A DNA stretch of 54,681 nucleotides. Origin: a virus. The DNA lies in the IMG/VR virus record IMGVR_UViG_3300028228_000201, positions 1-54,681 of that record; one strand, given 5' to 3'. Position numbers and translations under genes: made by a program. Positions 1-54,681 of the stretch are shown in pieces; positions within the stretch are counted from its first letter, which is position 1; the number at the start of each line of letters is the position of its first letter. The notes under the pieces are model-generated. The model ran no database searches. It was not told the DNA's origin and worked only from the letters and a program-made list of their open reading frames with translations.

Positions 1-113
1 GGCGGCACTAACCGGAACCAACGACTCCCGTAGTACCTGTTGACCCTGTTGATAACCTTGGCGGTAACGATCCCGATCCGGATACCGGGACCTATGCAAC
101 CGCGAGTAGCGCA
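1..113. repeat. Left copy of terminal overlap (circular closure)
   Basis: Bases 1-113 repeat the last 111 bases of the window, differing only by four single-base indels in short runs (for example CTAACC here against CTACC at the right end, and AACGATCC here against AACGAATCC there). Both copies lie in the same gene, so the contig is a linearised circle. Neither copy is fully correct: this copy gives the better reading frame at DPDPDTGTY, the right copy gives it at GGTTGTTTP. Confidence 0.93.
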
Positions 114-244
114 GGATGTTAATGTAAGTGCCGCGTTCTAATTATGGTTTGACGGGCGCTGTTCCAACGCAACCGGTTGATTCAGGGAACCCTTTTGCAA
201 GACCTGAAAGCCAGCAAGGGATAGGTTCTTTAGGAGGCGGCTAA
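1..244 (+). CDS. 3' end of Gly/Pro-rich collagen-like virion protein (split by contig ends)
   Basis: This is the C-terminal part of the gene that begins at 53390 and crosses the circular junction. Readable pieces are PVVPVDPVDNLGGN, DPDPDTGTYATASSA, DVNVSAAF and, in a third frame, a tail ending NPFARPESQQGIGSLGGG before TAA at 242-244. At least three small indels are needed to join these pieces, fitting low-accuracy sequence at a contig end. The NPFARP element resembles NPGGPFARPYVQG near the end of the internal protein at 16518-18392. The function is unknown; a structural role is inferred from composition and position after the portal gene. Confidence 0.6.
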
Positions 245-317
245 CTTTTGAGATAGTTAAGTACATAACTTTGTGGTAAATTAACCCGTATGGGTCTTTT
301 TAACATGGGGCAAGTAT

Positions 318-779
318 GTGTTAGCAGAACTAGCTGCCTTCAACGCGGGCTTTAGCGTTGTGAAACAGGTCATTGCCAACGGCGGTGATCTTGCAAACGC
401 CTTTGGTTCCATCCAAAAAATGGTGGGGGCTAAAGAAGCGTTACGTGCTAAACAAAAGAAGAATGAGAACAGTGTGTTTTCTTTCTTGGGCACTAAGAAG
501 TCTAACGACTTTGAAGAGTTCATGGCGTTAGATAAGATACGAGAGACCGAAAAAGAACTGCACGAATACATGAAGATATATGGAAGAATCGGGTTGTACG
601 ATGACTGGATTCGCTTCCAAGCCGAGGCTCGCAAGAGACGGATAGCGGAGAGAAAAGAGATTGAAGCTATTGTGGCTCAAAGATGGGAGATTTTTTATTG
701 GTGTTTAGGCTTCATGCTGTTGGCCCTTGGCTGTTGGGGGATCGTCGAGTATCTTATTTTTATAAGGGACTCACGCTAA
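318..779 (+). CDS. Membrane protein beside the lysis genes, unknown function
   Basis: A protein of about 153 residues. The N-terminal half holds a helical segment (LAAFNAGFSVVKQVIANGG), the middle is highly charged (KEAL..KQKKNE), and one hydrophobic helix near the C-terminus (WCLGFMLLALGCWGIVEYLIF, about residues 127-147) is followed by a short basic end. It lies just upstream of the holin and endolysin, so a lysis-accessory or membrane role is possible. The start is uncertain: GTG 318 has a GGGG run upstream, but ATG 290 in another frame gives MGLFNMGQV and one extra base near 318 would fuse it to this frame. I do not recognise the family by name. Confidence 0.6.
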   Translation: MLAELAAFNAGFSVVKQVIANGGDLANAFGSIQKMVGAKEALRAKQKKNENSVFSFLGTKKSNDFEEFMALDKIRETEKELHEYMKIYGRIGLYDDWIRFQAEARKRRIAERKEIEAIVAQRWEIFYWCLGFMLLALGCWGIVEYLIFIRDSR

Positions 780-797
780 GATAAAAAAGGAGGCGAA

Positions 798-1170
798 ATG
801 TTACAATCACTAATCGGTCCCGTGACAGGGCTCTTAGATAAATTTATCCAAAGACAAAGATACCAAGGCCCAACTAGCGCATGACATTGGGACCATGGCC
901 GAAAAACATGGTCAAGAAATTGCCCTAGCGCAAATTGCCTTAAACACTGCTGATGCCAAAGGAAACTTCTTTCAATCTTCTTGGAGGCCGTTATGTGGGC
1001 ACGTTTGCGTTCTTGGTTTAGCCGTCAATTTTTTAATATCACCCATAGCAGCGGGCTTTGGAGTAGATGTCCCACAAGCAGACATGTCGGTAATGATGCC
1101 AGTTCTCATGGGAATGCTCGGTCTGGGGGGACTCCGCTCGTTCGAGCGCGTGAAAGGCGTAATAAAATGA
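798..1170 (+). CDS. 3TM holin (GTA-holin type), split by a one-base insertion
   Basis: This is the phage holin that permeabilises the inner membrane. ATG 798 follows a strong AAGGAGG site. The first frame reads MLQSLIGPVTGLLDKFIQ and stops at 884; the next frame reads DKDTKAQLAHDIGTMAEK and continues to 1170. Removing one A from the AAA in ATCCAAAGAC joins them (LDKFIQDKDTK). The product matches the three-TM holin family of gene transfer agents (PF11351 type): a charged helix with ALAQIALNTADA, the SSWRPLCG element, then hydrophobic segments LGLAVNFLISPIAAGF and MMPVLMGMLGLGG. The undisturbed downstream open frame from 895 is 91 residues. The stop overlaps the endolysin ATG. Confidence 0.85.
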
Positions 1171-1643
1171 CCTTTAAATTATCAAACCGCAGTCTAGGTA
1201 AACTAGAAGGCGTACACCCTCTGCTAGTTAAAGTTGTTGAAACTGCTATCCAGCATACACAAACAGATTTTGGCGTTATCTTTGGTGTCAGGACGTTGGC
1301 CGAGCAGCAAGAGCTGTTTGACAAAGGCGCGTCTAAAACCATGAACAGCAACCATTTGATCCAAGACGACGGTTATTCACACGCCGTTGATCTGATGGCG
1401 TATGTTGGTTCGCGGGGATCGTGGGAACTTTCTTTGTATGACGATCTGGCGGATGCTATGAAGATAGCGGCTGAAAAGCATGGCGCTCATATTCGTTGGG
1501 GCGGTTCATGGACGGTAGATGATATCCGTACATGGGATGGCACGATGGAAGAAGCAATGAACAGTTATGTTGATCTTCGACGCTCTCAAGGCAGACGCCC
1601 TTTTATAGATGGACCCCACTTTGAACTGCGATCTCTCGCATAA
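1167..1643 (+). CDS. Endolysin, M15-type L-alanyl-D-glutamate peptidase
   Basis: A 158-residue peptidoglycan endopeptidase of the VanY/M15 kind. Zinc-site elements are NSNH then YSHAVDL (S-x-H and H-A-V-D, with a six-residue insertion compared with the usual SxHxxGxAVD) and the C-terminal GPHFEL histidine. FGVIFGVRTLAEQQELFDKG is the usual substrate-side segment. ATG 1167 overlaps the holin stop (ATGA), which implies translational coupling; a longer in-frame start at 981 would lie inside the holin gene and is rejected. Together with the holin it forms the lysis cassette. Confidence 0.9.
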   Translation: MTFKLSNRSLGKLEGVHPLLVKVVETAIQHTQTDFGVIFGVRTLAEQQELFDKGASKTMNSNHLIQDDGYSHAVDLMAYVGSRGSWELSLYDDLADAMKIAAEKHGAHIRWGGSWTVDDIRTWDGTMEEAMNSYVDLRRSQGRRPFIDGPHFELRSLA

Positions 1644-1724
1644 TTATTTATTTTGTCCTAGCACCTCCCATATAAGGTGTGATACGATTATATCAGACAA
1701 TGTTTGATTATATGCGAGGGGTAG
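1644..1724 (+). promoter_or_regulatory. Intergenic region with hairpin and repeated GATTATAT, before head genes
   Basis: The 81-bp gap between endolysin and head genes holds a small hairpin (CACCT, 7-nt loop, AGGTG) and two copies of GATTATAT (1686-1693 and 1706-1713) spaced 20 bp. It ends with a GAGGGG ribosome site before ATG 1725. No convincing -35/-10 pair at 17-bp spacing is visible, so I call it only a candidate control region. Confidence 0.35.
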
Positions 1725-1919
1725 ATGGACGAAATTTATGTAGCCGAAGCTGTTTTTAGAATCTTGAGAGATAGACGGCAAGGCGTGACAGATTTGATGA
1801 TATACGGTAACGTGAAGTCAATGGAACAATATCGTGAGCTTATGGGCAACTTAGAATGTCTTACTCACGTGGAACAGGAACTCAAGAGCCTGCTAGATAA
1901 ACAGGAGCAATCATTATGA
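1725..1919 (+). CDS. Small conserved-looking phage protein, unknown
   Basis: A 64-residue acidic, mostly helical protein (VAEAVFRILRDRRQGVTDLMIYG, then a coiled-coil-like HVEQELKSLLDKQ). A GAGGGG ribosome site lies just upstream and the stop overlaps the next ATG (ATGA). Small proteins of this pattern occur before the head genes in marine podoviruses, as I recall. Its place beside the chaperonin-like gene and scaffold suggests a head-assembly or DNA-packaging accessory role, which is inference only. Confidence 0.7.
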   Translation: MDEIYVAEAVFRILRDRRQGVTDLMIYGNVKSMEQYRELMGNLECLTHVEQELKSLLDKQEQSL

Positions 1920-2446
1920 TTAGCCAAGACAAAGAAGATACAACTCCAAAAGTAGTTTTTGAAAAGACTGCCAAGGAGATTGCTAACGACAAAAGAGCAG
2001 AAGCCAAGGCGCAAGAAGACGAAGCCAAGGCGAAGAAAGAAGCACAAAGCCTTGCTGATGCTTACGTGGAAAAACCACGCTTGAATCCCGAAGCCATCGG
2101 GAAAACTCTCTTAGACCGGATGCCTAACCCTACGGGTTGGCGGATTTTGATCCTACCTTATCAAGGTAAGGGTAAAACCGCAGGCGGTATTTTTCTACCT
2201 AGTGAAACAGTAGAAAAAAGCCAAATCTCCACTCAAGTTGGTTACGTTCTTAAAGTGGGCCCACTCGCCTACCAAGACACAGCCAAATTCCCTACTGGAC
2301 CATGGTGCGAAGAAAAGCAGTGGGTGATGTTTGCCCGTTATGCTGGTTCACGCTTCCAGATAGACGGCGGAGAAGTCAGAATCCTGAATGATGATGAAAT
2401 TCTATCAACCATTCTGGACCCGGAAGATATACATCAATTAAACTAA
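1916..2446 (+). CDS. groES: GroES-like co-chaperonin
   Basis: A 176-residue protein whose C-terminal ~115 residues match the Cpn10/GroES fold: GWRILILPYQGKGKTAGGIFLP (first beta strands and mobile loop, with GGIFLPSET in place of the bacterial GGIVLT), VGYVLKVGPLAYQD and a C-terminal VRILNDDEIL strand. The first ~60 residues are an additional Lys/Glu/Ala-rich extension absent from bacterial GroES (about 95 residues). No GroEL gene is present, so it would work with host GroEL, as T4 gp31 does, probably to fold the capsid protein encoded downstream. ATG 1916 overlaps the previous stop. Confidence 0.85.
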   Translation: MISQDKEDTTPKVVFEKTAKEIANDKRAEAKAQEDEAKAKKEAQSLADAYVEKPRLNPEAIGKTLLDRMPNPTGWRILILPYQGKGKTAGGIFLPSETVEKSQISTQVGYVLKVGPLAYQDTAKFPTGPWCEEKQWVMFARYAGSRFQIDGGEVRILNDDEILSTILDPEDIHQLN

Positions 2447-2456
2447 GGAGATAAAA

Positions 2457-3320
2457 ATGGCCGAGAATAACGAAGTCGAATTAGACGTCGGTGATGCGGA
2501 AGCTGTAGACATAGAGGTGACGGAGGATATTCGTGAAGATGACGATAGTTCCGAAGGCTCTGAAGACCAGTTTTCCAAAGCTGAAACGTCAACCCAGAAG
2601 CGTATTAGTCGTCTGACTAAAAAGATGCGTGAAGCAGAACGTCGTGAGCAAGAAGCAATTAAGTATGCTCAAGCTGTTCAGGGTGAATCAAATAACCTCA
2701 AACAACGTATGACCAGTTTAGACACTCACTACGTTGCAGAGTATACCAGCCGAGTTAACACTCAAATATCCCAAGCGGAAGCTAATCTAACTCGCGCAAT
2801 TGAGTTAGGTGACAGTCAAGCAACGGTTGAAGCTCAACGAACACTTACCAGTTTAGCTATTCAACAAGACCGTGCTAATCAGGCAAAGATGCAGTCGCAG
2901 CGACAGCAACAACAAGCAGCCGCAGCTCAACAGCACCAAGCCCGTCAGCCTATGCCCGCACAGCAGCCTAAAAGACCCGACCCTAAAGCAGAGTCGTGGG
3001 CTATGCGAAACAGTTGGTTTGGCTCAGACGAAGCAATGACGTATGCTGCGTTTGGTATACACAAAAGGCTAGTCGAAGACGAAGGGTTTGACCCCAACGG
3101 AGAAGACTACTATACTGAACTTGATCGCCGTATTTCTGACAAGTTTGGAAACGGCTCAAACGGCACCAATAGACGACCCGCTCAGACAGTCATTGGCGCT
3201 TCAAGAACACCATCTGGGCGCAGTAGTGGGAGAAAGGTCCGACTCACCCCGAGCCAAGTCGCAATTGCGAAAAAATTGGGTGTGCCGCTTGAAGAATATG
3301 CGAAATACGTGAAGGAGTAA
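2457..3320 (+). CDS. Capsid scaffolding protein
   Basis: A 287-residue protein with an acidic N-terminus, a long coiled coil (KRISRLTKKMREAERREQEAIK to about residue 150), a Gln/Ala-rich linker (QRQQQQAAAAQQHQ) and a basic C-terminus (GRKVRLTPSQVAIAKKLGVP) of the type that contacts the capsid protein. Composition, length and position two genes upstream of the major capsid protein fit a scaffold. It follows an AAGGAGA ribosome site. There is no protease motif that I can see. Confidence 0.85.
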   Translation: MAENNEVELDVGDAEAVDIEVTEDIREDDDSSEGSEDQFSKAETSTQKRISRLTKKMREAERREQEAIKYAQAVQGESNNLKQRMTSLDTHYVAEYTSRVNTQISQAEANLTRAIELGDSQATVEAQRTLTSLAIQQDRANQAKMQSQRQQQQAAAAQQHQARQPMPAQQPKRPDPKAESWAMRNSWFGSDEAMTYAAFGIHKRLVEDEGFDPNGEDYYTELDRRISDKFGNGSNGTNRRPAQTVIGASRTPSGRSSGRKVRLTPSQVAIAKKLGVPLEEYAKYVKE

Positions 3321-3326
3321 AAGAAA

Positions 3327-3818
3327 ATGACTGAACAAAATGACCAAGAAAAAGGTAGTTCGGCTATGAACCGTACTTCTCGCGCTAACCAAACTCGGGA
3401 GAAACAGGCTGTTCGTAAGCCATGGGCTCCCCCGTCTATGCTAGATGCACCACCTGCCCCTGATGGCTTTAAACATCGTTGGATTCGCGCCGAAACGCGT
3501 GGCTTTGATGATACAAAGAACATCAGTGCCAAATTAAGGGAAGGTTATGAACTGGTCCGTAAGGACGAGTATCCTGACTTTGAAAGCCCTACTGTTGAAA
3601 CAGGTAAATATCAAGGTGTGTTTGGAGTTGGCGGATTGCTACTCGCTCGGATTCCGGACGAAACTGTAACTGAAAGGACTAACTACTTCGCAGGTCGAAG
3701 TAAAGACCAGATGGATGCAGTGGATCACGACATGATGAGAGAGAATGCACATTCATCGATGACGATCAATAAACCCGACCGTCAATCTCGTGTAACTTTC
3801 GGTGGCCCCAACAAATGA
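3327..3818 (+). CDS. Conserved head-region protein, unknown
   Basis: A 163-residue protein with a charged, disordered-looking N-terminus, then an ordered region (GFKHRWIRAETRGFDDTKNIS, EGYELVRKDEYPDF, FGVGGLLLARIPDETV) and a polar tail. It sits between scaffold and decoration-like genes in the head operon. The wording HRWIR..GF.D..N is typical of a protein found next to scaffold genes in marine podoviruses, but no biochemical role is known to me. A structural or assembly role is inferred from context. Confidence 0.75.
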   Translation: MTEQNDQEKGSSAMNRTSRANQTREKQAVRKPWAPPSMLDAPPAPDGFKHRWIRAETRGFDDTKNISAKLREGYELVRKDEYPDFESPTVETGKYQGVFGVGGLLLARIPDETVTERTNYFAGRSKDQMDAVDHDMMRENAHSSMTINKPDRQSRVTFGGPNK

Positions 3819-3848
3819 AATGGGCTACCCCTTTAGGAGAGAACTAAA

Positions 3849-4496
3849 ATGGCTAATACAAATACTGCCTATGGTCTCCGTCCTATCGGGCTTGTTGGAA
3901 GCGGTGTAAATTCTACTGGTGTAACTCAGTATGAAATCGCCTCTAACAATACCAATGTGATCTACCAATATGGTCTTTGCGTTCCGCTTGCTGCGGGCGT
4001 TATTGACTATGCTGGTGCCACAAGTGGGGGAACTACCCCCGCACTTGGTGTCCTGATGGGTGTGGAGTATGTAGATTCGGTTTCTAAGAAACCAATCTGG
4101 ATCAGCTACTGGCCCGGTTCCGGCTCTGTAAGCGTGGATACGAACTATCCTGTTAAAGCTTTCGTCGCCGACAACCCTAACCAGTTGTTTAAAGTAGCGT
4201 CTGACGCAACACTAACTGATCGTGCTACCGCACAAGCAGCCGTGTTCGCAAACGCTTCATTGGGAACTTCAGCACGTACTGGTACTGCTGTAGGTAACTC
4301 AAATTCCGCCTTGGGCGTGTCTACAATTGCAACAACGGCAACGTTGCCTTTGCGTATTGTTGGCATTCAAGACGACGCAGGGAACACGGACTTCAGTGAA
4401 GCCGGTATTCCTTTTATCGTCAGGATAAACGCTCATTATAATTCAAACACAAGCCGTTTCGACTCGCAGACTACCGCGACCGCAACTGGCGTATAA
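3849..4496 (+). CDS. Head decoration-like structural protein
   Basis: A 215-residue Gly/Ser/Thr/Ala-rich beta protein (NTNTAYGLRPIGLVGSGVNSTG at the N-terminus) lacking charged clusters. It lies immediately before the major capsid gene and has its own AGGAGA ribosome site. Composition and location suit a capsid surface or cement protein; the exact family is not certain. The DNA shows no sign of a frameshift. Confidence 0.7.
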   Translation: MANTNTAYGLRPIGLVGSGVNSTGVTQYEIASNNTNVIYQYGLCVPLAAGVIDYAGATSGGTTPALGVLMGVEYVDSVSKKPIWISYWPGSGSVSVDTNYPVKAFVADNPNQLFKVASDATLTDRATAQAAVFANASLGTSARTGTAVGNSNSALGVSTIATTATLPLRIVGIQDDAGNTDFSEAGIPFIVRINAHYNSNTSRFDSQTTATATGV

Positions 4497-4509
4497 GGAG
4501 GGCTAAGAC

Positions 4510-5421
4510 ATGGCTATTTCTCGCGCACAATTAGCGAAAGAGCTTGAACCCGGCCTAAACGCCTTGTTTGGACTCGAATATAACCGTTACGAAAATGAGC
4601 ACACTGAAATCTTTGACGAAGAGTCTTCGGACAGAGCGTTTGAGGAAGAAGTAATGCTCGGTGGTTTCTCCACAGCACCCGTTAAAAATGAAGGCCAGTC
4701 CATCAGTTTTGACGACGCTCAAGAGACTTATACCGCTCGTTACACTCACGAAACCATTGCGCTTGCGTTCTCAATTACTGAGGAAGCAGTGGAAGACAAT
4801 CTGTATGATCGTCTTGCATCGCGCTACACCAAAGCTCTGGCTCGCTCTATGGCCCAGACTAAGCAAATCAAAGCGGCAGCAATCCTGAACAATGCGTTCA
4901 CGGCTGGTGTCAATGCGGTTGGCGATGGTGCAGCACTTTGTTCAGCAGCGCATCCGTCTTTATCTGGTAACCAAACCAACGTCTTGGCAGTTGCTGCCGA
5001 CCTTAACGAAACTTCGTTAGAGCAGATGTTGATTGATATTGCTGGTATGACAGATGAGCGTGGTTTGAAGATTGCTGTTCGCGGCATGAAGCTTATTATA
5101 CCTAAAGAGCTTCAGTTCATCGCAGAGCGAGTTATTAACTCGAACCTGCGCTCTGGTACTGCGGATAACGACAATAACGCAATGAAGTCTATGGGAATGC
5201 TTCCAGACGGTGCGGTGGTAAACCACTTCCTCACTGACACAGATGCTTTCTTCATTAAGACTGATGCACCTAACGGCTTCAAATACTTCAACCGTTCAGC
5301 CATTAAAACGGCGATGGAAGGCGACTTTGATACCGGCAACATGCGCTTTAAGGCTCGTGAACGTTACTCTTTCGGTGTATCCGATTGGCGTGGTGTTTAC
5401 GGTACTCCCGGCGCTGCGTAA
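4510..5421 (+). CDS. Major capsid protein (HK97-fold type)
   Basis: The 303-residue coat protein of the icosahedral head. Segments in order are an N-terminal arm (ISRAQLAKELEPGLNALFG), an E-loop-like stretch (YTARYTHETIALAFSITEEAVEDN), the long spine helix (RYTKALARSMAQTKQIKAAAILNNAF), GAALCSAAHPSLSG, an A-domain stretch (AVRGMKLIIPKELQFIAERVI) and the C-terminal RYSFGVSDWRGVYG. This order is typical for capsid proteins of HMO-2011-like and related podoviruses. It is preceded by AAGGAGG and followed by a strong terminator, as expected for the most abundant virion protein. Confidence 0.9.
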   Translation: MAISRAQLAKELEPGLNALFGLEYNRYENEHTEIFDEESSDRAFEEEVMLGGFSTAPVKNEGQSISFDDAQETYTARYTHETIALAFSITEEAVEDNLYDRLASRYTKALARSMAQTKQIKAAAILNNAFTAGVNAVGDGAALCSAAHPSLSGNQTNVLAVAADLNETSLEQMLIDIAGMTDERGLKIAVRGMKLIIPKELQFIAERVINSNLRSGTADNDNNAMKSMGMLPDGAVVNHFLTDTDAFFIKTDAPNGFKYFNRSAIKTAMEGDFDTGNMRFKARERYSFGVSDWRGVYGTPGAA

Positions 5422-5444
5422 TTTACGCAAACCTGTTGTACGAG

Positions 5445-5470
5445 AAAGGGGGCTTCGGCCCCCTTTTTTT
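5445..5470 (+). terminator. Rho-independent terminator after the major capsid gene
   Basis: A perfect 6-bp GC stem GGGGGC / GCCCCC (5448-5453 with 5458-5463) closed by a stable TTCG tetraloop and followed by seven T (5464-5470). Upstream A residues can extend the stem against the T run. It ends the capsid transcript 24 bases after the stop codon. Confidence 0.93.
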
Positions 5471-5503
5471 ATCTTAATATTGACAGGTAAAAGGTACAAT
5501 GGT

Positions 5504-5578
5504 ATGTTGAACCTATCGGGAAACATTCCGGTGAATCTGACAGGCCCGACTGACGATATGCAGACAGATTTGCCTTAA
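5504..5578 (+). CDS. Possible 24-residue peptide
   Basis: A short frame (MLNLSGNIPVNLTGPTDDMQ...) between the capsid terminator and the next virion gene. The NLTGNIPVNLTG-like sequence resembles beta-rich structural peptides. The ribosome site is weak (GGTAAAAGGT about 10 bases upstream). It is listed because the 180-bp gap otherwise holds only the terminator; it may be non-coding leader. Confidence 0.3.
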   Translation: MLNLSGNIPVNLTGPTDDMQTDLP

Positions 5579-5600
5579 ACTCGCATATGAGGAAAATATT

Positions 5601-6107
5601 ATGGGCGCTACGACTTTTTCAGGTCCCGTCAAATCCCTCGGTGGATTCATTTCCGCTGGTTCTGACAATGACATCAACATCACTGCTGATGACACTCTCA
5701 CCGTACAAGGCTTTGCTGGTCGGATGCTTCGTGTAAACGACGCTGACTGCAAAATCACGTTGCCCACTATTGTGGCTACGACCCCTAACGACCCCACCGC
5801 CCCTGATCAGGCCAACAATATTGGCGCTTCTTTTAGCTTCTTTATTGAAACAACCGCGACTGACTTAGACATTAAGACAGACGGTACTGATAAGTTTGTG
5901 GGTGGTCTTTATACCGGCGTTACTAACGCTACGGGTAAAACGTTTATTTCGGGTGCGGCTAACGACGTCATCACTTTAAACGGTACTACTAAGGGCGGAC
6001 TTGCCGGTTCAATGATCACCGTAACGGCCATTGCTTCAGCAAAATACGCTGTCACTGGTATTACGTTGGGTTCTGGTACGCTAGTGACTCCTTTCGCTGA
6101 CTCGTAA
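5601..6107 (+). CDS. Virion structural protein, beta-rich
   Basis: A 168-residue protein that begins MGATTFSGPVKSLGGF, rich in Gly, Thr, Ala and Asp, with alternating beta patterns (ITADDTLTVQGFAGRMLRV, GLAGSMITVTAIASAKYAV). A GAGG ribosome site lies upstream. It is the first gene after the capsid terminator. Proteins of this type follow capsid genes in many marine phages and are found in virions; a head-surface or fibre role is likely but unproven here. Confidence 0.7.
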   Translation: MGATTFSGPVKSLGGFISAGSDNDINITADDTLTVQGFAGRMLRVNDADCKITLPTIVATTPNDPTAPDQANNIGASFSFFIETTATDLDIKTDGTDKFVGGLYTGVTNATGKTFISGAANDVITLNGTTKGGLAGSMITVTAIASAKYAVTGITLGSGTLVTPFADS

Positions 6108-6120
6108 TAGGAGAAACCGC

Positions 6121-6393
6121 ATGTCGGGTTCAGATGTAAGATCGATACGCATAACCGCGACGGGATCAGTAGGTGTTGGTCCCGCTCGTATTAGGCAGGT
6201 TCAAGTCAAAACAACGACGGGTTCTCCACGCCTTACGATAACGGACGGAAGCGGTGGCGCGGTTGCCTTGGACATGGATTTAAATGCCTCGGCAACGCAC
6301 TCTGCTAACATCCCTTCTGACGGCATTCGAGTCTCTGATATCTGGGTATCTGCGGTAACCGCCATTACGTCGGTTACTGTTTTTTACAGTTGA
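6121..6393 (+). CDS. Small virion-like beta protein, paralogue A
   Basis: A 90-residue protein of alternating hydrophobic and polar residues, with the pattern SIRITATGSVGVGPARIRQVQV at the start and a C-terminal ...ITSVTVFYS. It shares its layout with the next gene (SDV..., TATG.V..G..RI, IPSDGI/IPDEGM, ITSVTVFYS/ITNITVFYN), so the two are a diverged tandem duplication. Probably a structural component; the function is unknown. Confidence 0.7.
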   Translation: MSGSDVRSIRITATGSVGVGPARIRQVQVKTTTGSPRLTITDGSGGAVALDMDLNASATHSANIPSDGIRVSDIWVSAVTAITSVTVFYS

Positions 6394-6407
6394 AGAAGGG
6401 ATAAATT

Positions 6408-6677
6408 ATGGCGTCTGATGTAAAAGCAACCTACCTAACCGCAACCGGAACCGTTTTTGCGGGTAGATCGCGCATAAAGGCTATCCATTATCAAGCGGGT
6501 TCTAGTCCTTCTTTGGTTTTAAAGACCGGAAGTACGAGCGGAACCACACAGTTAACGTTAGCTTTTGCTAACAGCACTGATGACAATGTTTATATACCGG
6601 ACGAGGGGATGTTATTTAGTGACGGATGTTATGCCGTACTGACTAACATCACCAACATCACGGTCTTTTATAACTGA
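6408..6677 (+). CDS. Small virion-like beta protein, paralogue B
   Basis: The 89-residue second copy of the tandem pair. It matches the preceding protein at SDV, TATGTVFAGRSRIK, a central Gly/Thr-rich turn, YIPDEGMLFSDG and the terminal ITNITVFYN, with similar length and no gaps of note. Spacing of 14 bp and an AAGGGA ribosome site show co-expression. The function is unknown. Confidence 0.7.
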   Translation: MASDVKATYLTATGTVFAGRSRIKAIHYQAGSSPSLVLKTGSTSGTTQLTLAFANSTDDNVYIPDEGMLFSDGCYAVLTNITNITVFYN

Positions 6678-6684
6678 GGTAGTT

Positions 6685-6948
6685 ATGGTCACGCAAGTAA
6701 CACCTCCTACGAAACAAAAACGAGCGCAAGGTAAGAAAAGACCGGCATGGCGTGACGGGGATATTATGAAAGTAACAGAAGTTTTAGCCAAGCTAGAGAA
6801 GCACGAAGCCGAATGTAACTTACGCTACAAGAGGATTGAGGAGAAACTAGGCGAACAAAAAACTTCAATGAAAGCCTTGGACCTTAAAATATGGGGTCTT
6901 GCGATCCTAATAATAATAGCGCCGATGGTGCACAAGTTCTTGTCGTAG
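6685..6948 (+). CDS. Coiled-coil protein with C-terminal membrane anchor
   Basis: An 87-residue protein with a basic N-terminus, a coiled coil (EVLAKLEKHEAECNLRYKRIEEKLGEQKTS without a break) and one C-terminal hydrophobic helix (IWGLAILIIIAPMVHKF). This layout resembles XhlA-type hemolysin/holin accessory proteins and could aid lysis or anchor at the membrane, although it lies among structural genes and away from the holin. The start is ATG 6685 with GAGG just upstream. Confidence 0.65.
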   Translation: MVTQVTPPTKQKRAQGKKRPAWRDGDIMKVTEVLAKLEKHEAECNLRYKRIEEKLGEQKTSMKALDLKIWGLAILIIIAPMVHKFLS

Positions 6949-6950
6949 CC

Positions 6951-7544
6951 ATGAACATAGCTTTCTTCAGTGACCCCTTAGAGGCGGAGATTGTAAAAGA
7001 GATCAAACTTTGGTCTTCCGATATTTTAGAAAAACCTAGCCCTTACTTTAATAACTTGCCCCCGTGTCCGTATGCCCGGAACGCGTGGGTAGACGACAAA
7101 GTAGCTATTCTTTTCATTCACGAAGAGAACTACCAGACCTTATATTCCTGTATGTCACAATGGGACGATAAACACGATATCGCGATCATTGCTGATTTAG
7201 GAAACACCAAGAATTCAGAAGACTTCCACGAATACCTAGACGGTTTAAACAACTGTATTTCAGAAGGTATGTTCATAGACAAAGACATTTGGTTGATGGG
7301 TTTTCACCCGGACGACGAGCCTAGCGAGTTTGTTCAAGACGTAGAGTTTGCGCCTTTGGTAGAAACGCCCTATGCTATGATATTCGTCCAACGTTTGTCT
7401 AAGTTGCAACAAGCGGCAGACAAGCTGGATAAAAAAGGCTATTATGATACTTATGATGCCGAATATAATGCACGTGACATATACGAACTAAGAGAAACCC
7501 TGTATAGGAGATTAAAAGATGGCGATGAAACCCAAAAAGCGTAA
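6951..7544 (+). CDS. Conserved-looking protein with PCPYARNAW motif, unknown
   Basis: A soluble protein of 197 residues starting at ATG 6951, three bases after the previous stop; a longer in-frame start at 6891 lies inside that gene. It has a Cys-containing NNLPPCPYARNAW motif, a VAILFIH strand and a MGFHPDDEPSEFV segment. The mixed alpha/beta pattern suggests an enzyme-like fold. PCP(F/Y)A motifs occur in several uncharacterised families, and I cannot place it. It overlaps the next small basic gene by 26 bases. Confidence 0.65.
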   Translation: MNIAFFSDPLEAEIVKEIKLWSSDILEKPSPYFNNLPPCPYARNAWVDDKVAILFIHEENYQTLYSCMSQWDDKHDIAIIADLGNTKNSEDFHEYLDGLNNCISEGMFIDKDIWLMGFHPDDEPSEFVQDVEFAPLVETPYAMIFVQRLSKLQQAADKLDKKGYYDTYDAEYNARDIYELRETLYRRLKDGDETQKA

Positions 7545-7662
7545 GGTTGTAGCAAAACCAATGCGTAACGGCGGCATGGTTAAAAAAATGCGCGGCGGGG
7601 GTATGGTTAAGAAAATGCGCAAAGGCGGAAAAGTAAGCAAGTGCGCGGTGAGGAATGCCTAA
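7519..7662 (+). CDS. Tiny Lys/Arg-rich protein with GGMVKKM repeats
   Basis: A 47-residue, very basic protein (start MAMKPKKRKVVAKPMRNGG). It has two overlapping copies of GGMVKKMR(G/K)GG, the same 11-residue GG-x-V-x-x-M-x-x-GG pattern seen in larger virion proteins of this genome. AGGAG lies upstream, and TAATG couples it to the next gene. Highly basic small proteins like this may bind DNA in the head; that is inference. Confidence 0.7.
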   Translation: MAMKPKKRKVVAKPMRNGGMVKKMRGGGMVKKMRKGGKVSKCAVRNA

Positions 7663-7814
7663 TGGCAAGCAAGGGTTTATATGCGAATATTAACGCAAAA
7701 AAGAAACGCATAAAAGCGGGTTCTAACGAAAAAATGCGTAAGCCCGGAACAAAAGGCGCTCCTACCGCTAAAGCTTTTAAGCGGTCGGCGAAAACCGCAA
7801 ACAAAAAAAGGTAG
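7662..7814 (+). CDS. Small basic protein MASKGLYANINAKKKR family
   Basis: A 50-residue basic protein (MASKGLYANINAKKKRIK..., then MRKPGTKGAPTAKAFKRSA). The MASKGLYANI start and KPG.KGAPTA..FKRSAKTA core recur, from memory, in many marine phages close to head-tail genes. It is probably a minor DNA-associated virion component; no activity is known. ATG 7662 overlaps the previous stop codon. Confidence 0.75.
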   Translation: MASKGLYANINAKKKRIKAGSNEKMRKPGTKGAPTAKAFKRSAKTANKKR

Positions 7815-7823
7815 GTACGGATT

Positions 7824-8492
7824 ATGGCTACATCCGGAAGCAAAGATTTTGAACTTGATGTTGCAGAGTATGTCGAAGAGGCATTTGAACGCTGCGGTCT
7901 TGAAGTTCGGACGGGTTACGATTTAAAATCCGCAAAGCGGTCTTTGAACCTATTGCTGGCGGACTGGGCTAACCGTGGTCTAAACCAATGGACAATTAAA
8001 CAACGCACTATTACGATGATTCCCGGCACAGGTGAATACAGTGTAGGCGCGGACGTTATTGATATTCTATCTGTTGTTGTCCAGCGTGATGGCACAGACT
8101 ACTCTCTATTACGTTTGAGCCGCGATGGTTATTTGACTATTCCTAACAAGACCACCCAAGGTCGAGTTAATCAATTCTTCTTAGATCGACAGATTTCTCC
8201 TAATTTAAAGCTATGGCCAGTCCCGGATAACAACACCGATGTTGTTTATTATGACGCGTTAACGCGTATGGACGATGCCGACATCTACACAAACACTATG
8301 GACGTACCTTTTAGGTTTTATCCTTGTTTAGCCGCAGGTTTAGCTTATTATCTGGCCTTAAAAAGGGCTCCAAATCGTGTTCAGATGCTAAAAGCTATGT
8401 ATGAAGAAGAGTTTGAAAGGGCCGCAGTAGAGGATAGAGACCGTTCTTCCTTTAACGTTGCGCCCCAGTTTGATTATTACAGGGTAGGCTGA
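7824..8492 (+). CDS. Head-tail connector / adaptor protein
   Basis: A 222-residue helical protein. The pattern VAEYVEEAFERCGLEVRTGYDLKSAKRSLNLLLADWANRGLNQWT, followed by a beta hairpin (GTGEYSVGADVIDILSVVVQRDG) and C-terminal helices (AAGLAYYLALKRAP..YEEEFERAAVEDRDRSS), is that of ring-forming neck adaptors (gp4/gp6-like) of podoviruses. It would bind below the portal. It is followed directly by two more neck-region genes with overlapping stop and start codons. Confidence 0.75.
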   Translation: MATSGSKDFELDVAEYVEEAFERCGLEVRTGYDLKSAKRSLNLLLADWANRGLNQWTIKQRTITMIPGTGEYSVGADVIDILSVVVQRDGTDYSLLRLSRDGYLTIPNKTTQGRVNQFFLDRQISPNLKLWPVPDNNTDVVYYDALTRMDDADIYTNTMDVPFRFYPCLAAGLAYYLALKRAPNRVQMLKAMYEEEFERAAVEDRDRSSFNVAPQFDYYRVG

Positions 8493-8794
8493 TGGGTAAA
8501 TATGCTTCAGGCAAAGAATCTTACGCGATCTCAGATAGGGACGGTTTCCGCTATCCTTATCGCCTGATGAAAAAAGAATGGAACGGCCTTTTGGTTGGAC
8601 CAGACGAGTGGGAGGCTAAACAACCTCAGTTGGGTCCTTTTCGTAAAGTGTCTGACCCGGAAGCTTTGCAAAATGCACGTCCGGATCGAGTCGAGCCTTT
8701 AGATGTTTACGTGGGAGTGCCTTTAGTGATTGCACCTACTTTACTTCCCGTGCAGGCGTTCACGCAAGTTGGAACAGTGACGGTGACCACATGA
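8492..8794 (+). CDS. Neck-region structural protein
   Basis: A 100-residue protein: YAISDRDGFRYPYRLMKKEWNGLLV then QLGPFRKVSDPEALQNARPD and a beta C-terminus. It lies between the two connector genes with overlaps on both sides, so it is translated with them. The (D)R.GFR(Y)..M..EWNG..V pattern is common in phage neck operons, as I recall, but its exact role is unknown; a minor head-tail junction component is likely. Confidence 0.65.
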   Translation: MGKYASGKESYAISDRDGFRYPYRLMKKEWNGLLVGPDEWEAKQPQLGPFRKVSDPEALQNARPDRVEPLDVYVGVPLVIAPTLLPVQAFTQVGTVTVTT

Positions 8795-9441
8795 GTTTTA
8801 CATACGCACAGCTAGAAACAGCTATTCAAGACTACACAGAGAACACTGAAACGTCTTTTGTTAGTAATTTGGCTACATTTATTACGCAGGCAGAGGAAAG
8901 AATACTTAAAAGTGTTCAGTTAAGCCTTTTCCGCAAGAATGTAAGCGGCAGTGTGGCCAATGCTAATCGGTTTTTGGCTTGTCCTAGTGACTATTTAGCA
9001 CCTTTTTCTTTATCTTTTGTTGATGCAAGCAGTGATCATGTCTTTTTAGACTTTAAAGACCCTGATTATGTGCAATCCTTTAACCCAGATGCAGCAACTG
9101 TTGGTTTACCCCGATATTACGCTGTTTATGACGTAGATAACTTTATTTTAGGACCTACTCCAAATGCAGCGTATAATGTAGAATTACATTACTTTTATAG
9201 GCCTGCTAGTTTGACTGCGGGAGCCGCGGGCGGAACAACATGGCTTAGTGAGAATGCTTCGATAGCTTTGTTATACGGTTCTTTGATAGAAGCGTACATA
9301 TTCATGAAGGGTGAGCCCGACATGATGGCGCTATACGAGAAACGGTTTACTGAAGCGATTTCTGGAATGAAGATGTTTGGTGAGGCTAAAGAAGTAACGG
9401 ACGAGTACCGTACTGGACAAGTCAGAAGGCCTAAACAATGA
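8791..9441 (+). CDS. Adaptor protein, SU10-adaptor-like
   Basis: A 216-residue protein starting MSFTYAQLETAIQDYTEN, with FITQAEERILKSVQL, a beta core (RYYAVYDVDNFILGPTPNAAYNVELHYFYRP) and the C-terminal helix NASIALLYGSLIEAYIFMKGE..MALYEKRFTEAI. This order matches the adaptor family described in phage SU10 and similar podoviruses, which joins portal and nozzle. Its place after the first connector gene supports this. Confidence 0.75.
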   Translation: MSFTYAQLETAIQDYTENTETSFVSNLATFITQAEERILKSVQLSLFRKNVSGSVANANRFLACPSDYLAPFSLSFVDASSDHVFLDFKDPDYVQSFNPDAATVGLPRYYAVYDVDNFILGPTPNAAYNVELHYFYRPASLTAGAAGGTTWLSENASIALLYGSLIEAYIFMKGEPDMMALYEKRFTEAISGMKMFGEAKEVTDEYRTGQVRRPKQ

Positions 9442-9731
9442 ATGATTCAGGACTAGGTAAGGTGCCAACTTTCAAAGTGGACGTACACACCACTAATGGA
9501 AGGGGCTTTACACCAGAGGAGATTGCGGAGAGGTGTGCTAACAAGATTATAGCCATTTCTGATGACGCAAACCCTGCAATTCGGGCGCAAGCTCACGCTT
9601 TTCGAGGAGAGTTACTTAAAACCCTCGTATTTTACATGCGTGAGGCTGTTAAGTCTGATAGAACTACTGTGTATAACGCTTTAACCGACGCAGGCCAAAC
9701 AGAGCTTGCTAAATATATAAGGAGACTGTGA
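9438..9731 (+). CDS. Conserved small virion-region protein
   Basis: A 97-residue protein: FKVDVHTTNGRGFTPEEIAERCANKIIAISDDANPAIRAQAHAF is split here only by its turn residues, followed by LVFYMREAVKSDRTTVYNAL. A short helical protein widely seen next to connector genes of marine phages, from memory. ATG 9438 overlaps the preceding stop. The function is unknown. Confidence 0.65.
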   Translation: MNDSGLGKVPTFKVDVHTTNGRGFTPEEIAERCANKIIAISDDANPAIRAQAHAFRGELLKTLVFYMREAVKSDRTTVYNALTDAGQTELAKYIRRL

Positions 9732-9733
9732 CC

Positions 9734-10186
9734 ATGGCCTTTTCAGGAAACTTCATGTGCACCAGCTTTAAGAAAGAATTGCTGTATGGTGCCCACGATT
9801 TCGACGCGTCAAGCGGCGATACATTTAAAATTGCGCTTTATACAAGCTCGGCAACGCTTAATGCTGCGACGACTGCGTATGCGACTACTAACGAAGTTAG
9901 TGGTACTAACTACGTGGCAGGCGGCGGGACTTTAACCCCGGTGGACCCTACCTCGTCAGGAACGACAGCTTTGCTGGATTTCGTAGACGAAACGTGGTCT
10001 AGCGCCACCATTACGGCTCGGGGAGCGTTGATTTACAACACTACTCCGAATACGACGTCTATCTCTCTATCCAACCCAGCAGTAATTGTTCTGGACTTTG
10101 GCGGAGATAAGACATCGACAGCCGGTGACTTTACGGTGGTGTTTCCGACGGCTGATGCAAGTAATGCGATTATTCGGATAGCGTAA
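9734..10186 (+). CDS. Tail/virion structural protein
   Basis: A 150-residue beta protein (MAFSGNFMCTSFKKELLYGAHDF, then FKIALYTSSATLNAAT and DETWSSATITARGALIYN). The sequence ...FK.ALYTS.A.L...T..Y..TNEV.G..Y is characteristic of a common phage structural protein, possibly a tail or head surface component. ATG 9734 is chosen because GGAG lies 9 bases upstream; the in-frame GTG at 9728 is only 3 bases from it. The stop overlaps the next start. Confidence 0.75.
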   Translation: MAFSGNFMCTSFKKELLYGAHDFDASSGDTFKIALYTSSATLNAATTAYATTNEVSGTNYVAGGGTLTPVDPTSSGTTALLDFVDETWSSATITARGALIYNTTPNTTSISLSNPAVIVLDFGGDKTSTAGDFTVVFPTADASNAIIRIA

Positions 10187-10890
10187 TGGCTGACGTAACC
10201 GTCTACTTTAGAGGCTGGAATTCTGTCAGTCAAAGTTGGGGCGGTGGTCCTTGGGGCCAGAATGAGGCACTTCCGGGATCAGTCGGAGGTGTGGGCACAG
10301 TAAGTGTCGTCGCCGAGGCAAATGCCCTCGTCACCGGATTAGCAGCAACCGCCAGTGTTGGTGGAGTTACTGTTACCGCAGATGCAAACGCAAACGTTAC
10401 AGGTGTAGCGGGAACGGGTGTTGTTGGTGCGGTTACCGTAGATGCCGCCGCTAATGTCCCTGTTACAGGTTTAGCCGCTACGGGAAGTGTTGGCGGAGTT
10501 ACCGTAGTAGCAACCGCAAACGTTTACCCGATAGGTCTCGCAGCAACAGGCGTAGTTGGTACAACCACCGTCGTTGCCGATGCAAACGTAAGCGTAACCG
10601 GGCTTGCAGGCACTGCAAGTGTTGGCGCAGTTACGGTAAAAACTGGACAAACCATTGTAGTTACGGGTGTTCAGGCAATAGGACAAGTTGGTAGCGTCGT
10701 CGCAAATGCAGACGCTATCGTTAATGTAATAGGAGTCAATGCAACTGGGGTTGTTGGACAAGTGCTGGTTTATGGAAGTATTGTGCCGGATCAAAATCCG
10801 AACTATACTAATATTACACCAAGTCAGAATCCGACGTGGGCGGAGGAAGTGCCAAACCAGAGTGCTAATTGGACAAAAATAGCAGCGTGA
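10186..10890 (+). CDS. Repeat-built virion fibre-like protein
   Basis: A 234-residue protein: an aromatic N-terminal cap (VYFRGWNSVSQSWGGGPWGQ), then seven exact-length 22-residue repeats of the form VTGLAATGSVGGVTVxADANVx (residues about 49-202), then an Asn/Pro/Trp-rich end with three NP/QN-W-like elements (DQNPNYTNI, SQNPTWAEE, NQSANWTKI). The repeats alternate beta strands and Gly turns, and suit a beta-helix or beta-prism spike. It lies directly before the tail fibre gene, so a tail or fibre-associated role is inferred. Confidence 0.75.
   Translation: MADVTVYFRGWNSVSQSWGGGPWGQNEALPGSVGGVGTVSVVAEANALVTGLAATASVGGVTVTADANANVTGVAGTGVVGAVTVDAAANVPVTGLAATGSVGGVTVVATANVYPIGLAATGVVGTTTVVADANVSVTGLAGTASVGAVTVKTGQTIVVTGVQAIGQVGSVVANADAIVNVIGVNATGVVGQVLVYGSIVPDQNPNYTNITPSQNPTWAEEVPNQSANWTKIAA
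10330..10791 (+). repeat. Seven coding 66-bp repeats (22 residues each)
   Basis: Each unit encodes (V/P)(T/I)G-x-x-A-x-G-x-V-G-x-V-T-V-x-A-x-A-N-x-x. All units have the same length in frame, while the DNA has diverged between them, so length is kept by selection on the protein. Confidence 0.8.
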
Positions 10891-10900
10891 GGAATTAAAG

Positions 10901-13447
10901 ATGCCCAGTACATATACAGTTAACCTCGGGATTGAAAAACCGGCAACCGGTGAGCAATCAGGTACATGGGGTGATACAGTCAATGATAACTCTAATATAT
11001 TAGACGAAGCCATTAACGGGGTCGTTTCGATAACGCTCGCCGCAGCAGGTTCGTCTGGCTCCCCCAATCAAATTGCTATCACCAACGGTGCCTCGTCTAC
11101 CGGTCGTAATAAATGGATCGAATTTGCCGATGGCGGCGATTTAGGTGCTACGGCGTATGTGGAACTGATTCCAAACGACGCTGAAAAAATATGCTTTATC
11201 CGGAACAGCCTTGCTGGCAGCCGGTCTATCCTTCTTTTCCAAGGTACATATAACGCAAGCAACGATCTTGAGATCGCGGCAGGCACTGACGTGGTTGTTA
11301 AGTTTAGCGGCACGGGCACAGGCGCGACCGTAGTCAACATCAACGCTAACTTGAAGGTTGACGGAATTGTTGCGACAACTGCTGATATTAATGGCGGCAC
11401 AGTTGATGCCACCGTTATTGGTGGCGCATCCGCCGCCGCTTTGACCGCTACTACTGTTGTTGCTAACACCAGCGTTAATATCGCAGGTGATGGTGCTACG
11501 GTAACCGGGATTAAAGACGAAGATAACATGGCGTCAAACAGCGCCACAAAACTAGCTACTCAGCAGTCTATTAAGGCGTATGTTGATAGCCAAGTCGGGA
11601 CGGTTGACACTTTAGCCGAGATTTTGACTAACGGTAACACTACCGGATCAAACGACATTGATGTAGATGCCGCTCAAAAAGTACAATTCCGCGATGCGGC
11701 TATATACATTAACTCTAGTGTTGACGGACAGCTTGATATTGTAGCTGACACTGAAATTCAGATTGCTGCGACCACGATTGACATTAATGGCGCGATTGTT
11801 GCCAGTGGTGACATTTCTGCGGCATCGCTAGATATTTCTGGTGACGTTGATATTGACGGCACTTTGAATGTAGACGCTATCGACATTGACGGCGCGGTCC
11901 AGCTTGACGCTACTCTTACCGTAGGTGTTGATGACACGGGTTATGACGTTAAGTTTTACGGTGCAACCGGCGGCGCTTACATGCTCTGGGATCAGTCAGC
12001 AGATGACTTGATTCTAGCAGGAGCGGGCGGACTTGTTGTTGCAGGCAACGTAGACTTTAATGGCGATTTAGACGTAGACGGTACAACCAACCTTGATGTC
12101 GTTGACATTGATGGTGCTGTGGATATGGCATCTACGCTTACCGTTGCAGGAGTCCTAACAGGTACATCCCTAGACATCTCAGGCGACATAGACGTAGACG
12201 GCACGACTAACCTTGATGTCGTGGACATTGATGGCGCTGTGGATATGGCGAGTACGCTTCAGGTTGATGGCGCGACTACCGTAGATGGCATTCTATACCT
12301 TAATAACAACGGCAACAGGACTAACGGCGGAAATCTAAGATTAGGTATTTCTACCGACGACACTACAAAATACGTCGCAATAACATCTACTCAATACGAT
12401 TCAGGAACTGAAACAGAGGGCTATGCTCTAATCTCAGGAACAGCTAGTGATGCAACTGCGAGTTCCGTCGTTATTGGCGGCGGGATTGACGAAATAAATT
12501 CGGCTACACAAGTCTCAATCCATACGGCCTCCGCAACAACAAGATCGGGAACATTAAGGCTTAAAGTTGATGTGAATGGAACATTGACGACCTATGGTAC
12601 CGCAATATTCAACGAATCAGGGGCTGACGCTGACTTCCGCGTTGAGTCTGACGCAGTCACTCATTGTTTATTTGTGGATGGTGGTGCTAATTCTGTGGGT
12701 ATAGGACAATCTTCCCCAGATTCAAGATTGCACGTAATTGATAACACAAATAGTACGATAATGCCGTTTATTGTTGGTAATGAAAATGTTACTGCCAGCT
12801 CAACTAGCCAAGTTGTTCAAATGGGTTTTGGATTAGCTAGAGATAGTGGAACGGTAAAAAACAACGCTGGAACAATCTCAGTTGGTAAAGAACTAGCTTG
12901 GACAGGTGCAGACGGTAACATTGATTCGTACATGAGTTTTTCAACCTATCAAAATAATGCGTCTAACGAACGCCTCCGCATAGCCTCTAATGCTAGACAA
13001 ACGATTAATGGAAGTGCTACAGCTAATGGGCACGGTAATTTTGTAGGTGAAGTGGGTGCCAGCAGTAAAGCATTAATGTTTGAAAATACTGTTGGCGGAG
13101 GTGAGACTGGTTCAATAACAACAGGTGCTTCATCTGCGGCCTACAACACATCTTCAGATTATAGATTAAAAGAAAATATAGACTACACATGGGATGCAAC
13201 AACTAGATTAAAGCAACTCAAGCCAGCAAGGTTTAACTTTATTATTGACGATACAAACACTCTTGTTGATGGTTTTATAGCTCACGAAGCACAAGCCGTT
13301 GTACCTGAAGCAGTACATGGAACACACAACGAAGTTGATGCAGACGGCAATGCAGTAATGCAAGGCATAGATCAGTCTAAACTTGTACCACTATTAGTAA
13401 AAACAATCCAAGAGCTAGAAGCGAGAATAACAGCTTTAGAAAGCTAA
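10901..13447 (+). CDS. Tail fibre with C-terminal S74 chaperone domain
   Basis: An 848-residue receptor-binding fibre. The N-terminus (TYTVNLGIEKPATGEQSGTWGDTVN) is the usual attachment segment; the shaft contains Asp/Gly repeats (DVDGTTNLDVVDIDGAVDMAST occurs twice, with small changes). A receptor domain follows, then an intramolecular chaperone of family S74 from about residue 750: SDYRLKENI with the self-cleaving Ser752/Lys757 pair (Ser-x4-Lys), GFIAHEAQAVVPEAV, and a final coiled coil LLVKTIQELEARITALE. In this family the chaperone trimerises the fibre and is cut off. It probably decides host range. Confidence 0.92.
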   Translation: MPSTYTVNLGIEKPATGEQSGTWGDTVNDNSNILDEAINGVVSITLAAAGSSGSPNQIAITNGASSTGRNKWIEFADGGDLGATAYVELIPNDAEKICFIRNSLAGSRSILLFQGTYNASNDLEIAAGTDVVVKFSGTGTGATVVNINANLKVDGIVATTADINGGTVDATVIGGASAAALTATTVVANTSVNIAGDGATVTGIKDEDNMASNSATKLATQQSIKAYVDSQVGTVDTLAEILTNGNTTGSNDIDVDAAQKVQFRDAAIYINSSVDGQLDIVADTEIQIAATTIDINGAIVASGDISAASLDISGDVDIDGTLNVDAIDIDGAVQLDATLTVGVDDTGYDVKFYGATGGAYMLWDQSADDLILAGAGGLVVAGNVDFNGDLDVDGTTNLDVVDIDGAVDMASTLTVAGVLTGTSLDISGDIDVDGTTNLDVVDIDGAVDMASTLQVDGATTVDGILYLNNNGNRTNGGNLRLGISTDDTTKYVAITSTQYDSGTETEGYALISGTASDATASSVVIGGGIDEINSATQVSIHTASATTRSGTLRLKVDVNGTLTTYGTAIFNESGADADFRVESDAVTHCLFVDGGANSVGIGQSSPDSRLHVIDNTNSTIMPFIVGNENVTASSTSQVVQMGFGLARDSGTVKNNAGTISVGKELAWTGADGNIDSYMSFSTYQNNASNERLRIASNARQTINGSATANGHGNFVGEVGASSKALMFENTVGGGETGSITTGASSAAYNTSSDYRLKENIDYTWDATTRLKQLKPARFNFIIDDTNTLVDGFIAHEAQAVVPEAVHGTHNEVDADGNAVMQGIDQSKLVPLLVKTIQELEARITALES

Positions 13448-13467
13448 ACATTAAAGGAGAAAGAAAC

Positions 13468-13830
13468 ATGGCAATCACAAACACTTGGTCAGTGAACAAC
13501 ATGCAACACACGGACGCTGATGGCGGTGTCTTTTTAGTTTATTGGTCTATGGTAGCGCAAAGCGATGGCACTCCGTCCTACAGTGCTTCTGAAGGCGGCA
13601 AGCTGCGTTGTGAGTATGACGCTTCAAGCCCGACCTATATCCCATACGCTGATCTAACAGAGAACGAAGTTCTTGGTTGGGTATACGACAGCTTGATCGA
13701 AGGCGAAGAAACCGCTGCCGAAGCTAAAGCTCGCGTAGAAGCTGATCGGGATTCAAAGGTACAGAAGCAAATTGATGCGGCTGCAACGACTGAATCTGGG
13801 ATGCCTTGGGCACCTGCTCCCGCAGAATAA
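13468..13830 (+). CDS. Conserved phage protein, DUF7936-like
   Basis: A 120-residue protein: NTWSVNNMQH at the start, a beta region (GGVFLVYWSMVAQSDG), PYADLTENEVLGWVYDSLIEGEETAAEAKARVEADRDSKV and a short Pro/Ala tail. The LGWVY..L.EGEE..AEAKARVEA pattern is common beside tail fibre genes in marine phages, and I recall it as DUF7936. It lies just after the fibre gene with its own AAAGGAGA site and may be a tail component. Confidence 0.7.
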   Translation: MAITNTWSVNNMQHTDADGGVFLVYWSMVAQSDGTPSYSASEGGKLRCEYDASSPTYIPYADLTENEVLGWVYDSLIEGEETAAEAKARVEADRDSKVQKQIDAAATTESGMPWAPAPAE

Positions 13831-13854
13831 TTAACTTAAATAAGGAGACTTATA

Positions 13855-14076
13855 ATGGCTAAAAATGAAAACAAAACCATTACTGTCAATGATGTAGAAC
13901 ACAACATTGAAGACCTAACCGAGCAACAACTTGCGATGGTTAACCACATTGCTGATCTGGACAAGAAGCTAGGAAGCCTTGGCTTTAACATGGATCAGCT
14001 AAAAGTAGGCCGAGAGGCTTTTGTCAATATGCTTTCAAGGTCTTTAGAAGAACCGCCAGAAGACGAAAAGGGATGA
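13855..14076 (+). CDS. Small protein, DUF6447-like
   Basis: A 73-residue acidic protein: KTITVNDVEHNIEDLTEQQLAMVNHI followed by a coiled coil and an acidic end. KTITVN...(Y/H)N(L/I)EDL is the pattern I associate with DUF6447, found close to tail genes. AAGGAGA lies upstream. No function is known. Confidence 0.65.
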   Translation: MAKNENKTITVNDVEHNIEDLTEQQLAMVNHIADLDKKLGSLGFNMDQLKVGREAFVNMLSRSLEEPPEDEKG

Positions 14077-14077
14077 T

Positions 14078-15100
14078 ATGCCACTTACTAAGTTACAGTT
14101 CCGCCCCGGCGTAAATAGAGAGACTACCTCGTATTCTAATGAGGGTGGTTGGTTCGACTGTGACAAAGTAAGGTTTCGGTTTGGAACCCCAGAGAAAATC
14201 GGCGGGTGGGAAAAACTGTCTGGGCAAAGCTTTTTAGGCACGGCTCGGGCGCTACACCCCTTCGTCGCTCTGGACGGAACAAGCTTTCTTGGCGTTGGTA
14301 CGCACCTAAAGTATTACCTTGAAGAAGGTGGTGGCTTTAACGACATTACCCCGTTGCGTGTAACTACCGCCGCGGGCGCTGCTACGTTTGCCGCGGCCAA
14401 CGGATCATCTACTATTACGGTCACAGACGCAGATCACGGGGCTAACGAGAATGATTTCGTTACGTTTTCAGGTGCGGCGTCATTAGGTGGGCTTGTTACA
14501 GCGGCAGTATTGAACCAAGAATACCAAATATTCAATATTGTGAGCACCAGTGCTTACCAGATAAAGGCAAGAGCGGTTGCAACCGTTGCTCAAATTACCG
14601 TAGATGGGCAGTACACGCCTACTCTTATTGTAGCCAACGGCTCTGACACCGGAAACGGCGGCGGTTCTGTTGTCTGTAAATACCAAATTGTAACGGGACT
14701 GGACACCACGGTTTCCGGAACAGGTTGGGGTGCGGGAACATACAGCCGTGGCACGTGGGGATCGGGCGCTAGTCTTACAGCGGTTGGTGATATCCTTCGG
14801 ATTTGGACCCATGACAACTTCGGTGAAGACTTAATCATTAACGTCCGCGATGGTGGTATCTACTATTGGGACAAATCAACAAGCTCGGCCCCTTTTGCGC
14901 GGGCCGTGGCGCTTTCGGATTTAGCCGGGGCCGACGCAACGACACCTACGGTAGCTAAACAAGTTTTAATATCGGATCGCGACAGGCACGTCATTGTGTT
15001 TGGGTGCGATGCGCAAAAACAATATCGGCGTACAAGACCCGCTTTTGATTCGTTTCTCAGACCAAGAAAACCCTTTAGTGTGGACAGCACAGCCTACTAA
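14078..15100 (+). CDS. Tail/neck protein, N-terminal part (gene split at 15015-15019)
   Basis: The first part (true coding to about residue 313) of a protein of about 640 residues. It starts PLTKLQFRPGVNRETTSYSN, then GGWFDCDKVRFRFGTPEKIGGWEKL and repeated beta strands with GTGWGAGTYSRGTWG. It runs in frame to SDRDRHVIVFGCDAQ; a run of five A at 15015-15019 then shifts the frame, and the remaining residues to the stop at 15100 look artificial. With four A the reading continues as DAQNNIGVQDPLLIRFSDQEN in the next frame. Such proteins are conserved single genes in marine podoviruses. The role is probably in the tail or nozzle. Confidence 0.85.
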   Translation: MPLTKLQFRPGVNRETTSYSNEGGWFDCDKVRFRFGTPEKIGGWEKLSGQSFLGTARALHPFVALDGTSFLGVGTHLKYYLEEGGGFNDITPLRVTTAAGAATFAAANGSSTITVTDADHGANENDFVTFSGAASLGGLVTAAVLNQEYQIFNIVSTSAYQIKARAVATVAQITVDGQYTPTLIVANGSDTGNGGGSVVCKYQIVTGLDTTVSGTGWGAGTYSRGTWGSGASLTAVGDILRIWTHDNFGEDLIINVRDGGIYYWDKSTSSAPFARAVALSDLAGADATTPTVAKQVLISDRDRHVIVFGCDAQKQYRRTRPAFDSFLRPRKPFSVDSTAY

Positions 15101-16004
15101 CACCGCGGGTGATTTGCGGATTGGTACGGGGTCAGAGATTATAACGGCGGTTGAAACACGTCAGCAAATCCTTGTGTTTACAGACCGCTCGCTTCACGCG
15201 ATGCAGTATTTAGGGCCTCCGTTTACTTTCGGAATTAGTTTAATTTCTGAAAATATTACCATCGCTAGTCCGCTTTCTGCTATTGCGGTAGACGATTCAG
15301 TATATTGGATGGGCGAAGAAGAGTTTTATGTCTACACAGGACAGGTGCAGAAGCTGCCTTGTTCTGTCCGATCTTACGTGTTTGGAGACTTTAATACGTC
15401 CCAGATAGAGAAGGTTACGGCGGCTGTTAACTCTAGTTTTTCTGAAATATGGTGGTTTTATCCTTCCGCGGGCTCTGAAACTAACGATAAATATGTTATT
15501 TTCAACTACCAAGAGCAGGCGTGGTACTACGGAACAATCGCTCGGTCCGCATGGATTGATAGGGGGATTGCTCAGTATCCTATTTCCGCCGGTTTAGACG
15601 GATACTTGTATTACCACGAGTTTGGTCAAGATGACGGCAGCGTTAACCCGCCTGCGGCAATACCTTCTTTCATTGAAAGCAGTCAAATGTCTATTGGTGC
15701 GGGAGATAACTTTGTATTCTTGTCCCGGTTAATCCCAGATGTAACGTTTGACGGGTCTAGTTCACCAACGCCGTCGGTATCAATGACACTTGAAACAAGA
15801 CAATTCCCCGGTACAGCGTATACTGGTACAAAAAGTAACACTGTACAGAGATCAGCAACTGTTCCAGTAGAGCAGTTTACGGATCAGGTGTTTGTTCGGT
15901 TAAGGGGTCGATCTTTTGCTTTTAAGATTGATTCTTCGGATACGGGAGTGGAATGGCGTTTAGGAACACCTCGTGTTGATCTACGACCGGACGGCAGACG
16001 ATGA
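14994..16004 (+). CDS. Tail/neck protein, C-terminal part
   Basis: The rest of the gene that starts at 14078. Meaningful sequence begins near 15015 (NNIGVQDPLLIRFSDQENPLVW); the apparent start at 14994 is internal. It is beta-propeller-like in character: QQILVFTDRSLHAMQYLG, YWMGEEEFYVYTGQVQKLPC, IWWFYPSAGSETNDKYVIFNY, AWYYGTIARSAWIDRG. The ending LRPDGRR overlaps the next ATG. Repeating aromatic blades suggest a propeller-like nozzle or tail-hub protein; this is inferred from pattern and position. Confidence 0.85.
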   Translation: MCLGAMRKNNIGVQDPLLIRFSDQENPLVWTAQPTNTAGDLRIGTGSEIITAVETRQQILVFTDRSLHAMQYLGPPFTFGISLISENITIASPLSAIAVDDSVYWMGEEEFYVYTGQVQKLPCSVRSYVFGDFNTSQIEKVTAAVNSSFSEIWWFYPSAGSETNDKYVIFNYQEQAWYYGTIARSAWIDRGIAQYPISAGLDGYLYYHEFGQDDGSVNPPAAIPSFIESSQMSIGAGDNFVFLSRLIPDVTFDGSSSPTPSVSMTLETRQFPGTAYTGTKSNTVQRSATVPVEQFTDQVFVRLRGRSFAFKIDSSDTGVEWRLGTPRVDLRPDGRR

Positions 16005-16297
16005 GTAGAGGACTTGTACAACCTTTATTCCCTAACCCTCCAGAGGGTTATGATCAACGATACCAGACGGAAGTTATGCGAGCGTTCTCGGTATTTTTGC
16101 AACAAGTAAATAATCCGGGACCTTGGCAAGCGTCTGCTTTGACACTTCCGAACCTGCAAACAGATAACGTAGGCCTTCCTTTAGGCGGTGTATTTCAATA
16201 TGGAGACGAGTTACGGATTACCGTGGCTAACCTACCATACGCCAGAGGGTCACAAGCAACGGGAGCCGTAGGTCAAACTACGGTAGTAATAACATGA
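16001..16297 (+). CDS. Small tail-region protein
   Basis: A 98-residue protein: LVQPLFPNPPEGYDQRYQTEVMRAFSVFLQQVNNPGPW then a Gly/Leu/Thr-rich beta half. The N-terminal pattern LP.PP..Y(D/S)..Y......F....... is often found next to tail proteins. It overlaps both neighbours (ATGA-type overlaps), so it is made in step with them. The function is unknown. Confidence 0.65.
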   Translation: MSRGLVQPLFPNPPEGYDQRYQTEVMRAFSVFLQQVNNPGPWQASALTLPNLQTDNVGLPLGGVFQYGDELRITVANLPYARGSQATGAVGQTTVVIT

Positions 16298-16518
16298 CTG
16301 TTTTAACAATGCCTGACGGCAGTAAATGGAAACCTTCTACTAGCCTCGACGAGGTTCACTGTGTTAATTGTAATAACGTAGTGGACACTCCGGCTGAAAT
16401 AGCCTCATATCCGAACGGAAATTGCACAGAATGCGGTTCTTCGTGGACGGGAGACGAGAAGAGAAGTACAATAATACAGGTAACCATGCCTGAAAGCATT
16501 ACTGGTGGAGCGGGATAA
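16294..16518 (+). CDS. Small zinc-ribbon protein
   Basis: A 74-residue protein with two zinc-ribbon knuckles, CVNC (about residues 23-26) and CTEC (about 43-46), between short beta strands. The tail is EKRSTIIQVTMPES. It may bind zinc for stability or bind nucleic acid. It overlaps both neighbouring genes and belongs to the tail/internal operon. I do not know its role. Confidence 0.65.
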   Translation: MTVLTMPDGSKWKPSTSLDEVHCVNCNNVVDTPAEIASYPNGNCTECGSSWTGDEKRSTIIQVTMPESITGGAG

Positions 16519-18392
16519 TGGCAAAATTAGCAAAAGAAATTGAAGTAATCGTTGAAGAACCCGAAATAGAAGTAGTTATTGAAGGTGTTGAAACGGACTC
16601 CGAAGACGAAAATGTTGAAGATACGTCCACTGAACTATCTGTTCCAGAAGGTGGTATCGGTGGTTTTGCTATGTCTGAAGAAGACTTTGCCGTTCTTGAA
16701 GCCGAAGAAGCTAAGAAAGAGTTTGGCGAAGCCGGTTTAGGCCAGTTTACCGCGGTTGCTAAGAAAATGGCAGGCTATGGTCGCTTTGGCGATGATAGTG
16801 TTGCACACATTCAAACAGGTGAGATTGTTGTTCCTCTTGCCTTGATCGAAAACAATCCCGCCCTAAAAGAACAGATTTTTAAGAATTTACGCGATAACGG
16901 TATCGAAGACCCTGAACAGTACGTTGTGGGCAGCGAGGCCAACAGTATTAACCCTGAAACAGGCTTGATGGAGTTTGGATTCTTTTCCAAGCTTTGGAAG
17001 GGCATTAAGAAGGTTGTTAAAGCTGTTGTTAAGGTCGTCAAGAAGATTGCTCCAATTATCTTGCCTATCGCATTAGCCTTCACGCCTCTCGGACCAATTT
17101 ACGGTGCGGCGATGGGTTCTGGTATTGGAACGCTTATAAATGGCGGCAGTATTAAGGACGCTTTGAAGTCCGCTCTTATTTCTGGTGCTACGGGTGCCGT
17201 GTTCCAAGGCTTTACTGGAGCAGAAGCTACATTTGGGGCAAACGTCCAAGCGGGACTTGCTGACCCATTAGGTCGTATAAGCCAAACTGCGTCGGGTGCT
17301 ATGACAAGTGCCGGTAACGTGTTTGGATCAGAAGCTACTAAAGCCGCCAACCTTACTGGCGGAGCTGGGGGTGGTGCAAAACAAACCTTCTTCAGTGATT
17401 ACATTGCTGCGGCTCCCGGAGTCTCTAAAGTTCCGGGTAAAGTAGACTCATTTGGCGGCGATTCGTACATTAATGCTGACGGCGCGGTTGTAAACTCCCA
17501 AGGTCAGCTATTAGACGCTAGTGGTAACGTTATTATTTCTGAAACACCTATCGCAGACGCCGCAACAGAATCTGTTGTTGATACTGGTGGAACTACCGTT
17601 AGTGAAAGTATTAACGTTGACGACCCCGGTTTCATGGAAAAAGCCGGAGATTACATTAAACGTGGGGGTAAGACCGAACTTGAATTAGCTGAAGCGGCAA
17701 CTACGGCAGAAAACAAGTATCTTGCAAGCATGGCAGACAAGGGTATAACGCCAACCGACGCTGGTTTAAAGGCTGCTATAAAATCGAGTCAACCCGGAAT
17801 GCTGGCTAGGTTTGGACCTACTGCCGCAATTGCTGGAATTGGAGCCGCAGGTGCTGGTTTCTTTGACGTACCCGAGCAAGAAATGCCCGGATTAGTACAA
17901 CGCCAAGAAGACGGTACAGTAACTACAGGTGCCGACCTTATTGCCGCCGATCCGGCTAAGTATCTAGTTGCAGACCTTGGTGCTACCCGTTTGAATCCAG
18001 ACACAGGTGAGTACGAAGAAGTTGAAAACGAGTACACAGTTGAAGCGCCAGATACTTCTATGTATACCGTTCCAACCAACTACCCTATGCAGCAACAAGC
18101 TATTTCAGAGAACGGTTATCTGATGGCCAGTAACCCCGGTGGTCCGTTTGCACGTCCTTATGTGCAAGGAGCTGCTGAAGGTGGTCCTATCTTCCCTCGC
18201 CGTAATGGGGGTATTGCTCCTACTGAAGGAGTTCAAGGCCAAGACAGTGTTCGAGCCATGTTAATGCCCGGTGAGTTTGTAATGACTACCGACGCAGTAC
18301 GAGGCTTGGGTAACGGAAACCTTAACAACGGTATCAAGAGTATGTACTCTGTAATGAGAAATCTTGAGAGTCGTGGGAGGAATACAGCGTAA
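16518..18392 (+). CDS. Large internal virion protein (candidate ejection protein)
   Basis: A 624-residue protein: an acidic N-terminus, then HIQTGEIVVPLALIENNPALKEQIFKNL in two blocks, a strongly amphipathic/basic helix (KLWKGIKKVVKAVVKVVKKI, about residues 158-177) followed by a hydrophobic stretch (APIILPIALAFTPLGPIYGAAMGSGIG) that could insert in membrane. The C-terminus carries GGPIFPRRNGG, the GG-box shared with other virion proteins, and ends in FVMTTDAVRGLGNGNLNNG. Such features suit a protein ejected with DNA. It starts a block of four large proteins. Confidence 0.7.
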   Translation: MAKLAKEIEVIVEEPEIEVVIEGVETDSEDENVEDTSTELSVPEGGIGGFAMSEEDFAVLEAEEAKKEFGEAGLGQFTAVAKKMAGYGRFGDDSVAHIQTGEIVVPLALIENNPALKEQIFKNLRDNGIEDPEQYVVGSEANSINPETGLMEFGFFSKLWKGIKKVVKAVVKVVKKIAPIILPIALAFTPLGPIYGAAMGSGIGTLINGGSIKDALKSALISGATGAVFQGFTGAEATFGANVQAGLADPLGRISQTASGAMTSAGNVFGSEATKAANLTGGAGGGAKQTFFSDYIAAAPGVSKVPGKVDSFGGDSYINADGAVVNSQGQLLDASGNVIISETPIADAATESVVDTGGTTVSESINVDDPGFMEKAGDYIKRGGKTELELAEAATTAENKYLASMADKGITPTDAGLKAAIKSSQPGMLARFGPTAAIAGIGAAGAGFFDVPEQEMPGLVQRQEDGTVTTGADLIAADPAKYLVADLGATRLNPDTGEYEEVENEYTVEAPDTSMYTVPTNYPMQQQAISENGYLMASNPGGPFARPYVQGAAEGGPIFPRRNGGIAPTEGVQGQDSVRAMLMPGEFVMTTDAVRGLGNGNLNNGIKSMYSVMRNLESRGRNTA

Positions 18393-21300
18393 TGGCTGAA
18401 ACTTCAGAACAGATTGTCCGCGAAGCACCCGAAATTGAGGCCTACAAGCTAGGTCTCCTTCAATCGGCAAAACAACTTGCGGACCAAGGCATTGAAATAC
18501 CGCCTCAAATGGTTGCGGAAATGTCTGGCCTCCAGATTAAGGCAACTGAACTCGCGGAAGCGGGTATTGGTGGTTATCAGCCTTATTTACAGGAAGCCGG
18601 TTATACATTAGGCGACGCTCAACAAGCTCTTGGTAACACAATGGCGGGAGCTTTGCCATTCCAAGCTGAAGCTGGCGACTTGATGCGTAATGCCGCGGCT
18701 AACGTAACAGGTCAAACTACAGCGGCTCAAACTGGTATTCAAAATGCGATAGATTATGGCGCGGGTGCTACTGAAACAGCAACCACGGGCCTCGGGACAG
18801 CCGCCGCCGGAGCACGGGCCGCGGCTCTTGCCGGACAAAATGCGAGCGGTGCCGCTTCTGGCTTGATGCCGGGAGTCGTATCTAATGCTCAGTTAGGAAA
18901 CAATGCGGCGTTAGCACAGGCTCAAAATGCTGTAAATGTTGCCGGTCAAACGGGTGTTGCTACAACTCTTGGAGAGCAGTTAGCTTCTTCAACGAATGCT
19001 GCGCGAGCAGGCACTACAACAGCCGGTCAAAATGCTTTAAATGCTGCCGGGACTGCTCAAGCAGGTATGGACGCTGCGAGTTTAGCGGGCGTTCTCCAAG
19101 CGGGTCAAGGCCAAGCTGGTTTAAATGCCGCAAGCACGTTAGCCGCACAACAAGCTGCTGCCGGACAGGCCGGTTTAACCTCTGCGGCACAAACCGCTTT
19201 AGCCGGTAGAGATATTGCCGGGACTGCAAACACTGCAACATCAGATGCTATTACCGCCGCTCGAAATGCTGCCGCACAAGGTGCAGGGGCATTAGGTCAA
19301 GCGGGACTTAGCGGCGCAGGTATTGCCGCCGACGCCGGTTTAGGGGCTCGAATAAATGCGGCTCAAACGGGCGAAAGTCTAGCACAAGTTAACCAACAAG
19401 CTCAGATCGCGGCCCAGCAAGCGGGTCTTGCGACCGATACCGCTATTGCAGGGGCACGTCAAGCCGTTACAGGTGCCGGAGCGGGTCTAAGTCAAGCAGG
19501 AATTGGTGGATTAGCTGCGGCACAAGAAGCCGGGGCGGCAACACAACAAGCTATTAATGCAGCACGGGCCACAGCCGCCGGAGGAGCGCAAGCACTTGGC
19601 GCAGCCGGGTTAGCCGGTTCGGACGCAGCGTCTCAAGCAGGGTTAGGCGCTAGATTAGGTGCTGCTGGAACGGCTCAAGGTTTAGCGGGCGTATCTGACG
19701 CTGCACGGGCCGCGGCACAGCAAACAGGTGTCGGCGTAGCAGGTGCTACTGACGCTGCACGGCTCGCGGCCCAACAAGCAGGACAAGGTTTAAGTGGCGT
19801 AAGTGGCCAAGCTAGAACCGACGCGGAAGCGGCGGGTGTTGGCGGAATAGGTGCTTATGAAAGAGCCATGGGCGGAATTGATGATGTTGCGACAGCGGCT
19901 AGAAATGTTGCAGGCCAAGCTAGAACAGGGGGTCAGACGGCAGCACAACAAGCGGCTTCACAAACCCAATCTGCTATTTCTGGCGCAAGAGGTATTACAA
20001 GTGACGCCGCTAGAGCTTTACAACAAGCAGGCGCGTTAGGAACACAATCCGCTCAACAAGGCATTGCTGGATTAGCCGGAACTACTGGTGCTTATGATCC
20101 TTCCAGTGCTGGTGCTTATATGAACCAGTACGAAGATGCCGCGGTTCAACAAGCGTTGGCGGATGTTAGACGTGCTGGCGATATTCAACAGCAGGGTGTA
20201 GATGCTCAAGCTGTAAGTGCAGGCGCTTTTGGCGGATCACGTCAAGCAGTGGCCCAGAACGAAGTTAACCGACAAGTTCTTGAACAACAGGGCCGTACTG
20301 CGGCTGGAATGCGTCAACAAGGTTTTGAAAGCGCGTCTCAACGGGCTCAACAAGCTTATGAAGCTCAACAAGGCCGTAGTCAGCAAGCCGCACAGCTTAC
20401 TGGTTCGATTGGCGCTCAAGGTGCCTCATCCGGTATACAAGCCGCACAATCGGCAGGACAACTTGGCTTATCGGCAGAACAATTGGCTGCTCAAACAGCT
20501 CAACAGCAAGGTCAATTAGGCCTTTCCGCAGAGCAATTAGCCGCTACAACAGGTATGTCCGCAGAACAGTTGGCGCAGCAAGGTTTAACCCAAGGCGGAC
20601 AGCTAGGGCTTTCTGCTTACGGCCAACAAGGTCAGTTGGCGCAAGGGGCAAGTCAGTTAGCTGCTTCAAACTTGGCGCAATCGGGCCAGTTAGGTATGTC
20701 CGCAGAACAAATGGCGCAACAAGGTTCGTTAAACGTTGGGCAGCAGCAAATGGCTGCGGAACAGCTCGCGGCCTCAAACTTTGCACAAGCCGGTCAATCA
20801 GGTCAAGCTGCCGAGCAGTTAGCGGGTCAGTTAGGTATGTCAGCCGCGCAGTTGCAAGGTCAGTTAGCAGGTCAAGCGGCTCAATTTGGCATGTCGGCGG
20901 AACAATTTGCAGGACAGTTGCTGCAACAGCAGGCTCAAACGGGTCTGTCGGCTAACCAGTTGTTGGCATCCTCTGCACAGCAGGCAGGTCAGTTAGGATT
21001 ATCTGCCGAGCAGTTAGCGGCCCAAACAGCAGGCCAGCAGGCCAGCACCGGATTAAGTGCTGCACAACTTGCGTCCTCCAACTTTGCACAAACGGGTCAA
21101 TTGGGCCAAGCAGCCGAGCAATTAGCCGGACAGCTTGGCATGTCGGGCGCTCAATTGCAGGGCCAGTTGGCAGGCCAAGCCGCGCAAATGGGCATTTCAG
21201 TAGAGCAACTTGCCGGTCAATTGGCGCAACAACAAGCTCAAACGGGTATGTCTGCCGAACAGCTTATTTCTCAGTCCGGGCTAACAGCAGCGCAACAAGG

Positions 21301-22183
21301 GTCCCAGTTAGGGATGTCTGCCGCTCAATTAGCTCAGTCAGGTGCTCAGTCAGGTGCTCAATTGGGTATGTCTGCGGCGCAAATGGCACAGACCGGTGCT
21401 CAAGCCGGTGGTCAAATGGGTATAAACGCCGCGCAAACGGCGGGACAGTTGAACTTGTCCGGCGAACAAATGGCCGCGGCCAACGCACAAGCTCTTGCTC
21501 AAACAGGCATGAGCTTACAGCAACTTCAAACGTCAACCGGTATGTCTGCCGCACAGCTTAGTGGGCAATTGACTGGCCAACAGGCTCAGTTAGGCCTATC
21601 TGCGGCGTCATCACAAGCCGACATTGCACAACGTGCCGCTCAAATGGGTATATCTGCCGAGCAATTAGCAGGTCAACTTGCAGGACAAGCCGGTTCGCTA
21701 GGTCAAAACCAAGCGCAACTAGGTGTGCAGGGTTCACAGCAGGCAGGTGCGTTAGGAATGCAGGGCGCAGAACTACAAAGCAGAATCGGAGAAGGTATCG
21801 GGGCTCTCGGAACTAACTACGGTCAGCTTAATATTCAACAAGGTGAAGGTCTTAGCCAACTCGGTCTGCGTCAAGCAGCACTGGGCGAGCTTGATCAAAA
21901 CCTTGGTCAGAAAGAAGCCGGGTTTATCTTCGATGTTGGTAAGCAACAGCAAGGACAACAACAGGCCGAACTTGAAGCAGCGCGTCAAACACAGATGGCG
22001 CAGCTTTATGAACCATATCAGCGTGTCGGATTCTTATCCGATATATACAAAGGTGCTCCAACCAGTCAGCAGTCTATTACGTCTGCCACTGCTCCAAGCA
22101 CTTCACCGGCCCAACAGATACTTGGTTTGGGCGTAGCCGGATTGTCAGCAGCAGCCGGTGCCAGCAAAGCGGGGTTGTTTTAA
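18392..22183 (+). CDS. Giant Ala/Gln/Gly helical-repeat internal virion protein
   Basis: A 1263-residue protein with three parts. Residues 1-~560 are Ala/Gly/Gln-rich quasi-repeats (AGQNALNAAGTAQAG-like). Residues ~560-690 are the non-repetitive segment AYDPSSAGAYMNQYEDAAVQQAL ... SAGAFGGSRQAVAQNEV, which recurs in large internal proteins of marine podoviruses. Residues 692-1103 are a strict ladder of 11- and 18-residue units starting G(M/L/I)SAEQL. A C-terminal coiled coil and FLSDIYKGAP follow. Almost no Cys, Trp or Phe. Probably packaged in the head or tail and ejected; mechanism unknown. Overlapping starts and stops on both sides. Confidence 0.8.
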   Translation: MAETSEQIVREAPEIEAYKLGLLQSAKQLADQGIEIPPQMVAEMSGLQIKATELAEAGIGGYQPYLQEAGYTLGDAQQALGNTMAGALPFQAEAGDLMRNAAANVTGQTTAAQTGIQNAIDYGAGATETATTGLGTAAAGARAAALAGQNASGAASGLMPGVVSNAQLGNNAALAQAQNAVNVAGQTGVATTLGEQLASSTNAARAGTTTAGQNALNAAGTAQAGMDAASLAGVLQAGQGQAGLNAASTLAAQQAAAGQAGLTSAAQTALAGRDIAGTANTATSDAITAARNAAAQGAGALGQAGLSGAGIAADAGLGARINAAQTGESLAQVNQQAQIAAQQAGLATDTAIAGARQAVTGAGAGLSQAGIGGLAAAQEAGAATQQAINAARATAAGGAQALGAAGLAGSDAASQAGLGARLGAAGTAQGLAGVSDAARAAAQQTGVGVAGATDAARLAAQQAGQGLSGVSGQARTDAEAAGVGGIGAYERAMGGIDDVATAARNVAGQARTGGQTAAQQAASQTQSAISGARGITSDAARALQQAGALGTQSAQQGIAGLAGTTGAYDPSSAGAYMNQYEDAAVQQALADVRRAGDIQQQGVDAQAVSAGAFGGSRQAVAQNEVNRQVLEQQGRTAAGMRQQGFESASQRAQQAYEAQQGRSQQAAQLTGSIGAQGASSGIQAAQSAGQLGLSAEQLAAQTAQQQGQLGLSAEQLAATTGMSAEQLAQQGLTQGGQLGLSAYGQQGQLAQGASQLAASNLAQSGQLGMSAEQMAQQGSLNVGQQQMAAEQLAASNFAQAGQSGQAAEQLAGQLGMSAAQLQGQLAGQAAQFGMSAEQFAGQLLQQQAQTGLSANQLLASSAQQAGQLGLSAEQLAAQTAGQQASTGLSAAQLASSNFAQTGQLGQAAEQLAGQLGMSGAQLQGQLAGQAAQMGISVEQLAGQLAQQQAQTGMSAEQLISQSGLTAAQQGSQLGMSAAQLAQSGAQSGAQLGMSAAQMAQTGAQAGGQMGINAAQTAGQLNLSGEQMAAANAQALAQTGMSLQQLQTSTGMSAAQLSGQLTGQQAQLGLSAASSQADIAQRAAQMGISAEQLAGQLAGQAGSLGQNQAQLGVQGSQQAGALGMQGAELQSRIGEGIGALGTNYGQLNIQQGEGLSQLGLRQAALGELDQNLGQKEAGFIFDVGKQQQGQQQAELEAARQTQMAQLYEPYQRVGFLSDIYKGAPTSQQSITSATAPSTSPAQQILGLGVAGLSAAAGASKAGLF
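20465..21700 (+). repeat. Coding ladder of 11- and 18-residue helical repeats
   Basis: 412 consecutive codons divide without remainder into units of 11 or 18 residues (two longer pieces, 29 and 36, are 11+18 and 18+18). Examples are GMSAEQFAGQLLQQQAQT (18), GLSAEQLAATT (11) and GISAEQLAGQLAGQAGSL (18). An 11-mer is three helical turns and an 18-mer five, so every unit presents the same face. Confidence 0.9.
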
Positions 22184-23130
22184 TGAATAGAGAGATAATG
22201 GGGCGTCAAATGTTTGCCCAAGGTGGCCAAGTCTACCCTATGCAGGAAGGGGGAGCGATGCATCAGATGCCTGATGGTTCTATGATGCCTGATTCCGCAA
22301 TGCCCGCGCCACAAGGACCAGCCCCACAAATGCCCGGAATGATGGCAAGGGGTGATCAAGGTGGTATGGATATCAATGCTGCGGCGGAAGGTGCAATGCA
22401 GAACGGTATTGATCCGACCATTCTTGAGGGAATGTTGGGGAACTACGCTAACCAGATGGACGACTTAGATAACGCGCAGGATTATGAGACCGTAATGAAC
22501 GGTATCCGCGGCGATCAGGTCCCCGTAGAAGGTCGGTACGCCGAGCTTGCTGAAATAGTTGGTCCAGAAGATGCGCAGGCAACGCCTGAATCAGTGCTAA
22601 CTTTGATACAACCTATTATGCAGATGGCTGCGGTTGACCAAGGTATTGGCGGATTAGCTCAAGACGAAATGAACGCGCCTATTGAAGGTGCGATGGCTGA
22701 AGGCATTATGTCTACTGTTAACATGGGCGCTCCGGAGGGCCCAGCTCCTGTAAATTTTAACCAAGGAGGCGCGGTCCAGTATATGCAAGCGGGCGGTCCT
22801 CCATTACCCGGTAGCCTCGCAGATATTTACGGACAAAGACAATCTCTGTACGGCGAAATTCTAGGTGCCGAAGACGAAGAAGCCGAACTTGCCGACCAAA
22901 CAGAGATGACTAAAGCTCAGATGTTGTTTGATGTGGCACAAGGGGCATTAAATTTTGCTTCTCCCGGTGACCGACAAATGAGTCCGGCTGAACGTTTAGC
23001 TCAGTCTTTCTCTCCCGTTTTAGGGAACATTTCCGCTCGTGCGGGAGATTTAGAGAAGTTTAAGCAAGGCCAGAAAAAGAAAGCGGGCCTTAAACCTTGG
23101 CGCGTTAAGCTCGGCAGAACAACAGTTTGA
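22183..23130 (+). CDS. Internal virion protein, N-terminal part (gene split at 23085-23087)
   Basis: The first ~305 residues of a protein that continues in the next frame to 25078 (about 965 residues in total). It begins RQMFAQGGQVYPMQEGG and has a second GG-box, GGAVQYMQAGG, at about residues 195-205. A Met/Pro/Gln-rich linker is followed by helices (VLTLIQPIMQMAAVDQG) and SFSPVLGNISARAGDLEKFKQGQKKK. One extra G in GCGGGCC (23085-23087) breaks the frame; with GG it reads KKKAALNLGALSSAEQQFDREQ and enters the next segment. The 20 residues before stop 23130 are therefore probably spurious. Confidence 0.8.
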   Translation: MNREIMGRQMFAQGGQVYPMQEGGAMHQMPDGSMMPDSAMPAPQGPAPQMPGMMARGDQGGMDINAAAEGAMQNGIDPTILEGMLGNYANQMDDLDNAQDYETVMNGIRGDQVPVEGRYAELAEIVGPEDAQATPESVLTLIQPIMQMAAVDQGIGGLAQDEMNAPIEGAMAEGIMSTVNMGAPEGPAPVNFNQGGAVQYMQAGGPPLPGSLADIYGQRQSLYGEILGAEDEEAELADQTEMTKAQMLFDVAQGALNFASPGDRQMSPAERLAQSFSPVLGNISARAGDLEKFKQGQKKKAGLKPWRVKLGRTTV

Positions 23131-23170
23131 CCGTGAACAAAAAGAAGACGCGGCCTCACGGGCGGCAACC

Positions 23171-25078
23171 TTGGCGAGTCGAAGAGATTCCGCGGAAAGG
23201 GTTCTTGATCGTGGTCAGCAGCTTTTGTTGCAAGGTAACACGTTTAAGTTTTCCAAAGATGAGACAGAAACTAACAACAACTTTTCTATGCGTTTAGCGA
23301 ACCGTAAAATTGAAGCCCAGAATTTGTTGCAACAGCTTCAAGGCGCACAATCTCAAGATCAAATAAATCTGAGGGGACGTCTTACAACGGAACTAGCGCA
23401 ACTTAACAACTCTTTTGCCGAAGCAATGCAAGGCAATAAGTTTGATTTCACTACGTCAGAGCGGGAAAGTACACAAGACTTCCAGAACAACATGCTTGAA
23501 AAGAAGCAGGCTAATGATGTGGCGCTTATCGCTATTCAGTTCGACAACAGCAAGGAATCGTTACAGCTAAGACAAGAATTAGAACAAGAGAACATGGAAC
23601 TTGGCAGTGAGTTGAAGATTAACGAAATTGGAGTTAACTTCGATAACCAGTTGAAACGTGACAAGAAGCTTAACGGCTTTGAACTAAGTCGCATGGAAAG
23701 AGGTCATGACTTTAACGTGGCTTTGGCTGATCACAACGGCTCTATTGCAAGCGAAGCACGTCTACAGCAGCAAGGATTTACTGCTGGGCAGAATGTTTTG
23801 GATCGTGCACAGCGTGAACAATTGACGCTTAATGACCAAACTTTCCGTAAGATGTTGCAAGACGACATGCAGCAATATAACCTTTCTGAAGCAGACACTA
23901 ACCGTGCGGTTGCTCTGGTTAATAGAAGCTTTGATGAAGCTCTTGCACTACGCGGCGCGGACCAAAAGGACACCTCGCTTAATATTTCTGAAAGGGCTCA
24001 AATTCTTGACGAAGCTTACAAGATGGGTACGTTGGGAGTCGCAAGACTTGCAGCTCAAGCTACCAAACTTGGCAGTGAGTCGAAGACTAACGAAATCCAA
24101 TACCTTACTAATGCGGACAGGCTTCAAGCTTACGCGTCGGATACTCTTGGTGCAGGTACTGCGGAATTTGAGCAAGCTTTGCTCGACTACCAGAAGCCTA
24201 CTTATAGCTGGGACGGAACGTCGTTTAATAAAGTTGCTGCACCTGCTTTGGCTCGCCAAATCACTGAGGCAATCCAAGCGCGACAAGCCGCAGGGTTACC
24301 GATCCCTAGTATCCCCGGTTTTAATGCAACTCCCCAAGACAATACGGGCAGTGTCGTAACAACGCCCGGAAGTAGCGATGCGTCGGAAGCGAGGTTTGAT
24401 TCACCTGAGTTTAAGCAGAGCATCTTCACACCAGAGGGCGGCGTAAACTATAACTCCTCTGAGTGGGATCGTGTACCGACCAATATTATTGATGATGATA
24501 TAAAATACTTTAGGTCAACGGGTGTAGGAGAAGTTGGACAGCGTATTTCCAACTATTTCCAAGAAGCGGGAAGAGAAGTATTTGGGTTTGATCCCATGGA
24601 TGCAGAGGGGACTGAGTTAGTTAAGGCCGATAGGGACATTAATACTCTCCGTGAAACCATTCTTATGGAGATGACAAATTGGCAAGACAACCGTGTTTTG
24701 AAGACTACTCAAGATGCCTTGCGTAAAACACTTGACGATCTAACTCCGGGAATATGGAAGACAGATGAAGGGGCACTTGCTACACTTCAAGCTGTTAAAG
24801 GTAACTTAGGACGAGCTTTCTCAAACTATGCAAACCTCGACCCTGACTACAACCCCGATGCGCGTAATCAGTTTAAAGAGACACAAGTTTTGGATGCACG
24901 TAAACGTCTTGTTGGTATTCGTTCTATGATGGCCGAAGTCAACGCACTAGAGGCGTCTTATAAAGGTTATTTAGAAAGCCTTGCTCCGGGCGGACCAATA
25001 AACAATAACGGTGTAATAGACTTAAATTCGACGCGTTCTAAGTTAAATCAAATGATGCAAAGAAACAACGGCGGATAA
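23171..25078 (+). CDS. Internal virion protein, C-terminal part (long coiled coil)
   Basis: The continuation of the gene starting at 22183; real coding in this frame begins near 23088 (ALNLGALSSAEQQFDREQ), upstream of the apparent start. Residues are mainly long alpha-helix rich in Glu, Gln, Asn and Arg (RRDSAERVLDRGQQLLLQ, RMERGHDFNVALADHNG, DTNRAVALVNRSFDEAL), then a Pro/Gly-rich hinge (GLPIPSIPGFNATPQDNTG) and a globular C-terminus. Helical internal proteins of this size occur in ejection complexes of podoviruses. No lysozyme or transglycosylase motif is visible. Confidence 0.8.
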   Translation: MASRRDSAERVLDRGQQLLLQGNTFKFSKDETETNNNFSMRLANRKIEAQNLLQQLQGAQSQDQINLRGRLTTELAQLNNSFAEAMQGNKFDFTTSERESTQDFQNNMLEKKQANDVALIAIQFDNSKESLQLRQELEQENMELGSELKINEIGVNFDNQLKRDKKLNGFELSRMERGHDFNVALADHNGSIASEARLQQQGFTAGQNVLDRAQREQLTLNDQTFRKMLQDDMQQYNLSEADTNRAVALVNRSFDEALALRGADQKDTSLNISERAQILDEAYKMGTLGVARLAAQATKLGSESKTNEIQYLTNADRLQAYASDTLGAGTAEFEQALLDYQKPTYSWDGTSFNKVAAPALARQITEAIQARQAAGLPIPSIPGFNATPQDNTGSVVTTPGSSDASEARFDSPEFKQSIFTPEGGVNYNSSEWDRVPTNIIDDDIKYFRSTGVGEVGQRISNYFQEAGREVFGFDPMDAEGTELVKADRDINTLRETILMEMTNWQDNRVLKTTQDALRKTLDDLTPGIWKTDEGALATLQAVKGNLGRAFSNYANLDPDYNPDARNQFKETQVLDARKRLVGIRSMMAEVNALEASYKGYLESLAPGGPINNNGVIDLNSTRSKLNQMMQRNNGG

Positions 25079-25081
25079 ATA

Positions 25082-26014
25082 ATGGCTGAAACTGAAAAAC
25101 CACTTTTCAATTTTACCGCAGGACAGTTTGAAGACTTGATGGCAACAGAAGGTCTTGAGAAAACTACCCGTGTTATTGTAGAAGACGGAAACGACATGCT
25201 TGGCGGCGGTGTAATGACTTACGAGTCGATGCGCGATGGCACTGCCCCGTTGTTGGATATGTTGCCTGCGTATTCTGGCATGGCCCCTGAAAAGAGGAAT
25301 CTTTCCGACGAAGCTATTCTTAGTATTTTTACCAACGTAGAAGATTACGGGAGATATGATCCCGGCTCTACCGGTGAAGGAACAAAGACAGAAGCAGCAA
25401 TACGGGGCGGACTTCGAGCGGCACCTGAAGCAATCGGTGGTGGTTACGGTTTTGCTTATGGTATGAGAGGCGCGGCTCCTTTGGCGGGAATGATACCCCC
25501 ACTTGGATTACCCGGATTATTAGCTAAAGGTGTAGTTTTAGTAGGCGGCGGAATAGTAGGTAGTATTTTAGCTGCCACTGCCGCAGGCGAAGTAGAAGAC
25601 GCCGTTTTGGGTGAAAAAGCACCTGTTATGCCGTCGCTACAAGCCGCAAACAACTTTGGCGAAGGCCTGACCTACGGTGTTTCTATGCTCCACGCCCCGT
25701 GGACAATGAACCCTGAGAAATTAAAAAGAGCCGGACCCGGTGCCGTTGAGTTTCTAAGCAACTTTAAGAACGTAGCCTCCGGGAAATTTGCAGGAAAAGC
25801 CGCCGAAACAGCTATTGAGCTAACGGCTAAAAATGCAGGACTTTCGGGAAGTGCTTACAAAGCCGCAAATGCCGCCCGCGAAGGTGTTAAAAAGGGCCCT
25901 ATGTTTGGTGCCGCTAAAGGGACAGACATTTTAGGACTTGGCCGTGTTAACCCGGCGGGTTATATTTTTAATCCTGTAAAGGTCCTGTCGCAGGCCGTAT
26001 TATGGGAGGCATAG
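25082..26014 (+). CDS. Internal virion protein, N-terminal part (gene split near 25978)
   Basis: The first ~300 residues of a ~1260-residue protein. An acidic beta N-terminus (LFNFTAGQFEDLMATEGLEKTTRVIVEDG) is followed by a Gly/Ala-rich, hydrophobic stretch (PLAGMIPPLGLPGLLAKGVV and LVGGGIVGSILAATAAGEVEDAV) that could be membrane active, then a helical Lys/Ala-rich part. The frame is lost at GTAAAGG (25978-25980); one more A gives FNPVKGPVAGRIMGG and joins the next segment. The last ~11 residues before 26014 are probably spurious. Confidence 0.8.
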   Translation: MAETEKPLFNFTAGQFEDLMATEGLEKTTRVIVEDGNDMLGGGVMTYESMRDGTAPLLDMLPAYSGMAPEKRNLSDEAILSIFTNVEDYGRYDPGSTGEGTKTEAAIRGGLRAAPEAIGGGYGFAYGMRGAAPLAGMIPPLGLPGLLAKGVVLVGGGIVGSILAATAAGEVEDAVLGEKAPVMPSLQAANNFGEGLTYGVSMLHAPWTMNPEKLKRAGPGAVEFLSNFKNVASGKFAGKAAETAIELTAKNAGLSGSAYKAANAAREGVKKGPMFGAAKGTDILGLGRVNPAGYIFNPVKVLSQAVLWEA

Positions 26015-28863
26015 AAAGCGGTTTTGGTAAGTCTCTTCAATATGGTGCAGACCGTCCCCTACGGTTCTTAACTTTGGAGATAGGTGCTGGCGTAGGTGCT
26101 GCAACTTTATCTGCTGTTGCTCAAAACGTAGACCCTTATGATCAGGGAACTAGATTTGGAGCAGAATTAGCCGGTGCCGCCTTGGTGCCTATCCCTCTTC
26201 AGCTTCTTGTTGAGAAAGGCCCTGCGGGTGTTATGGCTGTTGTCCGAAAAATGGGGCAATGGGTTAGCTCCGACACCACCAAAGAAGGCTTAATGAAGGG
26301 TAAGACCGAAATAGAAGCCGGTAAAAGAATTCTTAAAGCTTTAGAAGAATCTTCTGAATACGAAGGTCCAGAACAGGTTGAAGCTTTGATTGATAGTTTG
26401 ATGAAGCAATCTTTGGACGCCGAAGGTAACCCTGTTCCGGGGACAGTTTCCAGTTTGGCTGCGGCCTTTGGAATGCCTATGAACAAAAGTTTAAAGATTA
26501 TTGAAGATCAGCTTGGTAGAGCAAATGAGGAATTATCTGTTGCTACTTCCCGTGGTCGAGATCAAATGCTTACACAAGCTAAAAGTGCTATTGCGGATAT
26601 ATTGGCAACCGGCGATCCGGGCGCAATGGCCGTGGCAGCTCGTTTGCAGCAAAGCATATTTGAACAAAATATTACGGACAACATGGAACAGCGTGTAAGC
26701 AAGTTCTATGAAGCCGCAGGTAAAGTAGTTGGGGGCGACCCAGACGGTGGTTCACAACGTGTCGATCTTTCCCGACAATTGTATGAGGTCTTAAACGCTC
26801 AGATACAAGGCAGTAAGAGAGTAGAACGCGAGCTTTGGAGCAGTATTGGTGATTTTAAAATAGACCAGTTTAAAGCTAAAAACGGTCGTGTGATGGCCAC
26901 ACCAAACTTACTTAACTTATTAGATAAGAATTCGGCTAAAGGTGGGTTAAAAGCCGCCTCTAAAGCAGGTCAATCTCGTTTAGACCAAGCCCTCGGGCCT
27001 TTGAAAGAAGACATTGACGATTTTCGTGCTTTTTTCCAACCAACAGACGGTGTTGCTCCTTCCGGCGGCAGTCCTGTAACGTCTACCCGTTTGGTTGAAA
27101 TGCGGTCCGCGGCACAGGATAAAGCAGGCGAATTACGCGCTCAAGGTAAAGTTCAGCTTGCTCAAAGAATGGACATGGTATCAGACGCTCTTTTGCGGGA
27201 TTTAACCGGTTTGGACAGCTCGGATAACGCGGCCTATAACGCGGCCCGCGCATACACGTTTGCTAGAAACAATGTTTTTACCAGAAGTTTCTTAGGCGAC
27301 ATGCAAGTTAAAGATAAGAACAGAGCTTTTCAACTGAGCCCAGAGGCGCTTGCGGACAGTATGTTGCGCGGCGGAAATAGAGCAACGTTGGAGCGTATTA
27401 ACGAAATAAACACTGCTGGAAGATTTGGCTTAGAGCATTTCTTACCGGATGCAGCATTAAACAATACCTCTACCCAAGAGACTTTAGATTTAGTGATTCG
27501 AGATTCGTTACGAAACGTAATGGATAAAAAACCTGTGCTTAATCCAGTGACTAAACAGCCTACCGGCGAGTTTGAGTTTGTAGTTAACGAAAATAAATTA
27601 GCTACATGGAAAAAACAGCCCGGAACTCAAGAATTATTTACGGTGTTTCCAAATCTAGCAAAAGACCTTGAAACGGCTCAATCTGTTAAAAACTTACAAG
27701 TGACTGCGGACAACGATCTGCTTAACTTAGGAAAGTCTCCTCAAACAATGGCTTTTCAGACAGTGTTGCAGTACCAAGACAAACCTTCCGAGGCAGTGGC
27801 TAAAGCCTTACGTGGAAACTCCCCGGCAAAGTCTTTAAAAGAGTTGGTGGATTTAGCTAACGCCAGCCCTAAAATCTATGACGAAGTAAACGGCCTTGAG
27901 CTAACGTCTAAGGACGCTAGGTTAGGCTTGCGTAACGCTATTATGGATTATGCTGTAATTCACTCTGGCGGAAGTGGTTTATCCTTTAGCCCAACACGGT
28001 TTGAAGATCAGTTGTTTGCACAAGTAAAAGGTGTGTCGCCAAATGTGAAATTCACTATGATGGATTTCATGAAAGACAACGACATGATAACACCGGAAGA
28101 AATTAGCAAAATCCAAAGAGCTGTAAAGCAGATGCGCGGCATTGAAGACGCCTTTCACACAGGTGATTTAGAGAGCGTACTCTTTAAGAATCCAAGTTTG
28201 TCTAAGATGATGTACACTAGAATGCTAGGTGCTACTTTTGGTCAAAAAGCTCAAGAAACCTTAAACCAACTTTTAGGTAAAATAGGTTTGGGTACAGGCG
28301 GTGGTGGTATTGGCGGTGGTATGGTTGCGGCTCAGAGTGGTTCTGAAGCAATACAACAATTATTGCTACGCGGCCCCGAAAGCATGACCGTGAAAACGAT
28401 GTCAAACTTGTTTGCTAACCCGGATTTGTTAGGACCACTCCTAAAAGACATTACAAATAAACAGTCTGCTGATGCGGCAATGAAAGCGATGGCCGAAGGC
28501 TTTGCAGGCCTATCACGTCAAACAGGAAGACGACTTCCTTACATTTTGCGTTATGCGCAGGAAGAGCCTATTGGAGAAGTAGTTACTGAAGAAGTAGTTA
28601 CTGAGCCCGTAGTCGAACAACCTGCACCAGTAAAGCAACAAGTTTTACCCCCGAGTAATCTTCAGGGGTCAATGAATCCGTCCGCCATGGCTCCCACCAT
28701 AGGTGGCGGTTCTGCGCCTAGCCCTGTTCTTCAGGCACCTGCGGCCCCGCAAAGGCCACCTGTTAATCAGTCAGGACCCGTTGACCGGGCTAGGTTTGCA
28801 GCTCTTTTTCCAGAAGACCGTGAACTAATGGGTATAGGTAGTTTGATGGGAGGCGCACAATAA
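26002..28863 (+). CDS. Internal virion protein, C-terminal part (953 codons)
   Basis: The continuation of the gene starting at 25082. After a hydrophobic segment (FLTLEIGAGVGAATLSAV, AELAGAALVPIPLQLLVEKG) it is a very long helical protein with no recognised catalytic motif. A Gly patch (GLGTGGGGIGGGMVAAQSG, about residues 763-781) precedes a Pro/Val/Glu-rich linker (EEPIGEVVTEEVVTEPVVEQ) and a short C-terminal helix (RARFAALFPEDRELMGIG-like). It resembles the large gp15/gp16-type internal proteins in length and order only. Probably part of the ejection machine. The apparent ATG 26002 is internal to the gene. Confidence 0.8.
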   Translation: MGGIESGFGKSLQYGADRPLRFLTLEIGAGVGAATLSAVAQNVDPYDQGTRFGAELAGAALVPIPLQLLVEKGPAGVMAVVRKMGQWVSSDTTKEGLMKGKTEIEAGKRILKALEESSEYEGPEQVEALIDSLMKQSLDAEGNPVPGTVSSLAAAFGMPMNKSLKIIEDQLGRANEELSVATSRGRDQMLTQAKSAIADILATGDPGAMAVAARLQQSIFEQNITDNMEQRVSKFYEAAGKVVGGDPDGGSQRVDLSRQLYEVLNAQIQGSKRVERELWSSIGDFKIDQFKAKNGRVMATPNLLNLLDKNSAKGGLKAASKAGQSRLDQALGPLKEDIDDFRAFFQPTDGVAPSGGSPVTSTRLVEMRSAAQDKAGELRAQGKVQLAQRMDMVSDALLRDLTGLDSSDNAAYNAARAYTFARNNVFTRSFLGDMQVKDKNRAFQLSPEALADSMLRGGNRATLERINEINTAGRFGLEHFLPDAALNNTSTQETLDLVIRDSLRNVMDKKPVLNPVTKQPTGEFEFVVNENKLATWKKQPGTQELFTVFPNLAKDLETAQSVKNLQVTADNDLLNLGKSPQTMAFQTVLQYQDKPSEAVAKALRGNSPAKSLKELVDLANASPKIYDEVNGLELTSKDARLGLRNAIMDYAVIHSGGSGLSFSPTRFEDQLFAQVKGVSPNVKFTMMDFMKDNDMITPEEISKIQRAVKQMRGIEDAFHTGDLESVLFKNPSLSKMMYTRMLGATFGQKAQETLNQLLGKIGLGTGGGGIGGGMVAAQSGSEAIQQLLLRGPESMTVKTMSNLFANPDLLGPLLKDITNKQSADAAMKAMAEGFAGLSRQTGRRLPYILRYAQEEPIGEVVTEEVVTEPVVEQPAPVKQQVLPPSNLQGSMNPSAMAPTIGGGSAPSPVLQAPAAPQRPPVNQSGPVDRARFAALFPEDRELMGIGSLMGGAQ

Positions 28864-29681
28864 TGCCAATTTTTGATATGTACGGCGGTCGTCCAAATAT
28901 TTACACTGAAAACGAAACAGACCGTATTAATAACCCGGAAAAATACAATTACGATCAAGCTCAATACGATGCTTTTATCGCGAGCCTTGATGCCAAAGTG
29001 GCCTCCCGGCAAGCTGTTGACCAAAGAGGCAGAGAAGTTGTCCCAACGTCTTATGCTAACTTTGGTACAGGCGGCACTAATCCCGGATTTAGTTTAGCGG
29101 GAAGAGCAGGCCATACAAGTGGTGGCCTAGCGGGTAACGCGGGCACCGCTCAATACGCGGATGGCGGAATCGTGCAACACATGCAACTGGGCGGAATGGC
29201 GTCTCCGTATGCGGACCCTATGCCAAAGATGTCCAACCACATGGCGATTATGCCTCCGAACTATCAGGGGCAGGAAACCGGTTCTATGGGACCGCCGCAG
29301 CAAAGTCAGGGACCCGGTTCTATGGGCGGCGTAGGTGGTTTATTTCAGAATATGATGGGGATGCAACAAGCTCAAATGGGTGGTGCTCCTCTCGAAGTTT
29401 ATGGTAACTATTTAAACAACGTATACACCGCTCCACAAGCCGAATCCTCTCAAGAACAAGTCTCTGAGTTTATCGACATGGTAGATCAAGCCGAACGCGC
29501 ACATTTTGGCGCGGAAGAAAGCTTTGGTTACGGTGGCGGGTCTTATCAAAAAGGCCTAATGAGTCAATACCAGCAAAACATCCCTCCTCCGATACAGCGG
29601 GGTGGCGGACCATCTGGAAAGGAACAATCCGGGGGAATGTCTTTGACCCAGCAGCTACCCAACGGCATGACGGTCTATTAA
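28863..29681 (+). CDS. Virion-associated protein with GG-box
   Basis: A 272-residue protein: FDMYGGRPNIYTENETDRINNPEKY at the start (in two helices), a Gly-rich region, the GG-box GGIVQHMQLGG (residues 101-111), a Met/Gln/Pro-rich segment (GLFQNMMGMQQAQMGGAP) and a C-terminal helical piece with GYGGGSYQKGLMSQYQQNIPP. It directly follows the giant internal protein gene with an overlapping start. It is likely a minor virion component of the same complex; the function is unknown. Confidence 0.65.
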   Translation: MPIFDMYGGRPNIYTENETDRINNPEKYNYDQAQYDAFIASLDAKVASRQAVDQRGREVVPTSYANFGTGGTNPGFSLAGRAGHTSGGLAGNAGTAQYADGGIVQHMQLGGMASPYADPMPKMSNHMAIMPPNYQGQETGSMGPPQQSQGPGSMGGVGGLFQNMMGMQQAQMGGAPLEVYGNYLNNVYTAPQAESSQEQVSEFIDMVDQAERAHFGAEESFGYGGGSYQKGLMSQYQQNIPPPIQRGGGPSGKEQSGGMSLTQQLPNGMTVY

Positions 29682-29683
29682 AG

Positions 29684-29947
29684 ATGCCTACAAAAAAACC
29701 TGCAAAAGGCAAAGCAAAAGTTAAAGTAACTTCTTCCGGCAAAAAGGTTAGTTACGGACAAGCCGGAAAGGCTAAAGGCGGTGGTCCCAGAGTTCGTGCA
29801 GGGACCTCAAAAGGTGACAGCTACTGTGCAAGAAGCCTTGGCATAAAGAAAGGGCTGTCTAAAAAGAAACAAAACGACCCAAACACTCCCAACAACTTGT
29901 CACGAAAACGTTGGAAATGTTCAGGCGCGAAGTCTAAAAAGTCGTAG
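29684..29947 (+). CDS. Small basic protein, DUF6321-like
   Basis: An 87-residue, Lys-rich protein. The N-terminal half is a basic linker (PTKKPAKGKAKVKVTSSGKK); the C-terminal half has GDSYCARSLGIKKG and NDPNTPNNLSRKRWKCSG, the signature I recall as DUF6321, seen in phages and giant viruses. Two Cys and the basic content suggest nucleic-acid or metal binding. Its TAG stop directly abuts the stop of the opposite-strand helicase gene with no spacer. Confidence 0.75.
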   Translation: MPTKKPAKGKAKVKVTSSGKKVSYGQAGKAKGGGPRVRAGTSKGDSYCARSLGIKKGLSKKKQNDPNTPNNLSRKRWKCSGAKSKKS

Positions 29948-31396
29948 TTACCGCAACCAACTCTTAGTATCTTCACGTAGTACCTGACCTGCTATATCTA
30001 CCTTATCCCTTAAAGCTTGTAAGATTTTCTCGTCGATGGTGCCGGGGGAAACTAAGTCAATGTACGTCACTTTGTTGGTTTGTCCGATACGGTGCGCTCT
30101 ATCCTCTGATTGCAGTCTTATCTCCAAATCGTAACTGTTGCTAAAATAAATAACGGTATTTGCCGCAGTTAGCGTAATGCCATAACCGCCTGTCTTGGGC
30201 TGTCCCACAAAAAACCGCAACGGGTTCTCCGGGTCTTGGAAAGCATTAACAATCTCCTGCCTTTCGTCTTGAGGTGTATCCCCATAATAGGTTGCGACCG
30301 AATCGGGCCCGAAACGGTCGCGCAGGGCCTCGGCTATCTGTTGGATGTCGTGCGTATACGTCGCCCAAATGATTGCTTTACCCTGTAACTCTTCAGCCAC
30401 GTTCATAAGCTCGTTTAACCGGTTACTTTTTACGAGCTGTATCTCACCTTCGTCAGGCATGAGGTGGCCGCAGCAAATCTGCTGCAAACGCATAATCTGT
30501 GTCAGTACACTAGCAGTTGTTGCCAACTCCCCGCTTTCTAACTTAGCCAAAGCTAACTTTTTCATCTGCCTATATAGACGGTCCTGCTCCAAGGTCAGTT
30601 CCACGTCGCGCCGAATATACACCTTGGCAGGTAAATCTAGGCAGTCCATCTTGAGCACCCTGTTACTAAAGGTGTCTAACTTTTCAGCAAGCTCGTCTAA
30701 ACGACGGTAACCCATGATCTGCTGAAAGCTGCGATGGCCCATGGTCCGCTGTTGGATGTTCGCGTACCGTGATTGGAAAGCAGAATAGCTATTAAAGCCT
30801 AGCGACTTATCCTCCAGAAAGGCGCACTGGCTAAACAAATCCATAGGGCTCTTGGTAATAGGTGATCCCGTTAATATGCGGCGATACTTAGACCGTTTCT
30901 GTAAGGCCATGATGTTCTTGGTCCTAGCTGCTTTACGGTTCTTTATAGTTGTAGACTCGTCCACAATAACCATGTTCGCCGGGTTCTGATACAGGAAGGC
31001 AGTTGCAGCATCTGTTCCACGCGGGCTAGAAAACGCCTCTACGTTCATAACAAAAATCTTCAGGAAGGGCTCTCTATCGACAATAAAGTCAGTAAGCTCC
31101 TCTTCAAACCGTTTAGTTTTAGAGGGGGTCCATCGACACACCTTACGAGGTATGCGCTTTGGCAGGTGGATAGGTATCTCACCTTTGACCCAGTTGTCGT
31201 AAACACCTTTCGGCGCTATAATTAACACGGAATTTAACTTCCCCGCTTCATATAATACAGCCATCGTATCGATAGCTACCTTGGTTTTCCCCGTGCCCAT
31301 TTCCATGAACAGCGCGTAGTATTCCGCGGACCACGAGTCTTCCAGCGCAACCCGTTGGTGGTCATAAGGAGTAGTCTCGTAGTTATAGCCCTGCAT
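29948..31396 (-). CDS. SNF2-family DNA helicase/translocase
   Basis: A ~482-residue SF2 ATPase, the only minus-strand gene. Helicase motifs in order: Q-like YDHQRVAL, Walker A MEMGTGKTK, LIIAPKGVYDNW (Ia), Walker B VIVDEST (DEST replaces DEAH/DEGH), LTGSPITKSP (III), then domain 2 with IIWATYTHDIQQIAEAL (IV), GYGITLTAANTVIYFS (V) and EDRAHRIGQTNKV (VI). It probably remodels DNA or protein-DNA complexes during replication or recombination. ATG 31396 is preferred: GAGGAA lies 6 bases upstream, while the longer start at 31429 falls at or before the predicted transcription start. Transcribed from the divergent region 31423-31463. Confidence 0.9.
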   Translation of the reverse strand: MQGYNYETTPYDHQRVALEDSWSAEYYALFMEMGTGKTKVAIDTMAVLYEAGKLNSVLIIAPKGVYDNWVKGEIPIHLPKRIPRKVCRWTPSKTKRFEEELTDFIVDREPFLKIFVMNVEAFSSPRGTDAATAFLYQNPANMVIVDESTTIKNRKAARTKNIMALQKRSKYRRILTGSPITKSPMDLFSQCAFLEDKSLGFNSYSAFQSRYANIQQRTMGHRSFQQIMGYRRLDELAEKLDTFSNRVLKMDCLDLPAKVYIRRDVELTLEQDRLYRQMKKLALAKLESGELATTASVLTQIMRLQQICCGHLMPDEGEIQLVKSNRLNELMNVAEELQGKAIIWATYTHDIQQIAEALRDRFGPDSVATYYGDTPQDERQEIVNAFQDPENPLRFFVGQPKTGGYGITLTAANTVIYFSNSYDLEIRLQSEDRAHRIGQTNKVTYIDLVSPGTIDEKILQALRDKVDIAGQVLREDTKSWLR

Positions 31397-31422
31397 AATT
31401 TTCCTCTTTTTTTTAAAACCGC

Positions 31423-31463
31423 TTGACATGTGTAGGATATAAGATAATATCTACATTTGTCAA
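31423..31463. promoter_or_regulatory. Divergent promoter/operator dyad between SNF2 and replication operons
   Basis: A 41-bp imperfect inverted repeat. The left arm reads TTGACATGTGTAGGATAT and the right arm, on the other strand, TTGACAAATGTAGATAT. Each arm begins with a perfect -35 hexamer. Plus-strand -10: TAATAT at 31445-31450 (16-bp spacing). Minus-strand -10: TATATC at about 31441-31436 (16 bp). The two promoters overlap face to face, so polymerase at one should exclude the other, and a symmetric repressor could bind the dyad. Confidence 0.7.
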
Positions 31464-31501
31464 GGCCCAAAAGGTGCCTTTAACCACGAAGGAGAGAAGT
31501 T

Positions 31502-32083
31502 ATGAATGAAGACTTAACGAACATGATGGAGGCCGACTTTGAAAATAAGCAGGCAACCAGTGTTGAGAAGATAGACCAACAAGGCCTTACCTCGGTAGCC
31601 GGGTTGGCCCGCCAAATCAGAGACAAAGAAGTAAAGATTGAAACTCTTGAGAAATCTCTCAAGGAATCCAAGAAAGACCTTCAGAAGCTCACTGATGAAG
31701 AAATGCCTGCAATGCTTGCTGAAATTGGTATCTCTTCGTTTGCCCTAGATGACGGTAGTACCGTCGAAGTCAAACAAACGTATGGAGCATCCATACTCGT
31801 TCAAAATCGCCCAACCGCTTATGAGTGGTTACGTGACCACCAGTACGACGACATTATTAAAAACACTGTCATGTGCCAGTTCGGTCGGGGTGAAGATGAT
31901 CAAGCAAGCGCATTCTCACAGTTCGCAGAAACTCAGGGGTTTATACCACAACAGAAAACTGAGATTCACCCTCAGACGCTACGTGCGTTTGTGAAAGAAC
32001 GATGTGAGGCAGGAGAGGAGTTCCCAATGGAGTTATTTGGGGCTTGGGTAGGTCAACGTGCAGTTATTAAACGAGGAAAATAA
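31502..32083 (+). CDS. First gene of replication operon, unknown coiled-coil protein
   Basis: A 193-residue protein. A coiled coil (GLARQIRDKEVKIETLEKSL, KESKKDLQKLTDEEMPAML) precedes a mixed domain with FALDDGSTVEVKQTYGASIL, AYEWLRDHQYDDIIKN and HPQTLRAFVKERCEAGEEFP. It follows the divergent promoter by about 50 bases with an AAGGAGAG site, and lies before the SSB-like gene. From memory such proteins precede ssDNA-binding proteins in related phages; the function is unknown but replication-linked. Confidence 0.75.
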   Translation: MNEDLTNMMEADFENKQATSVEKIDQQGLTSVAGLARQIRDKEVKIETLEKSLKESKKDLQKLTDEEMPAMLAEIGISSFALDDGSTVEVKQTYGASILVQNRPTAYEWLRDHQYDDIIKNTVMCQFGRGEDDQASAFSQFAETQGFIPQQKTEIHPQTLRAFVKERCEAGEEFPMELFGAWVGQRAVIKRGK

Positions 32084-32084
32084 A

Positions 32085-32861
32085 ATGACCCAAGCAAAAG
32101 AAGTAGCAAAAAAAGAATCAACCGCAATGGCGGAATTTGATCCATTAATGTTTGAAGCCGACGCAGGTCAGGGCATGGAGAACATGGGACAAGAAGACTT
32201 AGCTCTTCCTTTCCTAAAAGTTCTTTCAGGCAATGACCCTATATTGGACGAAAACGAAGTGGCTCGTAAGGGTGATATTTACAACACCGTAACCGGAACA
32301 GTTTACAAAGGTAAGGAAGGTATCCGCGTGATCCCTTGTGCTTATCAGCGTAGATTTATTCAATGGGCACCCCGTGGCATGGGGAGCGGTGCACCCACGG
32401 CAATTTACGAACCCGGTGACGTGCGTCCCGAAACAGCTCGCTCTAGCGATGACAACAAAGACTATGTTGCCGACGGTAGTGGTGAGTATATCGAGGAAAC
32501 ACATCAGCACTTCGTAGTCCTAGTTGGGGAAGACGGAGCATTCGAGACAGCTTTGATTGCAATGAAATCTACGCAGCTTAAAAAGTCGCGTAAGTGGAAT
32601 AGCATGATGGCGTCACGTTCGATGCAAGGATCAAAAGGGCCGTTTACCCCTCCACGCTTCTCACACATCTACCACCTGAAAACGATCTCTGAGGAAAACT
32701 CCAAAGGTTCGTGGCACGGTTGGGAAATGTCTGTGGATAGTGCCATTGCGGATGCTGGCCTGTACGGTAGAGCAAAAGCCTTTGCCGACAGTATCACTAG
32801 CGGTGACGTTGTTGTTAAACATACGGAGGAAGAAAGTCCAAACGCTGACATACCATTTTAA
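32085..32861 (+). CDS. Putative single-stranded DNA-binding protein
   Basis: A 258-residue protein ending ESPNADIPF, the acidic DIPF tip used by bacterial SSBs to recruit partners. The body has LALPFLKVLSGNDPIL, GKEGIRVIPCAYQRRFIQW, a beta region (HFVVLVGEDGAFETALIAMKST) and basic KSRKWNSMMASRS, compatible with an OB-type DNA-binding core. ATG 32085 is chosen for its GAGGAAA site; the longer in-frame start at 32058 lies in the previous gene. The location between the promoter and primase, and the following terminator, fit an abundant replication protein. Confidence 0.7.
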   Translation: MTQAKEVAKKESTAMAEFDPLMFEADAGQGMENMGQEDLALPFLKVLSGNDPILDENEVARKGDIYNTVTGTVYKGKEGIRVIPCAYQRRFIQWAPRGMGSGAPTAIYEPGDVRPETARSSDDNKDYVADGSGEYIEETHQHFVVLVGEDGAFETALIAMKSTQLKKSRKWNSMMASRSMQGSKGPFTPPRFSHIYHLKTISEENSKGSWHGWEMSVDSAIADAGLYGRAKAFADSITSGDVVVKHTEEESPNADIPF

Positions 32862-32874
32862 AAAACTAGCGTTC

Positions 32875-32903
32875 AGGTGGGGCATGGTGCCCCACCTTTT
32901 TTT
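32875..32903 (+). terminator. Rho-independent terminator after the SSB-like gene
   Basis: A 10-bp perfect stem AGGTGGGGCA / TGCCCCACCT with a 3-base TGG loop, then a run of T to 32903. It lies 14 bases after the SSB-like stop and before the primase gene. Partial termination would give more SSB than primase from the 31.4 kb promoter. Confidence 0.92.
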
Positions 32904-32920
32904 CCGTATGGGGGCAAGTA

Positions 32921-34459
32921 ATGTCAGTAGAAAAATTCATGGCCATATTCGATGGCCTCAAGGTAGCTCACGGCTACTTTAAGATTGAAAAAACCGGTGC
33001 TAACGGCAAGGCCCAAGGTAAGGCGGGCGTTCTTCGCGAACCTCAGACCAAACAACTTTGGGAAGACCATTTAAGCGGCACGGGTAACGGTCTTGGTATT
33101 ATTCCAATAAACGAAGAGAACAACTGTAAGTGGGGCTGTATAGATATTGATCAATACCCCCTAGATCACAAATTGTTGGTGGATAAAATCCGCCGTATGA
33201 AATTACCCCTTGTTGTGTGCCGCTCTAAATCAGGCGGGGCACATTGCTTCTTGTTCACCACGGCGTGGACTGAAGCCAAAGACATGCAGAAAGCTCTCCA
33301 ATCTATGGCCGCAGCATTAGGCTACGGTGAGAGCGAGATATTCCCAAAGCAGATAAGGTTGCACCTAGACCGTGGCGATGTAGGTAACTTTCTTAACCTA
33401 CCTTATTACGATCACGAAGGAGGGCTACGGTACGCCTTTTTAGACGATGGCACCTCTGCAACTATCGAAGAGTTTATAGAAATACACCAAAGATTTGTTC
33501 AAACTCCCGAAGAAGTCGTTAAGCTACAAGTCATTGGGGGTGGTGAAACCAAGCTGCTTCAGGACGGTCCCCCATGTTTACAAATACTCTGTAAGCAGGG
33601 CATTAGCGAAGGCGGACGCAATAATGGGTTGTTCAATATCGGGGTGTATCTACGAAAAGCGTATCCAGATAGTTGGGAGTCAGAAATACTTCGGTACAAC
33701 ATGGAGTACATTGCTCCGCCGTTACCGCTCGGTGAGGTCAACGTAGTTGCCAAGCAGGTAGAGCGGAAAGATTACGCCTATAAGTGCAACGATTCCCCTA
33801 TCAACTCACACTGTAACAAAGAGCTTTGCCGGACACGTAAGTTCGGCATTGGTGCTGCGATTGCAGGCGCTACTATTGCTAATCTCCGGAAATATAACTC
33901 TACTCCACCTGTGTGGTTTATGGACGTAAACGGCGAGCCTTTGGAAATGGACACTGACGCTTTAATGAATCAGATGACCTTCCAGAAAGCCTGTATGGAG
34001 CAGCTTAACTTCATGCCAAGGTCAGTGGCTAAACAACAGTGGGAAAGCCGTATAAGCACCCTCCTGAACGAGATGAAGGACAATGAAAGCGCCATCATGG
34101 AAGTAGCTGTAGACGCCAGTATAAGTGGCCAGTTCTACGACTATCTTGAAGAGTTCTGTCGCCATTTGCAGGTCGCACAGGATAAGGAAGAAATACTACT
34201 ACGTCGTCCTTGGACAGATGAAGAGCAGAATATTACTTTCTTTAGATTAAAAGACTTCGAGAACTTCCTGAAGAAGAATAAGTTCTTCGAGTACAAGTCT
34301 CACCGTATTGCTCAACGTCTTCGTGATATCAACGGCTCTAGTGTTGTTCTCAAGATTAAAGGTCGTGCTGTTCGTGTTTGGCAGATACCTGCGTTTGATA
34401 CTTCCGACATTGATATTGATACACCCAAGTTCGGAAATCAGCAGGGAGCACCTTTCTAA
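32921..34459 (+). CDS. AEP-superfamily primase (PrimPol-like)
   Basis: A 512-residue protein with archaeo-eukaryotic primase motifs: motif I WGCIDIDQYPLD (D-x-D metal ligands, about residues 70-73), motif II CRSKSGGAHCFLF (SGGxH, about 100-106), and downstream FPKQIRLHLDRGDVGNFLNLPYYD read in two parts, providing the third motif region. A Cys/His cluster (CNDSPINSHCNKELC, about residues 291-305) may bind zinc or an Fe-S centre. No helicase Walker motifs are present, so it is a stand-alone primase or primase-polymerase. It begins replication with the PolA enzyme encoded downstream. Own start just after the terminator; stop overlaps the next ATG. Confidence 0.8.
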   Translation: MSVEKFMAIFDGLKVAHGYFKIEKTGANGKAQGKAGVLREPQTKQLWEDHLSGTGNGLGIIPINEENNCKWGCIDIDQYPLDHKLLVDKIRRMKLPLVVCRSKSGGAHCFLFTTAWTEAKDMQKALQSMAAALGYGESEIFPKQIRLHLDRGDVGNFLNLPYYDHEGGLRYAFLDDGTSATIEEFIEIHQRFVQTPEEVVKLQVIGGGETKLLQDGPPCLQILCKQGISEGGRNNGLFNIGVYLRKAYPDSWESEILRYNMEYIAPPLPLGEVNVVAKQVERKDYAYKCNDSPINSHCNKELCRTRKFGIGAAIAGATIANLRKYNSTPPVWFMDVNGEPLEMDTDALMNQMTFQKACMEQLNFMPRSVAKQQWESRISTLLNEMKDNESAIMEVAVDASISGQFYDYLEEFCRHLQVAQDKEEILLRRPWTDEEQNITFFRLKDFENFLKKNKFFEYKSHRIAQRLRDINGSSVVLKIKGRAVRVWQIPAFDTSDIDIDTPKFGNQQGAPF

Positions 34460-34623
34460 TGGTCGAGTTAACTTTTGAAGAATATAGCAAACGCCGTAAT
34501 GCGGAGATCATTCAGATGATTGACAATGATCTTATGACGATGACGGCAGTCGCTAAATACTTTGGTATCTCTAAGCAGAGAGTCCAACAGATATATAGCC
34601 GGGAGAAGGGCAAGGATGTTTAG
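34459..34623 (+). CDS. Small HTH protein, sigma70-region-4-like
   Basis: A 54-residue protein: MVELTFEEYSKRRNAEIIQM, then MTAVAKYFGISKQRVQQIYSRE, a helix-turn-helix of the kind in sigma factor region 4 (A..fGIS..RV.QI). It is basic at the end. It could bind DNA or host RNA polymerase to shift transcription. Its ATG overlaps the primase stop and its end overlaps the helicase start, so all three are translationally coupled. Confidence 0.7.
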   Translation: MVELTFEEYSKRRNAEIIQMIDNDLMTMTAVAKYFGISKQRVQQIYSREKGKDV

Positions 34624-36133
34624 AATATTTGGACCACCGGGAACAGGTAAAACTACCACGTTGTTGAACATGGTAGATGAAGCCTTAGAAGCGGGTACAC
34701 ATCCGCACCGCATTGCTTTCCTAGCCTTTACACGGAAAGCGGCCAACGAAGCAAAAGAACGTGCCGCAGCTCGATTTAATCTGGACCCCAAAAAGGACCT
34801 GATCTACTTCCGAACACTGCACTCCCTTGCGTTAACCATGACAGATATCAGACCCGAGCAGGTGATGCAAGAAGCACACTTCCGGGAGCTTAGTCGTTCT
34901 ATAGGCGTAACGCTTGGCGGAACAAAAGCCGGGAGCTTTGATGACGACATCCCCTCTATGGTTGCCAGTAATGATCCTATACTCGGGCTGATTAACCTAG
35001 CCCGTTTGAGAAAGGTCCCTCTAAGAGAACAGTACAACCAAAGCAACCTTGAGCCCGATTGGAACACTGTCAACTATGTTGATAAATGTCTCAGAGAGTA
35101 CAAAGAAAGCATGGGGCTTTATGACTTCACCGACATGTTGGCGGAGTTCGTTAAAGGGGCTGACACCTTCTGCCCTGACTTCGATCTATGCTTCTTAGAT
35201 GAGGCACAGGATTTAAGTCCACTGCAATGGGAACTAGCTCACGCTATCGATGGGCATTCTAAAAGAATGTATTGTGCAGGTGACGATGACCAAGCTATCT
35301 ATCGATGGGCAGGCGCAGACGTGGATCACTTTATTAATCTTCCGGGCGGCTCTGAAACATTGTCGCAGTCTTACCGGATACCCCAGTCGGTCCACCACCT
35401 TGCTGAGAATGTTGTACGGCGCATAAACCGAAGGTTTCCGAAACAGTACGAACCCAAGGAGGAGCCCGGTAAGGTGACCCGTATCAACACCATTGCGGCG
35501 TTAGACATGTCGGAAGGTTCATGGTTAATACTGTCTCAAGCGGGATACCATTTACAGCCTGTAGCAAGTGACCTGAAGTCCAGTGGTTACCTGTTCAACT
35601 ACCGCGGCCATCGGAGCATTAGCGAGAAGCTGTCTGATTCGGTTAACGGGTGGGAGCAGTTGCGCAAAGGCAACGAAATCTCTGGGGAAGTAGCACGTAA
35701 GATATACAGTTTTATGTCTACAGGAACCCGAGTATTAAGGGGCTATAAGAAGCTTACTGGTTTGGACGATCACGACCTTATAACAATGGGGGTTCTGATT
35801 GAGAAATACGGCCTACAAGCCGATAAGTCTATGATCTGGTCCGAAGCTATGGATAAGCTGCCCGAAGTAGACAGAGCCTACATCACGGCCCTGCTACGAC
35901 GGGGCGAGAAGTTTAATGGGATACCCCGTATTACTGCGTCCACGATCCACGGTTCTAAAGGGGGCGAAGCGGATAACGTTGTACTGTTCACGGACCTTAG
36001 TCCAGCAGCAGATACCGAAATGCGCATTAATCCGGATGATATGCACCGCGTGTTTTATGTCGGCGTAACACGCACCAAGCAAAATCTATTTATTGTTGAC
36101 GCTGAAGATGTAACGAGGAGTTATGATCTATGA
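34616..36133 (+). CDS. UvrD/Rep-like SF1 DNA helicase
   Basis: A 505-residue superfamily 1A helicase. Motifs: Walker A MFRIFGPPGTGKTTTL at the extreme N-terminus, AFTRKAANEA (Ia), Walker B LCFLDEAQDLSPLQW, GDDDQAIYRWAGAD (III), SQSYRIPQSVH (IV), ASTIHGSKGGEADNVVLF (V) and YVGVTRTKQNLFIV (VI). It lacks the full Rep 1B/2B insertions, so it is shorter than UvrD. It unwinds DNA 3' to 5' in this family. ATG 34616 (GAGAAGGG upstream) places the P-loop at residue 9; the longer frame from 34562 overlaps the HTH gene and is rejected. Confidence 0.92.
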   Translation: MFRIFGPPGTGKTTTLLNMVDEALEAGTHPHRIAFLAFTRKAANEAKERAAARFNLDPKKDLIYFRTLHSLALTMTDIRPEQVMQEAHFRELSRSIGVTLGGTKAGSFDDDIPSMVASNDPILGLINLARLRKVPLREQYNQSNLEPDWNTVNYVDKCLREYKESMGLYDFTDMLAEFVKGADTFCPDFDLCFLDEAQDLSPLQWELAHAIDGHSKRMYCAGDDDQAIYRWAGADVDHFINLPGGSETLSQSYRIPQSVHHLAENVVRRINRRFPKQYEPKEEPGKVTRINTIAALDMSEGSWLILSQAGYHLQPVASDLKSSGYLFNYRGHRSISEKLSDSVNGWEQLRKGNEISGEVARKIYSFMSTGTRVLRGYKKLTGLDDHDLITMGVLIEKYGLQADKSMIWSEAMDKLPEVDRAYITALLRRGEKFNGIPRITASTIHGSKGGEADNVVLFTDLSPAADTEMRINPDDMHRVFYVGVTRTKQNLFIVDAEDVTRSYDL

Positions 36134-36309
36134 AAGAATTACAAAAAATGAGTTGGAAAGAGTGGGTCTCCAAGGTTTCTAAAGATATGAAGGAAGACCC
36201 TATGTTCACCAAGCCTACCGAGCAAGTGTCGCACGGTGTGACGTTTGATTGGGACAAAGATGAGAAGGACTTTGTAGAAACGGGAAACATCAATAAACCT
36301 AAACACTGA
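36130..36309 (+). CDS. Small charged protein, unknown
   Basis: A 59-residue protein (MKELQKMSWKEWVSKVSKDM, then a polar tail with FDWDKDEKDFVETGN). It overlaps the helicase stop by four bases and precedes two further small genes. Charged and probably helical; no family recognised. Its steady place between helicase and polymerase suggests a replication accessory role, which is not shown. Confidence 0.6.
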   Translation: MKELQKMSWKEWVSKVSKDMKEDPMFTKPTEQVSHGVTFDWDKDEKDFVETGNINKPKH

Positions 36310-36321
36310 CAGGAGTAGGAC

Positions 36322-36570
36322 ATGCTAAAAGCAGATGGGTATAACGCCGCCATTATGGGCCTTGTTCAAAGGTGCGGACAAGAGTCGGTTGTCCTATACG
36401 ATACAGATAAGATTCTTGGCATATTAGTCTACCGAGACGGGATGACGTATGACGAGGCAGTAGAATTTTTCGAGTTTAACATTCTCGGATCATGGGTCGG
36501 GGATCAGACTCCGGCATTCTTTTCTAAAGCTAGTTTAGAAGACCTTAAAGAAGAAGAGGATTTGATATGA
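36322..36570 (+). CDS. Small acidic protein, unknown
   Basis: An 82-residue acidic protein: NAAIMGLVQRCGQESVVLYDTDKIL, YRDGMTYDEAVEFFEFNILGSWVG, then an acidic C-terminal helix. The pattern D(R)DGM(T/S)YDEAVE(F/Y)FEFN..G.WVG is frequent in small marine phage proteins as I recall it. An AGGAG site lies upstream. The stop overlaps the DUF3310 gene start (ATGA). The function is unknown. Confidence 0.7.
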   Translation: MLKADGYNAAIMGLVQRCGQESVVLYDTDKILGILVYRDGMTYDEAVEFFEFNILGSWVGDQTPAFFSKASLEDLKEEEDLI

Positions 36571-36869
36571 GTAAAGACAAAATGGTTTCACAACCTAGTC
36601 ATTACGCAGACAGTGAGATCGAATGTATTGACGCGATGGTTGCAGCGTTTGGGCAAGACAAAGTTGACATCTATGCCGAGATAGCAGCGTTTAAATATAT
36701 ATGGCGAATGGATAATAAGAACGAAGACTCCAAGCAGGATAAACAAAAAAGTGTTTGGTATTTGCGATACTCCATGGGCGATGACCCTCGGTTAGATGTC
36801 GTACAAAACGAAGAAGAGATGCACTGGTCATACGAGCTTTGCAAGACCGTACCAACAAAGGACGTTTAG
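36567..36869 (+). CDS. DUF3310 (SaV-like) protein
   Basis: A 100-residue protein with the DUF3310 pattern: SQPSHYADSEIECIDAM near the start, then EIAAFKYIWRMDNKNEDSKQD and a helix with KSVWYLRYSMGD. This domain is common in phage replication clusters and has been suggested to be linked to nucleotide metabolism; its activity is not settled. It sits one base before the polymerase ATG. Confidence 0.8.
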   Translation: MSKDKMVSQPSHYADSEIECIDAMVAAFGQDKVDIYAEIAAFKYIWRMDNKNEDSKQDKQKSVWYLRYSMGDDPRLDVVQNEEEMHWSYELCKTVPTKDV

Positions 36870-36870
36870 A

Positions 36871-38763
36871 ATGAGTTTACAAATGGCAATGTTCGCTAAC
36901 AAGAACGAATGGGTTCCACCTTTAGAGCTGCCCGATATTACTGGGGCATCTAAGATTGCAATCGATGTGGAAACACGCGACCCGAACCTAAAGGTGAACG
37001 GTCCCGGATGGCCAACAGGGGACGGCGAAGTCGTAGGCTATGCCGTCGCAGTCGATGGTTGGTCGTGCTACTTACCTATCCGTCACTTAGGTGGTGGTAA
37101 CCTTGATGAGCGTATCGTTAACCGATGGCTTAAAAAAGTATTTGAGTGTCCTGCGGATAAGATCATGCACAACGCTCAGTACGACTTGGGTTGGATTAAA
37201 CAAATGGGGTTCACGGTCAACGGACGTATTATCGATACGATGATCGTCGCATCCTTGCTCGACGAAAACCGTTTCAGTTACAGTTTAAATGCGCTTTGTT
37301 ACGATCTACTAAACAAAACTAAATCTGAGAAAGCTTTAACTGAGGCTGCTCGGGAATTCGGTGTCGATCCCAAAGCTGAAATGTGGAAGATGCCCGCTAT
37401 GTATGTCGGTCCATACGCCGAAGCAGACGCGGAACTTACCCTCGAACTTTGGAATTACTTTTCCATTAAGTTGAGCCAAGAGGACTTGTGGGGCGTCGCT
37501 AATCTCGAACTGGATTTGCTGCCATGTCTCGTGGACATGACTATGCGCGGGGTTCGTGTTGACGTCAATCGTGTGGAGCGTACTAGGGACAGCCTCCTTA
37601 AACGGGAGCGGGAGGTCTTGAAGGAGTTGAAGCGCGTCGCTGGCTCGGGCGTTGAAATATGGGCTGCGCAGTCTCTTGCCAAGTCGTTCGACAACCTCGG
37701 AATCCAGTACCCAAAGACTGAGAAAGGCGCACCTTCCTTCACCAAACTCTTCCTCCAAGAGCATAATCACCCCGTCGCGAAGCTCATTGTCGAGGCTCGG
37801 AAGCTGAATAAGACCTCCGGGACTTTCATCAATTCCATCATGAAGCACTGCCACGCTGATGGCCGAATTCATAGTCATGTTAATCAACTCCGTTCTGATG
37901 ATGGGGGTACTGTGTCGGGCCGCATCTCAATGAGGAATCCTAACTTACAGCAAATCCCGGCTCGCGATCCTATTTATGGACCCATGATACGTTCACTATT
38001 CCTGCCGGAAGAAGGGGATAAGTGGGCTGCAATTGACTTCTCGCAACAAGAACCACGCATCTTGGTCCATTATGCGCATGTATACGGAAAAACGCGAGGG
38101 ATACCCTTGGAAGGAGCGTCTGACTTTGTTGAGGCTTATAACAATAAACCGGAAACAGACTTCCATAGTCTGGTCGCGGAGATGGCTAACATTCCGCGGA
38201 AGCAGGCCAAGACCATTAACTTAGGTTTAATTTACGGCATGGGTGTTAATAAGATGTCGGACCAATTAGATATCTCAGTGGACGAAGCGAAGGGTTTGGT
38301 TAAGCAATACCACGCTCGTGTTCCTTTCGTTAAAGGATTGATGACCGGTGTAATGAACCGACTGAACGATAAGTCGTCCGGTGGTGCACTGCGATCACTA
38401 GAAGGTCGTAAGTGTCGATTCGATATGTGGGAGCCAGACACATTCGCCATGAACAAGGCGCTACCCTACAAGGAAGCGGTTGATGCCTACGGACCTACGA
38501 CCAGACTAAAGCGGGCGTATACCTATAAAGCACTCAACAGACTCATCCAAGCATCTGCCGCGGACATGACTAAGAAGGCGATGGTCAATCTGTATAAGAT
38601 GGGAAAACTACCCATGCTACAACTCCATGATGAACTGGCCATGTCGGTGAAGAACCGAGAGGAAGCGGAGGAGATTGCCCGGGTAATGGAAAATGCCGTG
38701 CCTTTAGAGGTTCCTAACGTTTGTGACATAGAAATGGGACCATCTTGGGGAGAGGCTGAATAA
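36871..38763 (+). CDS. Family A DNA polymerase with 3'-5' exonuclease
   Basis: A 630-residue replicative polymerase. Exonuclease: Exo I IAIDVETRD (Asp32, Glu34), Exo II MHNAQYDLGW, Exo III YAEADAEL, all intact. Polymerase: RISMRNPNLQQIP, motif A AIDFSQQEPRIL (Asp389), motif B RKQAKTINLGLIYG (Arg443, Lys447, Leu451, Tyr455), motif C LQLHDELAM (His586, Asp587). Leu451 stands where E. coli Pol I has Phe762. There is no 5' nuclease domain and no Cys-rich DnaJ-like insertion, which I recall being reported for HMO-2011. ATG 36871 is chosen; a longer start at 36796 lies in the previous gene. Confidence 0.95.
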   Translation: MSLQMAMFANKNEWVPPLELPDITGASKIAIDVETRDPNLKVNGPGWPTGDGEVVGYAVAVDGWSCYLPIRHLGGGNLDERIVNRWLKKVFECPADKIMHNAQYDLGWIKQMGFTVNGRIIDTMIVASLLDENRFSYSLNALCYDLLNKTKSEKALTEAAREFGVDPKAEMWKMPAMYVGPYAEADAELTLELWNYFSIKLSQEDLWGVANLELDLLPCLVDMTMRGVRVDVNRVERTRDSLLKREREVLKELKRVAGSGVEIWAAQSLAKSFDNLGIQYPKTEKGAPSFTKLFLQEHNHPVAKLIVEARKLNKTSGTFINSIMKHCHADGRIHSHVNQLRSDDGGTVSGRISMRNPNLQQIPARDPIYGPMIRSLFLPEEGDKWAAIDFSQQEPRILVHYAHVYGKTRGIPLEGASDFVEAYNNKPETDFHSLVAEMANIPRKQAKTINLGLIYGMGVNKMSDQLDISVDEAKGLVKQYHARVPFVKGLMTGVMNRLNDKSSGGALRSLEGRKCRFDMWEPDTFAMNKALPYKEAVDAYGPTTRLKRAYTYKALNRLIQASAADMTKKAMVNLYKMGKLPMLQLHDELAMSVKNREEAEEIARVMENAVPLEVPNVCDIEMGPSWGEAE

Positions 38764-38764
38764 G

Positions 38765-38793
38765 TGGACATGTATGCGATAGTATGCGATATT
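38765..38793 (+). promoter_or_regulatory. Sigma70-like promoter after the polymerase gene
   Basis: -35 TGGACA (38765-38770), 17-bp spacer, -10 GATATT (38788-38793). The -35 box lies in the 9-mer TGGACATGT, shared exactly with the promoter at 40842. The spacer contains tandem TATGCGATA / TATGCGATA. It drives the small-gene block from 38824. Confidence 0.65.
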
Positions 38794-38823
38794 CCTCCAA
38801 CCGTACATTAAGGAGAAAGAATA

Positions 38824-38904
38824 ATGGAAAATAACCTAATCATGCCTGCAATACAAGACGCACTAATTGCTTATCAATCTAAGCCTGCGGTGGGGGTGAA
38901 GTGA
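38824..38904 (+). CDS. Small peptide, 26 residues
   Basis: MENNLIMPAIQDALIAYQSK..., preceded by AAGGAGA eight bases upstream and coupled by TGATG to the next gene. The good ribosome site and the promoter just upstream support translation. It may be a leader that sets expression of the zinc-motif protein. No family recognised. Confidence 0.5.
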   Translation: MENNLIMPAIQDALIAYQSKPAVGVK

Positions 38905-39188
38905 TGAGTAACGTCGTTAACTTAGACTCTGGTAGGCCGAAGTTAAGAGGTGCCGCTTTGTGTCTCTGTTGCAGTCACCAATGGGATGCTGTAGCCGACA
39001 TTGGGTCAGTAGAGCTTAAGTGTCCAGAGTGCAATACATGGAAAGGTGTGTTTGAAGGAATGACAGCCCCCGATACTGTAGTCGAGTGTGTCTGTGGAAA
39101 CCAACACTTTTACCTGCACTATTACGATTCAAGTAATTACTGCGGTATCTGCGCTAAGTGTGGTCTAAGGGAAGGCGGGTATGAATAA
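38904..39188 (+). CDS. Zinc-finger-like small protein
   Basis: A 94-residue protein with four Cys pairs: CLCC (with SHQWD), CPEC, CVC and CGICAKC, arranged as two zinc-ribbon units. ATG 38904 overlaps the preceding stop; the in-frame GTG one codon upstream is less likely. Probably binds nucleic acid or a protein. Part of the small early/middle gene block under the 38765 promoter. Confidence 0.7.
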   Translation: MSNVVNLDSGRPKLRGAALCLCCSHQWDAVADIGSVELKCPECNTWKGVFEGMTAPDTVVECVCGNQHFYLHYYDSSNYCGICAKCGLREGGYE

Positions 39189-39285
39189 CATTAATTTAAA
39201 ACCAGTGGGGGTGAAGTGACAAATGAAAAGGTACAACTTTGAACATTACAAATCAATATGATTATGATACCAAACGGAGAGCAGT

Positions 39286-39492
39286 ATGGATAAATTAACG
39301 GAAGAACAGCTTGATGGAATAGGTGTATTCAATATGCCGGAAAGATCTGAGTGGAAGTGCTACCTCTTTGGTAATACACCCGATGATACAGGAATGATCT
39401 GGGTACCAAACAAAGGGTGCGAACCGAACTGGTTCTGGCGAAAGATGCAGTATTTGATACTCGGCAATCGCTGGGTAAAGGAGAAAGAGTGA
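39286..39492 (+). CDS. Small aromatic-rich protein, unknown
   Basis: A 68-residue protein rich in Trp (EWKCYLFGNTPDDTGMIWVP, EPNWFWRKMQYLILGNRWV). GAGAGCAG lies upstream. The pattern WKC.LFG......W.P..G..PNWFWR.MQYL..GN.W is one I have seen in short marine phage proteins. Stop and next start overlap (TGATGG). The function is unknown. The gap 39189-39285 before it holds only the repeat GTGGGGGTGAAGTGA and a 12-codon frame. Confidence 0.65.
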   Translation: MDKLTEEQLDGIGVFNMPERSEWKCYLFGNTPDDTGMIWVPNKGCEPNWFWRKMQYLILGNRWVKEKE

Positions 39493-39677
39493 TGGAATTA
39501 AAACCAATCGATGAGGCACAAACAGAAGCCGAAAAAGTTTTTTTGAAAGGGAAGACGTTCAACGCGCCTCATCCGTCAAAACAAAAAAGGGATGAATTGT
39601 ATAAATGGGAAAGAGACCTTTACCACGTGGCTTGCGCTTTAAACAGGCGCGTGGAAGCCATAACAATGAAACCTTGA
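39492..39677 (+). CDS. Small charged protein, unknown
   Basis: A 61-residue protein (MELKPIDEAQTEAEKVFLKG, then PHPSKQKRDELYKWERDLYH). The GGAGAAAGAG ribosome site is inside the previous gene, and ATG 39492 overlaps its stop; the longer frame from 39417 is rejected. Charged and helical; no family recognised. Confidence 0.6.
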   Translation: MELKPIDEAQTEAEKVFLKGKTFNAPHPSKQKRDELYKWERDLYHVACALNRRVEAITMKP

Positions 39678-39691
39678 AACCCGGCTTTTCC

Positions 39692-39720
39692 TTGCATTCC
39701 TATATATCTTCCTATATTAT
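39692..39720 (+). promoter_or_regulatory. Sigma70-like promoter before the RHH regulator gene
   Basis: -35 TTGCAT (39692-39697), 17-bp spacer, -10 TATTAT (39715-39720). The 12-mer TATATTATCTTA covering the -10 occurs again in the promoter region at 46429. Transcription would begin ~25 bases before the gene at 39754. Confidence 0.6.
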
Positions 39721-39753
39721 CTTAGATATCCGGGGGCATCGGAGAGATAAAAC

Positions 39754-39948
39754 ATGGATACAACACGTTGGAAAAGCATTCTCGTACCGCGAGAAGTGTA
39801 TGAAGAGATAAAAGAACTGTCTAAGGCGGAAGGCCGGACGATTGGTGGGCAACTGCGCCTAGTATTCGACTGGTATAAAGAAGCGCAAGGGGATAGCAAT
39901 GGATTTAAAAACATACGAAAAGGGAACGACACACCAAAGGTTGATTAA
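39754..39948 (+). CDS. Ribbon-helix-helix DNA-binding protein
   Basis: A 64-residue protein with an Arc/MetJ-type layout: a beta strand TTRWKSILVPREV, helix VYEEIKELSKAEGR, turn TIGGQ and helix LRLVFDWYKEA. This is a dimeric repressor fold, so it is the best candidate regulator for the repeated promoter boxes or the dyad at 31.4 kb. Own promoter directly upstream suggests autoregulation. The C-terminal ~16 residues overlap the next gene. Confidence 0.75.
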   Translation: MDTTRWKSILVPREVYEEIKELSKAEGRTIGGQLRLVFDWYKEAQGDSNGFKNIRKGNDTPKVD

Positions 39949-40090
39949 GAACGAATGCCCGAAGTGTAGGAAATCCCTCGAAATTGTGAAAAAAACCGAA
40001 ACTGAGTTGGTGCGGTACTGCACTGTCTGCCTTTTATCAATTACTGATAACCCCAAAACAGCGGAATGTCCGGAGAATGTATGCGATTAA
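39899..40090 (+). CDS. Small zinc-ribbon protein
   Basis: A 63-residue protein with CPKC and CTVC knuckles about 21 residues apart (residues ~20 and ~41), and a Cys near the end. It overlaps the RHH gene by 50 bases in another frame; AAGGGG lies upstream of ATG 39899. A start inside the overlap is needed to keep the first knuckle. Probably real given the intact ribbon; the function is unknown. Confidence 0.55.
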   Translation: MDLKTYEKGTTHQRLIKNECPKCRKSLEIVKKTETELVRYCTVCLLSITDNPKTAECPENVCD

Positions 40091-40093
40091 GTG

Positions 40094-40121
40094 TTGCTTC
40101 TCCCATACCCCTGTGTATAAT
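40094..40121 (+). promoter_or_regulatory. Sigma70-like promoter before a terminator-containing leader
   Basis: -35 TTGCTT (40094-40099), 16-bp spacer, -10 TATAAT (40116-40121, perfect). Transcription would start near 40128, about 40 bases before the terminator hairpin. Confidence 0.55.
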
Positions 40122-40131
40122 GATCGTGAGC

Positions 40132-40161
40132 ATGGCAACATACTCATCCGTAGTTAGTTAA
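40132..40161 (+). CDS. Possible 9-residue leader peptide
   Basis: ATG-led MATYSSVVS then TAA, lying between a perfect -10 box and a terminator hairpin. The predicted start of transcription is only a few bases upstream, so it would be nearly leaderless. It resembles an attenuator leader in layout; it may be chance. Confidence 0.25.
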   Translation: MATYSSVVS

Positions 40162-40167
40162 GACCCC

Positions 40168-40205
40168 CCCCGAGTTCGGTTGCCCCCGGCTCGGGGCATT
40201 TTTTT
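40168..40205 (+). terminator. Terminator or attenuator hairpin
   Basis: Stem CCCCGAG (40168-40174) with CTCGGGG (40190-40196), a 15-base loop that has its own CCGG contacts, then CATTTTTTT. It sits between promoter 40094 and the gene at 40218, only 12 bases before its ATG, so it can end upstream transcripts or attenuate the short transcript. Confidence 0.8.
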
Positions 40206-40217
40206 ATAAGGAGAAAA

Positions 40218-40433
40218 ATGATGGTAGATAAAGTATTTGTAGACGGCCTAATGGCAAAGAAACCAAACGAAAAGGCTCCTGAATGGGTCAAGTGCAACAT
40301 CAGCATAAAGAGAGAAGAACTCGCAGCGTGGCTCACGGGTCAATCTGACGAATGGATCAACGTCCAAGTTTGCGAAAGCAAAGGTGGTAAGTGGTACGCG
40401 GAGGTAGACACATGGAAGCCGACAAACGCGTAA
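40218..40433 (+). CDS. Small conserved-looking protein, unknown
   Basis: A 71-residue protein: VDKVFVDGLMAKKPNEKAPEW then IKREELAAWLTGQSDEWINVQVCESKGGKWYAEVD in two parts. The pattern ..AP(E/D)WVK..ISIK..EL..WL......W(I/V)N(I/V)..K.SKGGKWYA..D is familiar from marine phages, and resembles that of small OB- or beta-fold proteins. AAGGAGA precedes two adjacent ATGs. The function is unknown. Confidence 0.75.
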   Translation: MMVDKVFVDGLMAKKPNEKAPEWVKCNISIKREELAAWLTGQSDEWINVQVCESKGGKWYAEVDTWKPTNA

Positions 40434-40588
40434 GTGACATCGAATGGACTTGGGCAGTATCCCAGATCAACGATGTGGTTAACCAAACTCTTACTCTGAT
40501 CGAAAAGGATGCTACGCTAAAGCCCGAAGCAAAACGACAAAGGCTTAATGAAGTTGAAAAAGCATGGCAACGATTACTCCAAGGCTGA
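40412..40588 (+). CDS. Small helical protein, unknown
   Basis: A 58-residue protein: DIEWTWAVSQINDVVNQTLTL in one helix, then EAKRQRLNEVEKAWQRLLQG in the second. GGAGG lies 7 bases before ATG 40412, inside the previous gene; the longer frame from 40391 is rejected. Probably a coiled-coil pair. The function is unknown. Confidence 0.6.
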   Translation: MEADKRVSDIEWTWAVSQINDVVNQTLTLIEKDATLKPEAKRQRLNEVEKAWQRLLQG

Positions 40589-40841
40589 AAAACAAGCCAG
40601 AAAAGACTTCTACACTGCCGCAGAACTCGCGGCAGAAATGCTAGAAGAGTTTAATACCATGGGACTGGCACAAGGACCCGCAATCGGTGGTGCCCTTACC
40701 CAACTTATTACCCAACTACTTATCATGTCACCCGACACACCCTCCGCAATCGGTTTACTCTCATCCTGTATGTCCAACGCCGCTTCTCATGCTGAAGAAT
40801 CTTCGCTCGTGTTTGACGATGTTGGAGGCTCTGTTCACTAA
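40548..40841 (+). CDS. Small protein with hydrophobic C-terminal half
   Basis: A 97-residue protein: a charged start (LKKHGNDYSKAEKQARKDFY), then a helix AAELAAEMLEEFNTMG and GGALTQLITQLLIMSPDTPSAIGLLSSCMSNAAS. It overlaps the previous gene by 41 bases in another frame, so its start may be later. The Gly/Leu/Ser-rich part might contact a membrane. No family recognised. Confidence 0.55.
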   Translation: MKLKKHGNDYSKAEKQARKDFYTAAELAAEMLEEFNTMGLAQGPAIGGALTQLITQLLIMSPDTPSAIGLLSSCMSNAASHAEESSLVFDDVGGSVH

Positions 40842-40870
40842 TGGACATGTTGCATAAAGTCGCATATAAT
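40842..40870 (+). promoter_or_regulatory. Strong sigma70-like promoter
   Basis: -35 TGGACA (40842-40847; one change from consensus), 17-bp spacer, -10 TATAAT (40865-40870; perfect). It begins with the 9-mer TGGACATGT shared with 38765. The gene at 40898 starts about 20 bases after the predicted transcription start. Confidence 0.8.
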
Positions 40871-40897
40871 CTTCTTTAAACATTGTGGAGAAAAGAC

Positions 40898-41290
40898 ATG
40901 AAAGAATTAATCACCATCGATGAAGTTTGCCTCATAGCAAAATGCTCACGGCCCACGCTCTATCGTCGAATTAAAAAGAACCCGCATGGCAAATTATTCC
41001 CGAAGCCGAAGAAAGTACATGCAATCTCGGACCTCGGACCACGCACCGTGAATCGATGGGTCTACTCCGAAGTAATGGGATGGTTGCTACAAGGCAATGA
41101 TCCGAAGTGGATGAAACACCCCGTGCGAGAAGTAGAACTTGTCGTGAACCGTGTAAATAATTTCGATACCAAGATGGAAGAAGCGCACGACGCGGACCTC
41201 GAACCTTGGTACAAGAAGCACGAACTGGTAATCACCGCAGTAAGCGGCGGACTACTAGCAGGGATCGCGCTATACGTTTTTGGGAAGTAG
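40898..41290 (+). CDS. Membrane-anchored HTH (AlpA/MerR-like) protein
   Basis: A 130-residue protein. The N-terminus (ELITIDEVCLIAKCSRPTLYRRIKKN, residues 3-28) is an AlpA/excisionase-type winged HTH; a basic wing (FPKPKKVHAISDLGPRTVNRWVYSEV) follows. The C-terminus is a single transmembrane helix (LVITAVSGGLLAGIALYVF, about 110-128) ending in GK. A DNA-binding domain tied to the membrane is unusual for AlpA relatives. It could attach phage DNA to the membrane or regulate genes there. ATG 40898 follows GTGGAG; driven by the promoter at 40842. Confidence 0.7.
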   Translation: MKELITIDEVCLIAKCSRPTLYRRIKKNPHGKLFPKPKKVHAISDLGPRTVNRWVYSEVMGWLLQGNDPKWMKHPVREVELVVNRVNNFDTKMEEAHDADLEPWYKKHELVITAVSGGLLAGIALYVFGK

Positions 41291-41438
41291 AAGGTCGAAC
41301 CCCCCACACCTTACGTGAGGTGGAGGCAGGGAACCTCGGACAGCAAGGGTGCAGAGGGCTCGTAGTTTATTATACGAGAACTATGCGTTATGGCAAAGAC
41401 GTCGCGGCCCACGGGACAACCAAAGAAGGAAAATAGCT
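41291..41438 (+). other. Intergenic region with hairpins and a diverged repeat
   Basis: Contains a hairpin CACCT-TACGTG-AGGTG, the element GGGAACCTCGGACAGCAAGG (41330-41347 area), and a second hairpin CTCGTA / TACGAG with an 8-base loop near 41360-41380. The GGGAA-CCTCGG...ACAGCAAG element recurs at 41873-41901. No convincing gene; a 17-codon frame (MRYGKDVAAHGTTKEGK) ends at 41436. Confidence 0.4.
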
Positions 41439-41579
41439 ATGATGACTCATTTGCTGTCAATACTCTGCGGGACACTTATGTTGGTGATAACAACAGCCGC
41501 GCTGTACGGAGCTTTTCTCACCGTCTGCGACAGACAACGTGAATGGGAAGAACGAAGGAAGAAACAAGATGAAAAATGA
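41439..41579 (+). CDS. Small single-span membrane protein
   Basis: A 46-residue protein: one hydrophobic helix (LLSILCGTLMLVITTAALYG) followed by a basic, charged tail (CDRQREWEERRKKQDEK). AAGGA lies 7 bases before ATG 41439; a longer frame from 41349 covers non-coding sequence and is rejected. The positive tail suggests N-out/C-in orientation. Possibly a host-takeover or superinfection protein; unknown. Confidence 0.6.
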   Translation: MMTHLLSILCGTLMLVITTAALYGAFLTVCDRQREWEERRKKQDEK

Positions 41580-41868
41580 AACCCCATTCCTGCTAGAAGG
41601 CCCAAACGGAACGCTTACAGACCAATCGTGCGCCCACCTATGCCATTACTATGCCACCCAAGACAAAGACTCAGAACAGTGGCTAGACGACGCCGTAGCC
41701 TATGAGGATGCCATTAAACTAGGGTGGAAAATGGGTGCGCCTATCTCAACCATCACCGCCGCACTGACCGCGGACCACGACCTATGGAAGAACGCTATCT
41801 TTAAATGGGAAGACCGCATGAGCTACTTTGAAAAGGAAGTGACCCACCTGCCGCCTGCAAGGGGTTGA
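41569..41868 (+). CDS. Small soluble protein, unknown
   Basis: A 99-residue protein: ETPFLLEGPNGTLTDQSCAHLCHYY, then helices with DAVAYEDAIKLGWKMGAP and AALTADHDLWKNAIFKWEDRM. ATG 41569 follows GAAGGAAGAA and overlaps the previous stop region; the frame from 41539 is longer but inside the preceding gene. No family recognised. Confidence 0.6.
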   Translation: MKNETPFLLEGPNGTLTDQSCAHLCHYYATQDKDSEQWLDDAVAYEDAIKLGWKMGAPISTITAALTADHDLWKNAIFKWEDRMSYFEKEVTHLPPARG

Positions 41869-42042
41869 GGTAGGGAAGCCTCGGGTGAAACAGAACAGCA
41901 AGCGGGTCAGTAACAGTATAGTAGGTCTGCGGACCACTGAACAGGACAAATAGTGTGCGGTGTGCGGGACAAAGTTCACGGAAGCTTGCCCAGCAAAGTA
42001 TCCCGTGTTAATATTTATAATAATTAACGCAGGAGATACCCC
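41869..42042 (+). promoter_or_regulatory. Intergenic region with GTTAAT dyad and TATAAT
   Basis: It starts with a second copy of the GGGAAGCCTCGG...ACAGCAAG element, directly after the stop codon. Near its end, GTTAAT / ATTAAC arms (42007-42012 and 42023-42028) flank ATTTATAATA, so a perfect TATAAT (42016-42021) lies in the loop of an inverted repeat: an operator-like arrangement over a -10 box. No good -35 at 16-18 bp is visible. Confidence 0.45.
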
Positions 42043-42348
42043 ATGGAAAACTGGAAAGACGAGCAGCTCAACACTCTCGAAAATGCCGTCGCGAAATACT
42101 TCCGTATAATGAATGCCTCAAAACGCGAATCACTCACCGATAAACACGTCCAACACAACATAATCGAATTTATAAAAAACAACCACGACGTCACAGTATC
42201 CATCGGATGGCTCGCAAAAATCTTCTACGAAGGAGCACCTGCCATACAAGGAGGATCGTGGCTCGCGGTACAAAGCTTCATAAACACAATGCACGACCCG
42301 CGGATCATGGACCACGCGTTACAAGAAAGACGCCGTATGTGTATATAG
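42043..42348 (+). CDS. Small helical protein, unknown
   Basis: A 101-residue protein: WKDEQLNTLENAVAKYFRIMN, then HVQHNIIEFIKNNHDVTVSIGWLAKI and GGSWLAVQSFINTMHDPRIM. CAGGAGA lies upstream. The Thr-Val-Ser-Ile-Gly-Trp part resembles a recognition-type turn, but I cannot support an HTH call. Controlled by the region before it. Confidence 0.6.
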   Translation: MENWKDEQLNTLENAVAKYFRIMNASKRESLTDKHVQHNIIEFIKNNHDVTVSIGWLAKIFYEGAPAIQGGSWLAVQSFINTMHDPRIMDHALQERRRMCI

Positions 42349-42619
42349 GAACTGAGAAATAAAAATAAAGTTTTTTGTCCACGGGTCCGTAACCGGTGTA
42401 ACCGTGTAACTTTGGCTAATTAGCCCAGTGTATATAGGGTTCTCAGAGGTAACACAAGTTAGAAACAAATATGTAACGTAACCAAAGTTTATGTAACCTT
42501 AAATCCAAAAGTGCGTTAAGGGGGTCTGAGTTTTTTTCTTAAAAATATTTCTGTAGCTCTATATAGACAGATAGGCTAGTTAGAACTAAACTATCGCTTA
42601 ATAACTGGATAAACTACTT
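42349..42619 (+). promoter_or_regulatory. Non-coding region before terS with GTAAC iterons and a palindrome
   Basis: A 271-bp gap. It carries seven GTAAC copies at 42389, 42398, 42406, 42449, 42473, 42478 and 42493 (four are GTAACC), a perfect 12-bp palindrome GGCTAATTAGCC (42414-42425), and GTGTATATAGG twice (42338 and 42428). It becomes AT-rich (TTTTTTTCTTAAAAATATTT) before terS. Iterons beside terS suit a packaging (pac) recognition site or a replication origin. Confidence 0.5.
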
Positions 42620-43255
42620 ATGCCTGAAAAGACGACCTCTAAATCTGTTCCCGCTCCTGTTAAGAAAAAAGTAGGACGCCCGAGATCAACCAAAGCTCAA
42701 CCTTTGACTAGACGTCAGGAACTGTTTGTAAAAGAACTGGTCTCTAAAGACGGACAAATAACTATGAGGGAAGCCGCTATTAATGCAGGCTACCCCGCCT
42801 CTTCTGCACATACCCGAGCTTATGAACTGACTAATCAGCACATGAGCCCCCACGTAGTCTTTGCTATCCAAGCCTATCGACAAGAACTCGACGAGAAGTT
42901 TGGGGTTACTTATCAAAGGCACCTGCGAGATTTACAAACCATTAGAGACATGGCTTTGACTAACGGCGCATACTCTGCCGCAGTTCAAGCCGAATACCGG
43001 CGAGGGCAAGCGCAAGGTGACATCTACGTCAGCAAAAGCGAAATAAGGCATGGCAGCATTGATTCCATGAGTAAGGATGAAGTGATGTTAGCTTTAAAGG
43101 AGATTAAACAAACTTATGCCCCGATCACTATCGACATTACTCCCGAAGGAGAGAGCAATTCCCAGAACCGCGACAAAGCGCGAGGCCGACTTGTGGCGGA
43201 TGATGAAGACGGGGATAGCGAAGAGCCCGAGAATTTGGAAGACTACGAGGATTGA
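42620..43255 (+). CDS. terS: Terminase small subunit
   Basis: A 211-residue protein with a basic N-tail (PVKKKVGRPRSTKAQPL), then the HTH region LTRRQELFVKELVSKDGQITMREAAINAGYPASSAHTRAYEL in two helices pairs (REAAINAGYP is the usual terS element), a middle helical oligomerisation segment (FGVTYQRHLRDLQTIRDMAL, YSAAVQAEYRRGQAQG), and a C-terminal acidic tail (EDGDSEEPENLEDYED) likely to touch the large subunit. It recognises the packaging site. The acidic tail region overlaps the nuclease gene. Confidence 0.85.
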   Translation: MPEKTTSKSVPAPVKKKVGRPRSTKAQPLTRRQELFVKELVSKDGQITMREAAINAGYPASSAHTRAYELTNQHMSPHVVFAIQAYRQELDEKFGVTYQRHLRDLQTIRDMALTNGAYSAAVQAEYRRGQAQGDIYVSKSEIRHGSIDSMSKDEVMLALKEIKQTYAPITIDITPEGESNSQNRDKARGRLVADDEDGDSEEPENLEDYED

Positions 43256-43577
43256 AACGTGGGCAATGCCCGGAATCCCTGATGTTTTAGCCTGCGATGA
43301 CGCGGGCAGATTCCATTTCATAGAACTCAAAGCAACCAGTGGTAACGTGGTTGATCTTAGACCTCACCAAGTAGCGTGGTTAACAACGCATGGACTAGCC
43401 AGTGTTTGGGTATTGGTTCGCAAACTTGCTACTAAAACTCAGCCGCAAAAGATTTACCTTTACCATGGTCGAGACGCCATGGACTTAAAGATGGAAGGCT
43501 TAAAGGTTGATCCGCTTTATTATTCTGAAGGGGATTTTGACTGGAATCTAATTATGGACTTGATCTCTCCTAGATAA
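43116..43577 (+). CDS. PD-(D/E)XK nuclease (VRR-NUC-like)
   Basis: A 153-residue protein at most. The catalytic core is ETWAMPGIPDVLACDD, then FHFIELKATSG (the E-x-K pair), followed by LRPHQVAWLTTHGLASVWVLV, as in VRR-NUC/holliday-junction-resolvase-like phage nucleases. It probably resolves branched DNA before packaging. The start is unsettled: ATG 43116 includes EADLWRMMKTGI, which looks genuine, but ATG 43200/43203 also leaves the core whole. It overlaps terS by up to 140 bases in another frame. Confidence 0.75.
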   Translation: MPRSLSTLLPKERAIPRTATKREADLWRMMKTGIAKSPRIWKTTRIETWAMPGIPDVLACDDAGRFHFIELKATSGNVVDLRPHQVAWLTTHGLASVWVLVRKLATKTQPQKIYLYHGRDAMDLKMEGLKVDPLYYSEGDFDWNLIMDLISPR

Positions 43578-43588
43578 TCGCATACTAT
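43560..43588 (+). promoter_or_regulatory. Sigma70-like promoter
   Basis: -35 TTGATC (43560-43565), 17-bp spacer, -10 TACTAT (43583-43588). It lies at the end of the nuclease gene and would transcribe the three small genes from 43617. The -10 is preceded by ATCGCA, as at 40861 and 48176. Confidence 0.5.
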
Positions 43589-43616
43589 CCCATAGAGTTA
43601 ACTAACCTATGGGCAA

Positions 43617-43811
43617 ATGATTATGACCGAAGACGAAATACTTAAATTAGTAAAAATTATCGACAGTGCAATGGTGTACCAACAAAAAACAGTTACGCAC
43701 GGCAATCCCGACCTCGCTGTTGGCGGACTTGTTACCGTTGATTATGTTCACGTCTCTTTTCGGCAAAGCGATTGGGACTTTGTTAAAAGTAAAATAGGGG
43801 ATATTGTATGA
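43617..43811 (+). CDS. Small protein, unknown
   Basis: A 64-residue protein: EDEILKLVKIIDSAMVYQQKT, then a beta part (GGLVTVDYVHVSFRQSDWDF). ATG 43617 or ATG 43623 may be the start. The stop overlaps the next ATG. No family recognised. Confidence 0.6.
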   Translation: MIMTEDEILKLVKIIDSAMVYQQKTVTHGNPDLAVGGLVTVDYVHVSFRQSDWDFVKSKIGDIV

Positions 43812-44017
43812 CGTATGATGAAAGGCATGGCGGACCTCATGATAGAGGAACCGCAGATTTTTGGTACAACAGACCGTTTGACCCTCATTATTTTGTGGGC
43901 GGTAGCTTCCAGTCTGACCGTGTTGACCTCCCTAAAATGAATCCTGAAGAGATCACTGCTTATACAGTGGGCTATCGTAAGGCTGAAGCTGATGGTTCAC
44001 AAAAGGATTGGGGTTAA
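43808..44017 (+). CDS. Small conserved phage protein (RHGGPxDRG motif)
   Basis: A 69-residue protein: MTYDERHGGPHDRGTADFWY, then RPFDPHYFVGG and MNPEEITAYTVGYRKAEADG. The RHGGP.DRG.AD..Y...  PHY..G and MT/NPEEI.AY..G(Y/F) elements recur in marine phage proteins from memory. It overlaps the preceding gene by four bases. The function is unknown. Confidence 0.7.
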   Translation: MTYDERHGGPHDRGTADFWYNRPFDPHYFVGGSFQSDRVDLPKMNPEEITAYTVGYRKAEADGSQKDWG

Positions 44018-44018
44018 T

Positions 44019-44114
44019 ATGTTTTTATTAGAATGGATATATAAACTATTGTTTGGCGAAGATGCCGCTAACGACATGCGGCCTTCCCCTAAACGTAGGA
44101 AGAAACGAAAGTAA
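44019..44114 (+). CDS. Small protein, 31 residues, hydrophobic start and basic tail
   Basis: MFLLEWIYKLLFGEDAANDM then a Lys/Arg tail (SPKRRKKRK). It starts one base after the previous stop. A short amphipathic, possibly membrane-touching peptide with a positively charged end. No family recognised; translation is likely by coupling. Confidence 0.45.
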   Translation: MFLLEWIYKLLFGEDAANDMRPSPKRRKKRK

Positions 44115-44131
44115 CTTTTGAAATAATTAGC

Positions 44132-44160
44132 TTGCAAGGTATGCAACTTTCTGCGATATT
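44132..44160 (+). promoter_or_regulatory. Sigma70-like promoter of the DUF932 operon
   Basis: -35 TTGCAA (44132-44137), 17-bp spacer, -10 GATATT (44155-44160); TATTAT at 44157 gives a 19-bp alternative. TGCGATATT matches the promoter at 38765-38793 exactly. ACGGAGAA precedes ATG 44204. Confidence 0.55.
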
Positions 44161-44203
44161 ATAAGAGTGGCGCAATCAAGCGCCCAAACTACGGAGAATT
44201 ATT

Positions 44204-45397
44204 ATGTCTACATATCAAACAAATGCTTTTGCGCATGGTATCGGAAACTCGGCGGTTTCTTCCAATTGGTACAGCCGACCAGACGATCAGAAGTTTTTAA
44301 CCCTCGACGACATGCTCGCCTATAAAAAGATAGACGCTCAACGCATGACATCTAGAACGGTTGATACCCATAAAATCCATATCATTGGTGATTATGACGA
44401 AGCCAACCCAAGCCGTGGCGACATCCGTGTCGAATACCGCGACGACAATATGCGAGAGCATAACAACACCCCAACCAACTGGTCGTTCGGGCAATTGTCC
44501 CAACTTGCCGGTGCGCCCTCCGGATATCTTCGACGCCTGCCTGCACCTATTGCGGCGGAATGTATCGAGTGGGGTTTGAAATATAACCGAGGTAAGGAAC
44601 TGATTAAGGTATACGGCAACCAAACGGACGGCGGAGAACTTAGAGCCGCGACGGGTCCAGACTATGGCCGAATCTTTGATTGGGAAATCTTAGAACCCAT
44701 TAAACAATTGGTTGATGCGAGCGGCGGACGTTGGAAAGTGCCGGGCATGATGACGGGAAGCCGTGACGGCATGGCCGTCTATGATCCTGAAATCCCCGTG
44801 TCTATGGATACAACTACTTTATTCGCAAGTGATCGCGACGTGTTTGTATTCTTGGTTGATGATCGCAACCCCATCGAAGTTGGAAAGCTTGCCAATGGTG
44901 AGCCTGATTTAATGTTCCGCGGGTTCTATGCTTGGAATTCTGAAACGGGCAGTAAGACGGCAGGCATTGCGGCGATGTATCTCCGCGGGGTTTGCATGAA
45001 TAGAAACCTTTGGGGCGTCGAGAACTTCCACGAAATTAAGATTAGGCACACCAAGTTTGCGCCGGATCGTTTCGCGCAGGAAGCCAGACCGGCATTACAA
45101 TCGTTTGCCAACGGTGCGACCTCTACATTTGTCGAGGGCGTGATGGCCGCGAAAGCTGCCAAGATTGCAAAAGATGACGACGACCGCTTAGACTTTTTAA
45201 CCAAGCGGGCCGGATTGTCTGGACGTATGGCGAAAGCCGCAAACGCTCGACACCTTGCCGAAGAGGGCCGACCAGTCGAGACAGTCTGGGACGCCGCGCA
45301 GGCGATCACCGCAATTGCTCGGGATATTCCGCACCAAGATGCCCGCATAAAAGTCGAACGCAAAGCCGGTGCACTATTGGAAAAGGTGACCGCATGA
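44204..45397 (+). CDS. DUF932 (phage/plasmid-like protein)
   Basis: A 397-residue protein of the DUF932 family: WSFGQLSQLAGAPSGYLRRLP, ELIKVYGNQTDGGELRAATGPDYGRIFDWEIL in two blocks, SDRDVFVFLVDDRNPI, then FRGFYAWNSETGSKTAGIAAMYLRGVCMNRNLWGVE (the signature of the family), a coiled region and a C-terminal Arg/Lys helix. Family members occur on plasmids and phages; some are near anti-restriction genes, but the activity is unknown. First gene of an operon of five that runs to 47577. Confidence 0.85.
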   Translation: MSTYQTNAFAHGIGNSAVSSNWYSRPDDQKFLTLDDMLAYKKIDAQRMTSRTVDTHKIHIIGDYDEANPSRGDIRVEYRDDNMREHNNTPTNWSFGQLSQLAGAPSGYLRRLPAPIAAECIEWGLKYNRGKELIKVYGNQTDGGELRAATGPDYGRIFDWEILEPIKQLVDASGGRWKVPGMMTGSRDGMAVYDPEIPVSMDTTTLFASDRDVFVFLVDDRNPIEVGKLANGEPDLMFRGFYAWNSETGSKTAGIAAMYLRGVCMNRNLWGVENFHEIKIRHTKFAPDRFAQEARPALQSFANGATSTFVEGVMAAKAAKIAKDDDDRLDFLTKRAGLSGRMAKAANARHLAEEGRPVETVWDAAQAITAIARDIPHQDARIKVERKAGALLEKVTA

Positions 45398-45570
45398 GTA
45401 TTTTAAACAAAGCGCAACGCAAAGCACTGCACCGCAAATGGGTGCAGAATGATCAGGGCCTGACCTATTTAGAATTCAGGCGCACCGTGTCGGCGGGGTT
45501 TGATTGCGTGATGGTCCGATGGTCCGGCATGTGGCTCGGGATAGAGCCCGACGGTTATACCCATAGCTAA
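45394..45570 (+). CDS. Small basic protein, unknown
   Basis: A 58-residue protein: SILNKAQRKALHRKWVQNDQG then LEFRRTVSAGFDCVMVRWSG. The RK(A)LHRKW.Q...G.(T/S)Y..FR pattern is shared by small proteins found beside DUF932 genes, as I recall. ATG 45394 overlaps the preceding stop; terminator follows at once. Confidence 0.65.
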   Translation: MSILNKAQRKALHRKWVQNDQGLTYLEFRRTVSAGFDCVMVRWSGMWLGIEPDGYTHS

Positions 45571-45591
45571 CCTTTAAACCTTACAAACTAG

Positions 45592-45615
45592 GCCCGCTTG
45601 ACTGCGGGCTTTTTT
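45592..45615 (+). terminator. Rho-independent terminator after the DUF932 pair
   Basis: Perfect stem GCCCGC / GCGGGC (45592-45597 with 45604-45609), 6-base loop TTGACT, and six T. The loop TTGACT with TAAGAT 17 bp downstream (45621-45626) would also make a promoter for the next gene. Confidence 0.9.
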
Positions 45616-45626
45616 ATGCCTAAGAT
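45598..45626 (+). promoter_or_regulatory. Possible promoter overlapping a terminator
   Basis: -35 TTGACT (45598-45603) forms the loop of the terminator hairpin; -10 TAAGAT (45621-45626) follows at 17 bp. Placed 38 bases before ATG 45664. The overlap of two signals is plausible in a compact phage but is based on hexamer match only. Confidence 0.4.
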
Positions 45627-45663
45627 ATACGCTTTATCGCATACATATATGAGGGCAATCATA

Positions 45664-46413
45664 ATGCTAAAAACAGTCGAATACAGTAGAGCAACAAAAA
45701 CCCGCGGTATCGCCGTGACCCATAGAGCAGGGGAGCGCGACATATACGGGACGTGTCCAACATCCTGCGAAATGAATTGTTCCGGCAAGGGCTCGCAAAC
45801 AATAGACCCTGATTACTTCGCCGCATTACTGGACGCCGTGCCCCGTCGCGGGGTGTCTTTTACTTATACCCATTTTGCTTGGCATCTATGGGCGGACCGA
45901 CCCGACAAAGATAGCACCGGCCAGACTGTCGTTAACTTTTCCGCTAAAACTTTATTAAGCGCCGCCGCGGCGTCGCGAGTAGTTCCGGCGGTCGTCGTTT
46001 TACCTGCTACCGAATGGATAAAGGGAAAGTATACAAGCGCCCCTTTATTGGGTGGCACTAATAACCGCGGCGACTTTATCCAGACCGACGCCGTGCGGGT
46101 GGTTCGATGCCCCGCAGAATATAAAGAAAACTTTTCTTGCGGCGATTGCGGAAGCGGTTCACCTTTATGCGCACGGGCGGACCGTGATTATATAATCGGA
46201 TTTACTGCGCATGGTGCGAGCAAAAGAAAAGCGGCGGACCCTGAAACCTCGGGCGGATGTTATGCCGACGGCGGGCACGTTCGGTTGCACTGGGACGCCA
46301 CCGCAAAGAGTAACCAAGACGACGAGACCGACGCCGACAAACTCCGACGCTTTGCAAAGGGTTTAAAATCCGGCTCTATTATCCGGCACCACGTGGCGGG
46401 CGATATTGGCTAG
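45664..46413 (+). CDS. Cys-rich conserved phage/plasmid protein, DUF7227-like
   Basis: A 249-residue protein with a Cys cluster TCPTSCEMNC near residue 27, VSFTYTHFAWHLW, and a second cluster CPAEYKENFSCGDCGSGSPLC, then ADRDYIIGFTAHGASKRKA, GGCYADGGHVRLHWDAT and IIRHHVAGDIG. The family (I recall it as DUF7227, related in name to Gp88) occurs on mobile elements and phages. Conserved Cys suggest a metal centre; no reaction is known. ATG 45664 is chosen; another in-frame ATG at 45649 is possible. Confidence 0.75.
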   Translation: MLKTVEYSRATKTRGIAVTHRAGERDIYGTCPTSCEMNCSGKGSQTIDPDYFAALLDAVPRRGVSFTYTHFAWHLWADRPDKDSTGQTVVNFSAKTLLSAAAASRVVPAVVVLPATEWIKGKYTSAPLLGGTNNRGDFIQTDAVRVVRCPAEYKENFSCGDCGSGSPLCARADRDYIIGFTAHGASKRKAADPETSGGCYADGGHVRLHWDATAKSNQDDETDADKLRRFAKGLKSGSIIRHHVAGDIG

Positions 46414-46434
46414 GGCTTTACTTTCTATTATATT
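46406..46434 (+). promoter_or_regulatory. Sigma70-like promoter with leader hairpin
   Basis: -35 TTGGCT (46406-46411), 17-bp spacer, -10 TATATT (46429-46434), in the 12-mer TATATTATCTTA also found at 39713. The leader has a hairpin AGCGGC / GCCGCT before the ACGGAG ribosome site of the gene at 46502. Confidence 0.5.
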
Positions 46435-46501
46435 ATCTTATATACTCCTATACAGCGGCGGGCAAAGCCGCTAAAACTTAACTTTTACGGAGTAATATAA
46501 A

Positions 46502-46918
46502 ATGCAAATGAATCTCAGAACGCCCGACCTTGTACTTGATAGAGTGCTAAACCCCACCCAGTCGCCAGACATTGGCAACGCTCGACCCTCCGACATTATA
46601 GAGGCTTGCGGGTTGATCCCCGACTTTTTCGCCGATGCTTGCCTAGCCATTACCTATGAAGGCGCGGGCGATACCCTCGACGACTTAGCCGGTGCAATGG
46701 ATAACCTTTACGGGTGCGGTGGTTTTAACTCTTATCCATACGGCGGGAAGGTTGCCGACAATGGCACCTATATAAGCGAACACGACGACGACCCCGACAT
46801 GGCCCCGCTTTGTCGCTTTGGATATGAAAGCCGCTTTTTCTGTTATGTATATGAGTACGGCATTACCACCATCAAAGACGCCAAGACCGGCGAAACTAAG
46901 ACAGCGAGGTTTGACTGA
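46502..46918 (+). CDS. Acidic protein of the accessory operon, unknown
   Basis: A 138-residue protein: helical start (ARPSDIIEACGLIPDFFADACL), then DTLDDLAGAMDNLYGCGGFNSYP and an acidic loop (SEHDDDPDMAPLCRFG) and beta end (FFCYVYEYGITTIKDA). It contains four Cys. No family recognised. The TGATG overlap couples it to the next gene. Confidence 0.6.
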   Translation: MQMNLRTPDLVLDRVLNPTQSPDIGNARPSDIIEACGLIPDFFADACLAITYEGAGDTLDDLAGAMDNLYGCGGFNSYPYGGKVADNGTYISEHDDDPDMAPLCRFGYESRFFCYVYEYGITTIKDAKTGETKTARFD

Positions 46919-47577
46919 TGACTAATTTTATCGAACACAACTACCGCGACGGTGAAAGCTTTGTGTCTTGGTCCTTACTGGATGCGGGCGGGCAACCCGT
47001 CCCAGTCGGTGCGGTCCTGACTTCAGACCATCGCACCTTTAAAGCGTCCGGCGGTATGCCGCCAAAACACGAAGCGAGCACGGGCCGCATATACGGCGAA
47101 TGGTTAGACACTGAGACCGGCGGGGAATACTTCCCGCACGTGTTCGAGTGTCGATGGTTGCGGGTCGATAAAGCGTTAGACCTTCCCGAACCGGTAGCAG
47201 TTGCGCCAGTGGTTGCCCCATTAGCACCCGCCGACGTGTTAGCCGGTGCACTGGGTGACATGGTGCGCGAGCTGTTAGCCGTTCACGTTCCCGCATTGGT
47301 TCAGTCCACCATTACCGAACTAGCGGAAGCCGGACACTTCCAAGACATGGCGAACAATGGCGACTTTAACGACGCAACCGACGAGGCAATCGACGCCAAG
47401 CTCGACGAGGGCGAATACATAAGCGCCCACAACTTCGACCTGTCGGACCACTTCGACATCGACGACTATAGCGACGAGATCCGCGAGGCGTCCAGTGTGG
47501 ACCTTAAAAGCGATATTGAAAGCGTGATTAGTGACATGTTGCGCGATAATGCGTTGGTGATCCGCTTAGACCGTTAA
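46918..47577 (+). CDS. Acidic protein of the accessory operon, unknown
   Basis: A 219-residue protein: a beta N-terminal domain (FVSWSLLDAGGQPVPVGAVLTS, RIYGEWLDTETGGEYFPHVFECRW in two blocks), an Ala/Pro/Val linker (EPVAVAPVVAPLAPADVL), and an acidic helical C-terminus (DEGEYISAHNFDLSDHFDID). GC content here is above that of the replication genes. The highly acidic tail could mimic DNA, but nothing confirms this. It ends the operon before a strong terminator. Confidence 0.6.
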   Translation: MTNFIEHNYRDGESFVSWSLLDAGGQPVPVGAVLTSDHRTFKASGGMPPKHEASTGRIYGEWLDTETGGEYFPHVFECRWLRVDKALDLPEPVAVAPVVAPLAPADVLAGALGDMVRELLAVHVPALVQSTITELAEAGHFQDMANNGDFNDATDEAIDAKLDEGEYISAHNFDLSDHFDIDDYSDEIREASSVDLKSDIESVISDMLRDNALVIRLDR

Positions 47578-47594
47578 CCCTTCCCCGTTACACT

Positions 47595-47620
47595 GGCCCG
47601 CCATCGTGCGGGCCTTTTTT
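47595..47620 (+). terminator. Rho-independent terminator closing the accessory operon
   Basis: Stem GGCCCGC / GCGGGCC (47595-47601 with 47608-47614), loop CATCGT, six T (47615-47620). It isolates the non-coding island that follows from upstream transcription. Confidence 0.93.
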
Positions 47621-48150
47621 ATCCCCAGACTTATCCCCCCCAGGATTGCAGGCAGCCTATCAGTATTTCCGCACCCTCTAGGCCTTACTGGTTACGTTTT
47701 AACCAACGTTGGCCCTTTATGAGTGTGGATAACTCCCCCGTCGTGTTAAACAGTTAAACAGCGCGGGCCGTGCCCCGCGTACCGTGTCCCAAACCTACAG
47801 GGCCGCGAATCGTGGGCCGCGATCCGTTGGCCGTGGGCCTTGGCCGGTGCCAGTTAACCGCGGGCCGGTGCACTTGGACCGCGAGCCCAGCCGGTGGAGG
47901 TTAACCCGTGGACCGTTGGCCGTGGACCGTTGGCCGCTGGCCGCATTTACTGCACCGCGGACCGCTGGCCGTGTCGCAGTTAGCCCGGACAATTACCGGA
48001 TAAATTGCGCAGGGTCCCCCGCATATCGGGTCAGAATTCGACGACACAGCACCAGAAACCAGAAACCGCGGGCGATGGCCCGTGGCCAGTCAGAAGAGGG
48101 CTATAACCATGTTTCTCTCAAATATTCGTCAGTTATTTGTAATAGGCTTT
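47621..48150. repeat. Non-coding island of GC-rich degenerate repeats
   Basis: About 530 bp with no credible gene. From about 47760 to 48080 the DNA is built from variants of GTGGACCGTTGGCC, TGGGCCGYG and GCGGACCGCTGGCC; one unit is an exact tandem pair (47908-47935). GTTAACC marks recur at 47853 and 47900. Units contain GGCC/GGNCC palindromes and could fold. Composition is far more GC-rich than the genome around it. Frames through it on both strands (122 and 65 codons) encode only repeat-derived Arg/Gly/Pro. Confidence 0.7.
47908..47935. repeat. Exact tandem 14-bp repeat
   Basis: Two adjacent copies of GTGGACCGTTGGCC, the clearest unit of the GC-rich island. Confidence 0.9.
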
Positions 48151-48157
48151 AACTGTC

Positions 48158-48186
48158 TTATATAAGCGTGTAATATCGCATATAAT
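48158..48186 (+). promoter_or_regulatory. Candidate promoter before terL
   Basis: A perfect -10 TATAAT (48181-48186) with weak -35 TTATAT 17 bp upstream. TCGCATATAAT here is identical to the -10 region of the promoter at 40842-40870. The parS-type palindrome starts 20 bases downstream, so a protein bound there could block transcription into terL. Confidence 0.45.
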
Positions 48187-48205
48187 TAATGTTGATCTTG
48201 CGTGA

Positions 48206-48223
48206 ATGTTCCACGTGGAACAT
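48206..48223. promoter_or_regulatory. parS-type ParB binding site (perfect palindrome)
   Basis: ATGTTCCACGTGGAACAT is an 18-bp perfect palindrome whose 16-bp core TGTTCCACGTGGAACA fits the bacterial chromosomal parS consensus (TGTTTCACGTGAAACA, with C/G alternatives at the fifth and twelfth positions). It stands alone in the non-coding DNA 36 bases before terL. I see no parA or parB gene in this genome, so host ParB would be the binder. Confidence 0.8.
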
Positions 48224-48258
48224 CATGGAACTGCGTGTCAAAAGTTACAGGGGCCCTT

Positions 48259-49724
48259 ATGAAAAATCACGAAAATCCTGCGGTAGAGGAAAAAAAGTTA
48301 AAGCTTGAACTGCGTTTAGCGCAGCTAGAGAAAAATGAAATATGCCAAAAAAGATTTTTTAAAAATTTGTAAAAACTATGTGGCCCGAGTTCATTGCCGG
48401 GAGACATCATAAGATCATTGCGGATAAGCTCGAAAGAGTCGCGAGCGGCGAGCTAAAGAGATTGATTATTAACATGGCACCGCGGCACACGAAGAGTGAG
48501 TTTGCGTCCTTCCTGTTTCCTGCGTGGATGATGGGCCGTAATCCGAAGATGAAGATCATTCAGGCGACACACACGACTGAGTTGGCAGTTAACTTTGGAC
48601 GTAAGACAAAGAACCTTTTGGAGACGGACGAGTACAAAGAAGTTTTCACTGGGGTAAAGTTAGCGTCGGACAGTAAGGCCTCGGGCCGTTGGGATACGAG
48701 CGCGGGCGGTATGTATTATGCCGTGGGCGTCGGATCAAACTTAGCGGGCCGTGGTGGTGATTTAATTATTATTGATGATCCTCACTCGGAGCAGACAGCG
48801 ATGTCGGCGGCAGGCTTTGACGATGCGTGGGACTGGTACACAGGTGGCCCTAGACAGCGTTTACAACCGGGCGGGTCAATAGTTATTGTTCAAACTAGAT
48901 GGTCTGAGAAGGACATGACGGGGCAACTGCTTCGATCTATGGCAAAAGACCCTTTGGCGGATCAATGGGAGGTTGTGGAACTTCCTGCGATATTTGAGGA
49001 CGGGACTCCGTGCTGGCCTGAGTATTGGAGTCTTGAAGATTTGACCGCGGTCCGCGCATCAATACCTCCGAGCAAGTGGAACGCTCAGTATCAGCAAAAT
49101 CCTACGGGTGAAGAAAACGCTATCATTAAGCGTGAGTGGTGGCGTATATGGGAAAAGGAGAAGGTTCCCCAGTTGGAGTTTGTGATTCAGAGTTACGATA
49201 CGGCTTTTTCTAAGAAACAGACGGCGGATTATTCTGCGATTACGACGTGGGGGGTATTTTATCCCAATGAAGGTGGTAGTGGTCCAAATTTAATTTTGTT
49301 GGATAGTGTGAAAGGGCGTTGGGATTTTCCGGAGTTGAAGGAGAAAGCATTAGAGCTTTATAATTTTTGGGAACCTGATACAGTAATAATAGAAGCAAAA
49401 GCGAGTGGAACGCCATTGACGCAAGAATTACGTGCGCAGGGTATACCTGTTGTTAATTTTACGCCGAGTCGTGGTAATGACAAGGTAACGAGGGTTCACA
49501 GTGTGTCACCTTTGTTTGAAGCTGGCATGGTCTGGGTCCCGGATGAGACTTGGGCTGACGAATTAGTAGAAGAGGTTGCGGCTTTCCCGAACGGAGAGTT
49601 TGACGACTTGGTAGATAGTATGACACAAGCCCTTATGCGGTATCGTCAAGGTAATTTTGTGCGTCTTCCAACTGATGACTGGGAAGATGACGAAAACTCT
49701 GCTAAAGTGAGTGTGTATTATTAA
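48259..49724 (+). CDS. terL: Terminase large subunit (N-terminus shifted by two one-base insertions)
   Basis: The packaging motor and nuclease. From ATG 48378 it is open for 448 residues; ATG 48259 opens a frame (LKLELRLAQLEKNEICQK) that supplies the N-terminus if the A6 run near 48347-48352 is A5 and the A5 run 48361-48365 is A4, giving EICQKDFLKFVKTMWPEF. ATPase: NMAPRHTKSEFASF (Walker A-like), GRGGDLIIIDDPHSE (Walker B), IVIVQTRW (C motif). Nuclease: YDTAFSKKQTADYSA, VIIEAKASGTPL, GEFDDLVDSMTQAL. It follows the parS site. Confidence 0.95.
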
Positions 49725-49746
49725 CCCTATGATGGAAGGTCTGCGT

Positions 49747-50550
49747 ATGAACCAAACTGCGGTGAACCTTGGAGCAGGCGGCTTTGTCTCGTATTTCGAG
49801 GACGGAGGTGCTGCTGTCATTTTAGACTCGTCCATGGAAAATAATCAAGAGTTTTCTGAGGAACCTGCCTATGTTGAGCAAGGTGTTGGATCGTTTATCG
49901 CAGATCAATTTTTTTCTGATCCTCCAGAAGGCACGGAAGGCCTCCCTTTACCTCTTAATGCCTCTACTCAAGACGACATACGAAGTTCTGGTCGCACAAA
50001 TTCAGAAAATCGAGATGTATATTATCCGGAAGGGCAAACTTTTTTTGAAACGCTTGCGGACGATTATAACTACCCTACTGAAGAATTGTCTGATGGTGTC
50101 TACGGTATTGATCCTGTGGATGGTGCAACGCGCCATCAACGTCCGCGTCGCGATATGCCGACTCCTCAAGAACTGGAAGATGTAAGAGCGCACATGCTGG
50201 GTTCGGCCATCACGGCCCGCGGCTATGGGCCCGAGACATCTAGGAAAGTCGGCAATGTTAATGAAATGTTCTTTGGTAATCGCGCTCATGCGACCATGGA
50301 CAAGCGGAACAATGCGGTAGGAATCAATCTTTTTAAGAAAGCTGGCATAGATGCAAGTACGCCGCAACTTACAGAAATGGTAGACAAACGCATCTTTGAA
50401 CAGTTAAATGTAATTCTAGGTAGGAAACCGGAGGAACAGGGTCCCCCGACTGACAAGCCGCGATGGAGTGAGAATTTCAGGAGTCCCGCAGATGGGCCTG
50501 ACTTATACTTCCCTCGTGACAACTCAGGTTATTTCTTACCGGATCATTAG
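49747..50550 (+). CDS. Virion-associated protein with GG-box, between terL and portal
   Basis: A 267-residue protein from ATG 49747, which has GGAAGG 7 bases upstream; GTG 49711 and ATG 49729 are longer options. It starts with the GG-box GGFVSYFEDGG (residues 11-21), then an acidic disordered stretch, ETLADDYNYPTEELSDG, a helical core (PQELEDVRAHMLGSAITARGYG, NEMFFGNRAHATMDKRNNAVGINLFKK in parts) and a polar tail. Location suggests a head or internal protein. The function is unknown. Confidence 0.7.
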   Translation: MNQTAVNLGAGGFVSYFEDGGAAVILDSSMENNQEFSEEPAYVEQGVGSFIADQFFSDPPEGTEGLPLPLNASTQDDIRSSGRTNSENRDVYYPEGQTFFETLADDYNYPTEELSDGVYGIDPVDGATRHQRPRRDMPTPQELEDVRAHMLGSAITARGYGPETSRKVGNVNEMFFGNRAHATMDKRNNAVGINLFKKAGIDASTPQLTEMVDKRIFEQLNVILGRKPEEQGPPTDKPRWSENFRSPADGPDLYFPRDNSGYFLPDH

Positions 50551-50558
50551 GAGCGTTT

Positions 50559-53012
50559 ATGGCTAACGGAAAAACAAATGCGGGTTTGATGGACAGAAAC
50601 ATTCCATCTCAAATGAACATGGATGACATGTCTGCTGAGATTGAACTGGAACTTCCCGACTCACAAAACGACGTTATGGCTATGATTAGGGCCGAAGATG
50701 TCGGGGCTATTGAAATCACACCAGAAGATGACGGTGGGGTTATCATTGATTTTGACCCGAGCGATCAACGGGGCGAGAACCAAGAATTTGATGCAAACCT
50801 CGCGGAAGAGATTCCGGACCGTGAGCTGGGGCGCATATCCTCTGAGCTGCTGGGCGAGTTTGATGCTAACAAAGCCAGTCGTCAAGATTGGGAAGAAGCG
50901 TATTCCAATGGCCTTGAGCTGTTGGGCTTTAACTACGAAGAGCGCACACAGCCTTTCCGTGGAGCCTCCGGTGTAACGCATCCTTTATTAGCAGAAGCTG
51001 CCACACAGTTCCAAGCACAAGCCTTTAACGAATTACTGCCTCCTTCGGGCCCTGTCCGCACGGTAGTGATGGGTAAGAGCACTACTAAGAAAGCACAGCA
51101 AGCGCAGCGCGTTCAGTCGTTCATGAACTACTACATTACGAATGTTATGGAAGAATACACTCCAGACATGGATCAAATGTTGTTCTTTTTGCCGTTAGCG
51201 GGCTCTACTTTTAAGAAAACATATTACGATGAGACGCTTGATAGAGCTGTCTCTAAGTTCGTTCCTGCGGAGAACCTAGTTGTTCCGTATGAGACTGCGG
51301 ACCTTGCTTCATGTCCTAACATTACACAAGTCGTTCGCATGTCGTTAAACGATTTGCGTAAGCGACAGGTAGCGGGACTGTACTTAGATGTTGAAGTAAT
51401 TCCCTCACAGAAAGAAATGACGTCACTTTCGGGTGAAATGGACCGTCTTGATGGTATGGACGCCAATCAGATCGATTATGACTGCACTATTTTAGAGTGT
51501 CATGTTGATTTGGACCTAGAAGGCTACGAAGATATTGACGAAGAAGGCGAGTTTACAGGCATTAAAATCCCTTATATCGTTACTATTTCCGAGGACAACG
51601 GGCAGATTCTGTCTATCCGTCGTAACTATCTTGAAGCGGATATCCTACGGAAGAAGATCAGTTATTTCACACACTACAAGTTTTTACCCGGCTTCGGCTT
51701 TTACGGTCTAGGCTTGATACATACTATTGGTGGTTTGTCCCGGACAGCGACTTCTGCGCTTCGACAGTTGATTGATGCAGGTACGCTTTCTAACCTTCCG
51801 GCTGGCTTCAAGGCCCGCGGACTACGGATCAGGGATGACGATGAACCTTTACAACCCGGTGAGTTCCGAGATGTGGACGCCCCCGGTGGTGCTATTCGCG
51901 ACAGCTTAATGCCTTTACCCTTTAAGGGTCCCGACCAAACATTGTTCCAACTACTTGGTTTTGTGGTAGATGCGGCACAACGCTTTGCTACGATCACTGA
52001 TCTTAAAGTAGGTGATGGTAATCAAGGTGCTGCGGTTGGTACGACCATGGCTATGATGGAGCAGGGCGCACGTGTAATGAGCGCGGTCCATAAACGTTTA
52101 CATTATGCTATGCGTCAGGAATTTAAGATTCTTGCACGAGTGATGTCTGAAAGTTTGCCCCAAGAGTATCCGTACTCTGTTCCGGGCGGCGATGAAACGA
52201 TCATGCGTGAGGACTTTGATGACCGTGTTGACGTTGTTCCGGTTAGTAACCCTAATGTATTTAGTCAAGCACAGCGTATTATGCTTGCTCAAACTAAGAT
52301 GCAGCTCGCGACTCAAGCGCCAGAAATACATAATATTCACGAAGTTTACCGTGATATGTACGAAGCGTTGGGCGTTACCGACATAGATCGCATAATGAAG
52401 TCTGTGCCTGCGGAAGAGCCAACACCTATTGATCCCGCACAAGAAAACATTAACTCTTTGGACATGCTTCCGCTTAAAGCCTTTGAAGGTCAAGATCACG
52501 AGGCGCATATTAAAGCGCACTTGGTTTTTGGAACAAGTCCTATTGTTGGTGGTATGCCTCCGGTAGCGATGACGCTTCAGAAGCATGTTATGGAACATGT
52601 GCAGATTGCAGCGAAGGAACAAGCAGCCGTTGCTTACTTGCAGCAGGTTCAGCAATCCGGTGGTCAACCAGCAGACGAAGAGCAGATGCTTGAAGTCGAG
52701 CGTATGACTGCGCAGTTTATTGCAGAAGGCCTCCAAGGCGTGAAAGACCTGTCTGGTGAGATGTCTGGTGCAGGTGCACCTGATCCTCTGGTAGAATTGA
52801 AGCAACAAGAAATTCAGGTTAAGGCTGAAGGCGATGCTGCCGACAACGAGATTGACCAAGCCAAGCTTCAGTTAGACGCGCAGAACCAAGAGATGCGGTC
52901 TGAGCAATTTGGTGAACGGATTGCGGCTCAAGAACGTCAAACATCGGCTCGAATACAAGCTGCAATGGATAGAGAAATATTGAAACAACAAAATAATCGA
53001 GGAGATTCATAA
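50559..53012 (+). CDS. Portal protein
   Basis: An 817-residue portal, the 12-fold DNA channel at the head vertex. Order: acidic N-terminus, SRQDWEEAYSNGLELLGFNYEERTQPF with GASGVTHPLLAEAATQFQAQA (N-terminal wing), FMNYYITNVMEEYTPDMDQMLFFLPLAGSTFKKTYYD in two pieces (clip region near), NLVVPYETADLASCPNITQV, a stem with FLPGFGFYGLGLIHTIGGLSRTATSALRQLIDAG, and a long C-terminal coiled coil (QEMRSEQFGERIAAQERQTS). It matches large portals of HMO-2011-like and related podoviruses. It stops exactly at the start of the next gene. Confidence 0.93.
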   Translation: MANGKTNAGLMDRNIPSQMNMDDMSAEIELELPDSQNDVMAMIRAEDVGAIEITPEDDGGVIIDFDPSDQRGENQEFDANLAEEIPDRELGRISSELLGEFDANKASRQDWEEAYSNGLELLGFNYEERTQPFRGASGVTHPLLAEAATQFQAQAFNELLPPSGPVRTVVMGKSTTKKAQQAQRVQSFMNYYITNVMEEYTPDMDQMLFFLPLAGSTFKKTYYDETLDRAVSKFVPAENLVVPYETADLASCPNITQVVRMSLNDLRKRQVAGLYLDVEVIPSQKEMTSLSGEMDRLDGMDANQIDYDCTILECHVDLDLEGYEDIDEEGEFTGIKIPYIVTISEDNGQILSIRRNYLEADILRKKISYFTHYKFLPGFGFYGLGLIHTIGGLSRTATSALRQLIDAGTLSNLPAGFKARGLRIRDDDEPLQPGEFRDVDAPGGAIRDSLMPLPFKGPDQTLFQLLGFVVDAAQRFATITDLKVGDGNQGAAVGTTMAMMEQGARVMSAVHKRLHYAMRQEFKILARVMSESLPQEYPYSVPGGDETIMREDFDDRVDVVPVSNPNVFSQAQRIMLAQTKMQLATQAPEIHNIHEVYRDMYEALGVTDIDRIMKSVPAEEPTPIDPAQENINSLDMLPLKAFEGQDHEAHIKAHLVFGTSPIVGGMPPVAMTLQKHVMEHVQIAAKEQAAVAYLQQVQQSGGQPADEEQMLEVERMTAQFIAEGLQGVKDLSGEMSGAGAPDPLVELKQQEIQVKAEGDAADNEIDQAKLQLDAQNQEMRSEQFGERIAAQERQTSARIQAAMDREILKQQNNRGDS

Positions 53013-53230
53013 TGAAAAATCGAAAAATAAAAGTAAACGGGTCTGCCCCGAGCAACCCACCTAAAGCTGTTGGTTATGCCGACATTAAAGGTCAAGGCCG
53101 TGTTCCTTACGGTAAGACTGCGCCCGCCCCTGTGGCAGGTGGCCTTACAGATTTTGCTAACACCCCACGTAAGATGAAGACTCGTGGAACAGGTGCGGCG
53201 ATCAAAGGCTTGGACTTCATGGGTTACTAA
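53012..53230 (+). CDS. Small basic protein after portal
   Basis: A 72-residue protein: KNRKIKVNGSAPSNPPKAVGY, then GRVPYGKTAPAPVAGGLTDFA and the end RGTGAAIKGLDFMGY. The pattern RG.GAA.KG..F is common in short basic proteins of marine podoviruses beside portal genes. GGAGA precedes it; ATG overlaps the portal stop. Probably a minor virion protein. Confidence 0.7.
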   Translation: MKNRKIKVNGSAPSNPPKAVGYADIKGQGRVPYGKTAPAPVAGGLTDFANTPRKMKTRGTGAAIKGLDFMGY

Positions 53231-53231
53231 G

Positions 53232-53390
53232 ATGCCGGTGCATAAGGGCAAAGAAAACAAGTCGGTCGTCAGAAATGTGGGGACCGATACAATTAAAACT
53301 AAGCGTAAGGTGATAAAGAACCCTAACGGTGGTGCTATTAAGAAGTTTAGTCCTATAGCTAGGCCGCAGCGTTTTGAAGGAGTATTCTAA
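53232..53390 (+). CDS. Small basic protein, unknown
   Basis: A 52-residue protein (MPVHKGKENKSVVRNVGTD, then KRKVIKNPNGGAIKKFSPIA). It starts one base after the previous stop; the longer in-frame start at 53184 lies inside that gene. TAATG joins it to the following gene. Basic and possibly DNA-associated. Confidence 0.65.
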   Translation: MPVHKGKENKSVVRNVGTDTIKTKRKVIKNPNGGAIKKFSPIARPQRFEGVF

Positions 53391-54681
53391 TGGCAGGCTT
53401 TGGTGGATTTAACTTTAAACTTCCGGAGGATTTCCAACTCCCCCCCAAAATTTTCCAAGTTCCGGGGGGGATGGTTAATCCTGCTCCTGTCCTTTACCGC
53501 CAATGCCTGCTCCGGTTGCACCGATGCCGATGCCAATGCCGGGAATAGGTGGTGAGGGCGGAGGTTTCAAACCTACCCCGGCTCCAATGCCCGCTCCTTA
53601 CGATGATTCGGGTAATGGTGTACCTGTTCCGCCTCGGGTTGCCCCGATGCCGCAACCAATGCCTGCTCCGGAACCTACGCCTCCTCAAACATTTGATCCC
53701 GGCTTTGGCGTTGAACCCGGCGGTGCAAGTCCTGCCTTCCAAGGCATGGGCGGCGGTGGCTTCGGAAATATTGACCTGTCAAATATTGACCTGTCAAACA
53801 TTCCCGGTTACACACCTGAACCCGGCGGTATTGAAAGCCTAGCGCCTACCACACCTATGACCGCAGAGTTTGTAGCGCCTACTGGTGGAATACCTATGCC
53901 CGGCGGCGGCACTTTTGATCCCGGAATGGGTGGAGAAGGTGGCGCGGGCAATTATTTTGATGGCACTTTTGATCCCGGAATGGGTGGAGAAACAGGGCCG
54001 GGCAGAAGAGATAACCCTCCCCCAAACTTTACCCCCGGACTAACAAACGGTGGTCCCGGCGGTAGTGGACCCGGATTTACTTTTACCGATCCAAACCCTG
54101 CGGAGTCCGGCGGAACGACACCTGACACAAGCAACGGTCTGACACCCGCACAACAAGCAAGTATAGATGCCTTTAACGAGCAATACCCCAACGGATTTGA
54201 CCCGTTTAGCGGTGGTGGCTTTGATCCCGGTATTGGCGGCGAAGGTGGTGCTGGTAGTGGACCCGGAATGGGTAACGGTCCCGGATATACCACGGGCGGC
54301 ACTGATGCGTCCGGTAACGGAAATGGACCCGGTGGACCCGGTGGACCCGGTGGACCCGGTGGACCCGGAAACAATACGAACCCTGCAACGGGTAGCGGAA
54401 ATGATGACGAAGAAGGTTCAGGCAACCCGTATCCGTTTATTCCGCCCGGAACAGATACTAGCGGTATGACGCCAGAGACTTTGGCGGGCCTGAATAGTTT
54501 CTACGAGCAGTACCCCAACGGGCTAGGATTTGACCCGTTTAGTCCGGGGTTCGACTTTAACTTTACTCCCGGCGGCACTACCGGAACCACGACTCCCGTA
54601 GTACCTGTTGACCCTGTTGATAACCTTGGCGGTAACGAATCCCGATCCGGATACCGGGACCTATGCACCGCGAGTAGCGCA
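53390..54681 (+). CDS. Collagen-like Gly/Pro-rich virion protein, 5' part (continues at 1-244)
   Basis: ATG 53390 starts MAGFGGFNFKLPEDFQLPPK; near 53489 one C is missing (GTCCTT for GTCCCTT), after which the open frame (from 53491) reads PLPPMPAPVAPMPMPMPGIGG and stays open to the window end. Features: Pro/Met/Ala repeats, twin GTFDPGMGGE blocks, a collagen-like (GGP)4 stretch at 54329-54366, two copies of a motif with (I/L)..F.EQYPNG and FDPFS (54160-54210 and 54497-54543), then PVVPVDPVDNLGGN into the junction. Total about 510 residues. A flexible fibre or head-surface protein is inferred. Confidence 0.75.
54571..54681. repeat. Right copy of terminal overlap (circular closure)
   Basis: This is the second copy of the terminal repeat at bases 1-113. 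Joining the ends makes one gene run from 53390 through the junction to 244. The short length and read-end style indels suggest an assembler overlap, not a physical direct terminal repeat. Confidence 0.93.

Follow-up and report, generated by a model that had tools for sequence, protein, structure and literature searches.

RESULTS

A dyad between the SNF2 and gp33-like genes

The window analyzed here is an IMG/VR virus record of 54,681 bp. Between a leftward SNF2-family helicase gene and a rightward gp33-like gene, it contains a dyad that reads TTGACATGTGTAGGATATAAGATAATATCTACATTTGTCAA (Table 1). The layout is TTGACA-N29-TGTCAA, with perfect 6-bp inverted TTGACA hexamers as the outer arms, and 26 of the 41 columns are self-complementary without gaps. 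A previous sequence-only reading had described two arms, each opening with a perfect TTGACA; the sequence bears this out, and the arm extensions quoted there (TGTGTAGGATAT and AATGTAGATAT) match as well. The pattern TTGACA-N25..33-TGTCAA was found once in the window, compared with a mean of 0.06 matches expected by chance from dinucleotide shuffles. The dyad pattern was also present at one place per record in eight of eight relative records, the extra matches being the same site on the opposite strand.

The mechanically assigned start of the SNF2 open reading frame (ORF), position 31429, falls within the dyad. The ATG at 31396 is the likely true start, on the basis of an AGAGGA upstream and of agreement with the starts in relatives; the dyad, about 30 bp from that start, would thus be intergenic. 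On the right, the gp33-like and gp34-like genes are followed by a primase-like gene, a UvrD-like helicase gene, and a family A DNA polymerase gene. The predicted gp33 structure (mean pLDDT of 80) had no PDB fold match at an E value of ≤0.001, and the gp34 prediction, with a mean pLDDT of only 40, was set aside.

A palindrome adjoining replication genes might serve as a replication origin or a single-strand initiation structure. However, checks of GC skew and DnaA boxes at the site were both negative, with neither a GC-skew turning point nor a DnaA-box cluster at the dyad, and an origin there was rejected. The conserved positions, moreover, are the promoter hexamer positions described below, and we regard such a role as extremely improbable.

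Table 1 Features of the dyad locus, in window coordinates
Feature	Position	Strand	Details
SNF2-family helicase gene	29948..31396	-	leftward product
Dyad, two overlapping oppositely directed promoters (predicted)	31423..31463	.	41 bp
Rightward promoter -35 hexamer	31423..31428	+	TTGACA
Leftward start (predicted)	about 31427-31429	-	inferred
Leftward -10 region (predicted)	31434..31441	-	TATCCT (18-bp spacer) or TATATC (16-bp spacer)
Rightward promoter -10 (predicted)	31445..31450	+	TAATAT, 16-bp spacer
Rightward start (predicted)	about 31457-31459	+	inferred
Leftward promoter -35 hexamer	31458..31463	-	TTGACA
Bulged leader hairpin	31462..31480	+	AAGGCCC-AAAA-GG-U-GCCUU
Shine-Dalgarno-like sequence ahead of gp33	31490..31494	+	AGGAG
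gp33-like gene	31502..32083	+	DUF7307, phrog_2378; Pam3 gp33-like
gp34-like gene	32085..32861	+	Pam3_Gp34, phrog_2402
Conserved intrinsic terminator (predicted)	32875..32904	+	between gp34 and primase-like gene

Anatomy of the predicted promoters

Comparison of 43 distinct 41-mers revealed that the outer TTGAC/GTCAA columns are near-invariant, that columns 16 to 19 and 23 to 28 are mostly conserved, and that columns 7 to 15 and 29 to 34 are more variable. This pattern fits a rightward promoter of the form TTGACA-16-TAWTAT and a leftward promoter of the form TTGACA-16-TATAYT or TTGACA-18-TATCCT. The two -10 elements lie side by side at the dyad center, in columns 14 to 19 (or 12 to 17) and 23 to 28, without overlap, and promoter hexamers in both orientations overlap in one short stretch, which is the bidirectional sigma70 layout. 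With consensus hexamer weights, the mean promoter scores of 61 distinct dyads were 11.7 and 12.2 in the two directions, compared with 8.5 and 8.8 for controls in which the arms were preserved and the spacer was shuffled. The predicted starts fall in or beside the opposite -35 hexamer, so the polymerase footprints should overlap fully. The earlier proposal of face-to-face, fully overlapping promoters, here read as sigma70-like, is supported by the conserved arms between divergent genes, and the full overlap and conserved arms make mutual exclusion plausible.

Conservation of the dyad among relatives

By regular expression, the element was present in 153 of 161 stretches (the window plus 160 loci, many being two loci of one contig), a level of conservation that places it beyond chance; 69 distinct versions were seen. 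The length was exactly 41 bp in 56 of 61 distinct dyads. Eighty SNF2 relatives were collected, one of which (L057) had no upstream sequence. Among the 79 usable IMG/VR relatives, 73 carried the dyad between divergent SNF2 and gp33-like (DUF7307) genes; the pattern matched 71, and L016 and L017 keep the element with a decayed right arm. Six (L006 to L011) lacked the element upstream of SNF2. The gp33 loci of that group (L096 to L100) still have an intact dyad upstream of gp33, and no leftward ORF of at least 60 amino acids was seen beside it in one listed locus. Since gp33 keeps an intact dyad there without an adjoining leftward ORF, SNF2 has evidently moved in this group. In these contigs SNF2 follows gp33 in the same orientation, and the intact dyad has small ORFs on its left. 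In 023Pt_psg01, a distant relative, the pattern TTGACA-N25-TGTCAA separates an SNF2-like helicase gene from a gene that runs the opposite way.

Only one direction might work, the other arm being retained as part of the rightward start site and the base of the hairpin, with SNF2 transcribed weakly or from elsewhere. The right arm does share bases with the start region and with the hairpin stem, which partly confounds its conservation, and the leftward -10 is often weak among relatives, as are both of the candidates in the window. Low scores in one direction were obtained for L032, L043, L056, and L067, and the leftward -35 consensus is lost in L103 and L104, in a group (L016 and L017) where SNF2 is still divergent. 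The dyad is also kept where SNF2 has moved; arm persistence in L096 to L100 says little about selection because the contigs are nearly one lineage. However, the hairpin stem does not include the TTTGTC part, which is mostly retained, leftward scores exceed those of the shuffled controls, and no other leftward promoter was seen in the window sequence ahead of SNF2, the start of which is so close to the dyad. A single working direction is therefore considered unlikely.

Test of an operator role

The dyad had also been suggested to be an operator bound by a dimeric repressor, for example the ribbon-helix-helix (RHH) protein. On this reading, a phage repressor would shut both genes, and the match to promoter hexamers would be secondary. 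The symmetric arms, the conservation of the RHH gene in 11 of 11 relatives, and the word ATAWTATC, common to the RHH gene promoter and the dyad, would agree with this. However, mirrored inner positions did not covary, and inner arm symmetry was not above that of shuffled half pairing (96% of permutations reached the observed value). ATAWTATC fits -10 boxes, and the longer word TATTATCTTATA occurred at the dyad and nowhere else across the relatives searched. The symmetry expected in relatives thus held for the hexamer arms and failed inside them. A dimeric-repressor operator was rejected because half-site symmetry beyond the promoter hexamers is not maintained across relatives; nothing specific ties the RHH protein to the dyad, the 8-bp word being the only link to its gene promoter, and we view this role as quite unlikely. 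The RHH gene promoter (positions 39660 to 39753; L198 to L207) has a conserved sequence of its own, of the type TTGCATTCT...TCCTATAATATC.

An inverted core in one clade

In two types of dyad (L018/L020/L021/L152 and L019/L131), the core agrees with that of the other dyads once it is reverse complemented, with reverse scores of 16 and 25 and forward scores of -30 and -21, and the flanks and hairpin keep the usual orientation. The two -10 types swap sides in this clade, and each direction continues to score as a promoter. The SNF2 tree groups L018, L019, and L020 on a single supported branch. When the -10 windows are left aside, the reverse match in two related sequences has P values of 0.0024 and 0.03. 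Convergent re-evolution appears less likely than inversion of the core. No near-identical pair with both core orientations was seen, and the inverted core is therefore not evidence of phase variation. A scan with a strict inverted-core pattern returned no matches and sets no bound on the number of inverted cores, since the pattern is not an exact fit to the clade's own sequences.

The inverted clade also bears on a further possibility, that the dyad is a dedicated two-way switch in which the -35 arms are targeted by a sigma-region-4-like helix-turn-helix (HTH) protein of the phage, expression of the replication region flips the direction of firing, and the whole module can flip while keeping both promoters; it is this invertibility that the clade suggests. 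The candidate is a 54-amino-acid HTH protein encoded at positions 34459 to 34623, between the primase and UvrD genes. It matched HTH_23 (2.5e-6), with Sigma70_r4 (5e-5) just under the cutoff; its best PDB matches were weak ones to sigma region 4 (E value of 0.12), and 10 of 10 relatives gave a match to it, in three cases only a weak one. Action of this protein at the -35 boxes is speculation, and the switch as a whole is very unlikely in our judgment.

The leader hairpin and the rightward unit

About 3 nt past the predicted rightward start, the leader contains a hairpin, an addition to the sequence-only reading, which had missed it. Its general form is AAGGCCC-NNNN-GG-U/A-GCCTT, with a one-base bulge. 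Across 26 distinct sequences, standard pairs occupied 97.8% of the hairpin pair cells. Three of the seven pairs had double changes (as many were seen in 1 of 500 shuffles), three of the seven never vary, and the covariation score was reached by 0 of 500 shuffles. These compensatory changes support the stem, as in a conserved structured RNA leader. The fold of the window's own hairpin is not unusually stable (z of -0.79), no Rfam model matched, and no second copy was found within the window. The hairpin may protect the 5' end of the mRNA; alternatively, it may be a protein-binding site.

Directly past gp34, a GC-rich stem followed by a T-rich run was present in 21 of the 21 loci read, including the window, with the primase start a few tens of bases beyond. 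This conserved terminator delimits the rightward unit as gp33-gp34. The earlier proposal that the rightward promoter fires the replication operon thus stands for a rightward unit and must be shortened to these two genes; the replication genes probably depend on read-through or on promoters inside gp34.

The same geometry elsewhere

A strict layout pattern matched 70 viral stretches and 13 sites in the genome_contigs collection (84,980 species), both being raw counts. A leader regular expression placed 60 of the 70 viral stretches in the dyad family; one of the 60 appears unrelated, and three stretches that it left out (L300, L301, and L354) resemble members, giving about 62 of 70 after correction. 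Another virus contig (L311, positions 3085 to 3125) shows this face-to-face arrangement of -35 hexamers, with divergent ORFs of other kinds on either side, and a Desulfosporosinus contig (L375, positions 5839 to 5879) has a near-perfect long palindrome of this geometry.

DISCUSSION

The dyad is probably a symmetric pair of host sigma70-type promoters on the same 41 bp, accompanied by a leader hairpin and a terminator and serving competing units. Host sigma70 RNA polymerase would use both promoters. From the rightward one (TTGACA-16-TAWTAT), a leader with a near-5'-terminal hairpin, which may shield the 5' end, would begin the gp33-gp34 mRNA; most transcripts would stop at the conserved terminator, and some would read through into the replication genes. 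From the leftward one (TTGACA plus either a TATAYT-like -10 at 16-bp spacing or a TATCCT-like one at 18), SNF2 mRNA would be made. Because both footprints span the whole dyad, a polymerase bound in one orientation should shut out the other, leaving the two units in competition for initiation.

Inversion is known to arise by template switching between inverted repeats (PMC8604942), and the phage core is likewise inverted between inverted-repeat arms with unchanged flanks. The published inversions are from yeast, with arms longer than 9 bp around spacers of only a few base pairs, whereas the phage dyad has perfect arms of about 6 to 7 bp around a 29-bp core, and the evidence for an inversion event comes from a single clade.

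5'-terminal stem-loops stabilize bacterial mRNA (reviewed in PMC3997798). The phage hairpin resembles them in its position, only a few nucleotides from the predicted 5' end, and differs in having a conserved bulge and compensatory changes, features that a protein-binding site could also explain.

The closest comparison is with the bacterial bidirectional promoters of Warman, Grainger, and colleagues (PMC12825309, PMC10268837), in which divergent starts lie 7 to 25 bp apart and the -10 elements overlap reciprocally or are shared. Both are pseudo-symmetric DNA; two polymerase orientations cannot be occupied together on those promoters, nor, as predicted, on the dyad, and those promoters often lie between divergent genes, as the dyad does. 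In the dyad, by comparison, the predicted starts are about 28 to 32 bp apart, the -10 elements are adjacent rather than shared, and near-consensus -35 hexamers on both sides form the palindrome arms. Judged from hexamer positions alone, it falls outside the published definition (starts 7 to 25 bp apart, shared -10) and is therefore a variant of the bidirectional promoter, not a member by that definition. Steric exclusion has been stated for bidirectional promoters, and the basal level of five tested E. coli examples was too weak for polymerase competition (PMC12825309). Facing near-consensus -35 boxes, a length fixed at 41 bp in most versions, and a covarying leader hairpin set the dyad apart. 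With its natural variants (a decayed arm, a moved gene, and an inverted core), it offers a compact natural test of how polymerase competition sets the balance of two phage transcription units.
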